Below, one piece after another: positions 1-64,000 of a DNA stretch of 64,000 nt. How positions within the stretch are numbered: the stretch's first letter is position 1; the number at the start of each line of letters is the position of its first letter. The translations under genes were made by a program, and so were the position numbers. The stretch is taken from NCBI RefSeq assembly GCF_019703855.1, contig NZ_AP024086.1, positions 1,012,501-1,076,500 on the forward strand, given 5' to 3'. The notes under the pieces were generated by a model. The model was not told the DNA's origin. It saw only the letters and a program-made list of their open reading frames with translations, and did no database searches. Source of the stretch: Desulfomarina profundi. GTDB taxonomy: Bacteria; Desulfobacterota; Desulfobulbia; Desulfobulbales; Desulfocapsaceae.

Positions 1-34
1 AGTAATTATAGCATAATAAAAAAGTAAAAAACAA

Positions 35-1447
35 ATGAATTCAAATCAAAAATTATTAGCAACCCTTCCGAAAGTGGATGTCATTCTTTCTCACCTGGAG
101 AGTTCTGAAAATTTTTCGACACCCAGGCGTTTAGCTAAAATTGTCATTCGCAGGACAATTGAGAGGGAAAGAGAAACCATTCTGGCTGGCGGTAATGTCC
201 CCAGTAGAAGTCTGGAGGAATGGCTTGAGTTGGTGAAAAGAAATATAAGGAAAAAACAGGATCCAAACCTGAAGCGCATAATTAATGGTACAGGTGTTGT
301 AGTTCATACTAACCTTGGAAGGTCTATCCTGTCGAGGCAGTGTACAGAGAGTCTGACCAGGGCTGGAGGATTTTACTCAAATCTCGAATTTGATCTTCAA
401 AGTGGAAAACGTGGCAGCAGGTACAGTCTGGTCGAGGAGCTGATCTGTGATCTTACCGGAGCTGAAGCTGCAATAGTTGTTAACAATAATGCGGCTGCAG
501 TTCTCCTGGCTCTTGATACCCTGGCAAAAGATCGTGAGGTCATTGTATCCCGAGGGCAGCTCGTGGAAATAGGAGGATCTTTCAGGATACCTGATGTCAT
601 GAAAAAAAGCGGGGCAAGTCTTGTGGAAGTTGGGGCAACCAACAGAACACATCTTCGTGATTATGAAAATGCCATAACACCCGAGACCGCTCTATTGCTT
701 CGCGTGCATACCTCAAATTTCAGAATTATCGGTTTCACGTCGGATGTGTCGGCTGAAGAAATGGTTGAACTGGCAGGAAAAAAGAATCTTTTTACCATGG
801 AAGATCTTGGTAGCGGATGTCTTGTTGACCTTTCCAGGTACGGTTTTCCAAAGGAACCGACAGTTCAGGAAATAGTAAAAGCCGGCGTGGACGTTGTAAC
901 TTTCAGCGGAGATAAACTGCTGGGTGGCCCTCAGGCCGGGATTATAGTCGGGTGCAGTGAAGTTATTCAGAAAATAAAGGAAAACCCACTGAACAGAGCA
1001 CTGCGAATTGATAAGTTTACCCTTTCGTCACTAGAAAGTGTTCTGCGTGAATACTATGACACAGAAAATGCTCTGGCAAAAATACCGACACTGGCCATGC
1101 TGACGATTGAAAACAGAGAGTTGAAAAAAAGAGCCTTGCGAATTCAGCGTCGTTTGAAAAAAACTGTTCAGGCAGGGTGTGACTTCAAAATTGTGTCAAC
1201 TGTCAGCCGGGTTGGGGGTGGGGCACTTCCCGAATACAGTATTCCTTCCTGGGCCGTGGAGCTGGTTCCCGAAAAAATGAAGCTCAGCTCTCTTGAAAAG
1301 AGACTGCGCGATCTTGAAATCCCTGTAATCGGAAGAATAGAAAACGAACATTTTCTTCTTGATATTCGCACTGTAGGCGATCATGAAGTTGTTGATCTTG
1401 TCGGACAGCTCGAGGTTTTTTTTAAGGACGGGGAAAAGAGTGATTAA
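35..1447 (+). CDS. selA: L-seryl-tRNA(Sec) selenium transferase
   Basis: SelA is a PLP enzyme that converts seryl-tRNA(Sec) to selenocysteinyl-tRNA(Sec) using selenophosphate, in the cytoplasm. The 470-residue length fits the bacterial family. Visible family features are the INGTGVVVHTNLGRS segment near residue 85, the glycine-rich LEDLGSG-type segment (MEDLGSGCLVDLS) near 260, and the PLP-lysine region FSGDKLLGGPQAG near 305. The start at 35 has no good Shine-Dalgarno in front of it, but the N-terminus reads like family members (LLATLPKVDVIL). It overlaps the next gene by 8 bp at the preferred GTG start of that gene, so they are probably co-transcribed. Its presence implies that the organism makes selenoproteins; selB and selC are not in this window. 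Confidence 0.96.
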   Translation: MNSNQKLLATLPKVDVILSHLESSENFSTPRRLAKIVIRRTIERERETILAGGNVPSRSLEEWLELVKRNIRKKQDPNLKRIINGTGVVVHTNLGRSILSRQCTESLTRAGGFYSNLEFDLQSGKRGSRYSLVEELICDLTGAEAAIVVNNNAAAVLLALDTLAKDREVIVSRGQLVEIGGSFRIPDVMKKSGASLVEVGATNRTHLRDYENAITPETALLLRVHTSNFRIIGFTSDVSAEEMVELAGKKNLFTMEDLGSGCLVDLSRYGFPKEPTVQEIVKAGVDVVTFSGDKLLGGPQAGIIVGCSEVIQKIKENPLNRALRIDKFTLSSLESVLREYYDTENALAKIPTLAMLTIENRELKKRALRIQRRLKKTVQAGCDFKIVSTVSRVGGGALPEYSIPSWAVELVPEKMKLSSLEKRLRDLEIPVIGRIENEHFLLDIRTVGDHEVVDLVGQLEVFFKDGEKSD

Positions 1448-3629
1448 AAAAAAATTCCCATTGGCCTCAGGTAATCAGGCACTGGTTAAAAGAGATTTCC
1501 TTAGATTTTCAAAGGCTTTCACAGATATCCTTCTTGAAAAGGTTGCACCTGCGGAACACCTGGATTTTATTGCCGATGAAAGGCAGTTAAAAGAACAGTT
1601 TTCTGATGAATCATCCATAAATGAGCTTGTTGGAACGTTTCAGCTGGTTGTAGAGGATGGTCGTCGGGTCGGCAAGGTTGAAAATTTTCTTTTTCTCCCT
1701 TTTCTCCTGTCAGATCAAAGTGTTATCCTGGCTGTGTTTTCAAGGCTCGATCCGCTTTTTATGCGGCGGGTTACAGAGGACTGGCTGTTTGATGTCAGGC
1801 GGGAGGCCAAGCGCAGTTTTCTGCTACTGAAACAGGCCCGGATTGACGATCTGACCGGGTTGTTCAATCTGTCAAATCTCTACTCTCTTCTTGATACCTT
1901 TTCTTCTGCTCGAAATATTCAGCTGCTTGTTGTTGAAATTCCAGGAAGAAGTATGACCTTCCAGGCGGCGAGTCGTCATTTGCAGAGGTGCGTAGAGATT
2001 TTACGAACTTCTGTTCCTGAGGGAGCAATTCTGCACCATCTCGGCAACTCCATTTTTGCAATTGTTTCCGATCGTCACCGCGAGAGCGGGAACACATGTC
2101 TGACCGCTTCACTTGTGGCTTACCTGAAAAGGGAGGGGGTTAAAAAAGTTCATATTGGTACAACCTGTTCAACGAGAGGAAACAGTGGAGAGAAAAAGGG
2201 GAGAATTTTTCTCGATGAGGCATGGACAGCCCTTCAGGTTGCCAAAAAACGTGGACCGTATGGTTTTTGCGATTTTGATCTACTGGCCCATCCGGAAGCT
2301 CATCCTCTGGTTCGTCCACAGGAAAGACTTTTACGAAAACTCAGGCGCTTGTGGCGACAGTCTGAAAAGTTTTTTCTTGTACATTTCCGCAGTGATGAAA
2401 AACAATTTTCGATTGTCAATGATATACGGGCACTGGTGGACAGGGGTGAGTCTATTCCTGTCGGTAATGATCTACTGGTTTATCTTGACGGTGAAAGTGA
2501 TGTCCAGGTATTGCAATGGACTGAAAATATACTGGAAAGTTACAGGAAAAAGAAAGACGGCAACACTGTTTCCGCCGGAATATGCGGTTTTCCTTATGCT
2601 GATTTCAAGAAAGCGGAAATACCCTATAACTGCCTGAAAGCATTGGAGCATGCCTCTTTCTATGGCAATAGTTCTGCGGTTTTTTTTGACGCCGTCAGCC
2701 TGAATATCAGTGGTGATATTTTTTTTGGAGACGGAGATCTTGTACAGGCGGTAAAGGAGTATAAAAGAGGGTTGTTATGTGATGCTGAAAATATAAACCT
2801 GTATAACAGCCTGGGAGTAGCCTATGCTCTGATGAACAGACATAAACAGGCTGAAGAATGTTTTAAAAATGGATTAGAGCTGGATGCGGACAATTTTATG
2901 GCCTTGTACAATCTTGGTTTGGGAGAACTTGAAAGGGGAAGAAAAGAAAAAGCTATCTCCTTTTTCAGGCAGTCTCTGGAATGTGGGATTGATGAGAACC
3001 TGAATGCGTCTGTCCGGGAGGATCTGAGTTTTCGAATTGGTGTTCTTTCTTCGGAAACCGGTGATTATCAGGTGGGGCTGGATTTCCTCCTTCCTCTCTA
3101 CGACTTGTTTTCCGGGACTTGCCGGGCAGATCGAATTGTGTACCATATCGGGTTATGTTATTGCGGACTTGGCTTTGCTTCCGAGGCCATGATGTGGCTG
3201 CAGAGAGCTCTTCGGATCAATGAGTTTGATCACCGGGCCATGAATCTTCTCGGCGAAGTCTATTTTGAAAATGGAGAGGGGGCGGAGGTGGCTCTTTCTC
3301 TCTGTCGAAAAAGTGTGGAACTCTGTCCGGATCTGCCTGGATATCGTATAGTGCTGGCCAGGATTCAGATTCATTGTGGATTATTTTATGAGGCCATGGA
3401 TGTACTCAGGCTCTGTCTGAAAGATAAACAATTTCAGGTTGAAGCCCGATTACTTCTTGCCAGATGCTGTTGTGAGCTTGGTCATGAAAAAAGAGCCCGT
3501 AACTGGTTGAATAAAATCGCTGAGCAGGAAGGAAAGAAGTTTAAAGAATATGCTGTGTTATCCCGTAACCTCTCAGGGAGAGCTCCTGGATCAGCAGTGA
3601 TTCAGAATCAATTGAATGAGGGACAATAA
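1440..3629 (+). CDS. GGDEF-like / TPR-repeat protein
   Basis: A protein of about 729 residues. The middle part has a GGDEF-like entry motif (DDLTGLFNLSNLYSLLD), but I see no intact GG(D/E)EF signature after it, so diguanylate cyclase activity is doubtful. The C-terminal third carries tetratricopeptide repeats (for example NLYNSLGVAYALMNRHKQAEECF and FMALYNLGLGELERGRKEKA), suggesting a protein-interaction scaffold. An upstream ATG at 1383 is in frame but lies inside selA; the GTG at 1440 overlaps the selA stop by 8 bp and is preferred. The stop at 3627-3629 abuts the next ATG at 3630, so this gene sits in a tight operon with selA and the LOG-family gene. Role unknown; a signalling or assembly function is inference. 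Confidence 0.75.
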   Translation: MIKKKFPLASGNQALVKRDFLRFSKAFTDILLEKVAPAEHLDFIADERQLKEQFSDESSINELVGTFQLVVEDGRRVGKVENFLFLPFLLSDQSVILAVFSRLDPLFMRRVTEDWLFDVRREAKRSFLLLKQARIDDLTGLFNLSNLYSLLDTFSSARNIQLLVVEIPGRSMTFQAASRHLQRCVEILRTSVPEGAILHHLGNSIFAIVSDRHRESGNTCLTASLVAYLKREGVKKVHIGTTCSTRGNSGEKKGRIFLDEAWTALQVAKKRGPYGFCDFDLLAHPEAHPLVRPQERLLRKLRRLWRQSEKFFLVHFRSDEKQFSIVNDIRALVDRGESIPVGNDLLVYLDGESDVQVLQWTENILESYRKKKDGNTVSAGICGFPYADFKKAEIPYNCLKALEHASFYGNSSAVFFDAVSLNISGDIFFGDGDLVQAVKEYKRGLLCDAENINLYNSLGVAYALMNRHKQAEECFKNGLELDADNFMALYNLGLGELERGRKEKAISFFRQSLECGIDENLNASVREDLSFRIGVLSSETGDYQVGLDFLLPLYDLFSGTCRADRIVYHIGLCYCGLGFASEAMMWLQRALRINEFDHRAMNLLGEVYFENGEGAEVALSLCRKSVELCPDLPGYRIVLARIQIHCGLFYEAMDVLRLCLKDKQFQVEARLLLARCCCELGHEKRARNWLNKIAEQEGKKFKEYAVLSRNLSGRAPGSAVIQNQLNEGQ

Positions 3630-4313
3630 ATGGAAAGAAAAGAGAGAAGAAAGGTGAGAAGAGAACATAAGTATTGTCTGGATAATTCCGTAATCGGAGA
3701 TTCATGGCGGATGTTCAGAATAATGTCCGAATTTGTTGACGGTTTTGATGCCATGTCGGCTATTGACGTTCCTGCTGTTACAATTTATGGATCGGCTCGA
3801 ACTCCGCCGGAAAACAAATATTATCAGCTGGCTGATCAGATTGCGGGCGAACTGGTAAAAAGCGGTTATGGCATTATCACCGGTGGTGGGCCGGGTATCA
3901 TGGAGGCTGCCAACAAAGGAGCTGCTGAAGCAGGAGGAGTGTCCGTGGGGCTGAATATAAATCTACCCCATGAACAACGACCTAATCCATATTCCAATTT
4001 TGAGTTAAATTTTAAATATTTCTTTGTTCGCAAAGTGATGTTCATGAAATATTCCATGGGGTTCATCTGTATGCCCGGCGGCTTTGGTTCTCTGGATGAA
4101 CTTTTTGAGTCCCTGACACTTATCCAGACAGAAAGAATTAAACCGTTTCCAATTGTTCTGGTTGGCAGCAAGTTCTGGAAGGGACTGGTTGACTGGATTG
4201 AAGAGCAACTGCTTGGGTGCGGCAATATAAGTGAGAAAGACAAGTTCCTTTTTAAAGTGATGGATGATGTTGATGAAATCGTGAATTATTTTCAGAAAAC
4301 TATTGCTGCATAA
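3630..4313 (+). CDS. LOG-family (TIGR00730) nucleoside-phosphate hydrolase-like protein
   Basis: A 227-residue Rossmann-fold protein of the family once annotated as 'lysine decarboxylase' and known in several bacteria and plants to be cytokinin-type nucleotide phosphoribohydrolases (LOG) or nucleotide 5'-monophosphate nucleosidases. The two family signatures are clear: GGGPGIMEAANKGA near residue 85 and PGGFGSLDELFE near 150. A charged N-terminal extension of about 45 residues precedes the fold. It starts directly at the end of the GGDEF/TPR gene, so it is translated from the same message. The natural substrate cannot be read from the sequence; salvage or repair of nucleotides is the general expectation. 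Confidence 0.88.
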   Translation: MERKERRKVRREHKYCLDNSVIGDSWRMFRIMSEFVDGFDAMSAIDVPAVTIYGSARTPPENKYYQLADQIAGELVKSGYGIITGGGPGIMEAANKGAAEAGGVSVGLNINLPHEQRPNPYSNFELNFKYFFVRKVMFMKYSMGFICMPGGFGSLDELFESLTLIQTERIKPFPIVLVGSKFWKGLVDWIEEQLLGCGNISEKDKFLFKVMDDVDEIVNYFQKTIAA

Positions 4314-4380
4314 AAACCTTTTTAAAAATTACCTGACAGGTTGCAGGTGCGCACTGGCTGAAAAATAACAGAAAGAATCT

Positions 4381-4408
4381 TTGCTATCTTTTTTTGTTAT
4401 GCTACAAT
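4381..4408 (+). promoter_or_regulatory. putative sigma-70 promoter of the pilT-type gene
   Basis: TTGCTA at 4381-4386 and TACAAT at 4403-4408 are separated by 16 bp, about 50 bp before the ATG at 4460. The fit to -35/-10 consensus is good but untested. Confidence 0.5.
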
Positions 4409-4459
4409 CAAGGCTGGAAAAAAAGGAGTTTGTTTAAATAGTTATATTTGAGGAAAATT

Positions 4460-5541
4460 ATGGCCCAGATTGATGGTTTTTTTAAATTGATGAATGATGA
4501 AGGTGCTTCCGATCTGCATATGGTTGCCGAACAGCAGCCTCTGCTCCGTATTCGGGAGATATGGAGCGGGTCAAATTCAAAAAACTGGGCAATGATGAGC
4601 TCCGGGCCATGTTGTATGAGATTTGTCCCGAGGAAAAAATCAAGGTTTTTGAGGAAACAGGTGACGTTGATTTTGGTTATGAAATCCCCGGCCTGGCTCG
4701 ATACAGGTGTAACTTTTTTCAACAGAAATATGGTGTCGGAGCTGTTTTTCGGGAGATTCCCAGTGAAATAATGACCTGTGATCAGCTGGGACTACCAAAG
4801 GTCATTGCCCGTCTCGCTCATCTGCCGAAAGGACTTGTTCTGGTCACAGGGCCGACAGGTTCAGGAAAGTCCACAACCCTTGCCGCCATAGTGGATGAGG
4901 CCAACAAGACCAGGAAAGATCATATTCTTACCATTGAGGATCCCATAGAATTTGTTCACAGAAGTCAGAAATGCATTATCAATCACAGGGAAGTCGGAAC
5001 TCATACCAAAAGTTTTTCTTCAGCGTTGCGGGGGGCTTTGCGTGAGGATCCTGATATCATAATGGTTGGTGAATTGCGTGATCTGGAAACGATTTCCCTG
5101 GCAATGGAAGCGGCTATGACCGGTCACCTGGTTTTCGGAACCCTGCACACTATCAACGCCATGAAAACCGTTGACCGTATAATTGAAATCTTTCCGGCCA
5201 ACCAGCAGGGTCAGGTCAGATCCACACTTTCAGATGCCTTGAAAGCGGTGGTGTCCCAGACCCTTTTTAAACGGGTTGATATCAAGGGCAGATGTGCTGC
5301 CCTGGAAATCCTCATTGCAACACCGGCTGTTAGAAACCTTATCAGGGACTCTAAAACATTCCAGATACTCTCCACCATGCAGACTGGGAAAAAATACGGT
5401 ATGCAGACCCTGGATGATGCTATCATGGAGTATTTGCAGAAGAAGATGATCAGTGCGGACGATGCCTATTCCAATGCTGTAGAAAAGGCGAAATTTGTTA
5501 AATTCCTGCGAAAACCCCCATCGGATTTTACCGAAGTGTAG
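4460..5541 (+). CDS. pilT: PilT-type retraction ATPase (one-base frameshift)
   Basis: Hexameric secretion ATPase of the PilT family, which depolymerises type IV pili at the inner-membrane base. The start ATG at 4460 follows an AGGA site, and the first 31 residues (MAQIDGFFKLMNDEGASDLH and on) are a normal PilT N-terminus. The frame then breaks at the G run 4554-4556. Restoring one G continues as RIRGDMERVKFKKL and gives 360 residues, the usual length. The rest has the Walker A motif GPTGSGKST, the acidic Walker B region ALREDPDIIMVGELRD and the His box TGHLVFGTLHT. No other pilus gene is nearby, but comEC follows convergently with a 14-bp overlap of the ends. The break resembles nine others in the window and is probably a sequence error. 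If real, the long downstream frame lacks the N-terminal domain. Confidence 0.88.
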
Positions 5542-8029
5542 CCGCTGTTTCTCTTCTGATCAGATATCGTTTTATTCCAAGTAATGGATTCCCCTCCCTT
5601 ACGTGATGTCCGAACAGGGCGTAACCGTCATCACCATCGATTATTTCGATGGTTCCGTAGTGGGCTGTGGTCAGCATAGTGATGTTGTTTTTTTGGCAGA
5701 GTAGCTGCAATCCTGGAAATGGAAAATATTTTTTCCTCGTTTTACCGGCGGATACAACCATGATTCGGGGACTGATCTTCCTGAGAAACTGCTCGGAATT
5801 GGATGTTGCCGATCCGTGATGGGGTGAAAGAAGAATATCGCTGTGCAGGGGGAAGTGTTGGTCCAGAAGGGAGTATTCTGTTTTCTTTTCTATATCACCG
5901 GGAAAAAGAGCAGAGAAATTTTTTCCGGCAACCTTTATGACCAGGCCATTATTTTCTCCTTTTCTGTCTCCCGGCCAGGATGTTGTATTGGCAATACACC
6001 TTATCTTTCTGGTCTGTTCAAGAAATGCACCATTTTTCGCCAGCTTTGTCATTATTCCCTTTGCTCGTGCTTTCTCCAGAAATCGTGCGAAAAAAGGGTC
6101 GTGCCCTGAATAAGTGTTTACCCAAATAATGGATGGAGAAAAATGTTCTACGATAAACGGCAAGCCATTGTAATGGTCTGCATCCGGGTGGGTGACAATG
6201 ACTGCATCGATTTTGGAGATACCTTTTTGCCAGAGATACGGAGCAATAACTCTTCTTCCCACCGAAGGAGAGATATACGATGAGCCGCCTCCATCGATAA
6301 GCAGTCTGTATCCTGACGGGAGGGTGATAAACGCGGCACTTCCCTGACCTACATCGAGAAAAGAGATTGAGAATTTTCTCTCAGTTAATTTGATGTCAAA
6401 AAGAGAGGAAACAAGATAGAAGAGAAGGGTACAGATGACGCCAAGGGCAGGTATAGACATTTTCATCTGCAACTTTCTGGAGATGACTGACATGGTCAGA
6501 AAAAAATAGTAGAACAGGATCAGGGGGACAGGTGGTGTTGGCAGGAAGACATCTGAAAATGGTAAAGCAGCAAAAAACTGTACACATTGAATAGCTGCAG
6601 CCAGACCGTGGCTGCCTGTCTGCAGCAAAAATTCTCCCAATGGTGGCAGGATGAAGAGAAAGGGGAGAGAAAGGAAACCAAACAGAAGGCCCCAAAGGCA
6701 GATCAGGGGTTCTATCACAAGATTTGCAACGGGTCCGACAAGGGATACCCTGTTAAAATAATAGAGCGATATTGGTGCAGTTGCCAGAAAGGCAACCAGT
6801 GAAACCAGCATGGATGAGACAAGCCATGCTCCGGTTACGGCCATGAAGCTCTGTGGATGTTCCATTTCCCAGGAAGATGAAATAATTCTTCTCAGGCAGG
6901 GAAGGATAAAGAGGATGGCTGCAACCGCTGCAAAGGAGAGCTGGAAAGAAGCTGTGAACAGCTGAAGAGGAGAATAGATCAGAATAGCCAGTGCGGCACT
7001 GCAGAGGAGCTCGGGTGAAGATTTCTTTCGATCGATACAGAGAGCCGCAAGAACTATTGAACTCATGATCACAGCCCGGACAACCGGTGCATTGAGTCCT
7101 GTAATTGATGAGTACAGGAGTAGAACCGGCAGGGATAAAAGAGCTGCTGTTTTTTTTATTCTCAATTTGAGCAGAAGAGTTTCAGACCTTTTCAAGGCAT
7201 GATGGAAAAGGAAGAAGAGCAGTGCTCCCAGGATTCCCATATGAATGCCGGAAATAGCCAGAATATGCATGACACCGGCTGCTTTGAACTGTTCCTGCAG
7301 AGTATTATCCACCCCTGATCGGTCACCGAGAAGAATGGCCCGGTAGAGTCCTTCAAGATTCGGAGCAACTGTCCGTTTGATTTTTTCGGCGATGGCCTGT
7401 CTCAAATTTTCCGGAAAATACTTTATTTTTTCGGTAATCCCTTTTTTGTTTGCCAGTTTTTGGACAAAAAGCGGGTTGCGTATTACTCCCGTAATCCAGA
7501 TATTTTTTCTCGCAAGATATCGGCTGTAATCAAAACTGCCGGGCGAAAGGTAGCTCTGTGGTCGTTTCAACTCGGCTCGAATGGCCAGCATGTCTCCGGG
7601 AAAGATGTTCTGCGGCCATTTTCCGGAAAGTCTCAGGAGGACGCGTCCAGTGGCTGGTGTGAAAAACCGCTGTTTTTGAAATTGGAGGGAATGTAATGAA
7701 ACTGTAATCCTGGTGGTATCTCCATGCTCGTTGTATTCAGGCATGGCGTGCAGGGTTCCCACAAGAATGGCTTCACTTTTTTCCTTAATCCGGTTGTAAA
7801 TATTATCTGGATTAGCCGGATGATGTAATTGTTGTGAGGCCTGCAGCAGGCCCAGGCCGAAAAAAAGGATGAGCATCAGCCAGTACACCGATCTGTTACG
7901 GTTTCGAAAATGAACACTGGCAATCAGAAAAAGAAAAAGGATAAGAACGCCCTTCATGGGGAAACTTTCCGGGGGAAGGTGTTCAATAAATAAAGTGGAG
8001 GTTATGCCCAGGACAAAGGCCAGAGTCAC
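5528..8029 (-). CDS. comEC: ComEC/Rec2 DNA-uptake channel protein
   Basis: An 833-residue polytopic membrane protein that in naturally competent bacteria forms the inner-membrane channel for single-stranded DNA. It has an N-terminal OB-like soluble region between membrane segments (residues about 60-200), the central ComEC core with the family motif (LLGDRSGV, then AAGVMHILAISGIHMG near 255), many membrane segments, and a C-terminal metallo-beta-lactamase domain with LDVGQGSAAFI and THPDADHYNG near 555-625. The start codon is a GTG at 8029 with no clear ribosome site; the frame is open back to the waaA stop, so the start is uncertain. It lies directly downstream of waaA on the same strand. 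Natural transformation is possible but not shown by this gene alone. Confidence 0.93.
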   Translation of the reverse strand: MTLAFVLGITSTLFIEHLPPESFPMKGVLILFLFLIASVHFRNRNRSVYWLMLILFFGLGLLQASQQLHHPANPDNIYNRIKEKSEAILVGTLHAMPEYNEHGDTTRITVSLHSLQFQKQRFFTPATGRVLLRLSGKWPQNIFPGDMLAIRAELKRPQSYLSPGSFDYSRYLARKNIWITGVIRNPLFVQKLANKKGITEKIKYFPENLRQAIAEKIKRTVAPNLEGLYRAILLGDRSGVDNTLQEQFKAAGVMHILAISGIHMGILGALLFFLFHHALKRSETLLLKLRIKKTAALLSLPVLLLYSSITGLNAPVVRAVIMSSIVLAALCIDRKKSSPELLCSAALAILIYSPLQLFTASFQLSFAAVAAILFILPCLRRIISSSWEMEHPQSFMAVTGAWLVSSMLVSLVAFLATAPISLYYFNRVSLVGPVANLVIEPLICLWGLLFGFLSLPFLFILPPLGEFLLQTGSHGLAAAIQCVQFFAALPFSDVFLPTPPVPLILFYYFFLTMSVISRKLQMKMSIPALGVICTLLFYLVSSLFDIKLTERKFSISFLDVGQGSAAFITLPSGYRLLIDGGGSSYISPSVGRRVIAPYLWQKGISKIDAVIVTHPDADHYNGLPFIVEHFSPSIIWVNTYSGHDPFFARFLEKARAKGIMTKLAKNGAFLEQTRKIRCIANTTSWPGDRKGENNGLVIKVAGKNFSALFPGDIEKKTEYSLLDQHFPLHSDILLSPHHGSATSNSEQFLRKISPRIMVVSAGKTRKKYFPFPGLQLLCQKNNITMLTTAHYGTIEIIDGDDGYALFGHHVREGNPLLGIKRYLIRRETAATLR

Positions 8030-8069
8030 TGAGGGCAGCAGATGATACGAGAAAAGGGGAGAAGACGGT

Positions 8070-9359
8070 TCACATTAGTTTATTTAATATTTCCATATGG
8101 TTGTTGATAACACCGCGTTGCTGTTGAATACATTGCTGAGCGGCAAATCCATATTTTTCTCGTTTCCTGTCTGAGGCAAGAAATGATTCAAGGGATTGTT
8201 GTAGTTCATTCCCGTCCTTCACTTGTAGTCCTCCACCTGCCCGTAGCAGGGAGAGGGCAATTTCATGAAAGTCGCTCATATATGGACCAAAAAGAACAGG
8301 AATCCCGAAAAGGGCCGGTTCCACAGGGTTGTGCCCCCCGTAATTGACAAGGCTGCCACCAATAAAAGCAATATGGGAGAGCGAATAAAAATTGATGAGT
8401 TCTCCAATGGTATCAAGCAGAAAAATGGGTGAGCGGGAACTGTTCATGGAAGTTCTGCATTCAATATCCAGGTCCAATGATTCCGCGAGGGAACATATTT
8501 CCTCTTTTCGATTTGGATTTCGCGGAGCGACGATCAATAAGAGATGTGGAAAACTGTGGCGTAGAGTTTTAAAGACCTGAAAAAGCACTTCCTCTTCGCC
8601 GGGATGGGTTGATCCCGCAATGAGCAGTGTTTTTTCGGAAGGAAAGAGGGAGTGTAATTCGTTTGCTGCTGAATTATTCAGGATGTTCGTGTCAAATTTG
8701 AGGTTACCGGCTGTTTTGATACATTTCTCTCCAACTCCTAGTGTATTCATGGCTTTGGCATCGAATTCGGTCTGCATGAAGAGGTAGCGAAAAGAGCGAA
8801 AAAGTGGGCGGAAGAAAAAGCGGAATCGGTAGTATCCTTTCATCGACTTTTCTGATATCCTGCCGTTGACCAGAACTGCAGGAATGTTTTTCAGACGCAG
8901 ATAACCGAGAAGCCCGGGCCAGAAATCGGTCTCCACCAGGATGAACAGCATTGGTCGGATGCGATGGACAAAAAGCATAACGACCGGCAGGAGATCTATG
9001 GGCGAGGGAATAATATAATCAACGAGGTTGGCTGCCAGCTTACGGGCGATTGTATGCCCGGAGCGGGTTGCAATGGAAAAAACAATCCTGTGTCGGGGAT
9101 GGTCTCTGCGTAATCCCTCGAGGAGAGGGATTGCCGAGGTGACTTCTCCTACTGAAAGGGCATGGACCCAGATGGTTTTTTGACTTGCTGCTGACGCAGG
9201 GATAATCGCCGACAGACCCGCTCCGAGGCGGGCTGGTATGCGTCCCCTGTATTTGGGGATTGCCATGGCCGGAATGATTAACAGCAGCAATACAGGTAGA
9301 AAGAAAAGCTGCAATAAGCAGTAGAGTATGAACATTTTTTTCGCAGTCTCCCGCTTCAC
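8070..9359 (-). CDS. waaA: 3-deoxy-D-manno-octulosonic acid (Kdo) transferase
   Basis: WaaA/KdtA transfers Kdo from CMP-Kdo to lipid IVA at the cytoplasmic face of the inner membrane, the step that links lipid A to the LPS core. It is a GT-B fold glycosyltransferase. An N-terminal membrane anchor (LLQLFFLPVLLLLIIPAMA) is followed by the family motif IWVHALSVGEVTSAIPLL, then VLVETDFWPGLL, and the C-terminal nucleotide-binding part with IAGSTHPGEEE and GGHNPVEPALFG. The 429-residue length is normal. The start may be the GTG at 9359 or the ATG at 9335; neither has a strong ribosome site. Its presence shows a Gram-negative envelope with Kdo-containing LPS. Confidence 0.95.
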   Translation of the reverse strand: MKRETAKKMFILYCLLQLFFLPVLLLLIIPAMAIPKYRGRIPARLGAGLSAIIPASAASQKTIWVHALSVGEVTSAIPLLEGLRRDHPRHRIVFSIATRSGHTIARKLAANLVDYIIPSPIDLLPVVMLFVHRIRPMLFILVETDFWPGLLGYLRLKNIPAVLVNGRISEKSMKGYYRFRFFFRPLFRSFRYLFMQTEFDAKAMNTLGVGEKCIKTAGNLKFDTNILNNSAANELHSLFPSEKTLLIAGSTHPGEEEVLFQVFKTLRHSFPHLLLIVAPRNPNRKEEICSLAESLDLDIECRTSMNSSRSPIFLLDTIGELINFYSLSHIAFIGGSLVNYGGHNPVEPALFGIPVLFGPYMSDFHEIALSLLRAGGGLQVKDGNELQQSLESFLASDRKREKYGFAAQQCIQQQRGVINNHMEILNKLM

Positions 9360-9395
9360 GAAGCACGGGCGGCAAAAGCGTCATGAAAACACATT

Positions 9396-10157
9396 ATGAA
9401 TATTATCCTGGCCTCACCTGAGGAAATAACAGCCAGCCGTATTCGCCTGAGTGATCACAGGGCTGAGCATATTGTCAAAGTTCTTCGTTCAGGGCCGGGG
9501 GATATTGTCAGGTTTGGTATTATAAACGGTGGCAGAGGAAAAGCAAAGATTCTTGACTTGAAAAGAAAATTTCCTTTTTCTGTAGAGCTGCAGGTGGAAA
9601 TTTTCGAGGATATGGACAGGGCTTCTCCGATAGACCTGGTCCTTGCCCTGCCACGGCCAATCATGCTGAAGAGAGTATTGAGCCAGGTGAGTGCCATGGG
9701 TGTAGGTACTATCCATCTTATTCAGGCAAACCGGGTGGAAAAAAGTTTCTGGAAATCATCTATTGTAAGCGGGGAAGAATTTCTACCTCATTTACTCCAT
9801 GGTCTTGAACAGGCTGTAGCCACAAGGGTGCCGAAAGTCGTTGTTCACCGTCATTTCAGACCATTTATTGAAGACTTTTTTCCAAATATCAGGGAACAAT
9901 ATGGTTCTCTGCTTCTGGCCCATCCCGATGGAGGAAGCAGCCTGCAAGAGGGGTTTACAGAAAAAATAACTCCTGAACGGGTTCTTCTGGCCATTGGCCC
10001 TGAAGGGGGATGGGTCGACTTTGAGGTAAAAAAATTCCTGGAGCAGGGTTTTACTCCCTGCTCCATTGGTGAGCGGATTCTCAAGGTTGATACAGCGGTG
10101 ATTGCCCTTCATTCCCGTATCAGTCTGTTGCTTGAACAGTTGTCAATTCAACGGTAG
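9396..10157 (+). CDS. rsmE: 16S rRNA (uracil-1498-N3) methyltransferase
   Basis: RsmE is a SPOUT-class methyltransferase that uses S-adenosylmethionine to methylate U1498 of 16S rRNA. The 253-residue protein shows the N-terminal PUA-like domain (ITASRIRLSDHRAEHIVKVLR) and the trefoil-knot SAM site IGPEGGWVDFE near residue 210, followed by LGERILKVDTA-type sequence (IGERILKVDTAVIALH). It is divergent from waaA, with only 36 bp between the starts, and converges with gcdH with a 10-bp overlap of the ends. Confidence 0.94.
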   Translation: MNIILASPEEITASRIRLSDHRAEHIVKVLRSGPGDIVRFGIINGGRGKAKILDLKRKFPFSVELQVEIFEDMDRASPIDLVLALPRPIMLKRVLSQVSAMGVGTIHLIQANRVEKSFWKSSIVSGEEFLPHLLHGLEQAVATRVPKVVVHRHFRPFIEDFFPNIREQYGSLLLAHPDGGSSLQEGFTEKITPERVLLAIGPEGGWVDFEVKKFLEQGFTPCSIGERILKVDTAVIALHSRISLLLEQLSIQR

Positions 10158-11326
10158 GCCGCGATTCCCGTCACTTTTTCTCCAATGATCAGCGTGTGCA
10201 TATCGTGGGTACCCTCGTAGGTGTACACAGATTCGAGGTTGTTGGCATGCCGCATGATCGGATATTCTCCCATTATGCCATTGGCACCCAGCATGGTCCG
10301 GGCCGTATGGGCAATATCAAGGGCAATTTTGACATTGTTCATCTTTGCCATCGAAACCTGGGCTGGGCTGTATGCGTTGCGATCCTTCAGGCGGCCAAGC
10401 TGCAGGGCGAGCAACTGTCCCTTGGTCAGCTCCGTGACCATCTCCGCCAGTTTTTTCTGCTGCAGTTGAAAAGCGGCGATAGGTTTTTCAAACTGTACCC
10501 TGGAAAGGGAATACTCCAGAGCTGTCTGGTAACAGTTGTCGGCCGCACCCAATGCTCCCCAGGCAATACCGTACCGCGCCTGGGTAAGGCAACTCAGCGG
10601 TCCTTTCAATCCCTTGACTTTCGGGAGTATGCTTTCCTCCTCGTCGACTCGAACATTTTCAAGAATCAACTCGGAGGTGACGGAGGCACGCAGGCTCCAT
10701 TTTCCCTTCATACGAACCGTTGAAAAACCGGGTGTATCGGTCTTGATCAGAAAACCACGTACACCGTCGTCTGTCGCAGCCCAGACAACTGCAACATCGG
10801 CGATGGAACCATTGGTGATCCACATTTTTGTTCCGTTCAGGGTCCAGCTGCCGTCCTTGTTTTTTTCAGCCCGTGTGCGCATTCCTCCAGGATTGGAGCC
10901 GAAGTCGGGTTCGGTGAGTCCAAAACATCCGACAGCCTCACCGGCAGCCATTTTCGGTAGCCAGTAGTCTTTCTGGGCATCACTGCCAAAGGCAAATATC
11001 GGATACATGACCAGGGAACCCTGGACAGACGCAAAACTGCGCAGGGCGGAATCTCCCCGTTCCAGTTCGTACATAAGCAGGCCATAGCCCACATTGGAGA
11101 GCCCGGCACAGCCGTATTTTTCGGGCAGGTTGGGGCCGAGAAAACCGAGTTCTCCCATGGGCTGTACCAGGTGAGCTGGGAATTTTTCTTCCTGGGCGTA
11201 TTCGTCGATAATCGGAATGATCTCCTTGTTGACAAATTCCCTTGCGGTCTGCCTGACAAGAATTTCTTCATCGTCCAGTAATCCCTGGAACCCCATGTAG
11301 TCTGTCAGTTCGTTCATCGTGCTCAT
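10148..11326 (-). CDS. gcdH: glutaryl-CoA dehydrogenase-type acyl-CoA dehydrogenase
   Basis: A 392-residue FAD enzyme of the acyl-CoA dehydrogenase superfamily. Glutaryl-CoA dehydrogenases oxidise glutaryl-CoA and usually decarboxylate it to crotonyl-CoA. The protein resembles that branch: FASVQGSLVMYPI near residue 95, where the substrate-binding arginine of the family lies just before it (LRSFASV), GCFGLTEPDFGSNPGGM, and the catalytic glutamate in YTYEGTHDMHTLI near 370. Some anaerobes have non-decarboxylating versions; the sequence alone does not tell me which this is. Two genes upstream on the same strand encode lysine-side enzymes, so a role in lysine breakdown is likely. Confidence 0.85.
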   Translation of the reverse strand: MSTMNELTDYMGFQGLLDDEEILVRQTAREFVNKEIIPIIDEYAQEEKFPAHLVQPMGELGFLGPNLPEKYGCAGLSNVGYGLLMYELERGDSALRSFASVQGSLVMYPIFAFGSDAQKDYWLPKMAAGEAVGCFGLTEPDFGSNPGGMRTRAEKNKDGSWTLNGTKMWITNGSIADVAVVWAATDDGVRGFLIKTDTPGFSTVRMKGKWSLRASVTSELILENVRVDEEESILPKVKGLKGPLSCLTQARYGIAWGALGAADNCYQTALEYSLSRVQFEKPIAAFQLQQKKLAEMVTELTKGQLLALQLGRLKDRNAYSPAQVSMAKMNNVKIALDIAHTARTMLGANGIMGEYPIMRHANNLESVYTYEGTHDMHTLIIGEKVTGIAAYR

Positions 11327-11509
11327 TTACAGTATGTTCCCTTTATTGTCAGGCTCTATTTGTGAGCCTGTTGATTTAAGGTCTTTCAGTCCAGTCTCGG
11401 CGTTATACTAAAAAAAATCTTGAAATACTCCCCATATGTAAAGTAAAGGATTCAAGTTTCAAGATATTGTACATACACCGAGATGTCAGTTCACTCACCA
11501 TTCGAATGG

Positions 11510-12820
11510 TCAGCTCTTTCTCATTACTTTTCTGATAGCCTGGAGCAGTTGTTCAACCTCTTCACAGGAAATTATCAGATGAGGCCGGAATCGTATACTT
11601 TTTTCTCCACAACCCGCAAGCAGTATTTTTTCTTTCAGAAGATGTGCGAGGCAGCGGTCACGCTTTTTACCATCTTCGAGGTCAAAAGCACACATCAGTC
11701 CGCGTCCCCTGGCGTTGCTCATCTGGTCAGGAAAGTCAAGGCACAGGGTTCTAAGGCCGTTCAGAAGTTCTCGACCTCTTTTTTCGGCATTATCAACCAG
11801 GTTATTATTCCTGATTATTTTCAGGATGATGGAACATCTGACCATGTCGATAAGATTGCCGCCAAAGGTGGAGTTGATTCTGCTCGGTTCGTGGAATACA
11901 TTGTCTGCCACCTCATCAATTCTTGCAGAAGCGAGAATACCACAGACCTGTGTTTTCTTGCCAAAGCAGAGGATATCCGGGCGGACAGTAAAGTGTTCAT
12001 GGGCCCAGAATTTTCCTGTAAGGCCAACCCCGGTCTGAACTTCATCCATGATGAGGAGAATTTCGTTCTCGTCACAGAGAGTGCGTAAAGCACGGAAAAA
12101 CTCATCTCTGAAATGATTATCTCCGCCTTCTCCCTGGATTGGTTCAATGATAAGACCGGCAATATCTGCTCCTTCCCGGTCGATCACAGTGGAAATCGCA
12201 TCAAGTGCCTCCTTTTCAAGCTTTTTTACCTCCAGAAGTGAAGTGGTGTCCAGGGGGAAGGTGAGTTTGGGATTGATGATTCTTGGCCAGTCAAATTTAG
12301 GGAAAAGAGCAGTTTTCCGTGGATCGGCCGTATTGGTCAGGGAGAGGGTATATCCCGAACGACCATGGAAGGCCTGGCGGAAATGAATGATTTTTGTACC
12401 TGTTTCCTTCCTGATACCTTTTGCAGAATTTTTCCTGATTTTCCAGTCAAAAGCTGTCTTTAAAGCGTTTTCTACAGCCAGAGCGCCACCTTCGATAAGG
12501 AAAAGATGGGGGAGATAGTCCGGTATGGCAATGGAGGAAAAGGTATCAATAAACTCTGCCATCGGCTCGGAATAGATGTCCGAACTGGATGGTTTCTGGA
12601 TGGCAATTTTTCCCAGTTGATCCTGGCGTGCCAGAAGATCATCATGGTTGAAACCGACAGCCATTGAGGCAAACATGGAAAAGCAGTCCAGGTATTCGTC
12701 TCCGTTGCGTTTGTCGATAAGCCGGCATCCTTTTGACTTTTCCAGGTCGACAATAATGTCCATGCCATCGGCTAGAAGATGTCTGCCAATACGTGTTTTT
12801 ATGGAATCTGCTGAGTTCAT
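11510..12820 (-). CDS. lat: L-lysine 6-transaminase
   Basis: A class III PLP aminotransferase of the lysine 6-aminotransferase branch, which moves the epsilon-amino group of lysine to 2-oxoglutarate and gives 2-aminoadipate 6-semialdehyde (cyclising to piperideine-6-carboxylate). Family traits are FSMFASMAVGFNHDD near residue 45, FHGRSGYTLSLTNTADPRK near 145, LIMDEVQTGVGLTGKFW near 255 and the PLP lysine in CFGKKTQVCGI near 290. I chose the ATG at 12820 because GGAGATTC lies just upstream; an in-frame extension of nine residues to 12847 lacks one. It is transcribed after the ALDH7-type gene and before gcdH, which fits a lysine-catabolic operon. Confidence 0.9.
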   Translation of the reverse strand: MNSADSIKTRIGRHLLADGMDIIVDLEKSKGCRLIDKRNGDEYLDCFSMFASMAVGFNHDDLLARQDQLGKIAIQKPSSSDIYSEPMAEFIDTFSSIAIPDYLPHLFLIEGGALAVENALKTAFDWKIRKNSAKGIRKETGTKIIHFRQAFHGRSGYTLSLTNTADPRKTALFPKFDWPRIINPKLTFPLDTTSLLEVKKLEKEALDAISTVIDREGADIAGLIIEPIQGEGGDNHFRDEFFRALRTLCDENEILLIMDEVQTGVGLTGKFWAHEHFTVRPDILCFGKKTQVCGILASARIDEVADNVFHEPSRINSTFGGNLIDMVRCSIILKIIRNNNLVDNAEKRGRELLNGLRTLCLDFPDQMSNARGRGLMCAFDLEDGKKRDRCLAHLLKEKILLAGCGEKSIRFRPHLIISCEEVEQLLQAIRKVMRKS

Positions 12821-12875
12821 GAATCTCCTTTTCCGGGTTTTTTTCAATTCAGCATATTATTTGTGGCTCGTTTAT

Positions 12876-14411
12876 TCACAGATCGAATTGAATTCCCTGG
12901 GCGAGGGGCAGGTCGGAACCGTAATTGACAGTAACGGTCTGCCTGCGCATATAGTTTTTCCAGGCATCAGAACCTGACTCTCTTCCTCCACCCGTATCTT
13001 TTTCTCCACCAAATGCGCCACCGATTTCAGCCCCGGATGTACCGATATTGACGTTGGCTATGCCGCAATCCGAACCTACAGCACTCAGGAAGGTCTCAAT
13101 CTGCCCATGGTGTGTACTGAAAATAGAAGAGGAGAGTCCCATTGCCACATCGTTGTTCATGGCAATTGCTTCATGAATATCCCCCTTGTATTTCATAAGA
13201 TACAGGATGGGCGCAAAGGTCTCTTCCTGAACAATGTCCATATCGTTTCTGACTTCGGCAAGAGTTGGTTCAACATAGCATCCTGAAGGGAATTTTTTCC
13301 CCTTCGGGAGGCAGTTCCCGCCGAAGAGGATTGAGCCGCCCTGTTTTTTAATCAGCCTGACAGCTTTCTGGAAATTTTTTACTGCGCCTTTATCAATCAA
13401 CGGACCCATGTGATTTTTTTCTATGAGGGGGTCACCGGTTTTCAGGCTTTTATAGGCAGTTACCAGTCTCTTTTTTATGTCCTGGTAGATTGATTCATGA
13501 ATGATAAGACGTCGTGTCGTCGTACAGCGTTGACCAGATGTGCCGATTGCCCCGAAAACGATAGCCGGCAGGGCAAGTTTCAGGTCAGCATGTTCTGTGA
13601 GAATGATCGCATTATTGCCGCCGAGCTCAAGAATGGTTTTGCCCAGGCGGCTGGCCACTTTTTCAGAAACATGGCGACCGGCAGGAATGGAGCCTGTGAA
13701 TGATACCAAGGGGATGCGCTGATCTTCCAGTATTGTTTCACCAATACTTTTTCCATTTCCGATAACCAGTGAAAAAAGGCCTTCGGGAAGATGATTCTTG
13801 CCAAGTACTCTGGAGATTACCATCTGCAGTGCAACCGCCGAGACAACTGCTTTTGATGAAGGTTTCCAGATGCAGACATTGCCACAGACTGCTGCTACCA
13901 TGGCGTTCCATCCCCACACGGCCATGGGAAAATTAAAGGCAGTGATGATGGCGATTGGCCCCAGTGGATGATACTGTTCAAAAAGGCGATGGTTTGGCCG
14001 CTCTGAAACTGTTGTCATGCCGTAGAGCATTCTTGACTGGCCAACGCAGAAATCACAGATGTCTATCAGTTCCTGAACTTCGCCCAGACCTTCCTGCAAC
14101 GGCTTTCCTGTTTCATAGGAGATCAGTTTGCCCAATGGCTGTTTGAAATCACGAAGTTGTAACCCGATCTGCCTGATGATTTCGCCCCGGGCTGGGGCAG
14201 GGGTTGTTCGCCATTCCTCAAATGCCTTTTGGGCAGTTTTTACGATTTTATCATAATCTTTTGCTGTAGCGCGAGACACCTTGGCAAAAATTTCACCATC
14301 AACGGGAGAATATGCCTGAATTTTTTTTCGTTTCTTGCGTGAAAGCCAGATTCTTCCGCTGGAGCAACCAGGTATGCTGGAACCAATACCGAGGGTTTTA
14401 AGAAAGTCCAT
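12876..14411 (-). CDS. ALDH7-type aminoadipate semialdehyde dehydrogenase
   Basis: A 511-residue NAD(P)-dependent aldehyde dehydrogenase resembling the ALDH7 (antiquitin/AmaB) branch, which oxidises 2-aminoadipate semialdehyde to 2-aminoadipate. It has the ALDH fold motifs ITAFNFPMAVWGWN, IWKPSSK, FTGSIPAGRHVSEKV, the catalytic glutamate in LELGGNNAIIL and the catalytic cysteine in SGQRCTTTRRL. The C-terminus with GAFGGEKDTGGGRESGSDAWKN is typical of this branch. It is the first gene of the minus-strand group with the lysine transaminase and gcdH, and its substrate is the product of the transaminase, which supports the assignment. Confidence 0.88.
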   Translation of the reverse strand: MDFLKTLGIGSSIPGCSSGRIWLSRKKRKKIQAYSPVDGEIFAKVSRATAKDYDKIVKTAQKAFEEWRTTPAPARGEIIRQIGLQLRDFKQPLGKLISYETGKPLQEGLGEVQELIDICDFCVGQSRMLYGMTTVSERPNHRLFEQYHPLGPIAIITAFNFPMAVWGWNAMVAAVCGNVCIWKPSSKAVVSAVALQMVISRVLGKNHLPEGLFSLVIGNGKSIGETILEDQRIPLVSFTGSIPAGRHVSEKVASRLGKTILELGGNNAIILTEHADLKLALPAIVFGAIGTSGQRCTTTRRLIIHESIYQDIKKRLVTAYKSLKTGDPLIEKNHMGPLIDKGAVKNFQKAVRLIKKQGGSILFGGNCLPKGKKFPSGCYVEPTLAEVRNDMDIVQEETFAPILYLMKYKGDIHEAIAMNNDVAMGLSSSIFSTHHGQIETFLSAVGSDCGIANVNIGTSGAEIGGAFGGEKDTGGGRESGSDAWKNYMRRQTVTVNYGSDLPLAQGIQFDL

Positions 14412-14717
14412 TGTTTCTCCTCAACAGGGAAAGGATGATTAGCAACGTGTTGGTTTCTTTAAGTATCGCATCTTACCTCCGGGGAGTCAAGAGCCATAAA
14501 AGAGATAAGGTGTTGATAACAGATTTTAAAACAAATAGGATGGGGGAGTCCTGTGGTCGTTTATCTGAAAATTCTGCCTCAGCAGGTATTTCTGAGAAGT
14601 CGGATTTTCATTGCTTCGTTGCGACCAAAGGGCATAAACAGCTGATCCATTTGGTCTGGCCATGCTGGTCAGACTGATGAAACAGGATTGCATGAAGACA
14701 AATGAGCAACAGGGAAT
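14412..14717. other. 306-bp divergent intergenic region
   Basis: It lies between the start of the lysine group and the start of the acyl-CoA synthetase, so it must hold promoters for both. A weak hairpin (GTCTGGCC/GGTCAGAC, about 14653-14675) is visible. No clear promoter, operator or small gene could be supported. Confidence 0.4.
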
Positions 14718-17111
14718 GTGATGGATCTTTCAATTGATTTTGCAGGAATTACGGAACTCATGCATGGAGCCCATGGAGAGGGGAGAAGTTTTCTTTTTGA
14801 ATATGAAGTGTATTCGTTGCTTTCAAGGTCGGGTGCGGAAACACCACCGAAATCAATTTTTTTACCAAGGGGAGCGCGTTTTTCCGATGAGGAACTGATG
14901 GCTCTTCCGGGAGAAAAAGTCGTTCTGAAAATTGTCTCTCCCAATATTATACATAAAACTGAGGTGGGTGGAGTCCGGATTATTGACAAAAGACCTGAAA
15001 AAATTCGCTCGGCTGTCAGGAGGATGCTCTACGAGGTTCCAGAAAATTACGCTGGGTGGATAGATAATAACAGAGAAGCCTCACCCCCATGTTACCGGGA
15101 GCTGTCCGGTGATAAGCTGGAGGAGGCGATCAGTGCTGATCTCAAGGGTATTCTGCTCGTCCAGTTCATGCCACCTGATTCCATGGCTTTCGGTAATGAG
15201 CTGATTGTAGGCCTGAGGCACACGCGGGAGTTCGGTATGGTGATCAGTGCAGGACTCGGCGGAACGGATGCTGAACTGTATGCGGAACGGTTTCGCAAAG
15301 GGCAGGCTATAGTTGCGGCGCTGACCGAAATGAATGACGGTCATTCCTTTTTTGAACTGTTTAAACCAACCATTGCCTATAAAAAACTGACGGGGCTGAC
15401 CCGTGGCCAGCGAAGGGTTGTGACCAATGAACAACTGATAGAATGTTTTGATTCCTTTATCCGCATGGCCAACTATTATTCTCCATCCAATCTGGAAAGC
15501 CCGTATGTGATCGAGGAACTGGAAGTCAATCCCTTTGCCTTTACAGATTATCTCATGGTACCTCTTGATGGTATGTGCAGGTTTACCACACAGCCGACTG
15601 TGGCCTCACCGAGGCCTGTGGAAAAAATCGGCTGTCTGCTGCATCCGGAGAAAATCGGCATTATCGGTGTTTCCTCCCTGCGCAGAAATTTTGGTCGGAT
15701 TATTCTCGATAATATTCTGGCGGAAGGTTATCAGCAGGAAAACGTGGTAATTATCCGGGAAGGTGAAAAGGAGATAGGGGGCGTATCATGTGTCGCGTCT
15801 TTTGCTGATCTGGAGGAACCACTGGATCTATTGATCGTGGCCATTGCAGCCCCACAGGTTCCCGGCCTGGTGGAGGAGGTGACCCGTCTTGGCTGTGCCC
15901 GAAGTGTCATGCTGATTCCTGGTGGTCTCGGTGAGACCGAGGAAAGTCGGGAAAGGGCCAGAGAAGTGATCAGGCTGATTGACGAATCCCATGGGGCTGA
16001 CGGTCCGGTTTTCCTCGGGGCAAACTGCATGGGTGTTATCTCCAGGCCGGGAAGATATGATACCTGGTTTATTCCCGAAGAAAAATTACCGAAGATACGA
16101 GAGGGAAAATATCATCGGGCAGCGCTTATCAGTCAGAGTGGTGCTTTCATGCTCCATCGCAGCCACCAGTGCCCCCAGCTTAATCCGGCATATATGATAT
16201 CCATGGGCAATCAGACCGATCTGACATTGGGGGATATGGTCCATTATTTCAAAGACAGGGAAGAGGTTGACGTGATCGCTATTTATGCTGAAGGGTTTTC
16301 CGATCTGGATGGTCTCTCTTTCTGCAGGGCGGTTCGGCAGGCAGTCTGTAACGGCAAGACGGTAATTTTTTACAAGGCGGGCAGGACGGAGGAGGGTAAG
16401 GCTGCAACCAGCGGACACACTGCCTCCCTTGCCGGAGATTATATGGTCTGTGAGAATTGTGTGCATCAGGCGGGCGCTATTGTCGCCAGGAATTTCACGG
16501 AATTCCAGGATCTGTTTTTTCTTGCGGAAACCCTGCATGACAAGAAAATTAATGGGAACAGACTGGCAGCAATCAGTGGAGCCGGATTTGAGGCGGTGGG
16601 AATGGCGGATTCGATCGATTCAGATGAGTTTCATATGCACCTTGCAGAGTTTAGTGAGAATACCAGGTCCAGGATCACATATCTCCTGGAAGAGAAAAAA
16701 CTCTTTTCTCTTGTTACTTTGACAAATCCCCTGGATATCACCCCTATGGCAGATGATGAAACTCACGCCCTGGTGGCCGGAGTTGTCGCAGAAGATGAAG
16801 GCGTGGACGGCATAGTTATCAGTCTTGATCCCCTTTCTCCGGTAACCTGTACCCTGGCAGGACCTGGAGCAGGTAAGTATGATATGAATCAGGAAGAGGC
16901 TGTCAGAAACAGGATTGAGCGACTGGTAGCTTCCTGCGAGAAGCCGGTTGTCACTGTTGTTGACGGGGGAAGATTGTACGATCCCCTGCGGGATGCACTC
17001 GCAGATCGGGGAGTCCCTGTTTTTCCTGTATGCGACAGGGCTGTGGCTGCACTTTCTCTCTATATGCAGGGTCGGCTCGAAGTGCAGGACCTCAGTGAAA
17101 GTGGGAATTAA
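14718..17111 (+). CDS. ADP-forming acyl-CoA synthetase, ATP-grasp domain first
   Basis: A 797-residue fusion of both parts of a nucleoside-diphosphate-forming acetate/acyl-CoA synthetase, which conserves the energy of an acyl-CoA thioester as ATP. The order is ATP-grasp first (about residues 1-280: KVVLKIVSPNIIHKTEVGGVR, and GILLVQFMPPDSMAFGNELIVG), then the CoA-binding and ligase-CoA domains (KIGIIGVSSLRRNFGRIILDN near 315, GANCMGVISRPG near 435, catalytic histidine in TSGHTASLAGDY near 560). In many family members the CoA-binding part comes first. The start is a GTG at 14718 followed by an ATG; AACAGGGA precedes it. It is divergent from the lysine group and could act on an acyl-CoA made there, but the substrate is unknown. 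Confidence 0.85.
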   Translation: MMDLSIDFAGITELMHGAHGEGRSFLFEYEVYSLLSRSGAETPPKSIFLPRGARFSDEELMALPGEKVVLKIVSPNIIHKTEVGGVRIIDKRPEKIRSAVRRMLYEVPENYAGWIDNNREASPPCYRELSGDKLEEAISADLKGILLVQFMPPDSMAFGNELIVGLRHTREFGMVISAGLGGTDAELYAERFRKGQAIVAALTEMNDGHSFFELFKPTIAYKKLTGLTRGQRRVVTNEQLIECFDSFIRMANYYSPSNLESPYVIEELEVNPFAFTDYLMVPLDGMCRFTTQPTVASPRPVEKIGCLLHPEKIGIIGVSSLRRNFGRIILDNILAEGYQQENVVIIREGEKEIGGVSCVASFADLEEPLDLLIVAIAAPQVPGLVEEVTRLGCARSVMLIPGGLGETEESRERAREVIRLIDESHGADGPVFLGANCMGVISRPGRYDTWFIPEEKLPKIREGKYHRAALISQSGAFMLHRSHQCPQLNPAYMISMGNQTDLTLGDMVHYFKDREEVDVIAIYAEGFSDLDGLSFCRAVRQAVCNGKTVIFYKAGRTEEGKAATSGHTASLAGDYMVCENCVHQAGAIVARNFTEFQDLFFLAETLHDKKINGNRLAAISGAGFEAVGMADSIDSDEFHMHLAEFSENTRSRITYLLEEKKLFSLVTLTNPLDITPMADDETHALVAGVVAEDEGVDGIVISLDPLSPVTCTLAGPGAGKYDMNQEEAVRNRIERLVASCEKPVVTVVDGGRLYDPLRDALADRGVPVFPVCDRAVAALSLYMQGRLEVQDLSESGN

Positions 17112-18891
17112 TTTCTTTTGCCAGTTCCGTGCCGATACCTTTTACTTCCTGCAATTCCTCTACTGTAGCTGTCTTAATCCGTTTGAGACTGCCCATATGG
17201 CGGAGGAGGCTTTTCTTTTTTGCTTCGCCGATACCCGGTATTGCGTCAAGTTCGGAGGTGATGGTTGCTTTTTTGCGCAGTTTTCTGTGGAATGTTATCC
17301 CGTACCGGTGGGATTCATCCCGAATTCTCATGAGATAGAGAAGGACCGGGTCATGGGAGCGTAAGAGAAGGGGATTCTTTCTGCCGGGTTTGTAGAGTTT
17401 TTCCCCTTCATCTTTTTTTTCCTTGGCAATACCTATCCAGTCCAGTTCTTCAGTGATGCCGAGTTCTACCGCTACAGCCAGAGCCATGCCAAGCTGACCA
17501 CGGCCTCCGTCTACCATGAAGAGATCAGGAAGATTGTCTTCCTTGATTCCCCGTGACAGGCGTCTCATCAAGACTTCTCTCATCATGGCATAGTCATCCG
17601 GTCCTTCAACTGTTTTGATTCTGAAATGGCGGAAATTTCTTTTATCCGGTTCTCCCTTTAGAAAATGAACAAGGGAACCGACGGCCTGTTTCCCACCGAT
17701 ATTGGAGATGTCCAGACATTCAATTTTTTCCGGTATTCGTTTGAGGTGAAGTTTCTTCTCCATGGCTTTACAGAGGCCCTGCCATGATTTTTCCTTTTTT
17801 TCCTTCTCCTCGAAGAGTTGACGGGCGTTGGTGTCCGCCATGGCCACCAGTTTGAGATTATCGCCGCGTTTCGGGATTTTCAGGATGGATTTTTTTCCAG
17901 TCCTGTCATGGAAATGGGCCTGGATGAGTTGAAGGTCGGCGGGAGAAAAGGGCAGGAGGATTTCTCCGGGCGGAACTGCGTCCATATCATAAAACTGGGT
18001 CAGGGCCTGGGCGAGAATTGACTGGTCATCTCCATAGGAGTCACTGATAAAAAAAGTTCTGGAGCCGTTGAGGAGCCCGTTTCGGATAAAGAGAATAGCG
18101 ATGGTAACAGCAGCTCCCTGCCGGGCAAAACCGAACACATCCTGGTCCCTGGAATGGCTGGCCGAGATGATCTGTTTTTCGAGTGTACGGGAAAGGGCCG
18201 ATATCTGGTCCCGCAGTGTCGCCGCTTTCTCAAACTGCAGCCTGTCTGCCGCCAACAGCATCTTTTTTTTCAGCCGTACTGTAAGATCTCTGTTTCGACC
18301 TTCCAGCAGGAGGAGAATATTGTTGACATGCTCAAGGTAGAGTTTTCTGTCGGCAGTGCCCGTACATGGAGCCAGACATTTTCCTATCTGGTTGTTCAGG
18401 CAGGGACGTTTCCTTTTTTTCAGCCTGCTTCCCTTGCAGTTTCGCAAGGGAAAGAGGGTGGAGATCAGTTTCAGAGTGGCCCACATGGCTGACGATGAGG
18501 AAAAGGGACCGAAATACCTTGCGTTGTCCCGTTTTTTTTTTCTCACCATCATGACCCTGGGCCACTCTTCCTCAACAGTGACACGGATATAGGGATAGTT
18601 CTTGTCATCCCTGAGTATGATATTGTATTTCGGTCTGTGCTTTTTTATCAGTGATGCTTCCAGAATAAGTGCTTCTTTTTCTGTTGAGGTGATAATGGTG
18701 TCAACCTTTTTCACCCTGGAAAGCATTATTGTAGTTTTGTTATGTTCTGCTCCGGAAAAACGTGCATAAGAGGAGAGCCGTTTGAACAGATCCTTGGCTT
18801 TACCCACATAAAGAACAGTCGATCTGCTGTCCAGCATCAGGTAGACACCTGGTGCATGGGGTGCAGATTCTGTCACATTTTCAGGAAACAT
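17092..18891 (-). CDS. uvrC: UvrABC system protein C
   Basis: UvrC makes both incisions around a DNA lesion in nucleotide excision repair. The 599-residue protein has the GIY-YIG nuclease at the N-terminus (GVYLMLDSRS, TVLYVGKAKDL), the UvrB-binding UVR motif (RLQFEKAATLRDQISAL near residue 205), the RNase H-like C-terminal nuclease (ECLDISNIGGKQAVGSLVHF, and LFMVDGGRGQLGMA) and two helix-hairpin-helix motifs at the end (AIPGIGEAKKKSLLRHMGS). It overlaps the end of the acyl-CoA synthetase by 20 bp in convergent orientation and starts 9 bp after the stop of the unknown Rossmann gene, so those two are probably co-transcribed. Confidence 0.96.
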   Translation of the reverse strand: MFPENVTESAPHAPGVYLMLDSRSTVLYVGKAKDLFKRLSSYARFSGAEHNKTTIMLSRVKKVDTIITSTEKEALILEASLIKKHRPKYNIILRDDKNYPYIRVTVEEEWPRVMMVRKKKRDNARYFGPFSSSSAMWATLKLISTLFPLRNCKGSRLKKRKRPCLNNQIGKCLAPCTGTADRKLYLEHVNNILLLLEGRNRDLTVRLKKKMLLAADRLQFEKAATLRDQISALSRTLEKQIISASHSRDQDVFGFARQGAAVTIAILFIRNGLLNGSRTFFISDSYGDDQSILAQALTQFYDMDAVPPGEILLPFSPADLQLIQAHFHDRTGKKSILKIPKRGDNLKLVAMADTNARQLFEEKEKKEKSWQGLCKAMEKKLHLKRIPEKIECLDISNIGGKQAVGSLVHFLKGEPDKRNFRHFRIKTVEGPDDYAMMREVLMRRLSRGIKEDNLPDLFMVDGGRGQLGMALAVAVELGITEELDWIGIAKEKKDEGEKLYKPGRKNPLLLRSHDPVLLYLMRIRDESHRYGITFHRKLRKKATITSELDAIPGIGEAKKKSLLRHMGSLKRIKTATVEELQEVKGIGTELAKEINSHFH

Positions 18892-18900
18892 AACAGCGTA

Positions 18901-19974
18901 TTACAGATCGTTTTCCAATAACTCAAGTCTTGGCAGCATAGGCTCGGGTGTATTTTTGGAAAACGGAGGTTCAGAAGCAAGTGCTGTTCCGAAAGCTGTC
19001 TGGCGTGCGGCTGTACAGAATTTTGCCAGATCCTGCTCAATTACGCCGAAACGCGCAGCCATTATTGACGGCAGTGAACATGCCGGTAGTTCTTTTTGCT
19101 GCCAGCCGGGAAGAGCAAAGACAAACCGCATGCCGGAACGCTGAACACGATTACCCATATACGTACTGCAGCAGAGTTTTTCCGGTTCTATTGCCGGTCG
19201 TGAAAAATCTATAACATGGGCCGAAGAGGGGAGAAGATCACCTGTGCCACAACGGACAAAATCCTCTCCCGTGTGCAGGAGGTTGATAACAAAATCTATT
19301 TTTTTGAGTTGCTTTCGGGCTGTATCCATATCCCGTATTTCCACTCCCCCCCTTCTTTTGAATTTCACGTCAATGTTGCTGACGTTATATCCCTGGGAAA
19401 CAAGATGGTTTTCAAGCATTTCCCCCAGTTCGCCACCACCGAGAATGGCAATTGAGAGTTGCCATGGTTTCGATCCCTCTTTACAAACTCTGGCGAGATG
19501 GGCAACTGCATCATCAATACTGAAGATATTTCCAGCTGTACTGGCAAAAAAAGGAGGTTTCATGGCAATACCGTGTCGTCTCTCAAGGATGGGGCCAAGT
19601 TGTCCAGCAAAACCAATAGCGGAAGCTCTGGATATTTTCTGAATCCATTGCATTCGGCGGACAATTGTTTCAGCCAGATGTCTGTTTTTCTTTTTGACAA
19701 GCTCCTGGGGAGTATTGGAAATATAGAAATAGATGCCTATGGGTTTGAATCCATCCATAATAAAACCGCCCGGGACCGGACGTCCCGAGAGGAAATTAAT
19801 AAAGATCCGTATATTGGGGCAGAGATCAGCATATTCCTTCGGATCATGGGGATAGATTACAAAAACCGTTTTAATAACACCGGTACGACCTATAAGCCAT
19901 ATGACAGCCCAGATAGGCAGTCGCAGTACAACCGTGTAAAATGCAAAAAATAATCGTCGTATACATTTTATCAT
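18901..19974 (-). CDS. unknown membrane-associated Rossmann-fold protein
   Basis: A 357-residue protein I cannot place in a named family. The first 35 residues are hydrophobic (FYTVVLRLPIWAVIWLIG), suggesting a membrane anchor. Near residue 195 there is a dinucleotide-binding pattern, SIAILGGGELGEMLENHL, followed by a strand ending in an acidic residue (NVSNIDVKF), as in NAD(P)-binding Rossmann domains. The stretch IGFAGQLGPILERRHGI before it loosely recalls acyl-ACP reductase-like or shikimate dehydrogenase-like enzymes, but the likeness is weak. The ATG at 19974 follows GGAGG. It is directly upstream of uvrC in the same direction. A dehydrogenase or reductase function is inference only. Confidence 0.55.
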   Translation of the reverse strand: MIKCIRRLFFAFYTVVLRLPIWAVIWLIGRTGVIKTVFVIYPHDPKEYADLCPNIRIFINFLSGRPVPGGFIMDGFKPIGIYFYISNTPQELVKKKNRHLAETIVRRMQWIQKISRASAIGFAGQLGPILERRHGIAMKPPFFASTAGNIFSIDDAVAHLARVCKEGSKPWQLSIAILGGGELGEMLENHLVSQGYNVSNIDVKFKRRGGVEIRDMDTARKQLKKIDFVINLLHTGEDFVRCGTGDLLPSSAHVIDFSRPAIEPEKLCCSTYMGNRVQRSGMRFVFALPGWQQKELPACSLPSIMAARFGVIEQDLAKFCTAARQTAFGTALASEPPFSKNTPEPMLPRLELLENDL

Positions 19975-20047
19975 TTGTTTCCTCCTTTAGAGAATTTCTT
20001 TCAATACCGGACAGGTGGGGGCGGCGAACCTGTTTTGGCTGAAAGTT

Positions 20048-20176
20048 GATGGACTCGTAAAAACTCCGATCTACTGCGTTGTGGGGTGATCGTGTAATGC
20101 TCGACGTACTATATGTACGCCTGCGCTTACACGACACCGCCACGCCTTGTATATCGAAGTTTTTCCAGAGTCCATC
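20048..20176. repeat. 129-bp imperfect palindromic repeat
   Basis: The two halves are inverted copies: the ends GATGGACTC (20048-20056) and GAGTCCATC (20168-20176) match exactly, and the centre GTGTAATGCTCGACGTAC faces GTACGCCTGCGCTTACAC. The whole unit can form one long hairpin. A related start (GATGGACTCGCAAAAAG) is found at about 62435. It lies in the 447-bp gap 19975-20421, between the starts of the Rossmann-uvrC unit and the end of the hybrid kinase gene. Apart from it, I see no gene there. Confidence 0.7.
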
Positions 20177-20421
20177 TGAGAACGTTGAACGACTTTTTAC
20201 GAGATCATCAAAGTTGAGAGTTAAATTTATAATAGAGACATCCCTTCGATTTCACTTTTTTTTAAAGAGTAATCTCTGTATCGGTCAAAAAAACAGAAAA
20301 AGATACTTTTTTCCTGAAACCGTGCGTGGTTGATTGAGATGCAGCCGTATCACAAAGTCATTACAGATTCAGGTTGGTCATTTTTTTTGGGGAAGCCCTG
20401 GCCCACGAATCGGGAACAGAC

Positions 20422-22353
20422 TCAGTTTGATGATAGAACATGGGCGAGCATAATACTCATCTGCTCAATATTGTAGGGCTTTTGCAAATAGGCCTTGACT
20501 CCAAGTTCCAAGGCCCTTCGGACCCTGTCATTTTCGGAAAAACCACTGATGATTATCGTTTTCTGGTCCGGGTTGATTTTCAGAATTTTCCTGTAGGTTT
20601 CAAGACCGTCTATTCCCGGTGGCATTATCATGTCAAGCAGGAGAAGATCTACAGGTTGCTGCTGAATAAATTTTATGGTTTCTTCTCCACTTGAAACGCA
20701 CCATGCCTTGTAGCCGAGTTTTTCAAGAATCGAGAGCCCGAGATTTCTCTGCTCTTCGATATCATCCACGAGCAGTATAGTCTGCCCCGTGCCATGGATA
20801 AGCTTTTGGGCGTTATTCAATGGTGTTGCACTTTCAGAGGTGTTTGCAGCCGAGACTGGGAAGTAGAGTGAAATAGTTGTCCCTTCATCCGGTTGACTTT
20901 CAATATTGAGATAACCGTTATGGTCTTTTACCGTCGCCCAGACAACTGTCATACCCAGTCCAGTGCCGCTGTTACCCATTTTTTTTCTGGTGTAGAACGG
21001 TTCAAAAATCTTCTTTAGTACTTCTGGAGTCATGCCGATTCCCGTGTCCCTGACAGTTAAGAGAACGTAATCACCGGTATGTATTTCTTCATAACCGATC
21101 AGGGGAGAGGAGAGGGTAATATTTTTAGTTGAAAGGATTATTTTCCCCGCAGTGTTAATTGTTTCAAAGGCGTTAATGACCAGGTTCATAATCGCTTTCT
21201 GTAGATGAATTGGTGAACCACAGAGCAGTTTGAGATCCTGGGCCAGGTTCTGCTCAACAATAATTTCAGGGTTTGCACGACAGAGATTTGTGTATTCAGG
21301 ACTCTGGAAATACTCGTTCAATATACTGTTCAGAGAAATGTTCTTTTTAACTATGACTCCTCTTCGTGCAAGAGCAAGGAGATCTTGAACAATCGCAGCC
21401 GCTTTTTCCCCTGATTTTTTGATCGTTTTCAGTGGACCATGCATCGGATCGTCCGTAACAAGATCTGTCAACAGGAGATCGGGATAACTGACTATCCCGG
21501 AAAGAACATTGTTGAGGTCATGGGCAACTCCACCGGCAAGTCTGCCAAGCATTTCCATTTTCTGGGCACTTGACAGTTCCTGTTCCAGTCTCTTTCGCTC
21601 CTGTTCGGCAATTTTTCTTGTTTCAATTTCTTTTTGCAGCTTTTGGTTGATATCCAGAAGTTTTGCTGTTCTTTCCTTGACCCGTTGTTCGAGTTCTTCC
21701 TGTGAAACTTCCAGTTGTTTTTCCTTTTTTTTCAGTTTTTCAACGAGATGAATGAGAACTTCCTGTTTACCGACCAAGGCATTCTGGGCATTTTCACGGC
21801 TTTGCTCCAGGAGAAATGAGAAAAAATAGACAACAACAAAAGATGGTATGAAACGTATGGCAAAATCAACGTTATAAACATTGATCGAGGAGGAAGTGAG
21901 ATCAATGGAGAGGAAGCCAAGGCAGAAAATAAAGAGAACCAGAGTCGCAAAACTTCCTCCGAAAGGTCCCAGAAGAAAGAAAGAGAGTGTCGGGTACGTA
22001 TACAGCCACATGAAAGCGGTACTGTTTACTCCTCCCGTGAAAAAAAGGTAACAGAAAAACAGGTTGGCAAGGGTCGCAGCAACACGTGCACAGAAAACCT
22101 GATTTCCACTGAAACGAAGGTAGACAACAAGGGAGAGCAGGACCAATGCCATGACAGCATCCGCAAAACCGAGAAAAAAAGCTTTTTGTACGAAAGCTGC
22201 TATTCCCAGGATAAAAAGAAAAAAAATCGTGATGTGGGAAAAGATGTTAAAGAGAACAATCTTACGTTTTGTTTCACTGTCATGGGTGTCACGCACGCCA
22301 CTGAAAATGATTTTATTAATGAATCGATACAGTGGCGTGGGAAGATTTTTCAT
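20422..22353 (-). CDS. membrane hybrid sensor histidine kinase with receiver domain
   Basis: A 643-residue two-component sensor. The first 190 residues contain about six membrane segments with no periplasmic loop of note. A coiled coil follows (residues about 200-265), then a HisKA domain with the phospho-acceptor histidine in GGVAHDLNNVLSGI, a HATPase domain (VLLTVRDTGIGMTPEVL, and NSGTGLGMTVVWATV) and a C-terminal receiver domain (ILLVDDIEEQR, phospho-acceptor aspartate in LLLLDMIMPPGIDG, lysine in YLQKPYN). No output regulator gene is adjacent, so it may signal through a phosphorelay to a partner elsewhere. The stimulus is unknown. Confidence 0.88.
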   Translation of the reverse strand: MKNLPTPLYRFINKIIFSGVRDTHDSETKRKIVLFNIFSHITIFFLFILGIAAFVQKAFFLGFADAVMALVLLSLVVYLRFSGNQVFCARVAATLANLFFCYLFFTGGVNSTAFMWLYTYPTLSFFLLGPFGGSFATLVLFIFCLGFLSIDLTSSSINVYNVDFAIRFIPSFVVVYFFSFLLEQSRENAQNALVGKQEVLIHLVEKLKKKEKQLEVSQEELEQRVKERTAKLLDINQKLQKEIETRKIAEQERKRLEQELSSAQKMEMLGRLAGGVAHDLNNVLSGIVSYPDLLLTDLVTDDPMHGPLKTIKKSGEKAAAIVQDLLALARRGVIVKKNISLNSILNEYFQSPEYTNLCRANPEIIVEQNLAQDLKLLCGSPIHLQKAIMNLVINAFETINTAGKIILSTKNITLSSPLIGYEEIHTGDYVLLTVRDTGIGMTPEVLKKIFEPFYTRKKMGNSGTGLGMTVVWATVKDHNGYLNIESQPDEGTTISLYFPVSAANTSESATPLNNAQKLIHGTGQTILLVDDIEEQRNLGLSILEKLGYKAWCVSSGEETIKFIQQQPVDLLLLDMIMPPGIDGLETYRKILKINPDQKTIIISGFSENDRVRRALELGVKAYLQKPYNIEQMSIMLAHVLSSN

Positions 22354-22673
22354 TCAATGCACCTGTATTAGGGGGCAGTTGACAGTGAGCAAAATAAATG
22401 TAATCTCATTTTTTACAAATCTTTGAAAGGACAAGTTTTTCCTGGTTATTTATGAAATTCAGCCAAGTTAGGATACTTACGATAAACCAGCATTGCTTGA
22501 TCTTAAGGCCCTGCAACGACAAACAATGAAAATCACAACCGTGGTAAAAATACCTTCTGTACTGTGGATTTTCAGATGAGGCAGGCACATTCCAGACTCA
22601 TAAATGCCAGACTGAATTTTGTGTATAGCTATATTTTTTTCTATTGTCTGCAGGGCTGAAAACCTGTGATCAA

Positions 22674-22679
22674 TATAAT
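22674..22679 (+). promoter_or_regulatory. candidate -10 box TATAAT of the bzaF leader transcript
   Basis: A perfect TATAAT lies 31 bp before a tiny ORF and about 640 bp before bzaF. I see no convincing -35 at the right distance, so this is tentative. Confidence 0.3.
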
Positions 22680-22709
22680 AATTTCTTGTTAAAATTCAAG
22701 GAGTTTTTC

Positions 22710-22784
22710 ATGTTCGTTAAAAACGGTTTGTGGGAAAAATTACTGGGTCATAGAGGAGGGAGAGGTAGCGGGGGTAGATTGTAA
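22710..22784 (+). CDS. possible 24-residue peptide
   Basis: A tiny reading frame with a strong ribosome site (AAGGAG, 7 bases before the ATG). The peptide begins MFVKNGLWEKLLGH and ends with a glycine/arginine-rich tail (RGGRGSGGRL). It lies inside a gap of almost 1 kb upstream of the cobalamin riboswitch and downstream of a TATAAT box. It could be a small protein, a leader peptide or chance. I recognise no family. Confidence 0.3.
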   Translation: MFVKNGLWEKLLGHRGGRGSGGRL

Positions 22785-22824
22785 CTCTTTACATTTACAA
22801 TGAGTTTGAGTAAAAGAGAGTACT

Positions 22825-22935
22825 AACACCCCACGAGGGGGTATAAGTGCCTTGAAAATAAACCTAACCATTTAATTTCAAAACACCTTCCATGGTTTCT
22901 TGTTTTTTATGACAGAACCTCGGGAGTAAGGCACT
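22825..22935 (+). repeat. conserved ~112-bp leader element, copy 1
   Basis: This stretch matches 57781-57892, in front of rpsT, at close to 90 percent by eye. Shared features in order: a CCCC/GGGG hairpin with the GGGGGTATAAGT segment, CCTTGAAAATAAACCTAACC, TTTCAAAACACCTTCC, TGGTTTC and TTTTTTATGACAGAA. Two alternative pairings are possible (TTGAAA with TTTCAA; AACCA with TGGTT). It sits about 100 bp before the cobalamin riboswitch. The gap 22354-23315 holds this element, the tiny ORF, the riboswitch and its terminator; nothing else could be supported. Confidence 0.7.
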
Positions 22936-23029
22936 AAAAGTGAATCTCTCTGTTGAGGGAAGAGTTTGTGAACGTAAGTGAGTCAATTTTAATGAAAAAT
23001 GACCGAAGCGTTTGCAGACACAGATATAC

Positions 23030-23215
23030 AGTCTACCAGGTGCCTTTGGACAATGGTCCGGGGTGAAAAGGGAATACGGTGAAATTCCGTAACGTTGGGC
23101 CAGCGCTGTAAGCGGGGACGACGACTGTTCGAATTGCCACTGTCCATGTTTGGGATGGGAAGGCGCAGTCCGAGAGTGAACCGCGAGTCAGAAGACCTGC
23201 CTGGAAGATATGGCT
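23030..23215 (+). promoter_or_regulatory. cobalamin (adenosylcobalamin-type) riboswitch
   Basis: The conserved core is readable in order: GGTGCC near 23039, GGTGAAAAGGGAATACGGTG with ATTCCG after it, AGCGCTGTAAGCGGGGACGAC, and the B12 box GTCAGAAGACCTGCC at 23187-23201. The ends CCAGG (23036) and CCTGG (23204) pair to close the element. It is followed at once by a terminator and then by the ThiC-family gene, so cobalamin is expected to shut that unit off. Confidence 0.92.
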
Positions 23216-23225
23216 TTCTTGTCCT

Positions 23226-23270
23226 AAAAAAGTCCGTACTGCAGTTTTTGGCTGTGGTACGGACTTTTTT
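23226..23270 (+). terminator. riboswitch-linked intrinsic terminator
   Basis: A perfect 14-bp stem (AAAAAAGTCCGTAC with GTACGGACTTTTTT) around a 17-base loop, ending in a T run, lies between the riboswitch and the ATG at 23316. This is the usual expression platform for transcriptional attenuation. Confidence 0.88.
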
Positions 23271-23315
23271 ATTGCCCGCTTTGACAGGAATTTTTTTTTA
23301 AGGAGCAATGAGGAA

Positions 23316-24655
23316 ATGAAAACTCAGATTGAATTGGCCAGACAAGGGGTTATTACCCGGGAAATGAGATGTGTTGCAGAAGATGAAGGTTTTATCCCTG
23401 AAGAAATCAGAAAAAGGGTGGCTGAGGGAAAAGTGGTTATCCCGTGTAACCCGGTAAGACCGAATCAAAAAACATGTGGTATCGGTGAAGGTCTGCGCAC
23501 GAAAGTGAATGCTTCAATCGGCACCTCGTCTGATATTGTCGATGTTGAACTTGAGCTGAGAAAAGCAAAAATAGCTGAGGAAGAGCATGTTGATACGTTG
23601 ATGGAACTGTCGGCCGGGGGGATCTTGATATGATTCGTCGATTTGTGTTGGATGGTTGTAAGCTTCCAGTTGGAAATGTTCCATTGTATCAGGCATTTGC
23701 AGATAGTATTAAAAAATATCGAAATCCCAATAAACTTGATCCGGAATATCTCTTTGAGCTGATTGAGCGCCAATTGGCTGACGGTATTTCATTTATGGCC
23801 ATTCATTGCGGAATAAACCGTTTTTCCATTGAACGACTGCGAAAACAGGGGTTCAGGTATGGCGGACTTGTCTCCAAGGGGGGGACATTCATGGTGTCCT
23901 GGATGGAGTATAATAATTGTGAAAATCCTCTTTATGAGCAGTTTGACAGAGTCTGCGAGTTGATGAAAAAGTATGATGCTGTTCTTTCCCTTGGTAATGG
24001 TATACGGGCCGGGGCAATTCATGACAGTCATGACAGGGCACAGATGGCGGAAATGATAATAAACTGTGAACTGGCGGAACTTGGCCGGGATATGGGTTGC
24101 CAGATGATGGTGGAGGGGCCGGGGCATGTTCCCCTTGATGAGATCGAGGGAAACATTATGCTGGAAAAAAGAATGAGTGGTGGAGCACCTTATTATGTAC
24201 TTGGTCCTTTGCCGGCTGATTCCGGCGCAGGATACGACCATATTACTGCGGCAATCGGTGCTGCCAATTCTGCACGGTATGGTGCGGATCTTATCTGTTA
24301 TATAACACCGGCAGAACATCTGGCTCTGCCTGACGAAAATGATGTGCGGGAAGGAGTGCGGGCCACACGGCTTGCCGCAAGAATCGGTGATATTGCAAAA
24401 TATCCAGAACGAAGGGAACTTGAAAAACAGGTGGCCCTGGCCAGGAGAGACAGTGATTTTGAAGAATACTTCAGGCTGTCAATGTTTCCGGAAAAAATGC
24501 GCCAGGTTCGTGATTCACGCACTCCTGAAAACAAGGCTACATGTACCATGTGTGGTGATTTTTGTGCTATGGAGCGAGGCCATGCCCTTTTTAAAAATGA
24601 TATACAGGGAGATAAATGCAGAAAAACTGTTGAGAACTCCAATGCTTGTGAGTAA
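23316..24655 (+). CDS. bzaF: ThiC-family radical SAM enzyme, probable 5-hydroxybenzimidazole synthase BzaF (one-base frameshift)
   Basis: ThiC and its paralogue BzaF both rearrange aminoimidazole ribotide by radical SAM chemistry; ThiC makes the thiamin pyrimidine, BzaF makes 5-hydroxybenzimidazole for the cobamide lower ligand. The protein has ThiC-family motifs (SIGTSSDIVDVELEL, LPVGNVPLYQAF, KGGTFMVSWM, MMVEGPGHVPLDEIE, GAGYDHITAAIG, YITPAEHLALP) and a C-terminal cluster motif CTMCGDFC. A cobalamin riboswitch rather than a TPP element precedes it, and bzaF genes are known to be controlled this way, so BzaF is preferred. The cysteine spacing reads Cx2Cx3C; bacterial ThiC normally has Cx2Cx4C. 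The frame breaks at the G run 23616-23621; adding one G restores LSAGGDLDMIRR and gives 446 residues. ThiC cannot be excluded. Confidence 0.78.
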
Positions 24656-24695
24656 AATCCCGTAAAATTAAAATTCCGATTTTCGGGAGAGATAT

Positions 24696-25813
24696 ATGGG
24701 TATGGTTTTTCTTGACGGTAACGAGGCAACTGCTCTGGCGGCTGTCAGAGCGGGTTGTCGGTTTTTTGCTGGATATCCCATTACTCCGGCAACGCCGATT
24801 TATCATCACCTGCTGAAAATGCTTCCCCAAAAGGGGGCGTCTGTCTCCAAGGGGAGGATGAAATTGCTTCCATCGGATTTTGTCTCGGAGCATCCATGGC
24901 TGGCCTGAAAGCCATGACAGCAACATCAGGTCCGGGAATAAGTCTTTACAGCGAGCAGATCTCTTTTGCCATTGGCGGAGAGATTCCCCTGGTCATTGTT
25001 GATGTGCAGCGTCTCGGCCCATCCACAGGATCAGCCACAAAAGGAGCTGACGGTGATATACAGTTTCTCCGTTGGAGTAACAGTGGAGGGCTTCCGGTTA
25101 TTGTACTGGCCCCTGTGGATGTGACGGATTGTTATACCCTGACTGTCCGGGCTTTTAATCTTTCTGAACGATTTCGCTGTCCGGTATTTCTGGCTTCCAA
25201 TAAAGAGACAGCAATGACCAGGGAAAGTGTAGACCTTGTTTCGCTTCAGATTCCGAGTGTTGTCAACAGAAATCATTGTCCGCCGGACAGAGAGTTTTTA
25301 CCATTCGGGCCTGGTGGGGAGAAAGATGTCCCGTATTTTCTGCCCCTTGGAGGGGACAGGCTGGTGAGACAGACATCTTCCACCCACGATGAATACGGGT
25401 ATATTACTGGAGATACGGAAACAATCGCCCGTGGGATCAGGCGAATGGAAAACAAGCTGCTTGGAGCCATTAACAGCCTGTCCCTGTTTGAGTATGACCG
25501 GGATGATTCAGCTGATACACTGCTTATTGTCTACGGAGTAACAGCGCGTGCTGCCAGGGTAGCAGTGCAGAGAATACGGGATGCTGGCGGTGCTGTTTCT
25601 CTTCTGATTCTTAAAACACTTTTTCCTGTACCGGAAAAAACTATTCAACGTTGTATTGCTGATGCAGAAAGGGTCATGGTTATTGAAATGAATCTTGGCC
25701 AGTATGTCAGAGAAATAGAGAGGCTGGCTGGAAGCAAGCCTGTAGAATTCCATGGACGGATGGATGGTAAACTCATCAGTCCTGCTGCCATGTGTGAGGT
25801 GATGGGATTATGA
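24696..25813 (+). CDS. korA: 2-oxoacid:ferredoxin oxidoreductase, alpha subunit (one-base frameshift)
   Basis: The alpha subunit of a KorA-like enzyme that oxidatively decarboxylates a 2-oxoacid to an acyl-CoA with reduction of ferredoxin. The N-terminal TPP-family domain is seen in FFAGYPITPATPIYHHLL, then EDEIASIGFCLGASMAGLKAMTATSGPG, QRLGPSTGSATKGADGD and the C-terminal transketolase-like part (LLIVYGVTARAARVAVQRIR). The frame breaks at the G run 24833-24837; one added G joins MLPQKG to GVCLQGEDE and gives 372 residues, the normal length. Its stop overlaps the next start (ATGA). It lies 40 bp after the ThiC-family gene and is probably on the same riboswitch-controlled message. The 2-oxoacid is unknown. 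Confidence 0.85.
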
Positions 25814-27132
25814 GCAGTTTACTGAACAGGGACAGGCCGCCTGTTTTTTGCCCGGGTTGCTCCCACGACCTGGTTGTCAGAGCCCTTGACAGGGCCCTGG
25901 TGGCAATGGGAAAACAGGGGACGGAAGTTGCTATTGTAACAGATATAGGCTGTTCTGGTCTTTTTGACACTTTTTTTAACAGCCATGCCATGCATGGTCT
26001 TCATGGCAGAGCTCTGACTTATGCTACCGGTCTTAAGATGGCAAGGCCCGAACTCACTGTTATTACCATTATGGGTGATGGCGGAATGGGTATAGGTGGA
26101 GCGCATTTCCTGAGCAGTTGCAGACGCAATCTTGATATTACCCTTCTTGTACTGAATAATTTCAATTATGGCATGACTGGAGGGCAATGTTCCGTCACCA
26201 CGTCACCTGTTGCTTCAACTGCATCGGGATTTTTAAATGAACTGGAGCCCTCCCTGGATATCTGCAAAGTTGCTTCAGCTGCGGGAAGTCCATGGGTAGA
26301 CAGGGTCATGGCAACAGGAAAAAAACTGCCAGAACAGATCAGGGATGCAGTGCAATATCAAGGGTTTTCTCTTGTGGATATCTGGGGTGTCTGTCCGGGG
26401 CGTTACAGTAAGAGGAATCGTGTCACCCTGAAAGGGCTGGAAGAGGAAATGGCTGCTTTGCCGCCTGTTTCCGGTGCGGTTCAGGAAAATGAGCGGGATG
26501 AGTACGCCGACCTTTATCGTAGAAAGAGTTCGAGATTATCTTTGCCCTCGGGCCCTGTAGATATTGAACCAATTTATTCTTCTGCGTTCACCGGGCAAAA
26601 GGATATTCTGCTCCTGGGTGCTGCAGGCCAGCGGGTCAATACTGCAGGTGAACTGCTCTGTCTGGCGGCCATGTCTGCCGGTCTGCATGTCAGTCAGAAA
26701 AATGATTATCCGATTACCGTGCTGAGGGGGCATTCCATCAGTGAGGTGGTTCTCAGTTCTTCACCAGTGTTATACACGGGGACCGGTCATCCGGATGTGG
26801 TTTTCGCCCTTGCCCGGGAAGGTGTGACTCGCAGAAGGAGTGTTTTTGAAAAACTCAAACCGGAAAACCTGGTCATCCGGGGAAAAGGTGTTGAAGTTCC
26901 GGAGCATGAAGGAAAGACAATCACAATTGATTTTAAAAAGTTACGTATTCCATCCATGCACTGGGCATTGATTTCTCTGGCTGTACTGGCAGAGGAGAAA
27001 AGTCTTATTACGGAAAAAATGCTCCGGGCGGGTCTTGCATTCAGGTTCAGCGGGAACTCTCTGGAAGAAGCAGAATCTTTACTGAATCATTTCTTCAGCA
27101 GAAAAAACTCATACCGGACTTCTCATAGTTAA
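25810..27132 (+). CDS. korB: 2-oxoacid:ferredoxin oxidoreductase, fused beta-gamma subunit
   Basis: A 440-residue fusion. The first 250 residues are the TPP-binding beta subunit (FCPGCSHDLVVRAL, DIGCSGLF, and the GDG...N thiamin diphosphate motif in GDGGMGIGGAHF to LNNFNYGMTGGQ). Residues about 265-435 are the gamma domain (LLLGAAGQRVNTAGELLCLAA, RGHSISEVVLSSSPV). Separate beta and gamma genes are more common. No ferredoxin-like delta subunit is beside it, so electrons must go to a free ferredoxin. It overlaps korA by 4 bp. In this genome context it might serve an aromatic or branched 2-oxoacid, or 2-oxoadipate from lysine; the sequence does not decide. Confidence 0.87.
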   Translation: MSSLLNRDRPPVFCPGCSHDLVVRALDRALVAMGKQGTEVAIVTDIGCSGLFDTFFNSHAMHGLHGRALTYATGLKMARPELTVITIMGDGGMGIGGAHFLSSCRRNLDITLLVLNNFNYGMTGGQCSVTTSPVASTASGFLNELEPSLDICKVASAAGSPWVDRVMATGKKLPEQIRDAVQYQGFSLVDIWGVCPGRYSKRNRVTLKGLEEEMAALPPVSGAVQENERDEYADLYRRKSSRLSLPSGPVDIEPIYSSAFTGQKDILLLGAAGQRVNTAGELLCLAAMSAGLHVSQKNDYPITVLRGHSISEVVLSSSPVLYTGTGHPDVVFALAREGVTRRRSVFEKLKPENLVIRGKGVEVPEHEGKTITIDFKKLRIPSMHWALISLAVLAEEKSLITEKMLRAGLAFRFSGNSLEEAESLLNHFFSRKNSYRTSHS

Positions 27133-27171
27133 TTCTTAAGATCCTGTAATGCTGGCCAGTAGGGAGAACTG

Positions 27172-27456
27172 TCATACCTGTGCTCTTGGCCGTCGTTTTC
27201 TGGGAGGTCTGTTTTCCGTGGTGCTGTCTTTTTTAATTCTACCGGAATGTGACTTTTGCTGACGTGTTGTGCCCGTCAAGTCAGAGAGGTGAAAAAAGAC
27301 ATACCAGTCACCTCTTTTAACCCGTTGTTTTTTGAGCAGGGTGGTGGCCGTTTTGTTTTTTGTCCACCATTTGCTCAGCCGTTCAGATGCCTGCCACAGA
27401 AGATGAAATCCTCCCATGTACAGTACAAATCCGGCAAACACTGTTCCAGGTTCCAT
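27172..27456 (-). CDS. small basic protein with one membrane segment, unknown
   Basis: A 94-residue frame with a good ribosome site (GAGGTG, 6 bases before the ATG). The N-terminus is hydrophobic (TVFAGFVLYMGGFHLLW) and the rest is very basic. It ends in RPRAQV, which is almost the same as the end of the other small membrane protein of this operon (RPRAQVNA). It follows the double-Usp gene by 124 bp on the same strand, so it may be the last gene of that operon. I recognise no family. Confidence 0.5.
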   Translation of the reverse strand: MEPGTVFAGFVLYMGGFHLLWQASERLSKWWTKNKTATTLLKKQRVKRGDWYVFFHLSDLTGTTRQQKSHSGRIKKDSTTENRPPRKRRPRAQV

Positions 27457-27580
27457 TTTATCACCTCGTGCTTTCCTATAAATGTCCGGTGCCAGGTTGT
27501 TGTATTACAGTCTGCATCAATCCAATCAGCATTGATGGACCCAATGGCTCGGCAATATATGCCCTCTGGGTGCGGAGTTT

Positions 27581-28465
27581 TCAGATAAAATTCCTGACAC
27601 CTCCACTGCCAAGTTTTTTTACAATCAGAGTTGGACAGGTTGAAAGTGCTGTTACCCTTTCAACAATCGAACCGAAAAACATTCGTTCCAGAGCTGTTCG
27701 GCTGTATGAGCCGAGAATTGTCAACTGAATATCGTTTTTTTCAGCATAGGTGACAATGTTCTTATAGGGAGTTCCTTCCCTCAGTTCTGTTACGACATTG
27801 ACTTCCAGTTTACGCCCCTGCTCAGCGAGATTCTGAAGGGTTGTAAGAGCTTTCCTTCGGGCTTCCTTGAGAACTCCATATCGCAGACTCTTGTCCAGTG
27901 GGATATCTACGACAGTAAGCATATGGACGGTGCTCCCATAGCTCATTGCCAGGTCAAGTGCTCTTTGGGCTGCTTCCATGGAGTGCTTTGATCCGTTAAT
28001 GCAGACAAGGATCCTGGAGAAATCGATAATGGAGTCTTCGGGAATGATTAATACATCGCATGGGCTGAGGCTGATAATACCTGCGGTAGTCCTGCTGAGA
28101 AAAACGCGTTCCATATTGCTTCTCTTGGGACTGCCGATGATAATGAATTCCGCACCTGTCTTTTCCGCCCAGTTAACGATTTCATCTGCCGGGTCTCCAT
28201 GGCGAAGGACTGTTTTTATCGGCATGCTGCAGGAGGTCGCAAAGTCGGAGGCCTCCTGCAGACATTTTTGAAACGGTTGTCTGAGCTGGGTGTCAGTATT
28301 TTTCAGGGTCAGACGGTTGAGGTCTCCTTCATATCGGGGAGCAACCGAGAGTGCCGTCAGTTCAGCACCCATGGACGAAGTGAGTCGAAGGGCTTCTCTG
28401 ACACTGCTTTTGACCGGTGAAACCGGATCAATTGCTACCAGAACAGTACTGACGGAACCAGCCAT
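27581..28465 (-). CDS. tandem universal stress protein (two Usp domains)
   Basis: A 294-residue protein with two UspA domains in series. The first (residues 1-145) begins VLVAIDPVSPVKSSVREALR and ends FIIIGSPKRSNMERVFLSRT; the second begins ILVCINGSKHSMEAAQRALD and ends LTILGSYSRTALERMFFGS, both with the G-2x-G-like nucleotide-binding pattern partly kept. Usp proteins bind ATP or AMP and help survival in stress or starvation. It starts 2 bp after the stop of the TauE-like permease, so they are translated from one message, and it belongs to the minus-strand operon that starts near 30.5 kb. Confidence 0.88.
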   Translation of the reverse strand: MAGSVSTVLVAIDPVSPVKSSVREALRLTSSMGAELTALSVAPRYEGDLNRLTLKNTDTQLRQPFQKCLQEASDFATSCSMPIKTVLRHGDPADEIVNWAEKTGAEFIIIGSPKRSNMERVFLSRTTAGIISLSPCDVLIIPEDSIIDFSRILVCINGSKHSMEAAQRALDLAMSYGSTVHMLTVVDIPLDKSLRYGVLKEARRKALTTLQNLAEQGRKLEVNVVTELREGTPYKNIVTYAEKNDIQLTILGSYSRTALERMFFGSIVERVTALSTCPTLIVKKLGSGGVRNFI

Positions 28466-28467
28466 GA

Positions 28468-29534
28468 CTATGCCTCAGATGCAGCAGCTGCGTATGCCCT
28501 CTTTTCCTGGCTGCGAGCTTTGAAAAGATTGTAGAGAATGATAAATGCGCCGACCAGAAGAGCTATAACCATAATGCCGTAACTGATTTTTGACATGAGT
28601 GCAACATTGCTGTTGGCAATATGGGTAATGTCGAGTTGGTTCATATATTTCGGCATTGCCAGAAAACGACTGACTGCAACAATCAGCATGATTGTCGCCA
28701 TGACAAATTTAACCATGTAATCCTTGACATAGGTAGTTCCAATGGCACCGAGTTGTACACCGAAAAGGGATCCTGCAAGGATGAGAAGAGTCAGACGAAT
28801 ATCAACCATACCGTAATATGCCCACAGCAGTGTTCCACCAAGGCCCATGACGAAGGCGATGACAAGTTCAGTGGCTGAAGCGACAATACTTGTTACACCA
28901 ATGACATACATGAGTCCTGGAACGCCGATAAATCCGCCTACGGCAATGGTGGCAGCCAGCATACCTGTTGCAAGAGCGACAGGAGCCAGGAACCAGAAGC
29001 TGATGCGGAGATTGATGCGTTTGAAGGTGATCATCGGCCACAGTTCGATTTTCTGTAGTTTTTTGGCGAGTACTGGTTTGCTTGTGTCACCGCCTGATTT
29101 CATTATTTTGATGGCATCACGCATGACAAAGGAACCGACGACAACCAGAACTGCAACAAAGGCTACACTTACATAGAGATTGGAGCCGGCATCACCCCAG
29201 GTATCCCTGATGAATTTCTGGAAACGAATACCTACCTGGACACCAACTTCGGCGATTATGCCCATAATTACACCAAGTTTGATATCCACCTGACCGTAAC
29301 GGTATCGTTTGATGGAGCCAACCAGGGCTTTGGGGAATTTATGGCACATGTTGCTGGCTACGGCAACTGTACCGGGGACCCCAGACTCATCATTCCCGGG
29401 GTGAGAACGAACGCGCCACCTGAGCCTATAAAGCCACTGACGAGGCCACCGACAAAACCGACCAGGATAAGAAATATGGCTGAGTAGAGATTTAAATCGA
29501 TAAATTGAAGTGCTTCTGTCACTGGACCATGCAT
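28468..29534 (-). CDS. TauE/SafE-family membrane permease (one-base frameshift)
   Basis: A polytopic inner-membrane protein of the TauE/SafE family, members of which are linked to export or uptake of sulfite, sulfonates or related anions. With one base restored at the C run 29379-29382, the gene runs from the ATG at 29534 (GGAG seven bases upstream) and gives 355 residues. The first part reads LNLYSAIFLILVGFVGGLVSGFIGSGGAF, the typical first family repeat, and joins VPGTVAVASNMCHKFPKALVG. The second repeat is VALATGMLAATIAVGGFIGVPGLMYVIGV. In a sulfur-metabolising bacterium a sulfur oxyanion substrate is plausible, but this is inference. It is flanked by Usp genes in one operon. Confidence 0.82.
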
Positions 29535-29654
29535 GATTTTTCTCCAATACGTTAAAAATAAAATGAAAAAAATAAAAAATAAAAAAAATATTAATTAGCC
29601 CTCATTTGGCAACAGTACCTGTATGGTTGCCCTTGTGAATGCTTGAAATCATGT

Positions 29655-29687
29655 AAAAATTAACACAATGTTCATGAGAAATGCAGG
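29655..29687. repeat. solo end of the MITE family
   Basis: The 33 bases match the right end of the MITE at 39507-39725 with two differences; both contain ACACAATGTTCATGAGAAAT. No matching left end was seen nearby, so this is a relic. It lies in the 160-bp gap between the permease and the small membrane gene. Confidence 0.6.
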
Positions 29688-29694
29688 TTGGATT

Positions 29695-30015
29695 TTATGC
29701 ATTGACCTGTGCTCTGGGACGTTCATCTCTGCGCTTTTCTACAGTGTCAGCAGATTTTTCACGTTTTTCAGCAAGCTCGTCAGCTGCCTTCTGTGATCCT
29801 TCAATACCGAGCATGGACCAGAAAGCACTTGTGAAGCTTCCATGGAAATAGGAAAAGGCAAAAACAGTGGCTACCGGCAGTATGGCATACCAGCCACCCC
29901 TGGTGTAGTATTCCATGACAGTTTCACTGCTGGTAAAAACCGCCGCATAGAGAGCGGCGGAACCGAGCCCGAAAATCAGACATCTTTTGGCATAGCGTGT
30001 TTTTTTGGCGGACAT
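29695..30015 (-). CDS. small membrane protein with own ribosome site inside the Usp frame
   Basis: A 106-residue protein that begins MSAKKTRYAKRC at 30015, with a perfect AGGAGG nine bases upstream. Two membrane segments are visible (LIFGLGSAALYAAVFTS and GGWYAILPVATVFAFSYF). The tail is charged and ends RPRAQVNA, like the 94-residue protein at the other end of the operon. Its frame is open upstream into the Usp-like gene with no stop, so the message could make both a fusion and the free small protein. I recognise no family; a partner of the TauE-like permease is a guess from position. Confidence 0.6.
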   Translation of the reverse strand: MSAKKTRYAKRCLIFGLGSAALYAAVFTSSETVMEYYTRGGWYAILPVATVFAFSYFHGSFTSAFWSMLGIEGSQKAADELAEKREKSADTVEKRRDERPRAQVNA

Positions 30016-30525
30016 TGAAAAACCTCCTGTGTTTAAATTGTTGAAATGATGTTTCTTTTTGTATGTTGGATTTCCTTTCTTAGATTGGGTATAGATGACA
30101 CTGAAAACTGGAACCGGTGCTTTTCTGGTAACTTCAGAACGTCGGATACCTTTGTCAATTACAATGAAATCAATACGTTTTGCCGAATGACACAGTCGAT
30201 GAACAACCTTACCCACTTTCCCTGATTCTTCCGTGTAGCTGAAAAATACTGGTTTTTGCCGGGCCTTTTCCTTGAAGATGGTGGCACTCTCTCTAACAGC
30301 TCTGCTGAAGTGCCGGGCACGGACACCGCCGTCCGGAAGAAAGGGAAGGGTGTTGACGTATACAGCGTGTATTGCTCTGTTAAGACGCTCGGCAACACTG
30401 ATGGCGTAATCCATAACCGGTTCAGTGAGGTGTCCCTTGCTTGTCACCACGAGAATCCGTGGTATGTTTGCTGTTGGTGTCTCGGTGGTTTTACCGGTTT
30501 TTTCGTTCATGTCATGTTTGGTCAT
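29695..30525 (-). CDS. Usp-like protein read in frame into a small membrane protein
   Basis: As read, this is a 276-residue fusion. Residues 1-150 look like a single Usp domain (RILVVTSKGHLTEPVMDYAISVAERLNRAIHAVYV, later RIDFIVIDKGIRRSEV) and end near VPVFSVIYTQ. A linker (KKGNPTYKKKHHFNNLN) that looks like translated non-coding DNA leads into the small membrane protein that has its own ribosome site at 30015. Either the fusion is real or a stop or one base is missing near 30050-30080. The start ATG at 30525 has AGGA upstream. A sigma-54-like promoter lies about 55-70 bp before it. Confidence 0.65.
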   Translation of the reverse strand: MTKHDMNEKTGKTTETPTANIPRILVVTSKGHLTEPVMDYAISVAERLNRAIHAVYVNTLPFLPDGGVRARHFSRAVRESATIFKEKARQKPVFFSYTEESGKVGKVVHRLCHSAKRIDFIVIDKGIRRSEVTRKAPVPVFSVIYTQSKKGNPTYKKKHHFNNLNTGGFSMSAKKTRYAKRCLIFGLGSAALYAAVFTSSETVMEYYTRGGWYAILPVATVFAFSYFHGSFTSAFWSMLGIEGSQKAADELAEKREKSADTVEKRRDERPRAQVNA

Positions 30526-30577
30526 AACAATCCTGGCAAATTAGCAATAAAATTACTTTGAAAGTCAAATCTATTAA

Positions 30578-30593
30578 ATCAATATTTGTGCCA
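30578..30593 (-). promoter_or_regulatory. sigma-54-like promoter of the Usp/permease operon
   Basis: On the minus strand TGGCAC-AAATA-TTGAT matches the -24/-12 pattern (TGGCAC-N5-TTGCW) except that the usual GC at -12 is GA. It lies about 53 bp upstream of the ATG at 30525, with the three activator sites further upstream. Confidence 0.55.
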
Positions 30594-30665
30594 GATTGTA
30601 TTTGTTGTGTAACTTGTTTGAAATAAAAGAAATAAAAAGTAGCAGAAATTTGTTTAGCCAAGGCA

Positions 30666-30733
30666 TGTTGCGTATTGCAACACCCCCGTATTTTTGATGG
30701 TGCAAAAAGCAACATCAGTTGCGTATTGCAACA
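30666..30733. promoter_or_regulatory. three TGTTGC-N5-GCAACA activator sites
   Basis: Site 1 (30666-30682) is a perfect 17-bp palindrome TGTTGC-GTATT-GCAACA. Site 2 (30698-30714) is TGGTGC-AAAAA-GCAACA and site 3 (30717-30733) is AGTTGC-GTATT-GCAACA, each with one mismatch. Centres are 32 and 19 bp apart, close to three and two helical turns. They lie between two sigma-54-like promoters that face away from each other, the usual position for an NtrC-type activator. An NtrC-family gene lies 2.4 kb away (33101-34470). Confidence 0.75.
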
Positions 30734-30898
30734 TTACCACATGGTGGTGATTGCCCGGATGGTTATTTATAGTCAGAATCCGGTTTTCAGTGGAAGAGTA
30801 TCGTGATGTAATGTCAACAAAAAGCTGTCTTGATAACCGTGGCGTATAGTTGAATTGAGGTATCACCGGAATTTTTTGAGGTTAGCAAAGAGATGTTC

Positions 30899-30914
30899 TG
30901 GCATTGAAAATGCT
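30899..30914 (+). promoter_or_regulatory. sigma-54-like promoter of the Lon-receiver gene
   Basis: TGGCATTGAAAATGCT has GG and GC exactly 10 bp apart, the invariant -24/-12 spacing. It lies about 140 bp before the ATG at 31051 and about 170-230 bp from the activator sites. The 525-bp gap 30526-31050 holds these sites and nothing else I can support. Confidence 0.6.
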
Positions 30915-31050
30915 AGTATTTTAAACAATGACAGTACGATTGATGATTTTTCATACTCATTTTTGTTCATGACAATGCAGAATTGAGAGTCATTTCAGGA
31001 GAGACACTAGATAATCATTATAAAAAATATGAGATGGGGGAGCAGGTATT

Positions 31051-33077
31051 ATGTTTTTTAAAAAAAAACATGAGCAGGATGATAGCCGGATTGAAGAAAA
31101 ACCACCGGAACAGACTCAACTGGAAAAAGTCAGGCAACAGATAAGAGAAGCGGAATTGCCCGTGAGGCAAGAGAGGCAGCGGAGAAGGAGGTTGAAAAAC
31201 TGGAAAAAACTGATGCTGCTGTAGCAGAGTATTCCATTGGCTGCAATTATATTGATTTTATTTTATCCCTGCCATGGAATGCGTCGTCCACCGGTAACTT
31301 CGATGTTTCCAGGGCAGAAACATTATTGAATACCCGCCACTGTGGTCTCGATGAAGTCAAGCAGCGGATTCTTGAATTTCTAGCAGCCAAAACCCTCCGG
31401 GGAACAGTACAGGCAAGAATTCTCATCGTTGATGATGAGGAGATTGCTCGAACCAATATGGAACATGTCCTGCTGAAAGATGGCTACAGCTGTTTTCCCG
31501 CTTCAAACGGTCTTGATGCTCTGGAAATACTTTCCAGTGGCGATATTGACCTGGTAATTACCGATCTGAAAATGGATCGTATGGACGGAATGGAACTCCT
31601 GGGACATATCAATCGGGTTTCTCCCGAAACTCCCGTAGTTATGGTTACCGGTTTTGCCACAGTCAATTCTGCAGTGGAAGCTTTGAAAAGGGGGGCTGCA
31701 CATTACCTTGGAAAGCCCCTTAATCTTGATGAACTTCGCAAAACCGTCAAGGAAGTACTGGAAAAGAGATTGATGACGGAAATGGGCAAGGGACCCATTC
31801 TCTGTTTTACCGGTCCTCCGGGAACTGGTAAAACTTCTGTTGGCAAGGCCATAGCAGAAGCCCTCAATCACCATTTCGTCCGTATGTCCCTGGCCGGGCT
31901 GCGGGATGAGGCGGAACTCCGGGGTCACCGGCGAACTTATGTGGGTGCCATGCCCGGGCGAATCATTACTGAACTGAAACGGGTCGGGGTTAATAATCCG
32001 GTTTTCATGCTTGATGAGATAGACAAGATCGGTCAGGATTTTCGGGGTGACCCCGCATCAGTTCTTCTCGAAGTGCTTGATCCTGAACAGAACGTAAAAT
32101 TTATGGACCACTATCTCGATCTGCCCTTTGATCTTTCAAAAATCATGTTTGTGGCAACAGCCAATGATCTATCGAGACTGCCGGGACCTCTTCTTGATCG
32201 CATGGAGATAGTAGAGTTTTCCGGATATACAGAGAGAGAAAAACGGGAAATAGCCAGGCAGTTCATGATTCCACGACAGCTTAAGGCAACCGGGCTGAAC
32301 AGGGCGGATATACAGTTTTCTGATGATGCCGTATCCAGAATTATTAATGATTACACAAGAGAGTCAGGACTGCGCGGCCTTGAGCGGGAAATTGCAAATA
32401 TCTGCAGAAAACTTGCTCTGGTTTATCTGAACAGTGATGGAAAGGATGAGCTCCTCAATATTGACGGAGAAGTTATCAGGGGATTTCTCGGTCCCCGGAA
32501 ATATCATCGTGAAGCGGCAGGGGTCTGCAACAGGCTTGGCATTACAACAGGCCTTGTCTGGACTGAGGTCGGGGGAGAAATAATAAGTGTTGAGTCGGCG
32601 TTAATGCCGGGAACCGGTCATCTTATTCTTACCGGTTCCCTTGGGGAAGTTCTGCGTGAATCGGCGCAGGCCGCCCTCAGCCTTATTCGCAGCCGGACAG
32701 GAGAATATGGTGTTCCTGATGATTTTTTCAAGGCCAGTGACCTGCATATTCACCTGCCTTCAGGGGCAGTCTCAAAAGATGGACCTTCTGCCGGGATTAC
32801 AATTTTTGCTGCATTGCTGTCTCTTCTCACAGGAAGGGTGGCAAGAGCCGATACGGCCATGACCGGAGAGATGACTCTCAGCGGCAGGATCTTGCCCATC
32901 AGCGGTATCCGTGAAAAGCTGTTGGCAGCACAGAGGGCCGGGATTTCAAGAGTTCTCCTGCCCGAAGCCAACAGGGATGAAGTGGAAATATTGTCAGATG
33001 ATGTGAAGGAAGGGCTTGAAATAATTCTTGTGCGGGTTGTGGATGAGATTATTGAGCATGTACTGGCAGAAAGTTGA
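31051..33077 (+). CDS. Lon-type ATP-dependent protease with a receiver domain inserted before Walker A (one-base frameshift)
   Basis: With one C restored in the run 31159-31161 the gene codes for 675 residues from the ATG at 31051 (GGGGGAGCAGG upstream). It lacks the Lon N-terminal substrate domain and starts with a charged coiled-coil-like stretch followed by the Lon segment (EYSIGCNYIDFILSLPWN, RHCGLDEVKQRILEFLA). A full receiver domain follows (ILIVDDEE at residue 124, aspartate near 172 in LVITDLKMDRMDGMELL, lysine in YLGKPLN), and only then Walker A (GPILCFTGPPGTGKTSVGKAI), the AAA+ module and the serine-lysine protease domain (SKDGPSAGITIF; GIREKLLAAQRAGI). Phosphorylation of the receiver could thus directly gate the ATPase. 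It is likely driven by the sigma-54 promoter upstream and sits beside a kinase/NtrC pair. Confidence 0.88.
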
Positions 33078-33100
33078 CTTTGTGTTTCGGGTGGTCTGAT

Positions 33101-34470
33101 TCAGGCATCAGGGTTTTCAAGATCATACCGCTTGATTTTCCGCCAGAGGGAGACCCTGTCTATGCCGAGCAGTTTTGCGGCTTTGGACTTGTTTCCTTCA
33201 ACTTTGTCCAGAACTTCCCGGATATAGCTTTTTTCATGTTCCACAAGTGACGGCCAGGGGTCGCTGTTGGACCGGGTGGGGATGATCAAATCGTTTCGCA
33301 GATCGACGGGGAGATGGGGTGGCATGACAATCTCGTCATGGCACTCAATGAGGATCCTCTGGGCGATATTTTCAAGTTCTCGTATATTTCCAGGGTATTC
33401 ATACTGCTTGAGACGTTCGATTACTTCACCGGAAAGCTGGGGGATGTCTTTCCCGGCATGGGCATGTTTAACCATGAAATGATTTACCAGCAGAGGTATG
33501 TCATCTCTGCGCTGGGCAAGGGGGGGACACGAATTGTGATAACATCAAGACGGTAAAAGAGATCCATCCTGAAGGTGCCATTCTCCGCCTCCTGTTTCAG
33601 GTCTTTGTTGGTTGCTGCAAGAATCCTTATATCAATAGGAATTTCCCTGGATCCCCCAACCCGTCGCAGGGTTCTTTCCTGGAGAACCCGCAGCAGCTTG
33701 ACCTGCATGGAAAGAGAGAGTTCACCTATTTCATCAAAAAAGACTGTACCTCCTTCCGCCAGTTCCAAAAGCCCTTTCTTTTCCCTGTTTGCCCCTGTAA
33801 AGGCTTCTTTTTCGTGGCCGAACAGTTCATTCGTTATCAGTTCTTCGGTAAATGCACCGCAGTTGAAGGCAACAAAACGACCCTTTGCGCGTGGGCTCAA
33901 TTCGTGAATTGTTCTCGCCACCAGTTCTTTGCCTGTCCCGGTTTCTCCCAGAATCAAAACATTGCAGTCAAGTTGTGCCACCTGGGTTATTCTTTCACGC
34001 ATGGCCTGGACAGCAGGACTCTGGCCGATGATCCGGGACGCTCCCGCATTGTCCGATAGCTGCTTTTTCAGGGAACGGATCTCTTTCTGCATACCACTTT
34101 TTTCAAGTGCCTTTCCGACAAGAACTTTGAGCTCTGCCACATTGACAGGTTTAGGGAGGTAATGGTACGCACCCTGTCGAATTGCCTCAATGGCTGTCTC
34201 AACGCTGGAATATCCTGTGATGACCACCACTTCAGTTGCCGGCCACCTTTTTTTTGTTCCGTTAAGAACAGCGATACCGTCTTTTCCCTGCATCCGCAAA
34301 TCAGTAAGGACCAGGTCAACTTCTCTTTTCTCAAGAAGTGAAAGAGCAGTTTCTCCGCTGTCGGCAACTACAACATCATATCCTTCCTTTTCCATTATCA
34401 GGGCCAGATTCTCCCTGGCAATGGCTTCATCATCCACGACAAGGACGGTTTTTCTGTCTGAAGAGGTCAT
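33101..34470 (-). CDS. NtrC-family sigma-54 response regulator (one-base frameshift)
   Basis: With one base restored at the G run 33520-33526 (plus strand) the protein has 456 residues. The receiver domain ([14 protein letters not shown], aspartate in [13 protein letters not shown], lysine in YLPKPVN) is followed by the AAA+ sigma-54 interaction domain ([15 protein letters not shown]; the GAFTEEL motif, in which the usual GAFTGA is at [28 protein letters not shown]) and a Fis-type helix-turn-helix ([23 protein letters not shown]). The break is in the [15 protein letters not shown] segment. The gene follows its kinase by 11 bp. The palindromic sites at 30.7 kb are reasonable targets, but this is inference. 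It converges with the Lon gene. Confidence 0.9.
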
Positions 34471-34481
34471 TGTAGTTGTTT

Positions 34482-35987
34482 CTAGCCCAGGGGGAGTTTG
34501 ATATGGAACGAAGCACCCTCCCCGGGAGTGCTTTCAACGGATATTTCTCCATGGTGCCGCTGGATTATACCGTAAACGACGGAGAGGCCAAGACCAGTCC
34601 CCTTGCCCTCTTCTTTCGTGGTGTAAAACGGGTCGAACAGTTGTCCGCGTATCTCTGTCGGAATACCCTGACCAGTATCGGTAATTTCTATCAGCACACT
34701 GTTTTCCTGTTCATCGACTCTGGCGGAAATAGTAATTGTTCCCTGGTGCTCAATTGACTGGGAAGCGTTGATGAGAAGATTGAGGAACACTTCCTGCATC
34801 CTCTGTATATCCACAGGCAGGACCAGGTCTTTCGGAACATTGACTGTAATGATAATATCTGCCGGAATCTGACTTTTTACCAGTTCTACGGCTCGATTGA
34901 CAATATTGACGAGTGTTGAAGGGCGGAGGGTGAATTCCTGCAATCTGGAAAATTCGAGTAATCCCTTAACGATATCCCTTGCCCTGTGGGTTTCCTGTTC
35001 AATGTTTTTCAGCATTCTGCGGATCAGTTCCTGATCATTGGATTCCAGATCATCGATTGCGATCTGGCAGGAGGTGGAAATATTATTCAGGGGATTGTTG
35101 AGTTGGTGGGCCACACCGGCAGTCAGTGTGCCGATTGAAGAGAGTTTTTTAGACTGGACCAGCTGGTCCTGCCTGTGCTCAAGCTCCTGAACCATGGTAT
35201 TGAATGCTTCCATGACCTGTTGCATTTCATCCCTGGTGGCGGGAATTTCCAGTTTTTTGAAACGTCCCAGGGCGATATCTTTTGTGGCTTTTTTGATGAC
35301 GGTCAACGGGTCGAAAATCCGTGAAAAAATGAGAAAAGGGATGAGAATACTCAGCAGAATGGCAATAGTCGCCCAGATGACCAGTTGCTGTTTGAGTTCT
35401 TTGAGTATTGAATAAATCTGAGTATGTTCGAATTTAACCAGATGTTCACTCAATTCAACCATCTGCTGACCCTGCAGTCTTATTTTTTCAATTATATCCT
35501 TGTGCAGATCGGGGCTTGTGGGATCTGCCCTGGTGAACTGCCTGAAACTTCTGCGGTAAGTTTCAATATGACTGCTGAGTTCCTCCAGCATGGGAGCAAC
35601 TTTCAGTTTTTCCACCTTATCGGACATATCCCTCTGGGTCTTCAGGGCCAGGTCAATAAATTTTGCATTTTCATGCAGTGCCTGGGGCGTATTGTATAGC
35701 AGGTAATTTTTTTCATACCGGCGAACTTCCAGGATTATATTATTGAGCTTGTAGGCCAGGCCCATGATTTGCAGTTTTTCCTCTGCTGTGCGCAGGTCTT
35801 CATAGGAAATGTATCCGATTATCAGAATCCCAATCACATAACATATATGGATGAACTTGAATCTGCCGATGAGGCTGAGGCGCAATGGTCTGAACACAAA
35901 AATACTCCACAGCTTGGCACTGAAGGCTGACGGTGAAAAGCAACAGGGCTCAAGAATTTGTTTATCCCGAATTTCCCATGAAAGCAT
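34482..35987 (-). CDS. membrane sensor histidine kinase of the NtrC-type pair
   Basis: An approximately 500-residue kinase. A membrane segment ([18 protein letters not shown]) is followed by a periplasmic helical region of about 150 residues, a second membrane segment ([20 protein letters not shown]), a HAMP domain, a HisKA domain with the histidine in [16 protein letters not shown], and a HATPase domain ([31 protein letters not shown]). I prefer the ATG at 35987, which has AAAAGG upstream; the frame is open to a TTG at 36020. It is upstream of and co-transcribed with the NtrC-family regulator. The periplasmic helical bundle suggests sensing of a small molecule or envelope state; the signal is unknown. 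Confidence 0.88.
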
Positions 35988-36108
35988 GGCTGAGCCTTTT
36001 AGTCGAGCTCTGCCGGTCAAGGGAAAAATATTATTTTACTCTTTTGTGTTTACCAAAATATAAAGGAAAAGTAAATAGTTGGGAATTGCAGTTGAATCGT
36101 CATTCATT

Positions 36109-37730
36109 TCATTGCTGAAAATCATATAGAGACGCCTGGAAAAGTGTTTTTGTATAATTCTGTGCGGGTGAGGAAAACAGTTCACGGGATGGTCCGCTTT
36201 CAACGATTTTTCCGTTCTGCATGACAACTATATAGTCCGCCATGGCCCTTATAACCCGAAGGTCATGGGATATGAAAATATAGGTCAGGTTATGCTTTTC
36301 CTGCAGTGTGAGGAGGAGATCAATGACCTGGGCCTGAATGGTAACATCAAGCGCTGAAGTCGGTTCATCCAGAATCAGCAGTTGTGGTTTCAGGATGATT
36401 GACCGGGCAATTGCAATCCGTTGGCGTTGTCCTCCGGAAAATTCATGGGGATAACGATAGATCATGTCCGCCGTCAATCCAACTTCTTCCAGCGTTGCAA
36501 GGATCCTGGTTCTTCTATTGGCTCGATCAAATTCCGGGAAATGGATTTTCAGTCCTTCTCCAATGATCTCTTCAACGGTGAGCCTGGGTGAGAGAGAAGA
36601 AAAAGGATCCTGGAAAACGATCTGCATGTGTCGACGAAGGCTTCGTATCTGTCCACTATTTAACTGTGCCAGGTCTTTTCCGTTGTAGACTATTTTGCCT
36701 TGACTGGGGTCAGTTTTAAAATGGCAAAGGCGAGCGTCGTTTTCCCGGACCCGGATTCACCGACTATACCGCATGTGGTTCCCCTGTGAAGTCGGATAGT
36801 TGCCTTGTTCACCGCGGTGATCCGGGTTTTTTCACGTCTGAGGAACTGGCCCCAGCTGCGGGCAGTGGCAAAGAAACAGCTCAGGTTTTCAGTTTCAAGG
36901 AGAAGTGGAGATTTTGAGATCTCCTTCTGTTTATGTTCCCTGGTTGTAAGGGAAAGGAGTTGGCCTGCGTAACTGTTCGAATGAGAAGAAAAAAGCTGCT
37001 CTGTCCTTCCCTGTTCGACAATGAAACCATTTTTCATAAGGACAAGCTGGTCGGCATTTTTTTTAACCAGACCAAGGTCGTGGGATATCAGGAGGAGGCC
37101 CATATTAAATTCCATCTGGATATCATGAATAAGCTGCAGAATCTGGGCCTGGATTGTTACATCAAGCGCAGTGGTCGGTTCATCGGCGATCAGCAGTGCC
37201 GGTCTGCAGGCAAGAGCCATGGCTATCATGACACGTTGCCTCTGGCCACCGGACAGCTGATGGGGATAGGCTGTCATGCATCGTTCCGGATCAATGATAC
37301 CACACCGGTCAAGTAATCGTATGGCTTCTTTTTCCGCTTCTTTTTTTACCATCCTGCGGTGGATGAGAAGAGGCTCTTTAATCTGGTTGCCCACGGAGAA
37401 AACAGGGTTTAGAGAACTCATTGGTTCCTGGAAAATGATGGCAATCCGGTTTCCTCTGATTATGCGCATTTCCTCAAAAGGAAGTTTTTGCAGATCCCTG
37501 TTTTCAAAAATAATGGAACCGGTAGTGCTTATTGTACTGTTTTCCTCAAGAAGGCGCAGGACGGAATAAGCTGTGACGGATTTTCCGGAGCCCGATTCAC
37601 CGACCAGGGCTGTTGTTTTACCCTTGGGGATGGTGAAGGAGATATTATGGAGGACCTGGGTTTGAACAGGGTTATTCTGTTCGTTACGTCCATGGAACCA
37701 GAGGTTGAAGTTGTCGACCGTCAGCAGCAT
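36109..37730 (-). CDS. yejF: double-domain oligopeptide ABC transporter ATPase, YejF-like (one-base frameshift)
   Basis: With one base restored at the G run 36706-36709 (plus strand) the gene codes for 540 residues with two ABC ATPase domains, as in YejF-type peptide transporters. Domain 1 has Walker [14 protein letters not shown], the OppD-like [14 protein letters not shown], signature [15 protein letters not shown] and Walker [15 protein letters not shown]. Domain 2 has [43 protein letters not shown] and [14 protein letters not shown]. The break joins ILKLTP to [12 protein letters not shown]. The permease and binding-protein genes are not in the window, so the partners may lie elsewhere. 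It follows acyP by 12 bp. Confidence 0.88.
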
Positions 37731-37742
37731 GGGGAATTCTGC

Positions 37743-38015
37743 TTAATAACGTATGTCAAAAGAGCTGTACGATTTGTCTGTCTCAGAGTCATAAACGAGC
37801 ACTTCATCTACTTTTGAATGAGGAGATCCATCATGGAACCAGTCGAGCATTGACCTGACATATTCTTCCTCCCCGGAGAGAAGCGCTTCAACGGAACCAT
37901 CGGGAAGATTGCGGACCCAGCCGGTCAAGCCGAGACTGACGGCCTGTCTTTTCGTGTAGTCACGAAAGAACACACCCTGAACTTTTCCTTTTACTATGAC
38001 TTTTTTGCTAATCAT
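37743..38015 (-). CDS. acyP: acylphosphatase
   Basis: A 90-residue enzyme that hydrolyses acyl phosphates such as acetyl phosphate or 1,3-bisphosphoglycerate. The family signatures are clear: GKVQGVFFRDYTKRQAVSLGLTGWVRNLPDGSVEALLSG split over the two motifs, with the catalytic arginine in FFRDYT and the asparagine in GWVRNLPDGSVE. It is 12 bp upstream of the ABC ATPase gene on the same strand. Confidence 0.95.
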   Translation of the reverse strand: MISKKVIVKGKVQGVFFRDYTKRQAVSLGLTGWVRNLPDGSVEALLSGEEEYVRSMLDWFHDGSPHSKVDEVLVYDSETDKSYSSFDIRY

Positions 38016-38158
38016 GCGGAGTGTACCTGAAATCCAAATTCATGACGGTTTTGTGTTCTTATTGCAATAGATCGCAAAAGCGGTAAGAACTCTCAATCCG
38101 GCGAATTAAAATCATTTTTCTTCCAGCCAATTTCCAGGAATTCAGTTGTTCAAATAGA

Positions 38159-39316
38159 TCAAGGAGATCCGTTGCTATGGAGAATGGCAGAAATTTCATG
38201 GTTGGCTGCTTTGGCCATTTCATTGAACGATGTCGTCATTCCTATATCATAGCGGTTTTCTGAAAATTTTTCTATACGTACTACTTTTCCAATCAGAAGA
38301 ACAGATGAATTATGCCCTGTTTCCACCTTGACTTTGATCAGGGCGCCGATGGGCAGCGGATGTTTGTTTTCAAAAAGAATCCCGCCGACACAGATATCCT
38401 TGCTCTTACCGGAAAAGGGGATTGAGTCCTTGAAATCGAGTTCTTTTACAAGTATCGGTTGACTGATTTTTACCCGGAGGTAACGTCTTTTTTCTTTTTT
38501 GAAATGGGAAATCCTGTTTTTTCCAGCCCCTTTGGAAAGATAAAGAGCGCTGTCTGCCATGGACAGCAGTTGAGTTGGGTTGTCAGAATTGAGAGGGTAT
38601 GAAGCCAGACCGCCACTGATGGTTATTCTGAGGGTATCAGATTTATGGGAAAATAGATGCAACTCAATTTCCTTTCGTATTCTTTCTGCAAGGATAAACG
38701 CATTGATGCTGTCTGTGTGGGACATGAGCAGGATGAATTCCTCACCGCCGAACCTGGCTGCGATATCACTGTCCCTTTTTTCAAGATTAATGATACCGGC
38801 AGTCTGTTTCAGAACTTCATCCCCAGCCAGATGACCATAAGTATCATTTACCTCTTTAAAATTGTCGATATCAAGAAAAAGTACCGTGAGATCAGTGTTG
38901 TATCGTTTTGCCAGGGAAAGCTGCTGGGTAAATGTTTCGTCAAAATATGTTCTGTTGAAAAGGCCGGTAAGCTGGTCATAAATAGTGTCCCGAACTACGT
39001 TCTCATAGTATGTGGTTTCGATGAGTCGCGGGTGAGAGAGATGTTCAGTTGAGGTTTGCAGAAAATCGCTGAGGGCAGTTGTTATGTCGACATATCTTCC
39101 CAGGAGTTTCATGAGTTTCAGCCTGTGTTCAAGGGATTCCCGCCAGAATCGGCTGCCTTTTTTCTCGGGGATGTCTATGCCTGCCAGAATTTTGAAAACT
39201 GCAGTATACACTTCAGGTCCGGAAGCTTTGGAATAATCGTCGATTTTGGCAATAAATTCCTCATCACTGGAGGCTTCCACCTTATATTTATATACTGTGC
39301 TTTCTGTTTGATTCAT
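38159..39316 (-). CDS. diguanylate cyclase with C-terminal PilZ domain
   Basis: A 385-residue cytoplasmic protein. The N-terminal 120 residues are helical and not assigned. The GGDEF domain (residues about 125-285) has DQLTGLFNRTYF, the active-site signature FGGEEF and an upstream RxxD inhibitory site (RDSD), so it should make cyclic di-GMP and be feedback-inhibited. A PilZ domain follows (RRYLRV with the RxxxR pattern, then KDICVGGILFEN), which should bind cyclic di-GMP. The combination suggests a self-sensing effector, perhaps for surface or motility control. The gap 38016-38158 upstream-side and the region after 39316 show no partner gene. Confidence 0.9.
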   Translation of the reverse strand: MNQTESTVYKYKVEASSDEEFIAKIDDYSKASGPEVYTAVFKILAGIDIPEKKGSRFWRESLEHRLKLMKLLGRYVDITTALSDFLQTSTEHLSHPRLIETTYYENVVRDTIYDQLTGLFNRTYFDETFTQQLSLAKRYNTDLTVLFLDIDNFKEVNDTYGHLAGDEVLKQTAGIINLEKRDSDIAARFGGEEFILLMSHTDSINAFILAERIRKEIELHLFSHKSDTLRITISGGLASYPLNSDNPTQLLSMADSALYLSKGAGKNRISHFKKEKRRYLRVKISQPILVKELDFKDSIPFSGKSKDICVGGILFENKHPLPIGALIKVKVETGHNSSVLLIGKVVRIEKFSENRYDIGMTTSFNEMAKAANHEISAILHSNGSP

Positions 39317-39404
39317 GCAGTTTTATCAGGCTCCTCATAGTTTACAGTCTGTCGTCCAGTAATCTTCGAATTAATAACATGAAAATGGAGCTGACTGCAA
39401 CAGG

Positions 39405-39750
39405 AACTTTTTCAACGCCAAGGGAATCGACAATTTAAACGACCATGGTTTCAGCACGGATTATCCGGCTCTCAACTTTGAACCGGGAATCCCTGAAATG
39501 GGCTAACCCGCATTTTTCATCAGTTCAGGCGGCGTCAGCTACAAAATTTTCAAGAGTAAATAATAGTGGCCTATATTTACTGTTGAAATATTGCAGAAGA
39601 TGGCGTCGCCTGGGCTGACCTTGGGTGAACATTGTGTCAATTTTGTTCGACTACTGATAGTTGGCTAATTATTTGTATTCTACAGCTCATCTCAAAATTG
39701 ACACAATGTTCATGAGAAATGCGGGCTAAAAGCTTGGTAGTTACCCACAT
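39405..39750 (-). pseudogene. decayed moaD copy, interrupted by a MITE
   Basis: Plus-strand bases 39418-39506 and 39726-39750 align with the intact moaD gene (39866-40090): GCCAAGGGAATCGACAATTT and TTTGAACCGGGAATCCCTGA are shared nearly unchanged. The former start codon is at 39748-39750. In-frame stops and small deletions disable it, and the 219-bp MITE sits inside. It follows a truncated aor copy, showing that a tandem aor-moaD unit once existed here. Confidence 0.8.
39507..39725. mobile_element. 219-bp MITE with terminal inverted repeats and CTAA target duplication
   Basis: The ends CCCGCATTTTTCAT (39507-39520) and ATGAGAAATGCGGG (39712-39725) are inverted copies with one mismatch. CTAA flanks both sides (39503-39506; 39726-39729). 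Removing the element and one CTAA restores continuity with moaD. Inside, TGAACATTGTGTCAATTTTG (39626-39645) and its exact inverse (39693-39712) form a 20-bp inverted repeat. No reading frame of note is present, so it must be moved by a transposase made elsewhere. Confidence 0.8.
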
Positions 39751-39861
39751 CTGGAAATCCTGGGACGCAGACACTTTCTTATATTTGATATCAAAGGAGT
39801 GTTGTGGGGTGTCAGCAGTTCAGTGGAGAAGAATTCGGGTAATCTGTCGTCAGCTGCAGCG
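39751..39861 (-). pseudogene. 3' fragment of a second aor copy
   Basis: The segment aligns with the last 37 codons or so of the intact aor gene (40091-40203): GTGTTGTGGGG, AGAAGAATTCGGG and TCTGTCGTC are shared in order, with scattered substitutions. It directly follows the end of the intact moaD and precedes the decayed moaD, so most of the second aor was deleted. Confidence 0.75.
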
Positions 39862-39865
39862 TGTG

Positions 39866-40090
39866 TTATCCTCCACCGATCATGGGAAAGATGGCCAGCA
39901 TGCAGTTCTCCTCTAATACTGAATCGAAAGCTGCATGCCTGGAATTGATCATGAGTACGCCCACCTCTTCCCGGTCAATGCCAAGGGAATCGACAATTTC
40001 ACCTACCGTGGTTCCATCCGGGATTTCCCGGTTCTCAGCTTTGAACCGGGAATCCCTGAAATAGGCGAAAAGTTTGATGGTCACCCGCAT
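39866..40090 (-). CDS. MoaD/ThiS-family sulfur carrier
   Basis: A 74-residue ubiquitin-like protein. MoaD proteins carry a thiocarboxylate at a C-terminal Gly-Gly and give sulfur to molybdopterin. This one begins MRVTIKLFAYFRDSRF and ends MLAIFPMIGGG, both typical. The ATG follows the aor stop directly (TAA then ATG), so it is translationally coupled to aor. A dedicated MoaD for the tungsten cofactor of AOR is the likely role. Confidence 0.92.
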   Translation of the reverse strand: MRVTIKLFAYFRDSRFKAENREIPDGTTVGEIVDSLGIDREEVGVLMINSRHAAFDSVLEENCMLAIFPMIGGG

Positions 40091-41818
40091 TTAGAAATCC
40101 CAGAATGTTGCGATTTCCTCATCACTGAAATCAAAAACAGTGTTGTGGGGCGGCAGCGGTTCGGTGTAGAAGAATTCGGGCAGTCTGTCGTCCGCTGCAG
40201 TGAAACCGGCAGCACTGTTAAACGCGCGTTCCGTTTTGAGAATACTCTGTCCCAGGCTCACAACATCATCCCCGGTAAGGTTGAGATCAAAGCGTGCATT
40301 GAGCATGTCCACCAGAGCCGGGAGGCATGTTTCGTTATCAAGGGCTGCAAAGGCGATAAAAAGACACATGCCAGTGGAATCGATGGCTGCGGTGGCCACC
40401 TGCAGATTCCTCGACAGCTCAACCTGGCCTTCCTTTGTCAGGGGATCAACATTGCCACCGACGTTGAGGATATTGGTGGCAATGGTATATCCCATGGTAT
40501 GGTCGGCACCCTGGGTGGAGGTGGCATAGGTTATGCCGATACCCTTGATGGCCCGTGGGTCATAGGCGGGTATGGCCTGGTTCTTCACAACCGGTACCCT
40601 GGTGAGCCCAAAAGCCCTGCCCACGGCTCCAGCACCGTTGCCAATAATGCGACCGAGAGCACTCCCCGAGGCGACTTCTTCTTTCAAAATTCTGCAGACA
40701 CCAGCACCATCGCCAAATTCGAGTACACCGCCCTCCATGGCTACCCCCATGGCTACAGAAGTTTCAATGGTGTCGATGCCGATGTCATCCATGATCCTGT
40801 CGGCTTCGGCAATATGATCAAGGTTATCAACACAACAGTCGGCTCCCATGGCCCAGATAGATTCATATTCAAACCCGGAGGTGAGTTTTTCCTTTTTGGC
40901 ATCGTGATAGACCTGAGAACACTGAATGACACATCCAGCGTGGCAGTTGTGCTTGACCTTGCCGCCCCGTTCGAGGATGGTGTCATGCATGGTTTCACCG
41001 GAAATAGCCTCATGGCCGTCAAACTGGCCGCTGGTGAAGTTACGGGTGGGCAGTCCTCCGGCTTCGTTGATGATGTTGACCAGGACATTGGTGCCATACT
41101 GACCGAGTCCCTGGCTGATCGGGTGGTCCACAAGCGCCTTGGCAAAGACCCGGTTGGCCTGTTTGAATTTGTCCGGATCGGCGATGGCCACTTTCCCGTC
41201 TTTTGGATCAATGGTGATAAATTTAATTTTCTTGGAGCCCATGACGGCACCAAGACCACCACGACCACTGGATCTGAGACCTCCATCCGGATCCTTGATG
41301 GAAATATTGGCGGCAGCGAGCCGCATTTCTCCGGCCTGGCCGATGGTGAGAACGGCCTGTTTACCTTCAAGCCGGCTATCGAGGACGGAGAGCACTTCAA
41401 AATTGCCTTTTCCGATCAGTTCTGTCTCTTCATTGATGGTGATGCCCTCGGGGGTCAGCGCCAGGCTGTACCATTTGTCCTCCCCCGGCACCCCTTCAAT
41501 GATAATGGCCTTGCATCCTGCTCTGGCGAGGAGCTGGGCAGCTGTTCCGCCTGCGTTTGACTCCTTTATTGTACCTGTGAGAGGGCTTTTGGCGCCGATT
41601 GAGATTCGTCCGGAGTTTGCTGCTACAGTGCCGGAGAGCAGGCCCGGTGCGATGACCAGTTTATTGGCAGAACCAAGAGGGTGACATGTGGGGTTCACTT
41701 CCGCGGCAACAATGGTTGATGTCAGGCCGCGACCACCGTGTCCGGCCCACTCCGCCGGAACTTCTTCAACGGATGTGGTAAGTGTACTCATATTGACTCG
41801 AAAAATTTTATCAGTCAT
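40091..41818 (-). CDS. aor: tungsten-type aldehyde ferredoxin oxidoreductase
   Basis: A 575-residue AOR-family enzyme that oxidises aldehydes to acids (or the reverse) with ferredoxin, using a tungsten or molybdenum bis-pterin centre and a [4Fe-4S] cluster. The N-terminal domain has GHGGRGLTSTIVAAEVNP and GTIKESNAGGTAAQLLARAG; the cluster cysteines are in HNCHAGCVIQCS near residue 285 and in GMCLFI near 505; DCCVDNLDHIAEADRIMDDIGIDTIE is the family pterin-binding region. Upstream genes are two MoeA proteins, downstream is moaD, so the operon carries its own metal-insertion and sulfur-carrier functions. Confidence 0.93.
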   Translation of the reverse strand: MTDKIFRVNMSTLTTSVEEVPAEWAGHGGRGLTSTIVAAEVNPTCHPLGSANKLVIAPGLLSGTVAANSGRISIGAKSPLTGTIKESNAGGTAAQLLARAGCKAIIIEGVPGEDKWYSLALTPEGITINEETELIGKGNFEVLSVLDSRLEGKQAVLTIGQAGEMRLAAANISIKDPDGGLRSSGRGGLGAVMGSKKIKFITIDPKDGKVAIADPDKFKQANRVFAKALVDHPISQGLGQYGTNVLVNIINEAGGLPTRNFTSGQFDGHEAISGETMHDTILERGGKVKHNCHAGCVIQCSQVYHDAKKEKLTSGFEYESIWAMGADCCVDNLDHIAEADRIMDDIGIDTIETSVAMGVAMEGGVLEFGDGAGVCRILKEEVASGSALGRIIGNGAGAVGRAFGLTRVPVVKNQAIPAYDPRAIKGIGITYATSTQGADHTMGYTIATNILNVGGNVDPLTKEGQVELSRNLQVATAAIDSTGMCLFIAFAALDNETCLPALVDMLNARFDLNLTGDDVVSLGQSILKTERAFNSAAGFTAADDRLPEFFYTEPLPPHNTVFDFSDEEIATFWDF

Positions 41819-41894
41819 ATTTTTCTCCTTTTAAGGTTGATTCAGGTGAATGGAAAATGAACAATAAAGGAACCCTGAAGCTAGAATGTTTTTA

Positions 41895-43823
41895 TCATTG
41901 TTCATATAGAACCTTGCCGCAATCCCGCAGGTTGTAACCTCCCAGGGAAAGAATTGTTTCATGAAAAGTGCTATCCGTACGAATCAGATCAAGAACGGTT
42001 TTTACTTTGCTCTCTTCTAAAAAGGTTTTTGGTATAATGAGATCGTATCTTTCTTCAGCTATTGGTACAAAATCAAGGCCAAGGGCATTGGCGGCGGCCC
42101 GGATGCCAAGGCCCGCGTCAACGCTGTTGCTGGCAACCGCAGCAGCTACTGACATATGGGTGTATTCCTCATGCCCGTATCCCTGGAGATCAGCAGGATC
42201 AATGCCTTCTTCGGCCAGAATCTTGTCGGTCAGCAGCCGGGTGCCGGCACCATTCTGGCGATTGATGAAAATATGACCTTTATCCGCCAGATCTTTGAAA
42301 CTCTGAATGTTTTCAGGATTTCCGGGGGCGACAATCAGGCCCTGTTCCCTGTAACAGAGGTTTATAAGTTGCAGGGGAATGTCTTTCAGGAAGCGCTGGA
42401 TAAAGGAAATATTATATTCTCCTGTTTTTTCATCGAGGAGATGAGTCCCGGCAATATGGGCCTCTCCCCTTCTGATGGCCATAAGTCCACCCATGGAGCC
42501 CACATGGGCGGATGAGATACGGACAATGGGACGTTGCCGATGCAGCTGATTGGCCAGCAGATCGAGAATATTATCGTGACTGCCTATGAAAACAAGAGTT
42601 GCGTCAATATCGTTGCGGGAGCGGAGAAGCTCGATTTTCACTTTTTCCCCCGCGCCTACACCTTCGCTGCCTGTGGGAATGGTAAGCAGTCCATCGCCTC
42701 TCACCAGGGACATGACAACGCCCGCTCCTTTGCCGGATGGTGTGGCCATGAGGGTTTCGCCCACCTTGCCCAGGGTTATCTGGACGAACTGATCGACGCC
42801 CATGGCGGAGTGAAGAGGGCGCGACATGACCGCTTCAATTATCTGGGGTTCGGGTCGTGGCAATGCCAGAAAGTCATAAATCATATCGCGCACAAAAAGG
42901 CGCATGGTGAGCAGGGCGGAGACGGGATACCCCGGCAGACCGATTACAGGTGTATCCCCAACCATTGAAAGAATAACCGGTTTTCCAGGTTTGATGGCCA
43001 CCCCATGGATAATTACTTTTCCAACTTCGGCCAGGACTCTTGCACTGTAATCCCGGGTTCCGGCGGAGGCACCCGCGTTAAGGATAACGATATCATTTGT
43101 CCGGGCAGCAGCTTTAATTGTCTCCCTGAGTTGCTTCGGGTCGTCCAGGACCGGCAGGCCTCTTGTTGCCACGCAACCCCATTCATTGAGATAACCGGCT
43201 AGAATCCGGGAATTGAACTCTATAATGTTTCCGGCCTTTGGGGCCTGGTCCGGCTGGATGAGTTCCGATCCTGTGGGAATTACGTGGGCCCTCGGGGGGC
43301 AACGGACTTCTATTTCCGTGACACCCGTGGCCAGCATAGCACCTTGGTCGATGGGTCGAATCCTGTGTCCTTCCGGCAGGATCAGTTCCGTTGCCACCAG
43401 ATCTTCACCGATGGTTCTGACGTGCTGCCAGGGGGTGGCCGGCATGTGCAGTTCAACAGTGTCTTTATCGATCTGATGAACATCTTCAATCATAACAACA
43501 GCGTTAAACCCTTCTGGAATGGCGTTTCCTGTGTTGACGGGAACAAACTGTTCTCTGGTCAACCGGACAGGAGCTGCTTCCGTGGCGCTGCTCAGGTCGG
43601 AAAAATGGACAGCAATCCCGTCCATAGCGGCAGCATTGTAGGAGGGGGATGACCTGTGGGCAAAAACCGGATGAGCGGTAATACGCCCCAGGGAATCATC
43701 GACTTTGACGTTTTCCACCGGAGATTTACTGTAGAACCCGCATTCATCGAGTGCTTTTTTCCAAATGGTCATGGCTTCGGCCAGGACCGTATTACGCACA
43801 TATATATTGTGTTGTCTGCTCAT
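41895..43823 (-). CDS. MoeA fused to a periplasmic-binding-protein-like domain
   Basis: A 642-residue protein. Residues 1-410 are a MoeA-type molybdopterin molybdenumtransferase (SSPSYNAAAMDGIAV, GNIIEFNSRILAGYLNEWG, VILNAGASAGTRDYS, IGLPGYPVSALLTM). Residues about 430-640 are a PBP-like domain (VRISSAHVGSMGGLMAIRRGEAHIAG, FINRQNGAGTRLLTDKIL, AAAVASNSVDAGLGIRAAANALGLDF), similar to molybdate-sensing parts of ModE/LysR-type proteins. Such fusions are known in anaerobes and archaea. It overlaps the other moeA by 4 bp. It may place molybdenum or tungsten selectively into the AOR cofactor; this is inference. Confidence 0.9.
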   Translation of the reverse strand: MSRQHNIYVRNTVLAEAMTIWKKALDECGFYSKSPVENVKVDDSLGRITAHPVFAHRSSPSYNAAAMDGIAVHFSDLSSATEAAPVRLTREQFVPVNTGNAIPEGFNAVVMIEDVHQIDKDTVELHMPATPWQHVRTIGEDLVATELILPEGHRIRPIDQGAMLATGVTEIEVRCPPRAHVIPTGSELIQPDQAPKAGNIIEFNSRILAGYLNEWGCVATRGLPVLDDPKQLRETIKAAARTNDIVILNAGASAGTRDYSARVLAEVGKVIIHGVAIKPGKPVILSMVGDTPVIGLPGYPVSALLTMRLFVRDMIYDFLALPRPEPQIIEAVMSRPLHSAMGVDQFVQITLGKVGETLMATPSGKGAGVVMSLVRGDGLLTIPTGSEGVGAGEKVKIELLRSRNDIDATLVFIGSHDNILDLLANQLHRQRPIVRISSAHVGSMGGLMAIRRGEAHIAGTHLLDEKTGEYNISFIQRFLKDIPLQLINLCYREQGLIVAPGNPENIQSFKDLADKGHIFINRQNGAGTRLLTDKILAEEGIDPADLQGYGHEEYTHMSVAAAVASNSVDAGLGIRAAANALGLDFVPIAEERYDLIIPKTFLEESKVKTVLDLIRTDSTFHETILSLGGYNLRDCGKVLYEQ

Positions 43824-45084
43824 TGGTAGAGATATACAAGAACTTGGTCATCTCTGGAAACGCCTTGGTTTTCCTCATCAATCACAAAAAATCCGTCAGC
43901 CCTTGAGAGGGTGGAGATGGAACCGGATTTGCCAAGGATGGGGTAGGCCGTCCATGTGTCGTTCTCGAGTTTGAGTTTTACCCGCACCAGATCACGTCTA
44001 CCGGCAGCGGAGTTGATATTACGGCTTAAAACACAGCTGAGGCCGGGCTCGGGGAGGATTTCATTTTTTCCTTGGAGGGCACGGATTGCCGGGCCGACAA
44101 AGAGATCAAAACAGACCAGTGCAGAAACAGGGTGACCCGGAAGGCCAAAAACAGGAGTGGCTCCGCTCATCCCGATTAAGATGGGTTTGCCCGGTTTGAG
44201 AGCGACACCATGAACAAGGATTCCGGGAGGACCAAGGGTCTCGACCGCCTGTTCACCCAGATCCCGAACACCAACAGAGCTGCCCCCGGAAAAGAGTACG
44301 ATATCATTTTCCTGCACTGCTTTCTCAAGAGCGGGAAAAAATATATCCCTGTGGTCTGAAACGATCCCGTAGTCGGTTACTTCTCCACCGAGCCGCCTGA
44401 CCATGCCGGTCAGGGTCAGGGAATTTATGTTTCTTATCTGGCCTGTCCGGGGTTTTTCCTGGAAAGGAATTATTTCATCTCCTGTGGAGACAATACCGAC
44501 CCTGATTTTTTTATACACATTTACTTCGGCAATTCCAAGTCCTGCCAGCAATCCGAGGTCCTGGGGGCGGAGGAGATGCCCTTCACTCAGGGCCGTAGTA
44601 TCCCTTTTTATATCCTCGCCTTTTCTGATAAGGTTTGTCCCGGCACCCACACCCTTGATAATCTCAATCATGGTGTCATCCACGGGGACGGTATGTTCAA
44701 GCATAACGACACTGTCGGCCCCGGTGGCAGCAGCCCGCCCGTGGGAATTTTGAAACAACATCCTTTTTTGACCTTACCCACCGGCATTTCTCCCATGATC
44801 ACCTCTCCCGTAATATTCAGGTAACAGGGCATGGAATGACTGGCACCGAATGTGTCCGCCGCTCTCACCGCATAGCCATCCATGGTTGAACGGTCCTTTT
44901 CGGGGAGATCCTCCGGAGAAATAACAGGATAAGACAGGATTCGATCAAGAGCCTGATGCAGGGGGATCCGTTCTTCCTGCCTGGTCAGACTCTCAAGGTT
45001 TTTCCTGAGAATCAAAAGGGCGTTATCAACCGTAATCAAACCGGTTCTGCCAAGCATGTCCCTGGGATTATCTGAGTGAGTCAT
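43820..45084 (-). CDS. moeA: molybdopterin molybdenumtransferase MoeA (one-base frameshift)
   Basis: MoeA inserts molybdate (or tungstate) into adenylylated molybdopterin. With one base restored at the C run 44719-44722 (plus strand) the gene codes for 421 residues. The first part has DLPEKDRSTMDGYAVRAADT and CCFKIPTGGLLPPG, which then joins ADSVVMLEHTVPVDD. Later motifs are NSLTLTGMVRRLGGEV, VLFSGGSSVGVRDLGEQ and VFGLPGHPVSALVCFDL. It starts inside the end of the upstream hypothetical gene (17-bp overlap) and overlaps the MoeA-PBP gene by 4 bp, so all four are one operon with aor and moaD. Confidence 0.9.
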
Positions 45085-45781
45085 GGGTGGTGGTAATTGT
45101 CAGTTTAATTCGGGGAAAATCAGCAAGAAGAAAAGGAAAATCCTCCTTGTTCACAGTTTTCCCGGAGAGTACACACTGTTTGATCTGTGAAAGCAGCGAA
45201 GGACGTTTTGCCAGATAATTCAATAAATGTCCAGTCTTTATGATGATTGAATTTTGCAGCAGTTCCGGTCCCCTGTCAAAAGCGATGGAGTTAAACAGTT
45301 TGAGCGTGACAGTAACTTTTTTTGTCTCTATATTCTGAGTGTTTTTTTTGTCTGGAGTGGTGCGCAGGGCGGCATGAAAACTGTTCCGTCTGAAAATTGC
45401 TCCTGCAAGTCCCGGCATGGCCGCAGAAAGAGCGAGGACTGGATTTTTTCCGGACAGAGGAGTGGTGAGGTCGTCCACTGCAGTACCGTCCAGGAAGATT
45501 GTCTGCACGATGTCCGCTATGTAATCTACTGTAAAACCGGGAAGTCCGTCGAGAAAACGAGCGACGGGTTCATAAGGTGGACATTTGATTTCTATACCGG
45601 ACTGCAATAAAGTAGTATAAAATGACATGTCCCGGGGATTGATTGTGAGGGAAAGTTCAGGTGTTTGTATGGCTTTTTCCATGGACGATGCTCGAATCAT
45701 TTCAGAATAGTACCTGAATCCTGAAACCGTTCCGGATTCAGGGGGAAGGTAAAAAACGATTAATACCTGATTAAGGCGCAC
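45068..45781 (-). CDS. unknown protein at the head of the AOR/MoeA operon
   Basis: A 237-residue protein I do not recognise. It has no signal peptide or membrane segment that I can see. The sequence CPPYEPVARFLDGLPGFTVDYIADIVQTIFLDG and a second half with FDRGPELLQNSIIIKTGHLLNYLAKRP are its most distinctive parts. The start is a GTG at 45781 with a weak site; ATG codons further in (MIRASSMEKA) are alternatives. It overlaps moeA by 17 bp, which suggests translational coupling and a role linked to AOR or its cofactor. Confidence 0.6.
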   Translation of the reverse strand: MRLNQVLIVFYLPPESGTVSGFRYYSEMIRASSMEKAIQTPELSLTINPRDMSFYTTLLQSGIEIKCPPYEPVARFLDGLPGFTVDYIADIVQTIFLDGTAVDDLTTPLSGKNPVLALSAAMPGLAGAIFRRNSFHAALRTTPDKKNTQNIETKKVTVTLKLFNSIAFDRGPELLQNSIIIKTGHLLNYLAKRPSLLSQIKQCVLSGKTVNKEDFPFLLADFPRIKLTITTTHDSLR

Positions 45782-45959
45782 TGTTCCATATTAAGGTACT
45801 CTGACGATTTTAGCAAAATTAATGTTGGATGCAGTTAAAAAAATCTGTTTACCCTCAACCTCATGCATATCTTCAGGTTCATAAGTGTCAGGCTGATTTT
45901 TTTTAGTTGCAGGATTCAGCTGATATTCATGGTGTTAAATTTTTAAAAATGGAAAGACA

Positions 45960-47603
45960 ATGACAGTAGACAAGCTGAAAAAGTATGCGGGGTACTCCGA
46001 GTTTTCCGGTCCCGTGGTACTTGTAATAATGGATGGTGTAGGCATTGGACCCGGTGATGAAAGTGATGGGGTCCATATGGCAAATACCCCGGTTCTTGAC
46101 CGGCTTTTCCAGGAGAAACTTTTTACCCGCCTGAAGGCTCATGGTTCCGCGGTTGGTCTGCCTTCTGAAAATGATATGGGAAATTCCGAGGTGGGGCATA
46201 ATGCCCTTGGTGCAGGCAGGATCTTTTCCCAGGGGGCGCAACTGGTGAATGAGGCAATATCTTCCGGTTCGGTTACTGCAGGATCAAGTTGGGCAATGAT
46301 ACGACAATGTGCCGAAGCGGGTGGAACAATACATTTCATCGGTCTCGTCTCCGATGGTAATGTGCACAGTCATATTGATCATCTTTTTGGTCTGCTGGAT
46401 CAGTGTTCTGCAAACGGATTTAAAAAAGTCAGGGTTCATGCCCTTCTGGACGGACGTGATGTGGACCCGAAGAGTGCTCTGAATTATATCAAGCCACTTG
46501 AGGAGAAACTGAGCCGGCTTTCAGGAAACGGAGCCGATTATAGAATTGCTTCCGGGGGTGGCAGGATGATAACCACCATGGATCGCTACAACGCAAACTG
46601 GTCCGTTGTGGAAAGGGGATGGAAGGCCCATGTTCTGGGGGAAGGCAGGTTCTTTTCATCAGCTTCCGAGGCGGTGTCAACCTATTACAGTGAAGACCCG
46701 GAGATGACCGATCAATATATGGAAAGTTTTGTCATTGTGGAAGATGACGTTCCTGTCGGTACCATTGAGGATGGGGATGCCGTCGTGTTTTTTAATTTCA
46801 GGGGAGACCGGGCCATTGAGATTTCCAGGGCTTTTGAGGAAGACGGTTTCAGTGAATTTGACCGGGTGAGAAAACCGGATGTTTTTTATGCCGGATTGAT
46901 GCAGTACGATGGTGATGCGGAGATTCCTGCGAATTACCTGATCGAACCACCGGCCATCAGCAAGACCCTCGGCGAGTATCTCTGCAGGGCGGAAGTGAGT
47001 TCCTTTGCCATTTCAGAAACCCAGAAGTTTGGTCATGTGACCTATTTCTGGAACGGTAACAGGTCTGGTTATATCGACGAAAAGTTTGAGCTTTATGAAG
47101 AAATCCCGTCGGACAAGATAGAATTTGATCAGCGTCCATGGATGAAGGCGGCGGAAATTACCGACAGGGTTCTTGAGATAATTGCCGGAGCCAACCATAA
47201 ATTTATCCGTCTCAACCTGGCAAACGGAGATATGGTGGGCCACACCGGCTTTCCTGCCTCCATTCGCATTGCTGTGGAAACGGTTGATATATCACTGAAA
47301 AGAATACTCGATGCAGTTCAAAAAGCCGGTGGTATAACCGTTGTCACGGCTGATCATGGTAACGCCGACTGTATGTGGAAGAAGAAAAACGGCACAATTA
47401 CACCCATGGTGGCCCATACCCTCAACCCTGTACCTTTCATTGTGAAGGATTACAGCGACAGCAACAGTTTTACAATGGCCGATATCCAAAATCCAGGACT
47501 GGCCAACGTGGCAGCAACCCTGTGTGTTCTCCTGGGTTACATTCCGCCGGATGATTATGAACCATCATTGCTTGAGTGGAAATCCTCTACAACAGATAGT
47601 TGA
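45960..47603 (+). CDS. gpmI: 2,3-bisphosphoglycerate-independent phosphoglycerate mutase
   Basis: A 547-residue metal-dependent enzyme of the alkaline phosphatase superfamily that interconverts 3- and 2-phosphoglycerate in glycolysis and gluconeogenesis. The metal and serine sites are visible: VLVIMDGVGIGPGDESDGVH, catalytic serine in DMGNSEVGHNALGAGR, HSHIDHLFGLLDQ, VRVHALLDGRDVDPKSAL, and VVTADHGNADCMW. The ATG at 45960 has GGAAAG upstream. It is divergent from the AOR operon and 13 bp ahead of darP. Confidence 0.96.
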   Translation: MTVDKLKKYAGYSEFSGPVVLVIMDGVGIGPGDESDGVHMANTPVLDRLFQEKLFTRLKAHGSAVGLPSENDMGNSEVGHNALGAGRIFSQGAQLVNEAISSGSVTAGSSWAMIRQCAEAGGTIHFIGLVSDGNVHSHIDHLFGLLDQCSANGFKKVRVHALLDGRDVDPKSALNYIKPLEEKLSRLSGNGADYRIASGGGRMITTMDRYNANWSVVERGWKAHVLGEGRFFSSASEAVSTYYSEDPEMTDQYMESFVIVEDDVPVGTIEDGDAVVFFNFRGDRAIEISRAFEEDGFSEFDRVRKPDVFYAGLMQYDGDAEIPANYLIEPPAISKTLGEYLCRAEVSSFAISETQKFGHVTYFWNGNRSGYIDEKFELYEEIPSDKIEFDQRPWMKAAEITDRVLEIIAGANHKFIRLNLANGDMVGHTGFPASIRIAVETVDISLKRILDAVQKAGGITVVTADHGNADCMWKKKNGTITPMVAHTLNPVPFIVKDYSDSNSFTMADIQNPGLANVAATLCVLLGYIPPDDYEPSLLEWKSSTTDS

Positions 47604-47616
47604 CGAAAAAAAAATT

Positions 47617-48174
47617 ATGACTGAACGAATCAGTAAATCGGCAAGAAAAAGAAGATTCAAACAGGAGGAAGCCGCGGCTGAAGAACTGTCCAGGCTTTCA
47701 GACAGGGATCTCAAGGTGTTTCCCGGTGGCGAGGCAGTGAGGTCGGAAATTATAGCCTGCAGGGGATTGAAGGGTGGAGCACGGAAAAGACAGGTCAAGT
47801 ATCTTGCAAAGGTGATGCGCCAGGATTCCATGGATGATCTGCTCGACTATCTTGCAGAAAAAAAAGGTTCTGCCGTAAAACGGACAATGGCCCACAAGGA
47901 GGCGGAGAGATTGAGGGATGTTGTCATTAATGAGGCGATGGATTTCCAGCAGTTCTGCCTGCAGAATGGAGAAGAGTGGGAGCCTGACTGGCCCGGTGAT
48001 GAAATTGCCTCCATTGTCGCAGCTTATCCGTTGAATGAGAGAGAGTTGAGGCAGTCCGTGTTCCAGTATACCAGAACACGGATTCATTCCCATTACCGGG
48101 AGGTGTTCAGGATCCTGAAGGCTGCGGTGGATAAGAAAGATATGCTGGACAGGATCAGTCCGGAAAAGACCTGA
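47617..48174 (+). CDS. darP: ribosome-associated protein DarP (YjgA/DUF615)
   Basis: A 185-residue basic protein of the DUF615 family; E. coli YjgA/DarP binds late 50S ribosomal precursors. The typical features are the opening SKSARKRRFKQEEAAAEELSRLSDRDLK and the later RGLKGGARKRQVKYLAKVMR and RELRQSVFQYTR. I chose the ATG at 47617, which begins the conserved part; the frame is open back into gpmI. It follows gpmI closely and is probably co-transcribed. Confidence 0.85.
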   Translation: MTERISKSARKRRFKQEEAAAEELSRLSDRDLKVFPGGEAVRSEIIACRGLKGGARKRQVKYLAKVMRQDSMDDLLDYLAEKKGSAVKRTMAHKEAERLRDVVINEAMDFQQFCLQNGEEWEPDWPGDEIASIVAAYPLNERELRQSVFQYTRTRIHSHYREVFRILKAAVDKKDMLDRISPEKT

Positions 48175-48182
48175 ATTCAATC

Positions 48183-48222
48183 TTCACCGGGGACCTGTGT
48201 ATATCCAGAAATCCCCGGTGAA
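48183..48222. terminator. hairpin between convergent darP and chemoreceptor genes
   Basis: TTCACCGGGGA and TCCCCGGTGAA form a perfect 11-bp stem around an 18-base loop, 8 bp after the darP stop. There is no strong T run, so termination is probable but not certain. A second inverted repeat (TATACCTCAAT / ATTGAGGTTATA) lies at 48235-48304 at the end of the chemoreceptor gene. Confidence 0.55.
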
Positions 48223-48298
48223 AGGGAAACAATTATACCTCAATCCTGCACTTCGATGCCTCGTATCTTCGGCAAGATTGCCAATTGCAGCATTGAGG

Positions 48299-50296
48299 TT
48301 ATACCTTAAAATTATTGACGATTGTTGTCAACCTGCTGGAAAGATCATGCAGGGTGTCCGCGCTGGTCTTCACCTCACCGCTGCTTGCTGAAATATGCGT
48401 GGACGAGGTGTTGACGCTGGTGATGTCCCTGGCAATGGAGTCGGCAACAACCGATATCTGATTGACATTTTCATTGACTTCTCCCAGTCCCTGCGATGCC
48501 TGTGAAATATTGGTTGCGATTTCCCCGGTTGCTGCAGACTGCTCTCCAACAGAGGTGGAAATGGTGGCGATGATTTCATTCACCTGCTTGATGACACTGC
48601 AAATTTCATCAATTTCCTTTGTGGTTCCGGAAGTGGTCACCTGAACCTCATTGATCTGATTCTTAATGTCGAAGGTCGCTTCGGCTGTCTGCTTGGCCAG
48701 CTCCTTGATTTCATTGGCAACCACGGCAAAACCTTTGCCTGCCTCTCCGGCCCGTGCTGCCTCAATTGTGGCATTGAGGGCCAGCAGGTTGGTCTGCTCC
48801 GAAATTTCCGTGATAGTTTCCGTAACTTTGTTGATCGCCTGGGCCGCAATCGACAGCTCACTGATTTTTTCAGATGTGCTTTCCGCCTGTTTAACAGCTT
48901 GTTCTGATATGTCCCTGGCCTGCTCTGAATTGGCTGCAATCTCACTGATTGTCGCTGTCATCTCTTCTGCAGCACTGGCCACCATTGTCGTATTTGTAGT
49001 CGATTCCTCCATCCCTGCGGCAACGCTGTTCAGGTTTGAGCTCATTTCTTCTGCCGCGACGGCAACACTGTCTGAAAGTTGAGATGTCTCACTGGCATTG
49101 TCATGCAGTTCTCGGGAGATGGTTGAAAGACCGGTTGCTGACTGGGCCACTTTCTTGCTGTCGTCGGCAATCTGGGAGATGATTTTTTGAAGTTTTTCAA
49201 TAAAGACATTAAACCAGGTTGCCATTTCACCAACTTCCTGTATTGGTGCCACGGGTAGCCGCATGGTAAGATCACCTTCGCCCTCGGCAATATCTTTCAG
49301 GCCGGCAACTGCCTGGTTGATTGGCCGGATAAGAGCTTTGGAGGCGAAATAGATGAGGGTGGAAATCAGCAGAAGAGATATGGCCCCGATTCCCATGGTG
49401 CTGTTTCTGATGGTTGTTGCTGCTCCAAGCAGTTCGTCCTGGTTCTGGGTTATCCCAACGCTCCAGCCTGTGGTTTTAATGGGAGCGTAGCCAGCAATTT
49501 TTTTGGTATTTTTAAATTTATACTGATCTATACCACTTTTCCCGGCCAGCATGTTCCGGGTGATTGTTTCCATTCCTTTTAACGTGTTCAGATCGAGGTT
49601 GAGTATGAATTTTTCCTTCGGATGAGCAATAATGATGCCGGAGCTGTTGATCATAAAAGCGTAGCCGGTTTTTCCGACAGTCTTGCTTGAAACCAGTTGA
49701 GTCAGGGTGGTAGCTTTCATGGGCATGCCGAAAATTCCGAGAAACTCACCGGAATCGGAGAGAATGGGAGCGCAGACAACGGAAATGAGAACTCCCGTGG
49801 ACTTGGAGCGGACCACATTACCAACCACCGCATTCAGGCTCTGTTTTGCCTGTTTGAAATACCCCCTGGTAGAGACATCAGAGCCCTTGTATTCCTTTCC
49901 TCCGGATCTTTCACCGGTATATAGTTTGCCGTTGACGTCGGTTACAAAAATACCGAGATAATTCGAGCCCAGGTGTTTATACTTGTTCTTCATATCGGCT
50001 CGAAGAATTTTTATATCTTCTGCTGTTCCAGCGATTCCGTTGTTTTTTACCTTCTGCGCAACTGAACGGACAAGGCTGTCTGATGCGAGGGCCAGTACAA
50101 TTTTTTTCTCTTCAATGAGGATATGTTCCACCAACGTTGCCAGATCTTCAGCTCCCGACCGGGCATTGGATGTCGCAAGGTGTTCAAGAGCTCTGGATGC
50201 TTTGTTGGTTGAAAGATAGCCGACAACAAGAAGAGGGAGGATTACGGCAATACAACCTCCGGCAATAAGACGGAATCCAATAGATTTAGTATTCAT
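48299..50296 (-). CDS. methyl-accepting chemotaxis protein
   Basis: A 665-residue chemoreceptor. The N-terminal membrane segment ([19 protein letters not shown]) and a second one near residue 305 ([19 protein letters not shown]) enclose a periplasmic sensing region with a double Cache fold ([47 protein letters not shown]). A HAMP domain follows and then the signalling coiled coil with the conserved tip [31 protein letters not shown]. Cache domains usually bind small organic molecules; the ligand is unknown. No che genes are adjacent. Confidence 0.94.
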
Positions 50297-50434
50297 AGTC
50301 AGTGTATAGTGTAATAATTTTATAAACTGCCAGAACCGGATATCCGGGTAACGGCGATTTCATTGATTAATTGTTTATGGGCATGAGACGGAAATTTTCC
50401 AACTCGTGCTCCGGGTCTGCGCTTCCGATAGCCT

Positions 50435-50470
50435 GCATTTCCAATCAGTTCAGGCGGTGTCAGCTTCAAA
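50435..50470. repeat. partial left end of the MITE family
   Basis: GCATTTCCAATCAGTTCAGG and the following GGTGTCAGCTTCAAA match the left end of the MITE (39510-39545) with five differences. No right end was found nearby. It lies in the 386-bp gap 50297-50682 between the divergent chemoreceptor gene and a small ORF; that gap also holds GGACAGTCACTAG near 50516, like GGACAGACACTAG near 62563. Nothing else is supported there. Confidence 0.55.
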
Positions 50471-50682
50471 GGCCTTGGAGTCTACGCGTATCTGAACTCG
50501 AAAAGAAGCCATTTGTGGACAGTCACTAGTTAATGGTATGAAAAAAAACAGGCCCGAGTCAAGGGAGAACAGAAAAGAATTTTAGAGTATATCTCTTCTG
50601 TTTTTCTCACTATAGCGGAAGTTTTGTCAGGTTTTTCAGTAAGCAAAGATGGAAGCCAGAGAAATGGTTCAGGGAGGTTTGA

Positions 50683-50904
50683 ATGTCTATTAAGGCACTT
50701 GCATTGGATTTATACCGTGCTCATAAGGTGGTAGGTGAGCTCAGGAAGACTCTGGAAAAAGCGTCTGCCGATGAGCAGGAATTATTGAAAAATGAACTGA
50801 AAAAAGCAGAAAACGAATACCGGATACTTCGGAATATGCTTGATGGAGAAAAAGACACGGCCTCTTCAAGGAAGCGATTTTCACGTTTTTCCAGTTTTGG
50901 GTAA
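50683..50904 (+). CDS. small coiled-coil protein, unknown
   Basis: A 73-residue charged protein, almost entirely helical by appearance (LRKTLEKASADEQELLKNEL). It has a strong ribosome site, GGGAGG, seven bases before the ATG, which makes it likely to be real. It converges with folE2. I recognise no family. Confidence 0.6.
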   Translation: MSIKALALDLYRAHKVVGELRKTLEKASADEQELLKNELKKAENEYRILRNMLDGEKDTASSRKRFSRFSSFG

Positions 50905-50914
50905 GCCTGGTTTT

Positions 50915-51652
50915 TCATCGGACCTCGTCACTGTTTACATAGGCATAGGCACTGTGTTTATGTATGGATTCAAAACTTTCAACACCGGCTGAAAACCAGG
51001 TAATTTTCTGGTTCTCCAGGGCTGAGACAGCAACTTTTCTGACCACGTCTTCTACAAACATGGGGTTGTTAAAGGCTTTTTCCGTCACGTATTTTTCATC
51101 CGGTCGTTTCAAAAGCGCGTACACTTCGCATGAAGCTGATTCTTCAACCATTGTTATCAGGTCTTCTGCCCAGATAAAACTGTTGAATTTTACATTGAGG
51201 GTAATTTCGGCCCGCTGGTTGTGGGCACCGTCCTTACTGATTTCCTTTGAACAGGGACAGAGTGTTGTTACCGGAACACGGACACTTAAAATAAAGCCTT
51301 CGTCCTCTCCGATGCCCCCGGAGAAGGTGCAACTGTACTCCATCAGGCTGTGGGTATTGCTTATGGGAGCCTTTTTCTTTATAAAATAGGGGAATGACAT
51401 TTCCAAGCGTACACTTTTTGCCTGGAGTTTTTCCTTTACTTCAGAAAGAATGGATGAAAAACTGGTGACGGAGATTTCTCCAAGGGATTCGTTGAGAATA
51501 GACAGAAACGTTTCCACACAGTTTTCCGTCTGTTCTTCTTCGAGCCGGGCCTGCATGCAGATTGTCGCGATTGTGTTTTGCAGGTTACCGCTTTTTTCCT
51601 TTACCCGTACGGGAGTTTTTATATCTTTTAAACCGACAGTTTGAATGTGCAT
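50915..51652 (-). CDS. folE2: GTP cyclohydrolase FolE2
   Basis: A 245-residue type IB GTP cyclohydrolase, which makes 7,8-dihydroneopterin triphosphate for folate and related pathways and works with metals other than zinc. The family pattern is clear: PYFIKKKAPISNTHSLMEY, VPVTTLCPCSKEIS with the metal-binding cysteine near residue 130, GAHNQRAEITLNV, and AYALLKRPDEKYVTEKAFNNP-like sequence (VYALLKRPDEKYVTEKAF) with FVEDVVR. There is no adjacent folate gene. Confidence 0.94.
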   Translation of the reverse strand: MHIQTVGLKDIKTPVRVKEKSGNLQNTIATICMQARLEEEQTENCVETFLSILNESLGEISVTSFSSILSEVKEKLQAKSVRLEMSFPYFIKKKAPISNTHSLMEYSCTFSGGIGEDEGFILSVRVPVTTLCPCSKEISKDGAHNQRAEITLNVKFNSFIWAEDLITMVEESASCEVYALLKRPDEKYVTEKAFNNPMFVEDVVRKVAVSALENQKITWFSAGVESFESIHKHSAYAYVNSDEVR

Positions 51653-51838
51653 ATTCCTATTCCAAAATCTGGTTTATTGCAGGTGCTGGCTCGACAGTGG
51701 TTTTAAAATCCATATTCTGTTCTGAGTGATTTGTACCCTTTTTCATCATCTTCGACAACAGGCTTTTATTTTTCATCAAATATGTGTACTTTTGCAATCT
51801 CCGGCAAACAAAAAAACTCTTCATTTTTCTTCAATCCA

Positions 51839-52234
51839 ATGAAAAAAACTCAACCGGATACAGTTAGATTGGATAAATGGCTCTGGGCAGCCAGGTTTTT
51901 TAAGACGCGCTCACTTGCCGCAAAGGCTGTAAACGGCGGTAAGGTCCATCTGAACGGAGCCAGAACCAAGGCTGCCAGGGCGGTGAAGGCCGGAGATGAT
52001 CTCTTTATTACCCGTGGCGGAGTGGAATTCAAGGTAAAGGTTCTTGGCCTCTCCCTCTACAGGCGACCGGCGGTGGAGGCACGTCTGCTTTATGAGGAAT
52101 ATGAGGAAAGCATCAAGGCACGAGAGGAAAAAAGGGAGTTACGGCGCATGTTTAACGCAGGTTTCTCCTCACCGTCTAAAAAACCGGGTAAACGTGATCG
52201 CAGGAAAATAAAGGAGTTTGTCAGGAAGGGGTAG
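51839..52234 (+). CDS. hslR: heat shock protein 15 / S4-domain RNA-binding protein
   Basis: A 131-residue S4-domain protein; Hsp15 rescues stalled 50S subunits carrying a peptidyl-tRNA. The S4 signature is RLDKWLWAARFFKTRSLAAKAVNGGKVHLNG, and the basic tail (KKPGKRDRRKIKEFVRKG) fits. The ATG at 51839 begins the conserved part; a longer in-frame start at 51731 gives an unlikely low-complexity N-terminus. It is followed at 95 bp by the purine genes. Confidence 0.85.
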   Translation: MKKTQPDTVRLDKWLWAARFFKTRSLAAKAVNGGKVHLNGARTKAARAVKAGDDLFITRGGVEFKVKVLGLSLYRRPAVEARLLYEEYEESIKAREEKRELRRMFNAGFSSPSKKPGKRDRRKIKEFVRKG

Positions 52235-52328
52235 GAATATTACTCTATTGCCACAGGAAACGAACCAGAAAGGGGCATGAAGAGGATGCTCTGTTTTGGG
52301 GAGAGAGACGAATATATTGGAGAAAACT

Positions 52329-52949
52329 ATGAAAAAGATAGAAAGGGCCTTGATCAGTCTCACTGATAAATCGGGAATCGAAGGCTTTGCGACCGAACTC
52401 GTCGAATTGGGCATTGAACTGCTTTCCACGGGAGGAACAGCAAAAAAACTGCGGGACAGCGGACTGACCGTTATGGATGTTTCCGAGTTTACCGGTTTTC
52501 CTGAAATGCTTGACGGGCGGGTAAAAACCCTCCATCCACTGGTGCATGGCGGTATTCTCAACCAGCGGGAAAATGAGGAACATCGGAAACAGTGCGCAGA
52601 ACACGGAATTAAAAATATCGATATCATCGCCGTCAATCTCTATGCCTTTGAAAAAACAGTGGCGGATCCGAACTGCAGTCTGGCGGATGCCATTGAAAAT
52701 ATCGACATTGGCGGTCCCACAATGCTGCGGGCGGCAGCCAAGAATTTCAATGATGTTACAGTTATTGTCGATCCGGCGGATTACCCTGTGGTGTTGCAGG
52801 AGATTAAAGAGGGCGGCAATACAACATTGAAGACAAGATTCAGGCTGGCGGCCAAGGTGTTTGCGCTCACCTCTAAATACGATACGGCCATTTCAGCCTG
52901 GCTCGACAAGGTAGATGTGGATAGCAACAGTTACTTTTCCGGAGAATAA
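52329..52949 (+). CDS. purH: stand-alone IMP cyclohydrolase (PurH N-terminal domain)
   Basis: A 206-residue protein equal to the MGS-like N-terminal domain of PurH, which closes FAICAR to IMP, the last purine step. The motifs [55 protein letters not shown] and [17 protein letters not shown] are all present. The AICAR transformylase domain that normally follows is absent; the next gene is purN, 2 bp away. The transformylase must be elsewhere (for example as a separate PurH C-part or PurP). The ATG at 52329 has GGAG upstream. Confidence 0.9.
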
Positions 52950-52951
52950 TC

Positions 52952-53533
52952 ATGCAGAAAATGGCGGTTTTGCTTTCGGGTAGCGGGCGGACACTGGACA
53001 ATTTTCACAGCCGCATACAGGAGGGGAGCCTGGCCGGGGAAATTCAGGTGGTCATATCCAATGTGAAGGATGTTCTCGGTTTGCAGAAGGCAGTTAATTA
53101 CGGTTACCCGGCTTTTCATGCGGCAGATAATGATGAGATCAACAGGATCCTGGCCGACTATGAGATCGATATCATCTGCCTGGCCGGTTACCTTAAACTG
53201 TATAGTCCTCCGGAAAAATTGAAACGGGCTGTAATCAATATTCATCCCTCGCTTATCCCTTCTTTCTGCGGTGATGGTTATTACGGGAATATTGTTCACC
53301 GGGCAGTGAAAGCAAGGGGCTGTACGGTAAGCGGCTGCACGGTTCACTTTGCCGATGAAAATTATGATGAAGGACCGATCATCCTGCAGAAAACGGTCGA
53401 AGTCGGCTATAATGATGATATTGACACCATCGCCACTACAGTTTTTGCAGCGGAATGTGAGGCCTTTCCGGAGGCGATAAACAGGGTGAATGAGATGGGT
53501 ATTGATTTCTTCTGGGACAGGGTGGCCAAGTGA
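52952..53533 (+). CDS. purN: phosphoribosylglycinamide formyltransferase
   Basis: PurN transfers a formyl group from 10-formyltetrahydrofolate to GAR, the third step of purine synthesis. The 193-residue protein shows MAVLLSGSGRTLDNF, VISNVKDVLGLQKA, the catalytic NIHPSLIPSF, and GCTVSGCTVHFADENYDEGPIILQ. The ribosome site GGAG is eight bases upstream. The usual FKG after the HPSLIP motif is FCG here, a small change to note. It overlaps pyrR by 4 bp. Confidence 0.9.
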   Translation: MQKMAVLLSGSGRTLDNFHSRIQEGSLAGEIQVVISNVKDVLGLQKAVNYGYPAFHAADNDEINRILADYEIDIICLAGYLKLYSPPEKLKRAVINIHPSLIPSFCGDGYYGNIVHRAVKARGCTVSGCTVHFADENYDEGPIILQKTVEVGYNDDIDTIATTVFAAECEAFPEAINRVNEMGIDFFWDRVAK

Positions 53534-54078
53534 GTTCTGACAGAGAGATCAAAAGAAAAACAATCTTGACGGAAAAAGACATTGACCTGGCTGTTCAGCG
53601 GATTGGTCTGCAGATCCTGGAGAGGAATCACGACTGTAGTGCCCTTGCCCTTGTCGGTATCCATACCTGCGGGGTTGACCTTGCCCGTCGACTCCTTGAT
53701 TTCATTGAAAAACAGAGCGAGGTCCAGCTCGGCTTCGGTACGCTGGATATCAATCTCTACCGGGACGACTGGAGCCTGATGAGTCAGAATCCGGTGGTCA
53801 AGACAACTGATATCGGCTTTGACGTGGATAATGCTGATATTATACTGGTTGATGATGTCATTTTTACAGGTCGTACTATCCGGGCTGCCATGGACGCCAT
53901 TATGGATTACGGCCGTCCCAACAGTGTTCAACTGGCCGTGCTGGTGGACCGGGGAGGGCGTGAACTACCCATCCAGCCAGACTATACCGGTATGTGTGTC
54001 AGTGTCAGAAACAGGGAGAGAATTCAGGTTTCTTTCGCGGAGAGTGGTACTTTCTGTGAAGTATCCGTTGAAAGCTGA
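53530..54078 (+). CDS. pyrR: PyrR regulator / uracil phosphoribosyltransferase
   Basis: A 182-residue phosphoribosyltransferase-fold protein. In Gram-positive bacteria PyrR binds pyr mRNA and also has uracil phosphoribosyltransferase activity. The PRPP motif is in ADIILVDDVIFTGRTIRAAMDA, preceded by LGFGTLDINLYRDDWS and followed by LAVLVDRGGRELPIQPDYTG. The start is a GTG at 53530 overlapping the purN stop. Regulation of pyr genes cannot be judged here, as none are in the window. Confidence 0.92.
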   Translation: MSSDREIKRKTILTEKDIDLAVQRIGLQILERNHDCSALALVGIHTCGVDLARRLLDFIEKQSEVQLGFGTLDINLYRDDWSLMSQNPVVKTTDIGFDVDNADIILVDDVIFTGRTIRAAMDAIMDYGRPNSVQLAVLVDRGGRELPIQPDYTGMCVSVRNRERIQVSFAESGTFCEVSVES

Positions 54079-56282
54079 TGGCACGGGTTGAACTTCTGGC
54101 ACCCGCCGGAAACAGTGAAAATTTTCTTGCGGCCATGGACGCGGGAGCAGATGCCGTCTATGTTGGTGCTCCTGGATTTAATGCGCGAAACCTGGCAAGG
54201 GAATTGCGGCTGGAAGAAATAGCGGCAATGATTGCTTACTGCCGCGAACGGGGTAAAAAACTTTATATAGCTGCAAACAGCCTTGTTCTTGAGCGTGAGC
54301 TGCCCGCTGTTATAAACAGTCTTGCCTTTCTCCAGGAACTGGAACCGGATGGTCTTATCGTCCAGGATCCCGGGATTGTTCACCTTGTCAGCCAGTACTT
54401 CCCCGATCTTGCCCTCCACGCCTCCACCCTGATGACAGCCCACAATTCAGACAGCGTGAATTTTCTTGCTCAGCTCGGTTTCAAGAGGGTCGTGCTTGCC
54501 CGAGAGTTGACCCTGAAGGAGATTGCCACAATAGGCGAACGCTGTCCCCAGATGGAGCTGGAGGTCTTTGTTCATGGTGCCATGTGTTTTTCCTATTCGG
54601 GGCTCTGTCTCTTCTCCTCTTACCTGGGTGGAAAAAGTGGTCTGCGGGGGCGCTGTGTTCAGCCCTGCCGCAGGTCGTATACCCTGGCATCCAATCGTGG
54701 AAGTGGGAAAAGCGGGAAAGGAGGCTATCTCTTTTCCATGAATGATTTGGCCGGATTCGAATCCCTGGAATTGTTGCGCAAGGCCGGGGTTGTCTCTTTC
54801 AAAATCGAGGGGCGGTTGCGGTCCGCCCATTATGTGGATCATATCGTCAGAGCCTATCGCCTGGTGCTGGATGCCGGTCCCGCGGATATGGAGAGGGCAG
54901 TGGCTGAGGCTGTACGTCTGGCAGAAGAGGCCATGAGCAGAAAGACGAGTTCGGGATATTTCTTTTCTCCCCAGCCTGCCGGGGCGATAACTCCATTTCA
55001 TTCCGGTAATATGGGTACCCATCTTGGTCGGTTTTCCACGATAAAAAAAGCAGGTAAAGAGTCCATTTGCCGCTTTGTTCTGAAAAGTGCGCTGGCTGCA
55101 GGGGACAGGGTCCGCCTCCATATGGAGCCTTCAGGCGAACGTATTGCCTTTCGCCTGAAAAAACTCTTCGTTGCCGGAGAAGAGAGAAAAAAAGCGAACG
55201 CCGGCGAGCGGGTTTCCCTGGCTATACCGGAAAAAGTTGCAGGATTTTTTATAAAACATGTTGATGTCTACAGAGTTGATGGCGGGGTAACCAGACGACA
55301 GGGTGCAGGACTTGATTCGGTAAAAGCAGGAGAAAAACTGGCTGTTATTTCTGCGGGGGTAAAGGGGCATGTTACTGCCATCTCCAGAGAGGCCTGGGTA
55401 CCATGGGGGCAACCAACGCAGGAGCAGACCAGGCAACGAAGGTCACCTGCAAGACGCTCTGCCAGGCAGATACCCACGGAATGGTGGCTCAAGACTGATT
55501 CCATTAAATCTGTACAGTACCAGCTACCGTTTTCCCCTGATCGCCTGCTGCTCTGTTTTGAAAAATCACTGGTTTCCCAGGCCGGGATGGTGAAACGACA
55601 CCTTGGGAGAGAGGCAAAAAAAGTCATCTGGGCTCTACCACCCCTTGTCATGGAAAATGATCTGGCGAGGGTCAGGAAACAGATCAAACTGCTTATTCGT
55701 TCCGGTTTCAGGAGCTTTCAACTTGGCCACAGCAGTCAGCTCAGTTTGTTTAAGAACGAGAAGGTGCGGCTTTTCGCCGATTACACACTTAATCTGATGA
55801 ATAACCGGGCTCTTTTTTTTGCCGAGGAAATTGGTTTTGACGGGGTGCAGCTGGCAATAGAAATGGATAAATCGTCCCTGGCAGAAGCCGTGGCCGGTTA
55901 CAGGGAGTTGCGAAAACGAGAATGGCTCGGTGAGAAAAATGTCCATCTCTCTCTGGGCCTCACGGTGTATGGTTCACCGGCCCTCTATACTTCGCGCCTG
56001 GCTCTGACGCAGTCTCAAGCAGGGAAGTCGGTGGTCAGTCCCAGAAAAGAGCCCTTTGTTATTAGAAAAAAAGAGGGTTTCAGTCAGACATTTCCGCAAA
56101 AACCGTTTTCCCTGCTGCCGTGGCTCGGCGAACTGAAAGAGCTGGGTCTTGACTATGTGGTGGTGGATGTCAGTGGAGGCAGATTTAATAAAAAGGAGCA
56201 GCAGGAGCTGAAGGAACGGCTGGCGGGAAGCGGTCGCTACACCAAGCTCTCTACCTTTAATTATTTCGGCAAGCTCGATTAA
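54078..56282 (+). CDS. U32-family protein, RlhA-like
   Basis: A 734-residue member of the former 'peptidase U32' family. Related proteins (RlhA, TrhP) hydroxylate cytidine or uridine in 23S rRNA or tRNA, so an RNA-hydroxylation role is more likely than proteolysis. Family features are LLAPAGNSENFLAAMDAGADAVYVG at the N-terminus, the signature ELEVFVHGAMCFSYSGLC near residue 155-175, then GRCVQPCRRSY, and FKIEGRLRSAHYV. The long C-terminal part (DUF3656-like and beyond) makes it similar in size to RlhA. Its ATG overlaps the pyrR stop by one base. Confidence 0.85.
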   Translation: MARVELLAPAGNSENFLAAMDAGADAVYVGAPGFNARNLARELRLEEIAAMIAYCRERGKKLYIAANSLVLERELPAVINSLAFLQELEPDGLIVQDPGIVHLVSQYFPDLALHASTLMTAHNSDSVNFLAQLGFKRVVLARELTLKEIATIGERCPQMELEVFVHGAMCFSYSGLCLFSSYLGGKSGLRGRCVQPCRRSYTLASNRGSGKSGKGGYLFSMNDLAGFESLELLRKAGVVSFKIEGRLRSAHYVDHIVRAYRLVLDAGPADMERAVAEAVRLAEEAMSRKTSSGYFFSPQPAGAITPFHSGNMGTHLGRFSTIKKAGKESICRFVLKSALAAGDRVRLHMEPSGERIAFRLKKLFVAGEERKKANAGERVSLAIPEKVAGFFIKHVDVYRVDGGVTRRQGAGLDSVKAGEKLAVISAGVKGHVTAISREAWVPWGQPTQEQTRQRRSPARRSARQIPTEWWLKTDSIKSVQYQLPFSPDRLLLCFEKSLVSQAGMVKRHLGREAKKVIWALPPLVMENDLARVRKQIKLLIRSGFRSFQLGHSSQLSLFKNEKVRLFADYTLNLMNNRALFFAEEIGFDGVQLAIEMDKSSLAEAVAGYRELRKREWLGEKNVHLSLGLTVYGSPALYTSRLALTQSQAGKSVVSPRKEPFVIRKKEGFSQTFPQKPFSLLPWLGELKELGLDYVVVDVSGGRFNKKEQQELKERLAGSGRYTKLSTFNYFGKLD

Positions 56283-56367
56283 AGAAAGTGATCAGGGGTG
56301 AGGTAAATGAAAACACAGAGTTACAAATCCTGTGACCAGTTACCGATTAAAGGCCACCTTAAAAAAT

Positions 56368-57462
56368 TCAGTTTGTGCGCTTTTCCTTGCCCTCGTCCAG
56401 CCTGCGCATACCCTCCATCAGCAGTTTCATGAAAAACCCAATTTCAGGAGTACTGAAGTCTTCCGGTGGAATACCGGGAGTGAACCTGAAGCGCCCTGAT
56501 TTTTCCTTTAAAATCTGATAAAAAGCCAGATCACCTTCATATTTGCCATATTTGGCCTTAATCAGGGATCCCTGCCTGAAAGAGAACCTGGCAGTGCCAC
56601 CCCCCAGCTCATTGATGGTAAGAATACCGGTCTTATTGTTCATATTGAGTGTCTGAAAGAGAGCCTCGGGTGGAATCTCCGTCAGATTACCAATCATGCC
56701 GGAGGCAAGATCTTCGGCCCGGACCTTGTTGGAGCGGTTCAGTCTTTGGGCCATCAGTCTGGAAAAATAGAGCTGGATGGCTGGATAATAGTCGAGAATC
56801 TTGTTGAAGTTCGGTTGGTCAATATAAAGAATTTTCGTCGGTTCCTTCACTTGGATGGTGGCGTTGATATTGTCATTGCAAATCAGGCTCATTTCCCCAA
56901 AGACATCACCCTTGTCAAGGGCGGATATAATGATTCCGGCATCGTTCAGGACGTTGACACTTCCTGAAACAATAATATAAAAACGTCCACCCGGATCACC
57001 TTTGCGGATGACGATTTCACCGGTGTCGTAACTGTTGAGCTTGAAAAAACTGAGAACGGTGTCCAAGTGTTTATCGTCTATATTTTTGAAAAAGGCGAAG
57101 TCGCTCAACACATGGATCATGGACGCCAGTTCATTGGAATAGGTGTCTGTATGGTTGAACAGTTTCTCTTTTCTACTGTGTTCCAGTCTGATGGAGCCGG
57201 TGCAGCCGCTGCAGCTGATCATGCAGAACGGGATTTTGTCTCCACGTTCGTACTGGACAAGGATTTTACCCAGGTCTCCATTGAGAATCTTGCAGACCTT
57301 CTTGTCTGGAGGATACTTGACGATGGAGGTTGTGATAAAGCTGTTTTCAGACTTATTTGTGAGAGGAATTGCGATTCCTGTGAGTTCAAAGGAATCGTCA
57401 TATTTGTACAGGGGACACCTGCGATTTTCGACGATCCTGAATATTACTTTGGGAAAACCCAT
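56368..57462 (-). CDS. cyclic nucleotide-binding / DUF4388 (PATAN) regulator-like protein
   Basis: A 364-residue protein. The N-terminal 110 residues are cysteine-containing and unassigned (CPLYKYDD, and CMISCSGCTG). A cNMP-binding domain follows (FFKLNSYDTGEIVIRKGDPGGRFYIIVSGSVNVL, and KGDVFGEMSLIC). The last 115 residues resemble DUF4388/PATAN (ALFQTLNMNNKTGILTI, ARFSFRQGSLIKAKYG, GRFRFTPG). There is no helix-turn-helix, so it is probably a signalling adaptor rather than a DNA-binding factor. Ligand and partners are unknown. It is divergent from rpsT. Confidence 0.8.
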   Translation of the reverse strand: MGFPKVIFRIVENRRCPLYKYDDSFELTGIAIPLTNKSENSFITTSIVKYPPDKKVCKILNGDLGKILVQYERGDKIPFCMISCSGCTGSIRLEHSRKEKLFNHTDTYSNELASMIHVLSDFAFFKNIDDKHLDTVLSFFKLNSYDTGEIVIRKGDPGGRFYIIVSGSVNVLNDAGIIISALDKGDVFGEMSLICNDNINATIQVKEPTKILYIDQPNFNKILDYYPAIQLYFSRLMAQRLNRSNKVRAEDLASGMIGNLTEIPPEALFQTLNMNNKTGILTINELGGGTARFSFRQGSLIKAKYGKYEGDLAFYQILKEKSGRFRFTPGIPPEDFSTPEIGFFMKLLMEGMRRLDEGKEKRTN

Positions 57463-57651
57463 AAAATGCCTTTATTTTTATTCCTGAATCTGTGACAGCT
57501 TTGTGTCTGTTTTTCATAAAAGAATAGCTTATCGTAACAGGCTGTGTCAAATGGTCGGGAATCTTTTTCAGCACCTGATACAGCACGAATCTTTTTCAGG
57601 ATGTTTGAAAGTCGGGGAAACAGGGAAGAGCAATATGAAATACAATAATTG

Positions 57652-57680
57652 TTGACTTTATTATTTTTCTGAATTATAAA
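57652..57680 (+). promoter_or_regulatory. sigma-70 promoter of rpsT
   Basis: TTGACT (57652-57657) and TATAAA (57675-57680) are separated by 17 bp, close to consensus. The start of transcription would be about 220 bp before the rpsT start codon, leaving a long leader that contains the conserved element. Confidence 0.7.
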
Positions 57681-57780
57681 TTTTTTTCTTGCGAAAATGA
57701 TTCTGAACCGGTATGAAGAGCGTTTGCATGTTCCGGTTCATTGGTTGATAAATCGGTTATATCGAAAGGATATGAGTTCA

Positions 57781-57892
57781 AACACCCCACCAGGGGGTAT
57801 AAGTACCTTGAAAATAAACCTAACCATTTGATTTCAAAACACCTTCCCTGGTTTCCTGTTTTTTATGACAGAAATTCAGGAGTAATGCACTA
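57781..57892 (+). repeat. conserved ~112-bp leader element, copy 2 (rpsT leader)
   Basis: This copy lies in the rpsT leader, ends about 10 bp before the ribosome site AAGGAG, and matches 22825-22935. In the shared region both copies keep the pairs AACCA/TGGTT and TTGAAA/TTTCAA; where the CCTG/CAGG pair around the TTTTTTATGA loop changes in copy 1 (CTTG/CGGG), pairing is still possible. The gap 57463-57910 holds the rpsT promoter and this element only. Confidence 0.7.
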
Positions 57893-57910
57893 AATATAAG
57901 GAGTAAATTC

Positions 57911-58177
57911 GTGGCTAATCATAAATCCGCTGAAAAGAGAAATCGTCAATCCCAGGTTCGTCGTTTGCGCAATAAGAGCAACAGGAGCAGGATGAAAACT
58001 GCAATTCGCAAAATTGATGAGGCTGTAGTTGCCGGTTCAGCCGATGAAGCGCGCGAGGCCCTCAAACAGGCGATTCCCGTAATTGCAAAGACTGCGTCCA
58101 AAGGTACCATTCATAAGAAGACCGCATCCCGGAAAATTTCACGTCTGACAAAACGGGTAAATCAAATGACTGCCTGA
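57911..58177 (+). CDS. rpsT: 30S ribosomal protein S20
   Basis: An 88-residue primary-binding protein of the small ribosomal subunit. The sequence is typical: MANHKSAEKRNRQSQVRRLRNKSNRSRMKT split in the opening region, and ASKGTIHKKTASRKISRLTKRV at the end. The start is a GTG with AAGGAG upstream. It is a single-gene unit, with its own promoter and a strong terminator. Confidence 0.97.
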   Translation: MANHKSAEKRNRQSQVRRLRNKSNRSRMKTAIRKIDEAVVAGSADEAREALKQAIPVIAKTASKGTIHKKTASRKISRLTKRVNQMTA

Positions 58178-58197
58178 TCTGTTTTTCCTTTTCATTT

Positions 58198-58234
58198 AAA
58201 AGGCCATGGAATCGTCGATTCCATGGCCTTTTTT
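58198..58234 (+). terminator. intrinsic terminator of rpsT
   Basis: AAAGGCCATGGAATC and GATTCCATGGCCTTT form a perfect 15-bp stem with a 4-base loop, followed by a T run, 20 bp after the rpsT stop. Confidence 0.93.
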
Positions 58235-58397
58235 GTTTTTTTTCTCCTGCACATTTTCATTTTTTCCTCTTTAAAACAAAGAAAAAGGATTCATTTTTTG
58301 AAAAATAGTTTATTCTCTGTTCTTATGCATAGAAACATGAATCCGTGTTTTCCAAGACAGCGCGAAAAAACGGCTCAACGAAATGAAAGGGTAAAAA

Positions 58398-59900
58398 ATG
58401 GATCATGAAAAGTTTTATCCCGGAATACCAGAGACCAGGACAGCGATGGCTACTTCGAAACTGGTACCGGTCTGTACCGAGATTGTAGCCGATTTGGATA
58501 CTCCCCTGACCCTTTTCGCAAAGGTTGTGGCGGAACATCGCCATATTTTCCTTTTTGAAAGCATGGAGGGGGGGGAAAAATGGGGTCGATTCTCCTTTAT
58601 CGGTTTTGATCCCCTGGTTCTTTTTTCTTCCAGCGGAGACGATATCAGTATCAGCAAAATCAGGGACGGGGTTTCTGATGAGAAGAGCTTCAAGGGAAAC
58701 CCTCTGGTGGCCTTAACGGAGCTGTTGAATGACCTGGCCGTGCCGGAATATGAGATGCTGCCCCGGTTCTGCGGTGGTGCTGTCGGATTCCTGGGATATG
58801 ATATGGTACGTTTCATGGAGGATCTTCCTGATGATCGATCTTCCCTGGATCTTCCGGACTCGTCCTTTATTATTCCCAGGACGGTGCTCGTCTACGACAA
58901 TTTGAAACAGACTGTAACTGTTGTCTGCTGGATCTGGAGTGACGAAGAACAGGTTGAACAGCTTTACCAGGAGGCTTGTGATATCCTGCGTGAAGTGATA
59001 AATGCTGTCCGCCAGCCTGTACCGGCAGGGTTTTATCAGCAAAGTGGTAACAGGCTTTCAAGTTCCCATGTGTTCAAGGCGAATATGGAAAAGGAGCAGT
59101 TCTGTCGTATGGTGGAACGGGCAAAGGAATATATTCGCGCCGGCGATATTATCCAGGTAGTTCTTTCCCAGCGGTTCCATACCACAACGGAATTATCCCC
59201 CCTTGTTCTTTATCGGGCTCTCAGGCATATCAATCCCAGTCCATATCTCTTTTACCTGCAGCTGGACGAGATCGTCCAGATCGGTTCTTCTCCCGAGATT
59301 CTGGTGAGAAAAGAGGGGGAGAATATAGAACTGCGACCCATTGCCGGCACCCGTCCGAGGGGTGAGAGCCGGGAAGATGACCTGGCCCTGGAAAAAGAGC
59401 TGCTGGCCGATCCAAAAGAAATAGCTGAGCATCTGATGCTTGTGGATCTCGGTCGCAATGATGTGGGCAGGGTTGCGGAAGGGGGACAGGTGGAGGTTCA
59501 GGATCTGCTGGTGGTTGAGCGTTACAGCCATGTGATGCACATTGTTTCCGGTATTCATGGTAAAATCGCAAAAGAGCGGGATCAGTTTGATGTGATGGCC
59601 GCCTGTTTTCCTGCAGGAACAGTAAGCGGAGCACCAAAGATTCGGGCCATGCAGATCATTGACGAGTTGGAGCCGGAAAAACGTGGTGCCTATGCCGGGG
59701 CAGTCGGGTATTTTGGTTTTACCGGGAACATGGATTTTTGTATTACAATCAGGACCTTTGTCATGTGCGGAAAAGATCTCTGGGTCCAGGCCGGTGCCGG
59801 AATCGTTGCTGATTCCGATCCGGAAAAAGAATTTGAAGAGACTATTAATAAATCGCTGGGGCTGCGTCGCGCAGTTGAACTTGCCGAGAAGGGTTTTTAA
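58398..59900 (+). CDS. trpE: anthranilate synthase component I
   Basis: TrpE makes anthranilate from chorismate with ammonia from TrpG, the first step of tryptophan synthesis. The 500-residue protein has the N-terminal feedback-site region (LETPLTLF-like DTPLTLFAKVV, and LESMEGGEKWGRFSF-like FESMEGGEKWGRFSFIG), and the chorismate-binding core (IQVVLSQRF, IGSSPEILVRKEG, RPIAGTRPRG, LMLVDLGRNDVGRV, FPAGTVSGAPKIRAMQIID). Start ATG at 58398; the ribosome site (AAAGGG) is upstream. I see no attenuator in the 160 bp before it. It is followed by trpG after 1 bp. Confidence 0.96.
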   Translation: MDHEKFYPGIPETRTAMATSKLVPVCTEIVADLDTPLTLFAKVVAEHRHIFLFESMEGGEKWGRFSFIGFDPLVLFSSSGDDISISKIRDGVSDEKSFKGNPLVALTELLNDLAVPEYEMLPRFCGGAVGFLGYDMVRFMEDLPDDRSSLDLPDSSFIIPRTVLVYDNLKQTVTVVCWIWSDEEQVEQLYQEACDILREVINAVRQPVPAGFYQQSGNRLSSSHVFKANMEKEQFCRMVERAKEYIRAGDIIQVVLSQRFHTTTELSPLVLYRALRHINPSPYLFYLQLDEIVQIGSSPEILVRKEGENIELRPIAGTRPRGESREDDLALEKELLADPKEIAEHLMLVDLGRNDVGRVAEGGQVEVQDLLVVERYSHVMHIVSGIHGKIAKERDQFDVMAACFPAGTVSGAPKIRAMQIIDELEPEKRGAYAGAVGYFGFTGNMDFCITIRTFVMCGKDLWVQAGAGIVADSDPEKEFEETINKSLGLRRAVELAEKGF

Positions 59901-59901
59901 A

Positions 59902-60516
59902 ATGCTTGTTATTATAGATAATTATGATTCGTTCACCTATAACATTGTGCAGACAATTGCGGCAAACGGATTACGGGAAGGGCGCACGGAAGACATTCGG
60001 GTTTTTCGCAATGACCGGATCACAGTACAGGAAATTGAAAAACTGCAACCGGACAGGATACTGGTTTCGCCCGGGCCATGTACTCCTAAAGAGGCTGGTA
60101 TTTCCATGGAGGCCATCCGTTTTTTTGCCGGGAAAATTCCGGTTCTCGGAGTCTGTCTTGGTCACCAGTCCATGGGGGAGGCCTTTGGTGGCACAGTTGT
60201 CAGGGCCAGAAGGATCATGCATGGAAAAACCAGTCCCATGCACCACGATGGTAAAGGTGTTTTTACCGGTCTGCCCAATCCTTTTGAGGGAATGCGCTAT
60301 CATTCTCTGATCGTGGAAGAGAGTGATCTCCCAGACTGTTTTGAGGTGACCTGCAGGACGGATGAAGGAGAACTGATGGGTATCAGGCACCGGGAAGTGT
60401 TGCTGGAAGGTGTGCAGTTTCACCCCGAATCAATTATGACCCCGGATGGTATAACCCTGCTGGGGAATTTTATGAGCACGGATTATCCGGAAATGTACAA
60501 TTCTGCAAATAAATAA
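59902..60516 (+). CDS. trpG: anthranilate synthase component II (glutamine amidotransferase)
   Basis: A 204-residue class I glutamine amidotransferase that gives ammonia to TrpE. The motifs are IIDNYDSFTYNIVQ, LVSPGPCTPKEAG, the catalytic cysteine in VLGVCLGHQSMGEAFGG, and the histidine/glutamate pair in VQFHPESIMTPDG. The ATG at 59902 is 1 bp after the trpE stop. The open frame extends upstream inside trpE, but the conserved start is here. Confidence 0.95.
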   Translation: MLVIIDNYDSFTYNIVQTIAANGLREGRTEDIRVFRNDRITVQEIEKLQPDRILVSPGPCTPKEAGISMEAIRFFAGKIPVLGVCLGHQSMGEAFGGTVVRARRIMHGKTSPMHHDGKGVFTGLPNPFEGMRYHSLIVEESDLPDCFEVTCRTDEGELMGIRHREVLLEGVQFHPESIMTPDGITLLGNFMSTDYPEMYNSANK

Positions 60517-60520
60517 AAAA

Positions 60521-61563
60521 ATGGATATCAGAAAAGCAATTGAAAGAGTGGTTGGCAGACAGGATCTGAAGGAAGAAGAAATGGTCATCGCCATGACGGA
60601 AATCATGGATGGTATTGCCACACCAGCACAGATCGGGGCCTTTATAACAGCTTTGCGGATGAAGGGGGAGACGATAGAGGAAATTGTCGGAGCAGTCAAG
60701 GTGATGCGGGCCAAAGCAACCTTTGTCGATTCCGGTGTGGATATGTCGGCCGGGCAAATTCTGATGGATATTGTCGGTACAGGGGGGGATGGGTCGGGAA
60801 CCTTTAATGTCTCCACGACTACGGCTTTTGTGGTTGCCGCTGCCGGTATACCGGTTGCAAAACATGGAAATCGTGCCATTTCTTCCCAATGTGGCAGTGC
60901 CGATGTTCTGGAAGCGTTAGGCGTGGACCTTTCCCTCTCAGCGGATCAGATTTCAGACTGTGTGCAGACAGTCGGTATCGGCTTTCTCTTTGCGCCAATG
61001 CTCCATGGTGCCATGAAACATGCCGTTGGTCCCAGGCGGGAAATAGGTATCCGCTCAATTTTTAATATCCTGGGGCCCATGACCAATCCGGCTGGTGCCA
61101 ATGTTCAGCTCACCGGTGTCTTTGCGAAAGAGCTGACGTCCGTGATGGCCGAGGTTCTGGTTCGTCTCGGTATGAAACGGACCCTTGTGGTCTGGGGTGA
61201 GGGAAACCTGGACGAACTGACTCTCACCGGCAAATCGTATATTGCCGACGGCTGTAACGGCAGAGTGACAACCTATACCGTAGCTCCGGAAGAGGTGGGA
61301 TTGCAGCGGGCCGGCCTGGAAGATATCAGGGGCGGTGCTATTCCGCAGGAAGCGGCAGAACAGGTCCGGGAAGTCCTTGGGGCACAGCTGGGGCAAAACT
61401 TGATATGGTACTGCTGAATGGTGGTGCGGCTCTGATGGCTGCCGGTAAGGTGGAAAACCTGAAAGATGGTGTTTCTCTGGCACGTGACATTGTCAAATCG
61501 GGAGCGGCACTGGAAAAACTTGATCAACTTGTTAAATTTTCAGAAAAAATCAGTTCAAAATAG
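60521..61563 (+). CDS. trpD: anthranilate phosphoribosyltransferase (one-base frameshift)
   Basis: TrpD joins anthranilate and PRPP. Motifs are IMDGIATPAQIGAFITALRMKGET, DIVGTGGDGSGTFNVSTTTAFVVA, VAKHGNRAISSQCGSADVLEALG and FNILGPMTNPAGA. As read, the frame ends at 61417 in a non-conserved tail. Adding one G to the run 61390-61393 restores GAKLDMVLLNGGAALMAAGKVENL and a stop at 61561, giving 347 residues, the usual length. It is 4 bp after trpG. trpC, trpF, trpB and trpA are not downstream in this window. Confidence 0.92.
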
Positions 61564-61909
61564 ATAACGGCAATGCCGGCCTTGATTTCTTCGGGCCAGT
61601 TTATTTCTTCCCATGCTGCCTTTTAAAGCGTTTTCCCGAAATGATCTTGAAGCAATGTTCAAAGTGGGAATGTAAGCTGGAGAGCCAGCGTCTGTGAAGT
61701 GTTCTTCACAGAATTGTCTTTATTGTGAAAAAGTCTTATCTGGAAAAATCTCATTTTATTTCATATCGTTCTACCATGTTTCATTGTTGGTTGGGAATGT
61801 CTGGTCGATTGAAAAACATTTGATTTGTGAATAATCATAAATATCAGTCAGGCATTGACCTTATCACCAACAATAGTTGTTTTTCACAACCTCAAACAAG
61901 GAGAATACC
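61564..61909. other. 346-bp gap with a perfect hairpin
   Basis: TCTGTGAAG and CTTCACAGA (61691-61712) form a 9-bp stem with a TGTT loop, about 130 bp after trpD. It could end the trp message or control the cytochrome gene. No gene is seen in the rest of the gap; a clear promoter for the cytochrome was not found. Confidence 0.4.
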
Positions 61910-62413
61910 ATGTGGAAAAAATGTATGCGGACGTTAACTGTCGCAGGCCTGGTAGTTGCGAGTAGCAGTCTGTTTGTCAGTGCCGCCGGAAAAGATGTAC
62001 AGTCGCAAATTGACGGTATTATGGGTGCGTTGCCGAAGTTTGCTGTGCCTATGCGTGAAGTGGGTGACAGGTTTCAGAATATGTATTTTGCTGCCGAAGG
62101 CGGTAACTGGGCCCTGGCTTCATATATGTCGAGATATATGAACAAGGCGATGAACCCGGCAAAGATTACGAAACCAAATGCTTATCCGGACTGGGAATCT
62201 TTTTATGCAGATGATTTTGCCGCAGTCAACAAGGCAATTGCAGCCGAAGATCTCAGCACCTTTAAAAAAGAATATAAAGCAGTCATCTCTTCTTGTAATT
62301 CATGCCATTCAGGAATGGGTTACGATTTTATCAAAGTAGTAAAACTTCCAGCGCCACCGGATAAATTCATTGAATATAATCTTTCCTCCAAAGCAGCCGA
62401 TGTGCCCAAGTAA
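61910..62413 (+). CDS. periplasmic monohaem c-type cytochrome-like protein
   Basis: A 167-residue secreted protein. The signal peptide (MRTLTVAGLVVASSSLFVSAAG, cut probably after VSAAG) follows MWKKC. One haem motif, CNSCH, is at residue about 136, and a methionine-rich middle (MREVGDRFQNMYFAAEG, SYMSRYMNKAMNPAKI) may supply the sixth ligand. The fold resembles small cytochromes with a helical bundle and a C-terminal CxxCH, but I cannot name the family. The ATG at 61910 has AAGGAG eight bases upstream. A redox role in the periplasm is likely; the partner is unknown. Confidence 0.8.
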   Translation: MWKKCMRTLTVAGLVVASSSLFVSAAGKDVQSQIDGIMGALPKFAVPMREVGDRFQNMYFAAEGGNWALASYMSRYMNKAMNPAKITKPNAYPDWESFYADDFAAVNKAIAAEDLSTFKKEYKAVISSCNSCHSGMGYDFIKVVKLPAPPDKFIEYNLSSKAADVPK

Positions 62414-62432
62414 TTCTTTATACTTGACGACA

Positions 62433-62579
62433 TTGATGGACTCGCAAAAAGCTCATCATACATTAAAGACGGCTGAGCTGAAAAGTTTGATATACGAGTC
62501 GTAGTCCTTTTCCCAGAACCTCAACGCTATATATGGTATGTTGAGGTCCTGGGAAAAATTTCTGGACAGACACTAGCCT
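62433..62579. repeat. dispersed repeat with an 18-bp hairpin
   Basis: It begins with ATTGATGGACTCGCAAAAAG, like the palindromic repeat at 20048, and ends with GGACAGACACTAG, like the sequence near 50516. Inside, TTTTCCCAGAACCTCAAC (62508-62525) and GTTGAGGTCCTGGGAAAA (62540-62557) form an 18-bp stem with one wobble, which could also act as a two-way terminator after the cytochrome gene. Confidence 0.6.
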
Positions 62580-62770
62580 GCATATTTCACAGGTTCATTG
62601 AGCAAGCATATTATTTCAACTTCAGCGCATGTCATGGGCCGCACACACATATTTTGCAAATCAGTCGTCTTCAAATTGAACAAAATCCTGCCTGGAACAG
62701 GTTAAAATACACATATTGACAGATAATGATAATCTATATCTTAAAAGACGGGTAGTTCCCCCTCCACATA

Positions 62771-62841
62771 TCTCTTCAATCAGATTTATTCAGCTGCGCA
62801 TCGGTATCTGCTGTAAGTTGCGATACACCTGATTGAAGAGA
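62771..62841. repeat. 13-bp inverted repeat in the gap before the IS element
   Basis: TCTCTTCAATCAG (62771-62783) and CTGATTGAAGAGA (62829-62841) are exact inverse copies 45 bp apart. The rest of the gap 62414-62920 shows nothing else I can support. Confidence 0.5.
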
Positions 62842-62986
62842 TCAATGTATGGATAACAGCTGGCGCATGAGACCCATACCTTACGAACGGTTATTTTTAC
62901 CTGAGCTCCGATTTTAAATAAAGGAGTAATCCACCAGTTTTACTGGTGGGTCCCAGCTTAGCTATGCATGTATCATAGTGAATAAA

Positions 62987-63045
62987 ACTCAATACCTCCT
63001 TATCATCCGGGTTGGCGACTCGGAAGGGTAAAGGAGGTATTGAGT
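62987..63045 (+). promoter_or_regulatory. hairpin that hides the tnpA ribosome site
   Basis: ACTCAATACCTCCTT (62987-63001) is the exact inverse of AAGGAGGTATTGAGT (63031-63045), which contains the Shine-Dalgarno and part of the GTG start. The 15-bp stem would block translation. IS200 is known to use such a 5' hairpin to keep transposase low. Confidence 0.8.
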
Positions 63046-63475
63046 GAGCGAATTACAAAAATTAGCACATGCGGTATGGCAATGCAAATACCATATTATT
63101 TGGTGCCCCAAATATAGGTTTAAGATACTGAATGGGGCACTAAGGAAATCAGTAGGAGAGATTCTACGACAATTGTGTGAATGGAAGAAGCTTGAAGTTT
63201 TGGAAATGAATGTCCAAGAGGACCATGTTCACTTGGTGCTTTCAATTCCACCCAAGAATTCGGTGTCAGAAGTGGTGGGCTTTCTCAAAGGGAAATGTGC
63301 TATCAAGATATTTGATAGGCACTTGGAACTCAAAAAGCGATACTGGGGGAGGCACTTCTGGGCAAAGGGTTATTGTGTAAGCACAGTTGGCTTGGATGAA
63401 AAAAGAATACGTAAATACGTAAAATGGTAAAAAGAGAAAGATCGTCGAATTGAGCAACTAAAGCTCTGGAAATAG
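63044..63475 (+). pseudogene. tnpA: IS200-type transposase TnpA with a premature stop
   Basis: A Y1-family HUH transposase, which cuts and joins single-stranded DNA at the hairpin ends. The protein has HIIWCPKYRFKIL, the metal-binding HUH pair in EDHVHLVLSIP, and the end RIRKYVKW. The catalytic tyrosine appears in KGYCVSTVGL, as is usual. At 63428-63430 a TAA stop takes the place of a glutamine codon (CAA) expected in KYVKWQ; the frame then continues KEKDRRIEQLKLWK to a TAG at 63473. So 14 residues of the C-terminal helix are lost after residue 128. This is a point mutation, unlike the other breaks in the window. Whether the short protein still works is unknown. Confidence 0.82.
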
Positions 63476-63711
63476 GTTACCCTTATAGGGTCGTCTTTAA
63501 TCCACCCCTTTTAGGGGTGGTTGTTAAATATCAGTGGAAGAAAGGTTCAACGTCTTATTCCCAAAAAGGTATAACAAAATACTGGGCTGGTTTTTACTCA
63601 ACTACACCCCGTAAAATCCAGGGAGTTCATGCGCTCAAACTGTAGAAAAAGTAAAACTTTGATGAGTAGCAGGCCTCTTCTTCGGAAACGGGATAAAATG
63701 GATAAGGTTCG

Positions 63712-64000
63712 TCAGTTTGAATTGTTAATAGAGAATTTCTGTATACGATTGTTACCGAAGTCCACAACGTAGAGATTGCCATTTTCATCCAGAATCATAT
63801 CAGTGGGAAGATTGAACTGGCCGGGGCGATACCCTCAGTTCCGATGATTGCAAGGAACTTGCCTTTCCGGGTGAATTTCTGGATACGGTGGTTGTAAAAA
63901 TCAGCCACAAAGATATTGTTTTCCGGTCCGACAGTAACTCCGGTAGCGGTCCTGAACCAGCCTGGACGACTGCCGGAGATATTCATCCCAAACAGACCTC
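63712..64000 (-). CDS. NHL-repeat protein, C-terminal part (cut by the window end; one-base frameshift)
   Basis: The 5' part lies beyond the window. What is seen are two NHL beta-propeller blades: GVTVGPENNIFVADFYNHRIQKFT and, after restoring one base at 63821-63822, GQFNLPTDMILDENGNLYVVDFGNNRIQKFS, ending at a TGA at 63712-63714. As read, the frame stops at 63795 instead. NHL proteins are often secreted or periplasmic and act in binding or scaffolding; nothing more can be said from this part. The gap 63531-63711 after it holds no gene I can support. Confidence 0.75.

Follow-up and report, generated by a model that had tools for sequence, protein, structure and literature searches.

Desulfomarina profundi encodes a Lon-type protease, here called REC-Lon, in which a response-regulator receiver of about 123 residues has been added between the Box II helix and Walker A without loss of Lon residues, a design common to many sulfate-reducing bacteria. 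The gene lies in a stretch of 64,000 nucleotides (contig NZ_AP024086.1, positions 1,012,501 to 1,076,500 of the forward strand; hereafter the window), and its features and those of its neighbors are collected in Table 1.

The 583-aa open reading frame at 31326-33077 matches Response_reg at residues 32-141, AAA at 159-299, Lon_lid at 320-371 and Lon_C at 379-581 in Pfam, and begins with the end of the Lon helical region, ahead of the receiver, which is preceded by CGLDEVKQRILEFLA and followed by GPPGTGKT. When the B. subtilis Lon fragment 3m6a was aligned to a profile built from 21 relatives, profile columns 19-119 corresponded to 3m6a residues 5-105 and columns 243-673 to residues 103-531 (PDB alignment); the two Lon blocks meet at chain-sequence residues of about 103-105, and the receiver occupies profile columns of about 120-242. 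REC-Lon thus has the helical bundle, AAA+ domain, lid and Ser-Lys protease of LonA and differs from it in the receiver inserted at that point and in the absence of the N-domain. A first-pass annotation had already placed the receiver between the Lon helix and Walker A, which Pfam and the 3m6a alignment bear out, and had described the substrate-binding N-domain as missing. The latter agrees with a Pfam search of one full-length ortholog (L009, 680 aa), in which no LON N-domain was found at E ≤ 1e-3, and with the short whole open frames of the 25 orthologs in alignment A1 (671–827 codons including the receiver), which leave little space before the helical bundle.

On L009 and the A1 frame lengths, REC-Lon therefore lacks the N-terminal LON substrate-binding domain of a canonical full-length LonA. 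It has the Lon AAA+ protease core (peptidase family S16), with Walker A and B and the Ser-Lys dyad present wherever readable across 64 loci, and both the window ORF (649.9 bits) and L009 (699.2 bits) exceed the TIGR00763 cut-off of 608.05. The receiver carries the residue set of two-component response regulators, namely the acidic pair, phospho-acceptor Asp, Thr/Ser and Lys (n = 64).

Table 1. Features of the REC-Lon gene and its surroundings, in window coordinates
Feature	Position	Strand	Basis
Universal stress protein, divergent operon	27581..28465	-	Pfam
TauE/SafE-type anion exporter, frame broken near 29373	28468..29547	-	Pfam, codon usage
Conserved protein, first gene of divergent operon	29695..30525	-	no hit in Pfam or NCBIfam (E ≤ 1e-3)
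Palindrome TGTTGC-N5-GCAACA, exact copy; proposed site of NtrC-type regulator	30666..30682	.	pattern search
Palindrome copy, 1 mismatch	30698..30714	.	pattern search
Palindrome copy, 1 mismatch	30717..30733	.	pattern search
N-terminal piece of REC-Lon gene (MFFKKK...), before frame break	31051..31150	+	similar starts in 25 A1 orthologs
Helical region and Box II-type helix of Lon (LPWN... CGLDEVKQRILEFLA), Lon frame	31131..31409	+	alignment A1, 3m6a alignment
Receiver between Box II helix and Walker A strand	31410..31778	+	Response_reg 31419-31748 (Pfam); edges from 3m6a alignment
Predicted phospho-acceptor Asp codon (D80 of 583-aa ORF)	31563..31565	+	26/26 A1 rows, 64/64 loci
AAA+ domain; Walker A GPPGTGKT at 31812-31835	31800..32222	+	Pfam, alignment A1
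Lon lid domain	32283..32438	+	Pfam
Lon protease domain; Ser codon 32787-32789, Lys codon 32916-32918	32460..33068	+	Pfam, alignment, residue census
C-terminal part (AAA lid, Fis-type HTH) of the NtrC-type regulator, other frame	33101..33475	-	Pfam
NtrC-type regulator, receiver and sigma54 domain; frame broken before lid/HTH part	33484..34470	-	Pfam, codon usage
Sensor histidine kinase (HAMP, HisKA, HATPase), candidate phosphodonor	34482..36020	-	Pfam

The gene at 31051-33077 is not one frame. The frame of its ATG at 31051 (MFFKKKHEQDD...) departs from the Lon reading at about 31131-31150; an open Lon frame extends from 31095, and the codon-usage path switches at 31131. This break occurs in 0 of 25 A1 orthologs, whose start Met (M.FF) was chosen by motif among in-frame Mets. 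Because other genes are broken too, we consider assembly indels likelier than gene death: a second Lon gene of the same genome is split (G000:C1:1863022-1864346), and 4 of its 36 sigma54-activator genes (E ≤ 1e-50) have frames of <380 codons, with one more split inside the domain, compared with 3/108 when that cut-off is applied to three further single-contig genomes; some of the short frames may be natural. A real frameshift would leave the gene dead in this one genome, with REC-Lon, the regulator and the exporter decaying together. That scenario is compatible with any reading of REC-Lon function, and it draws on the breaks in three genes of the module (also near 29373 in the exporter and at 33476-33530 in the regulator) and on the intact A1 orthologs. 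We regard it as unlikely, given the breaks elsewhere in the genome and the retention of the catalytic residues downstream of the REC-Lon break.

The assembly as a whole seems rich in small indels, to judge from the broken exporter, regulator and second Lon gene. At 36109-36627 of the window, an ABC ATPase frame starts with MQIVFQDP, which looks as though the N-terminal half were encoded in a different frame.

Structure prediction, suggested in the first-pass annotation as a check, placed an intact receiver within an intact LonA core. The AlphaFold2 model of L009 from 74 aligned sequences (pLDDT 89.7, pTM 0.84) replaced an earlier 21-row run (pLDDT 72.2). Its Lon core matches 6v11 with Z 31.6 and 3m6a with Z 30.3 (rmsd 2.0 over 493 residues), and its residues 120-241 match the solved receiver 8fk2 with Z 23.8 (rmsd 0.8 over 121 residues). 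In the model, helix 100-118 leads into the receiver, and four residues separate the last receiver helix (225-244) from the Walker A strand (249-253). In AAA+ proteins this strand and the Box II helix hold the nucleotide, and Box II touches adenine. From this monomer model, we expect that a shift of helix 225-244 would act beside the nucleotide.

This arrangement resembles NtrC and NtrC1, in which alpha5 likewise connects a receiver with an AAA+ module (NtrC1, 1ny5, is matched by profile columns 123-244). In REC-Lon, however, the Lon protease core takes the place of the sigma54-activating AAA+ and DNA-binding domains, and the receiver follows the Box II helix, whereas that of NtrC is N-terminal. 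RssB and CpdR are receiver adaptors that act in trans for ClpXP, and phosphorylation of their receivers governs proteolysis; they are separate proteins, whereas the receiver of REC-Lon is built into the protease. The built-in receiver might replace the lost N-domain as a dock for a substrate or partner, capturing substrate when phosphorylated as an adaptor in cis, with the ATPase not switched. Both the absence of the N-domain and the conservation of working-receiver residues fit such a role. Insertion between the Box II helix and the Walker A strand, and not at a free N-terminus, favors mechanical coupling by an argument of geometry only, and we consider docking rather unlikely.

Searching with a profile of the N-terminal half (A2), we found REC-Lon in 51 of 395 genomes sampled from the host's phylum, this genome included (one match per genome, E ≤ 1e-60); 48 of the matches have E 2.9e-122 or better and 3 are partial. 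Among 38 relative genomes, again including this one, 18 have a full-length match. A single match crosses both junctions in 17 of the 37 others, one of which (G010) has a TGA reported in the matched range and an ORF that still yields a 675-residue protein; another relative, G005, has a contig-cut piece (L072). The same insertion in 17/37 relatives and 51/395 genomes of the phylum rules out an assembly chimera, so the finding survives the possibility, raised at the outset, that the insertion was an assembly join. A scan of genome contigs with peptides of the window protein, which reaches close kin only, gave 30 loci, namely 11 REC-Lons (10 with Desulfo- type names and one “Deltaproteobacteria bacterium”), 13 with the Lon part only and 6 with the receiver only. 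A protein search of plasmids gave 62 records (E ≤ 1e-60), and the 15 matches listed show no sign of plasmid spread: none of them covers the query before residue 92, and those with an annotated feature are lon or lon2.

Residue conservation was assessed across 64 distinct loci (among 99), including the window. The phospho-acceptor Asp, the receiver Lys, and the Walker A Lys and Thr are present in all 64. Walker B Asp-Glu is kept in 63/63 readable loci (unreadable in L031), the protease Ser in 60/60 (unreadable in L017, L030 and L031; L032 is masked, its aligned letter being an L within a stretch shown as X in A1) and the protease Lys in 62/62 (unreadable in L017 and L031). The first acidic position is D in 63 loci and E in one (L030), the second D in 63 and E in one (L123), and the Thr/Ser position is Thr in 61 and Ser in 3. 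A separate 53-row alignment, made without L012, L128 and L032 (masked residues), agrees with this census, and together they rule out a loss of receiver residues in the family. The claim that the receiver residues and the Ser-Lys dyad are kept in the window protein therefore extends to the family, and with it the finding passes a test that absence of the phospho-acceptor elsewhere would have failed. Receiver folds that serve as structural or oligomerization elements and no longer take phosphate do exist, one example being the protease YabG, with a CheY-like domain that lacks a conserved phospho-acceptor Asp according to excerpts of PMC10681294; with Asp and Lys kept in 64/64 loci, such a role for the REC-Lon receiver is highly improbable.

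A tree built from the ATPase-protease core unites 47 REC-Lons on a single branch (100/99) that excludes 32 ordinary Lon rows (L030, being too short, and L015 and L032 did not enter the tree, and L062 and L071 represent one gene). The REC-Lon branch also takes in L072, a fragment cut by a contig end that lacks the receiver region and had been filed as plain Lon. This single branch suggests that the receiver was probably inserted into Lon once. L068, L069, L070, L071 and L073, considered as Lons with other inserts, looked by eye like ordinary Lon with an N-domain. Two kinds of variation were noted within the family. The Desulfovibrio REC-Lons L014, L015 and L032 have tracts rich in Gly, Gln and Pro, both close to the N-terminus and within the protease half. 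The divergent L123 (G053), with its E at the second acidic position and a Thr-to-Ser change, is without a cognate regulator nearby, and either decay or rewiring is possible there.

In 41 of 50 loci, window included, REC-Lon has a kinase and a related NtrC-type regulator no more than 8 kb away, and this association lends support to the adjacent kinase as the candidate phosphodonor proposed in the first-pass annotation. Eight of the remaining nine loci have no such pair at that distance, and the ninth, L123, has a regulator that was judged by eye to belong to a different kind (counting it gives 42/50). A TauE/SafE exporter, present in the window, lies within 8 kb in 30 of the 49 other loci, and a DASS-type anion transporter in 11 (the six examined in Pfam match CitMHS and TrkA_C). 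Both kinds occur together in 0/49 and neither in 8/49, with a DASS-like ORF further off in L132; TauE/SafE and DASS/CitMHS transporters thus seem to replace each other beside REC-Lon. Some loci stop at a contig end, and the counts for no neighbor and for neither transporter are upper bounds. The conserved protein at the head of the divergent operon has, by eye, a stress-protein-like start and a membrane-like end, and is related to neighbors of many REC-Lon genes.

The receiver of the neighboring regulator is the best receiver match to that of REC-Lon in the genome (E 2.2e-27; next 2.9e-22). In a receiver tree, 50 Lon and 41 neighboring NtrC receivers group together, apart from 23 others, although the tree has few columns and its key branch (90/89) is under the starred level; within the group, the Lon and NtrC receivers are not cleanly separated into two clades (3 changes each). 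The 23 others comprise 20 high-scoring receivers from this genome (of 118 matches, Lon matches included) and three (L109_N12518, L128_N747 and L123_N3220) that were reassigned by eye from neighbor to other; L109 and L128 keep another neighbor, L123 none.

Kinase specificity of receivers is seated in alpha1, where Lon receivers share on average 57% identity with the partner of their own locus, 52% between loci and 26% with the 23 others. Over the full receiver, the neighbor reaches 42%, as does one unrelated receiver of the genome. Permuting partners lowered mean alpha1 identity from 0.574 to 0.532, and 0 of 5000 permutations were as high, with phylogeny not removed; own-partner pairing is thus slightly above permuted pairing, and the true partner has a median rank of 12 of 41. 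At the level of sequence, these data support a common origin of the Lon and NtrC receivers and a shared kinase.

All three palindromes at 30666-30733 lie in the gap between the divergent genes. In the 4.3-Mb genome the copy at 30666-30682 is the sole exact one, and with ≤ 1 mismatch 3 of 16 sites fall in this gap (backward control pattern, 5 sites). Across 50 loci, the regions upstream of the Lon gene hold 70 sites with ≤ 2 mismatches, where the remainder of these loci predicts 6.35, and 33 with ≤ 1 mismatch, against 0.85 expected; a palindrome is present in 38/50 of these regions and in 123/1122 control segments of 720 bases. The six sites of the whole window are not unusual in number (6 of 100 shuffles reach that count), and it is their clustering, not the window-wide count, that constitutes the signal. 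No copy was found before the kinase gene among the window sites. The palindrome is a putative binding site of the NtrC-type regulator and presumably corresponds to the published site of DVU3305. The sigma54 promoter pattern found no support in the window (74 matches vs 86 expected), and its strict form occurs upstream of Lon in just 2/50 loci; the match at 30899-30914 was therefore not counted as a feature.

Neither the architecture nor the idea of a phospho-switch is new: both were published in 2011 for DVU3303 of Desulfovibrio vulgaris, and DVU3303-DVU3305 were described as a “three-component system” (Rajeev 2011, PMC3333781, in excerpts). According to the same excerpts, DVU3305 regulates its own operon and DVU3302-3298, and its binding site is conserved in genomes with a lon-RR gene (PMC3333781); a DVU3305 target list appears in PMC4641369. 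As in that system, the window encodes a Lon-type protein with an internal receiver, next to a histidine kinase and an NtrC-type, sigma54-dependent regulator, together with a gene set matching the UspA-type and membrane protein targets. The three D. vulgaris genes apparently form one operon, whereas the kinase/regulator pair of the window is convergent with the Lon gene, and the window REC-Lon has a frame break. DVU3303 was compared by description, with L014 (Desulfovibrio sp. A2), L015 and L032 as sequence stand-ins. The Lon tree with the 47-REC-Lon branch (100/99) included L014 in place of DVU3303; the gene order of L014, Lon-kinase-regulator with the stress protein, exporter and conserved protein divergent, agrees with the published layout of DVU3303-3305 and DVU3302-3298. 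What our analysis adds is the distribution of the family, the seamless insertion, the kinship between the receivers of Lon and NtrC type, and a palindrome conserved ahead of the Lon gene. The NtrC-type regulator with its closely related receiver, and the palindrome, also go beyond the first-pass annotation.

Fitness data from 2023 give every pairwise cofitness among DVU3303-3305 as above 0.9, and report the three genes as detrimental in chlorate and the target transporter DVU3299 as important there (excerpts of PMC10102598). Since the genes appear to form one operon, this cofitness may partly reflect polar effects. The data bear on whether REC-Lon feeds back on the signaling pair, degrading the regulator or kinase, or draining phosphate through its receiver, and so shutting the response off. 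The relatedness of the Lon and NtrC receivers would suit such a role; a shut-off factor, however, should have a fitness effect of opposite sign, while DVU3303-3305 behave alike, and feedback is accordingly quite improbable, even though polarity could blur the comparison. No phosphotransfer, ATPase or protease assay of DVU3303 or its neighbors was found in excerpts of the open-licence papers that name these genes.

Family-wide conservation, seamless insertion, receiver kinship and the palindrome, all seen in the sequences, make a branched phospho-relay the most likely mechanism, and we hold it with moderate confidence: one kinase would feed two sister receivers, one for transcription and one for proteolysis. 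The neighboring sensor kinase would phosphorylate both the receiver of REC-Lon and that of the adjacent NtrC-type regulator. The regulator would bind the palindromes and turn on the REC-Lon gene together with the divergent stress-protein/anion-exporter operon. In REC-Lon, phosphorylation would move the alpha4-beta5-alpha5 face of the receiver. Since alpha5 runs on towards the Walker A strand, such a shift would alter ring assembly or ATP turnover, and with them proteolysis. A single signal would thus set synthesis and protein turnover in one small module. For this relay we infer the shared kinase, the binding of the regulator in this genome, the direction of the switch and the substrate.

A fuller account, which we offer tentatively, is that the sister receivers arose by duplication and are driven by one kinase, one residing in the NtrC-type regulator and the other in the nucleotide-binding fold of Lon, where phosphate would directly gate the AAA+ ring, so that a single signal would control both synthesis and degradation in a module centered on an anion transporter. 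Because a transposon library of D. vulgaris exists (PMC10102598, in excerpts), the 2011 hypothesis is directly testable.

Accessible portions of the open-licence literature yielded no example of a Lon protease controlled directly by phosphorylation of a receiver built into it. If REC-Lon works in this way, protein degradation would be an output of two-component signaling that needs no adaptor, and the insertion site would represent a natural design for a switchable AAA+ machine.
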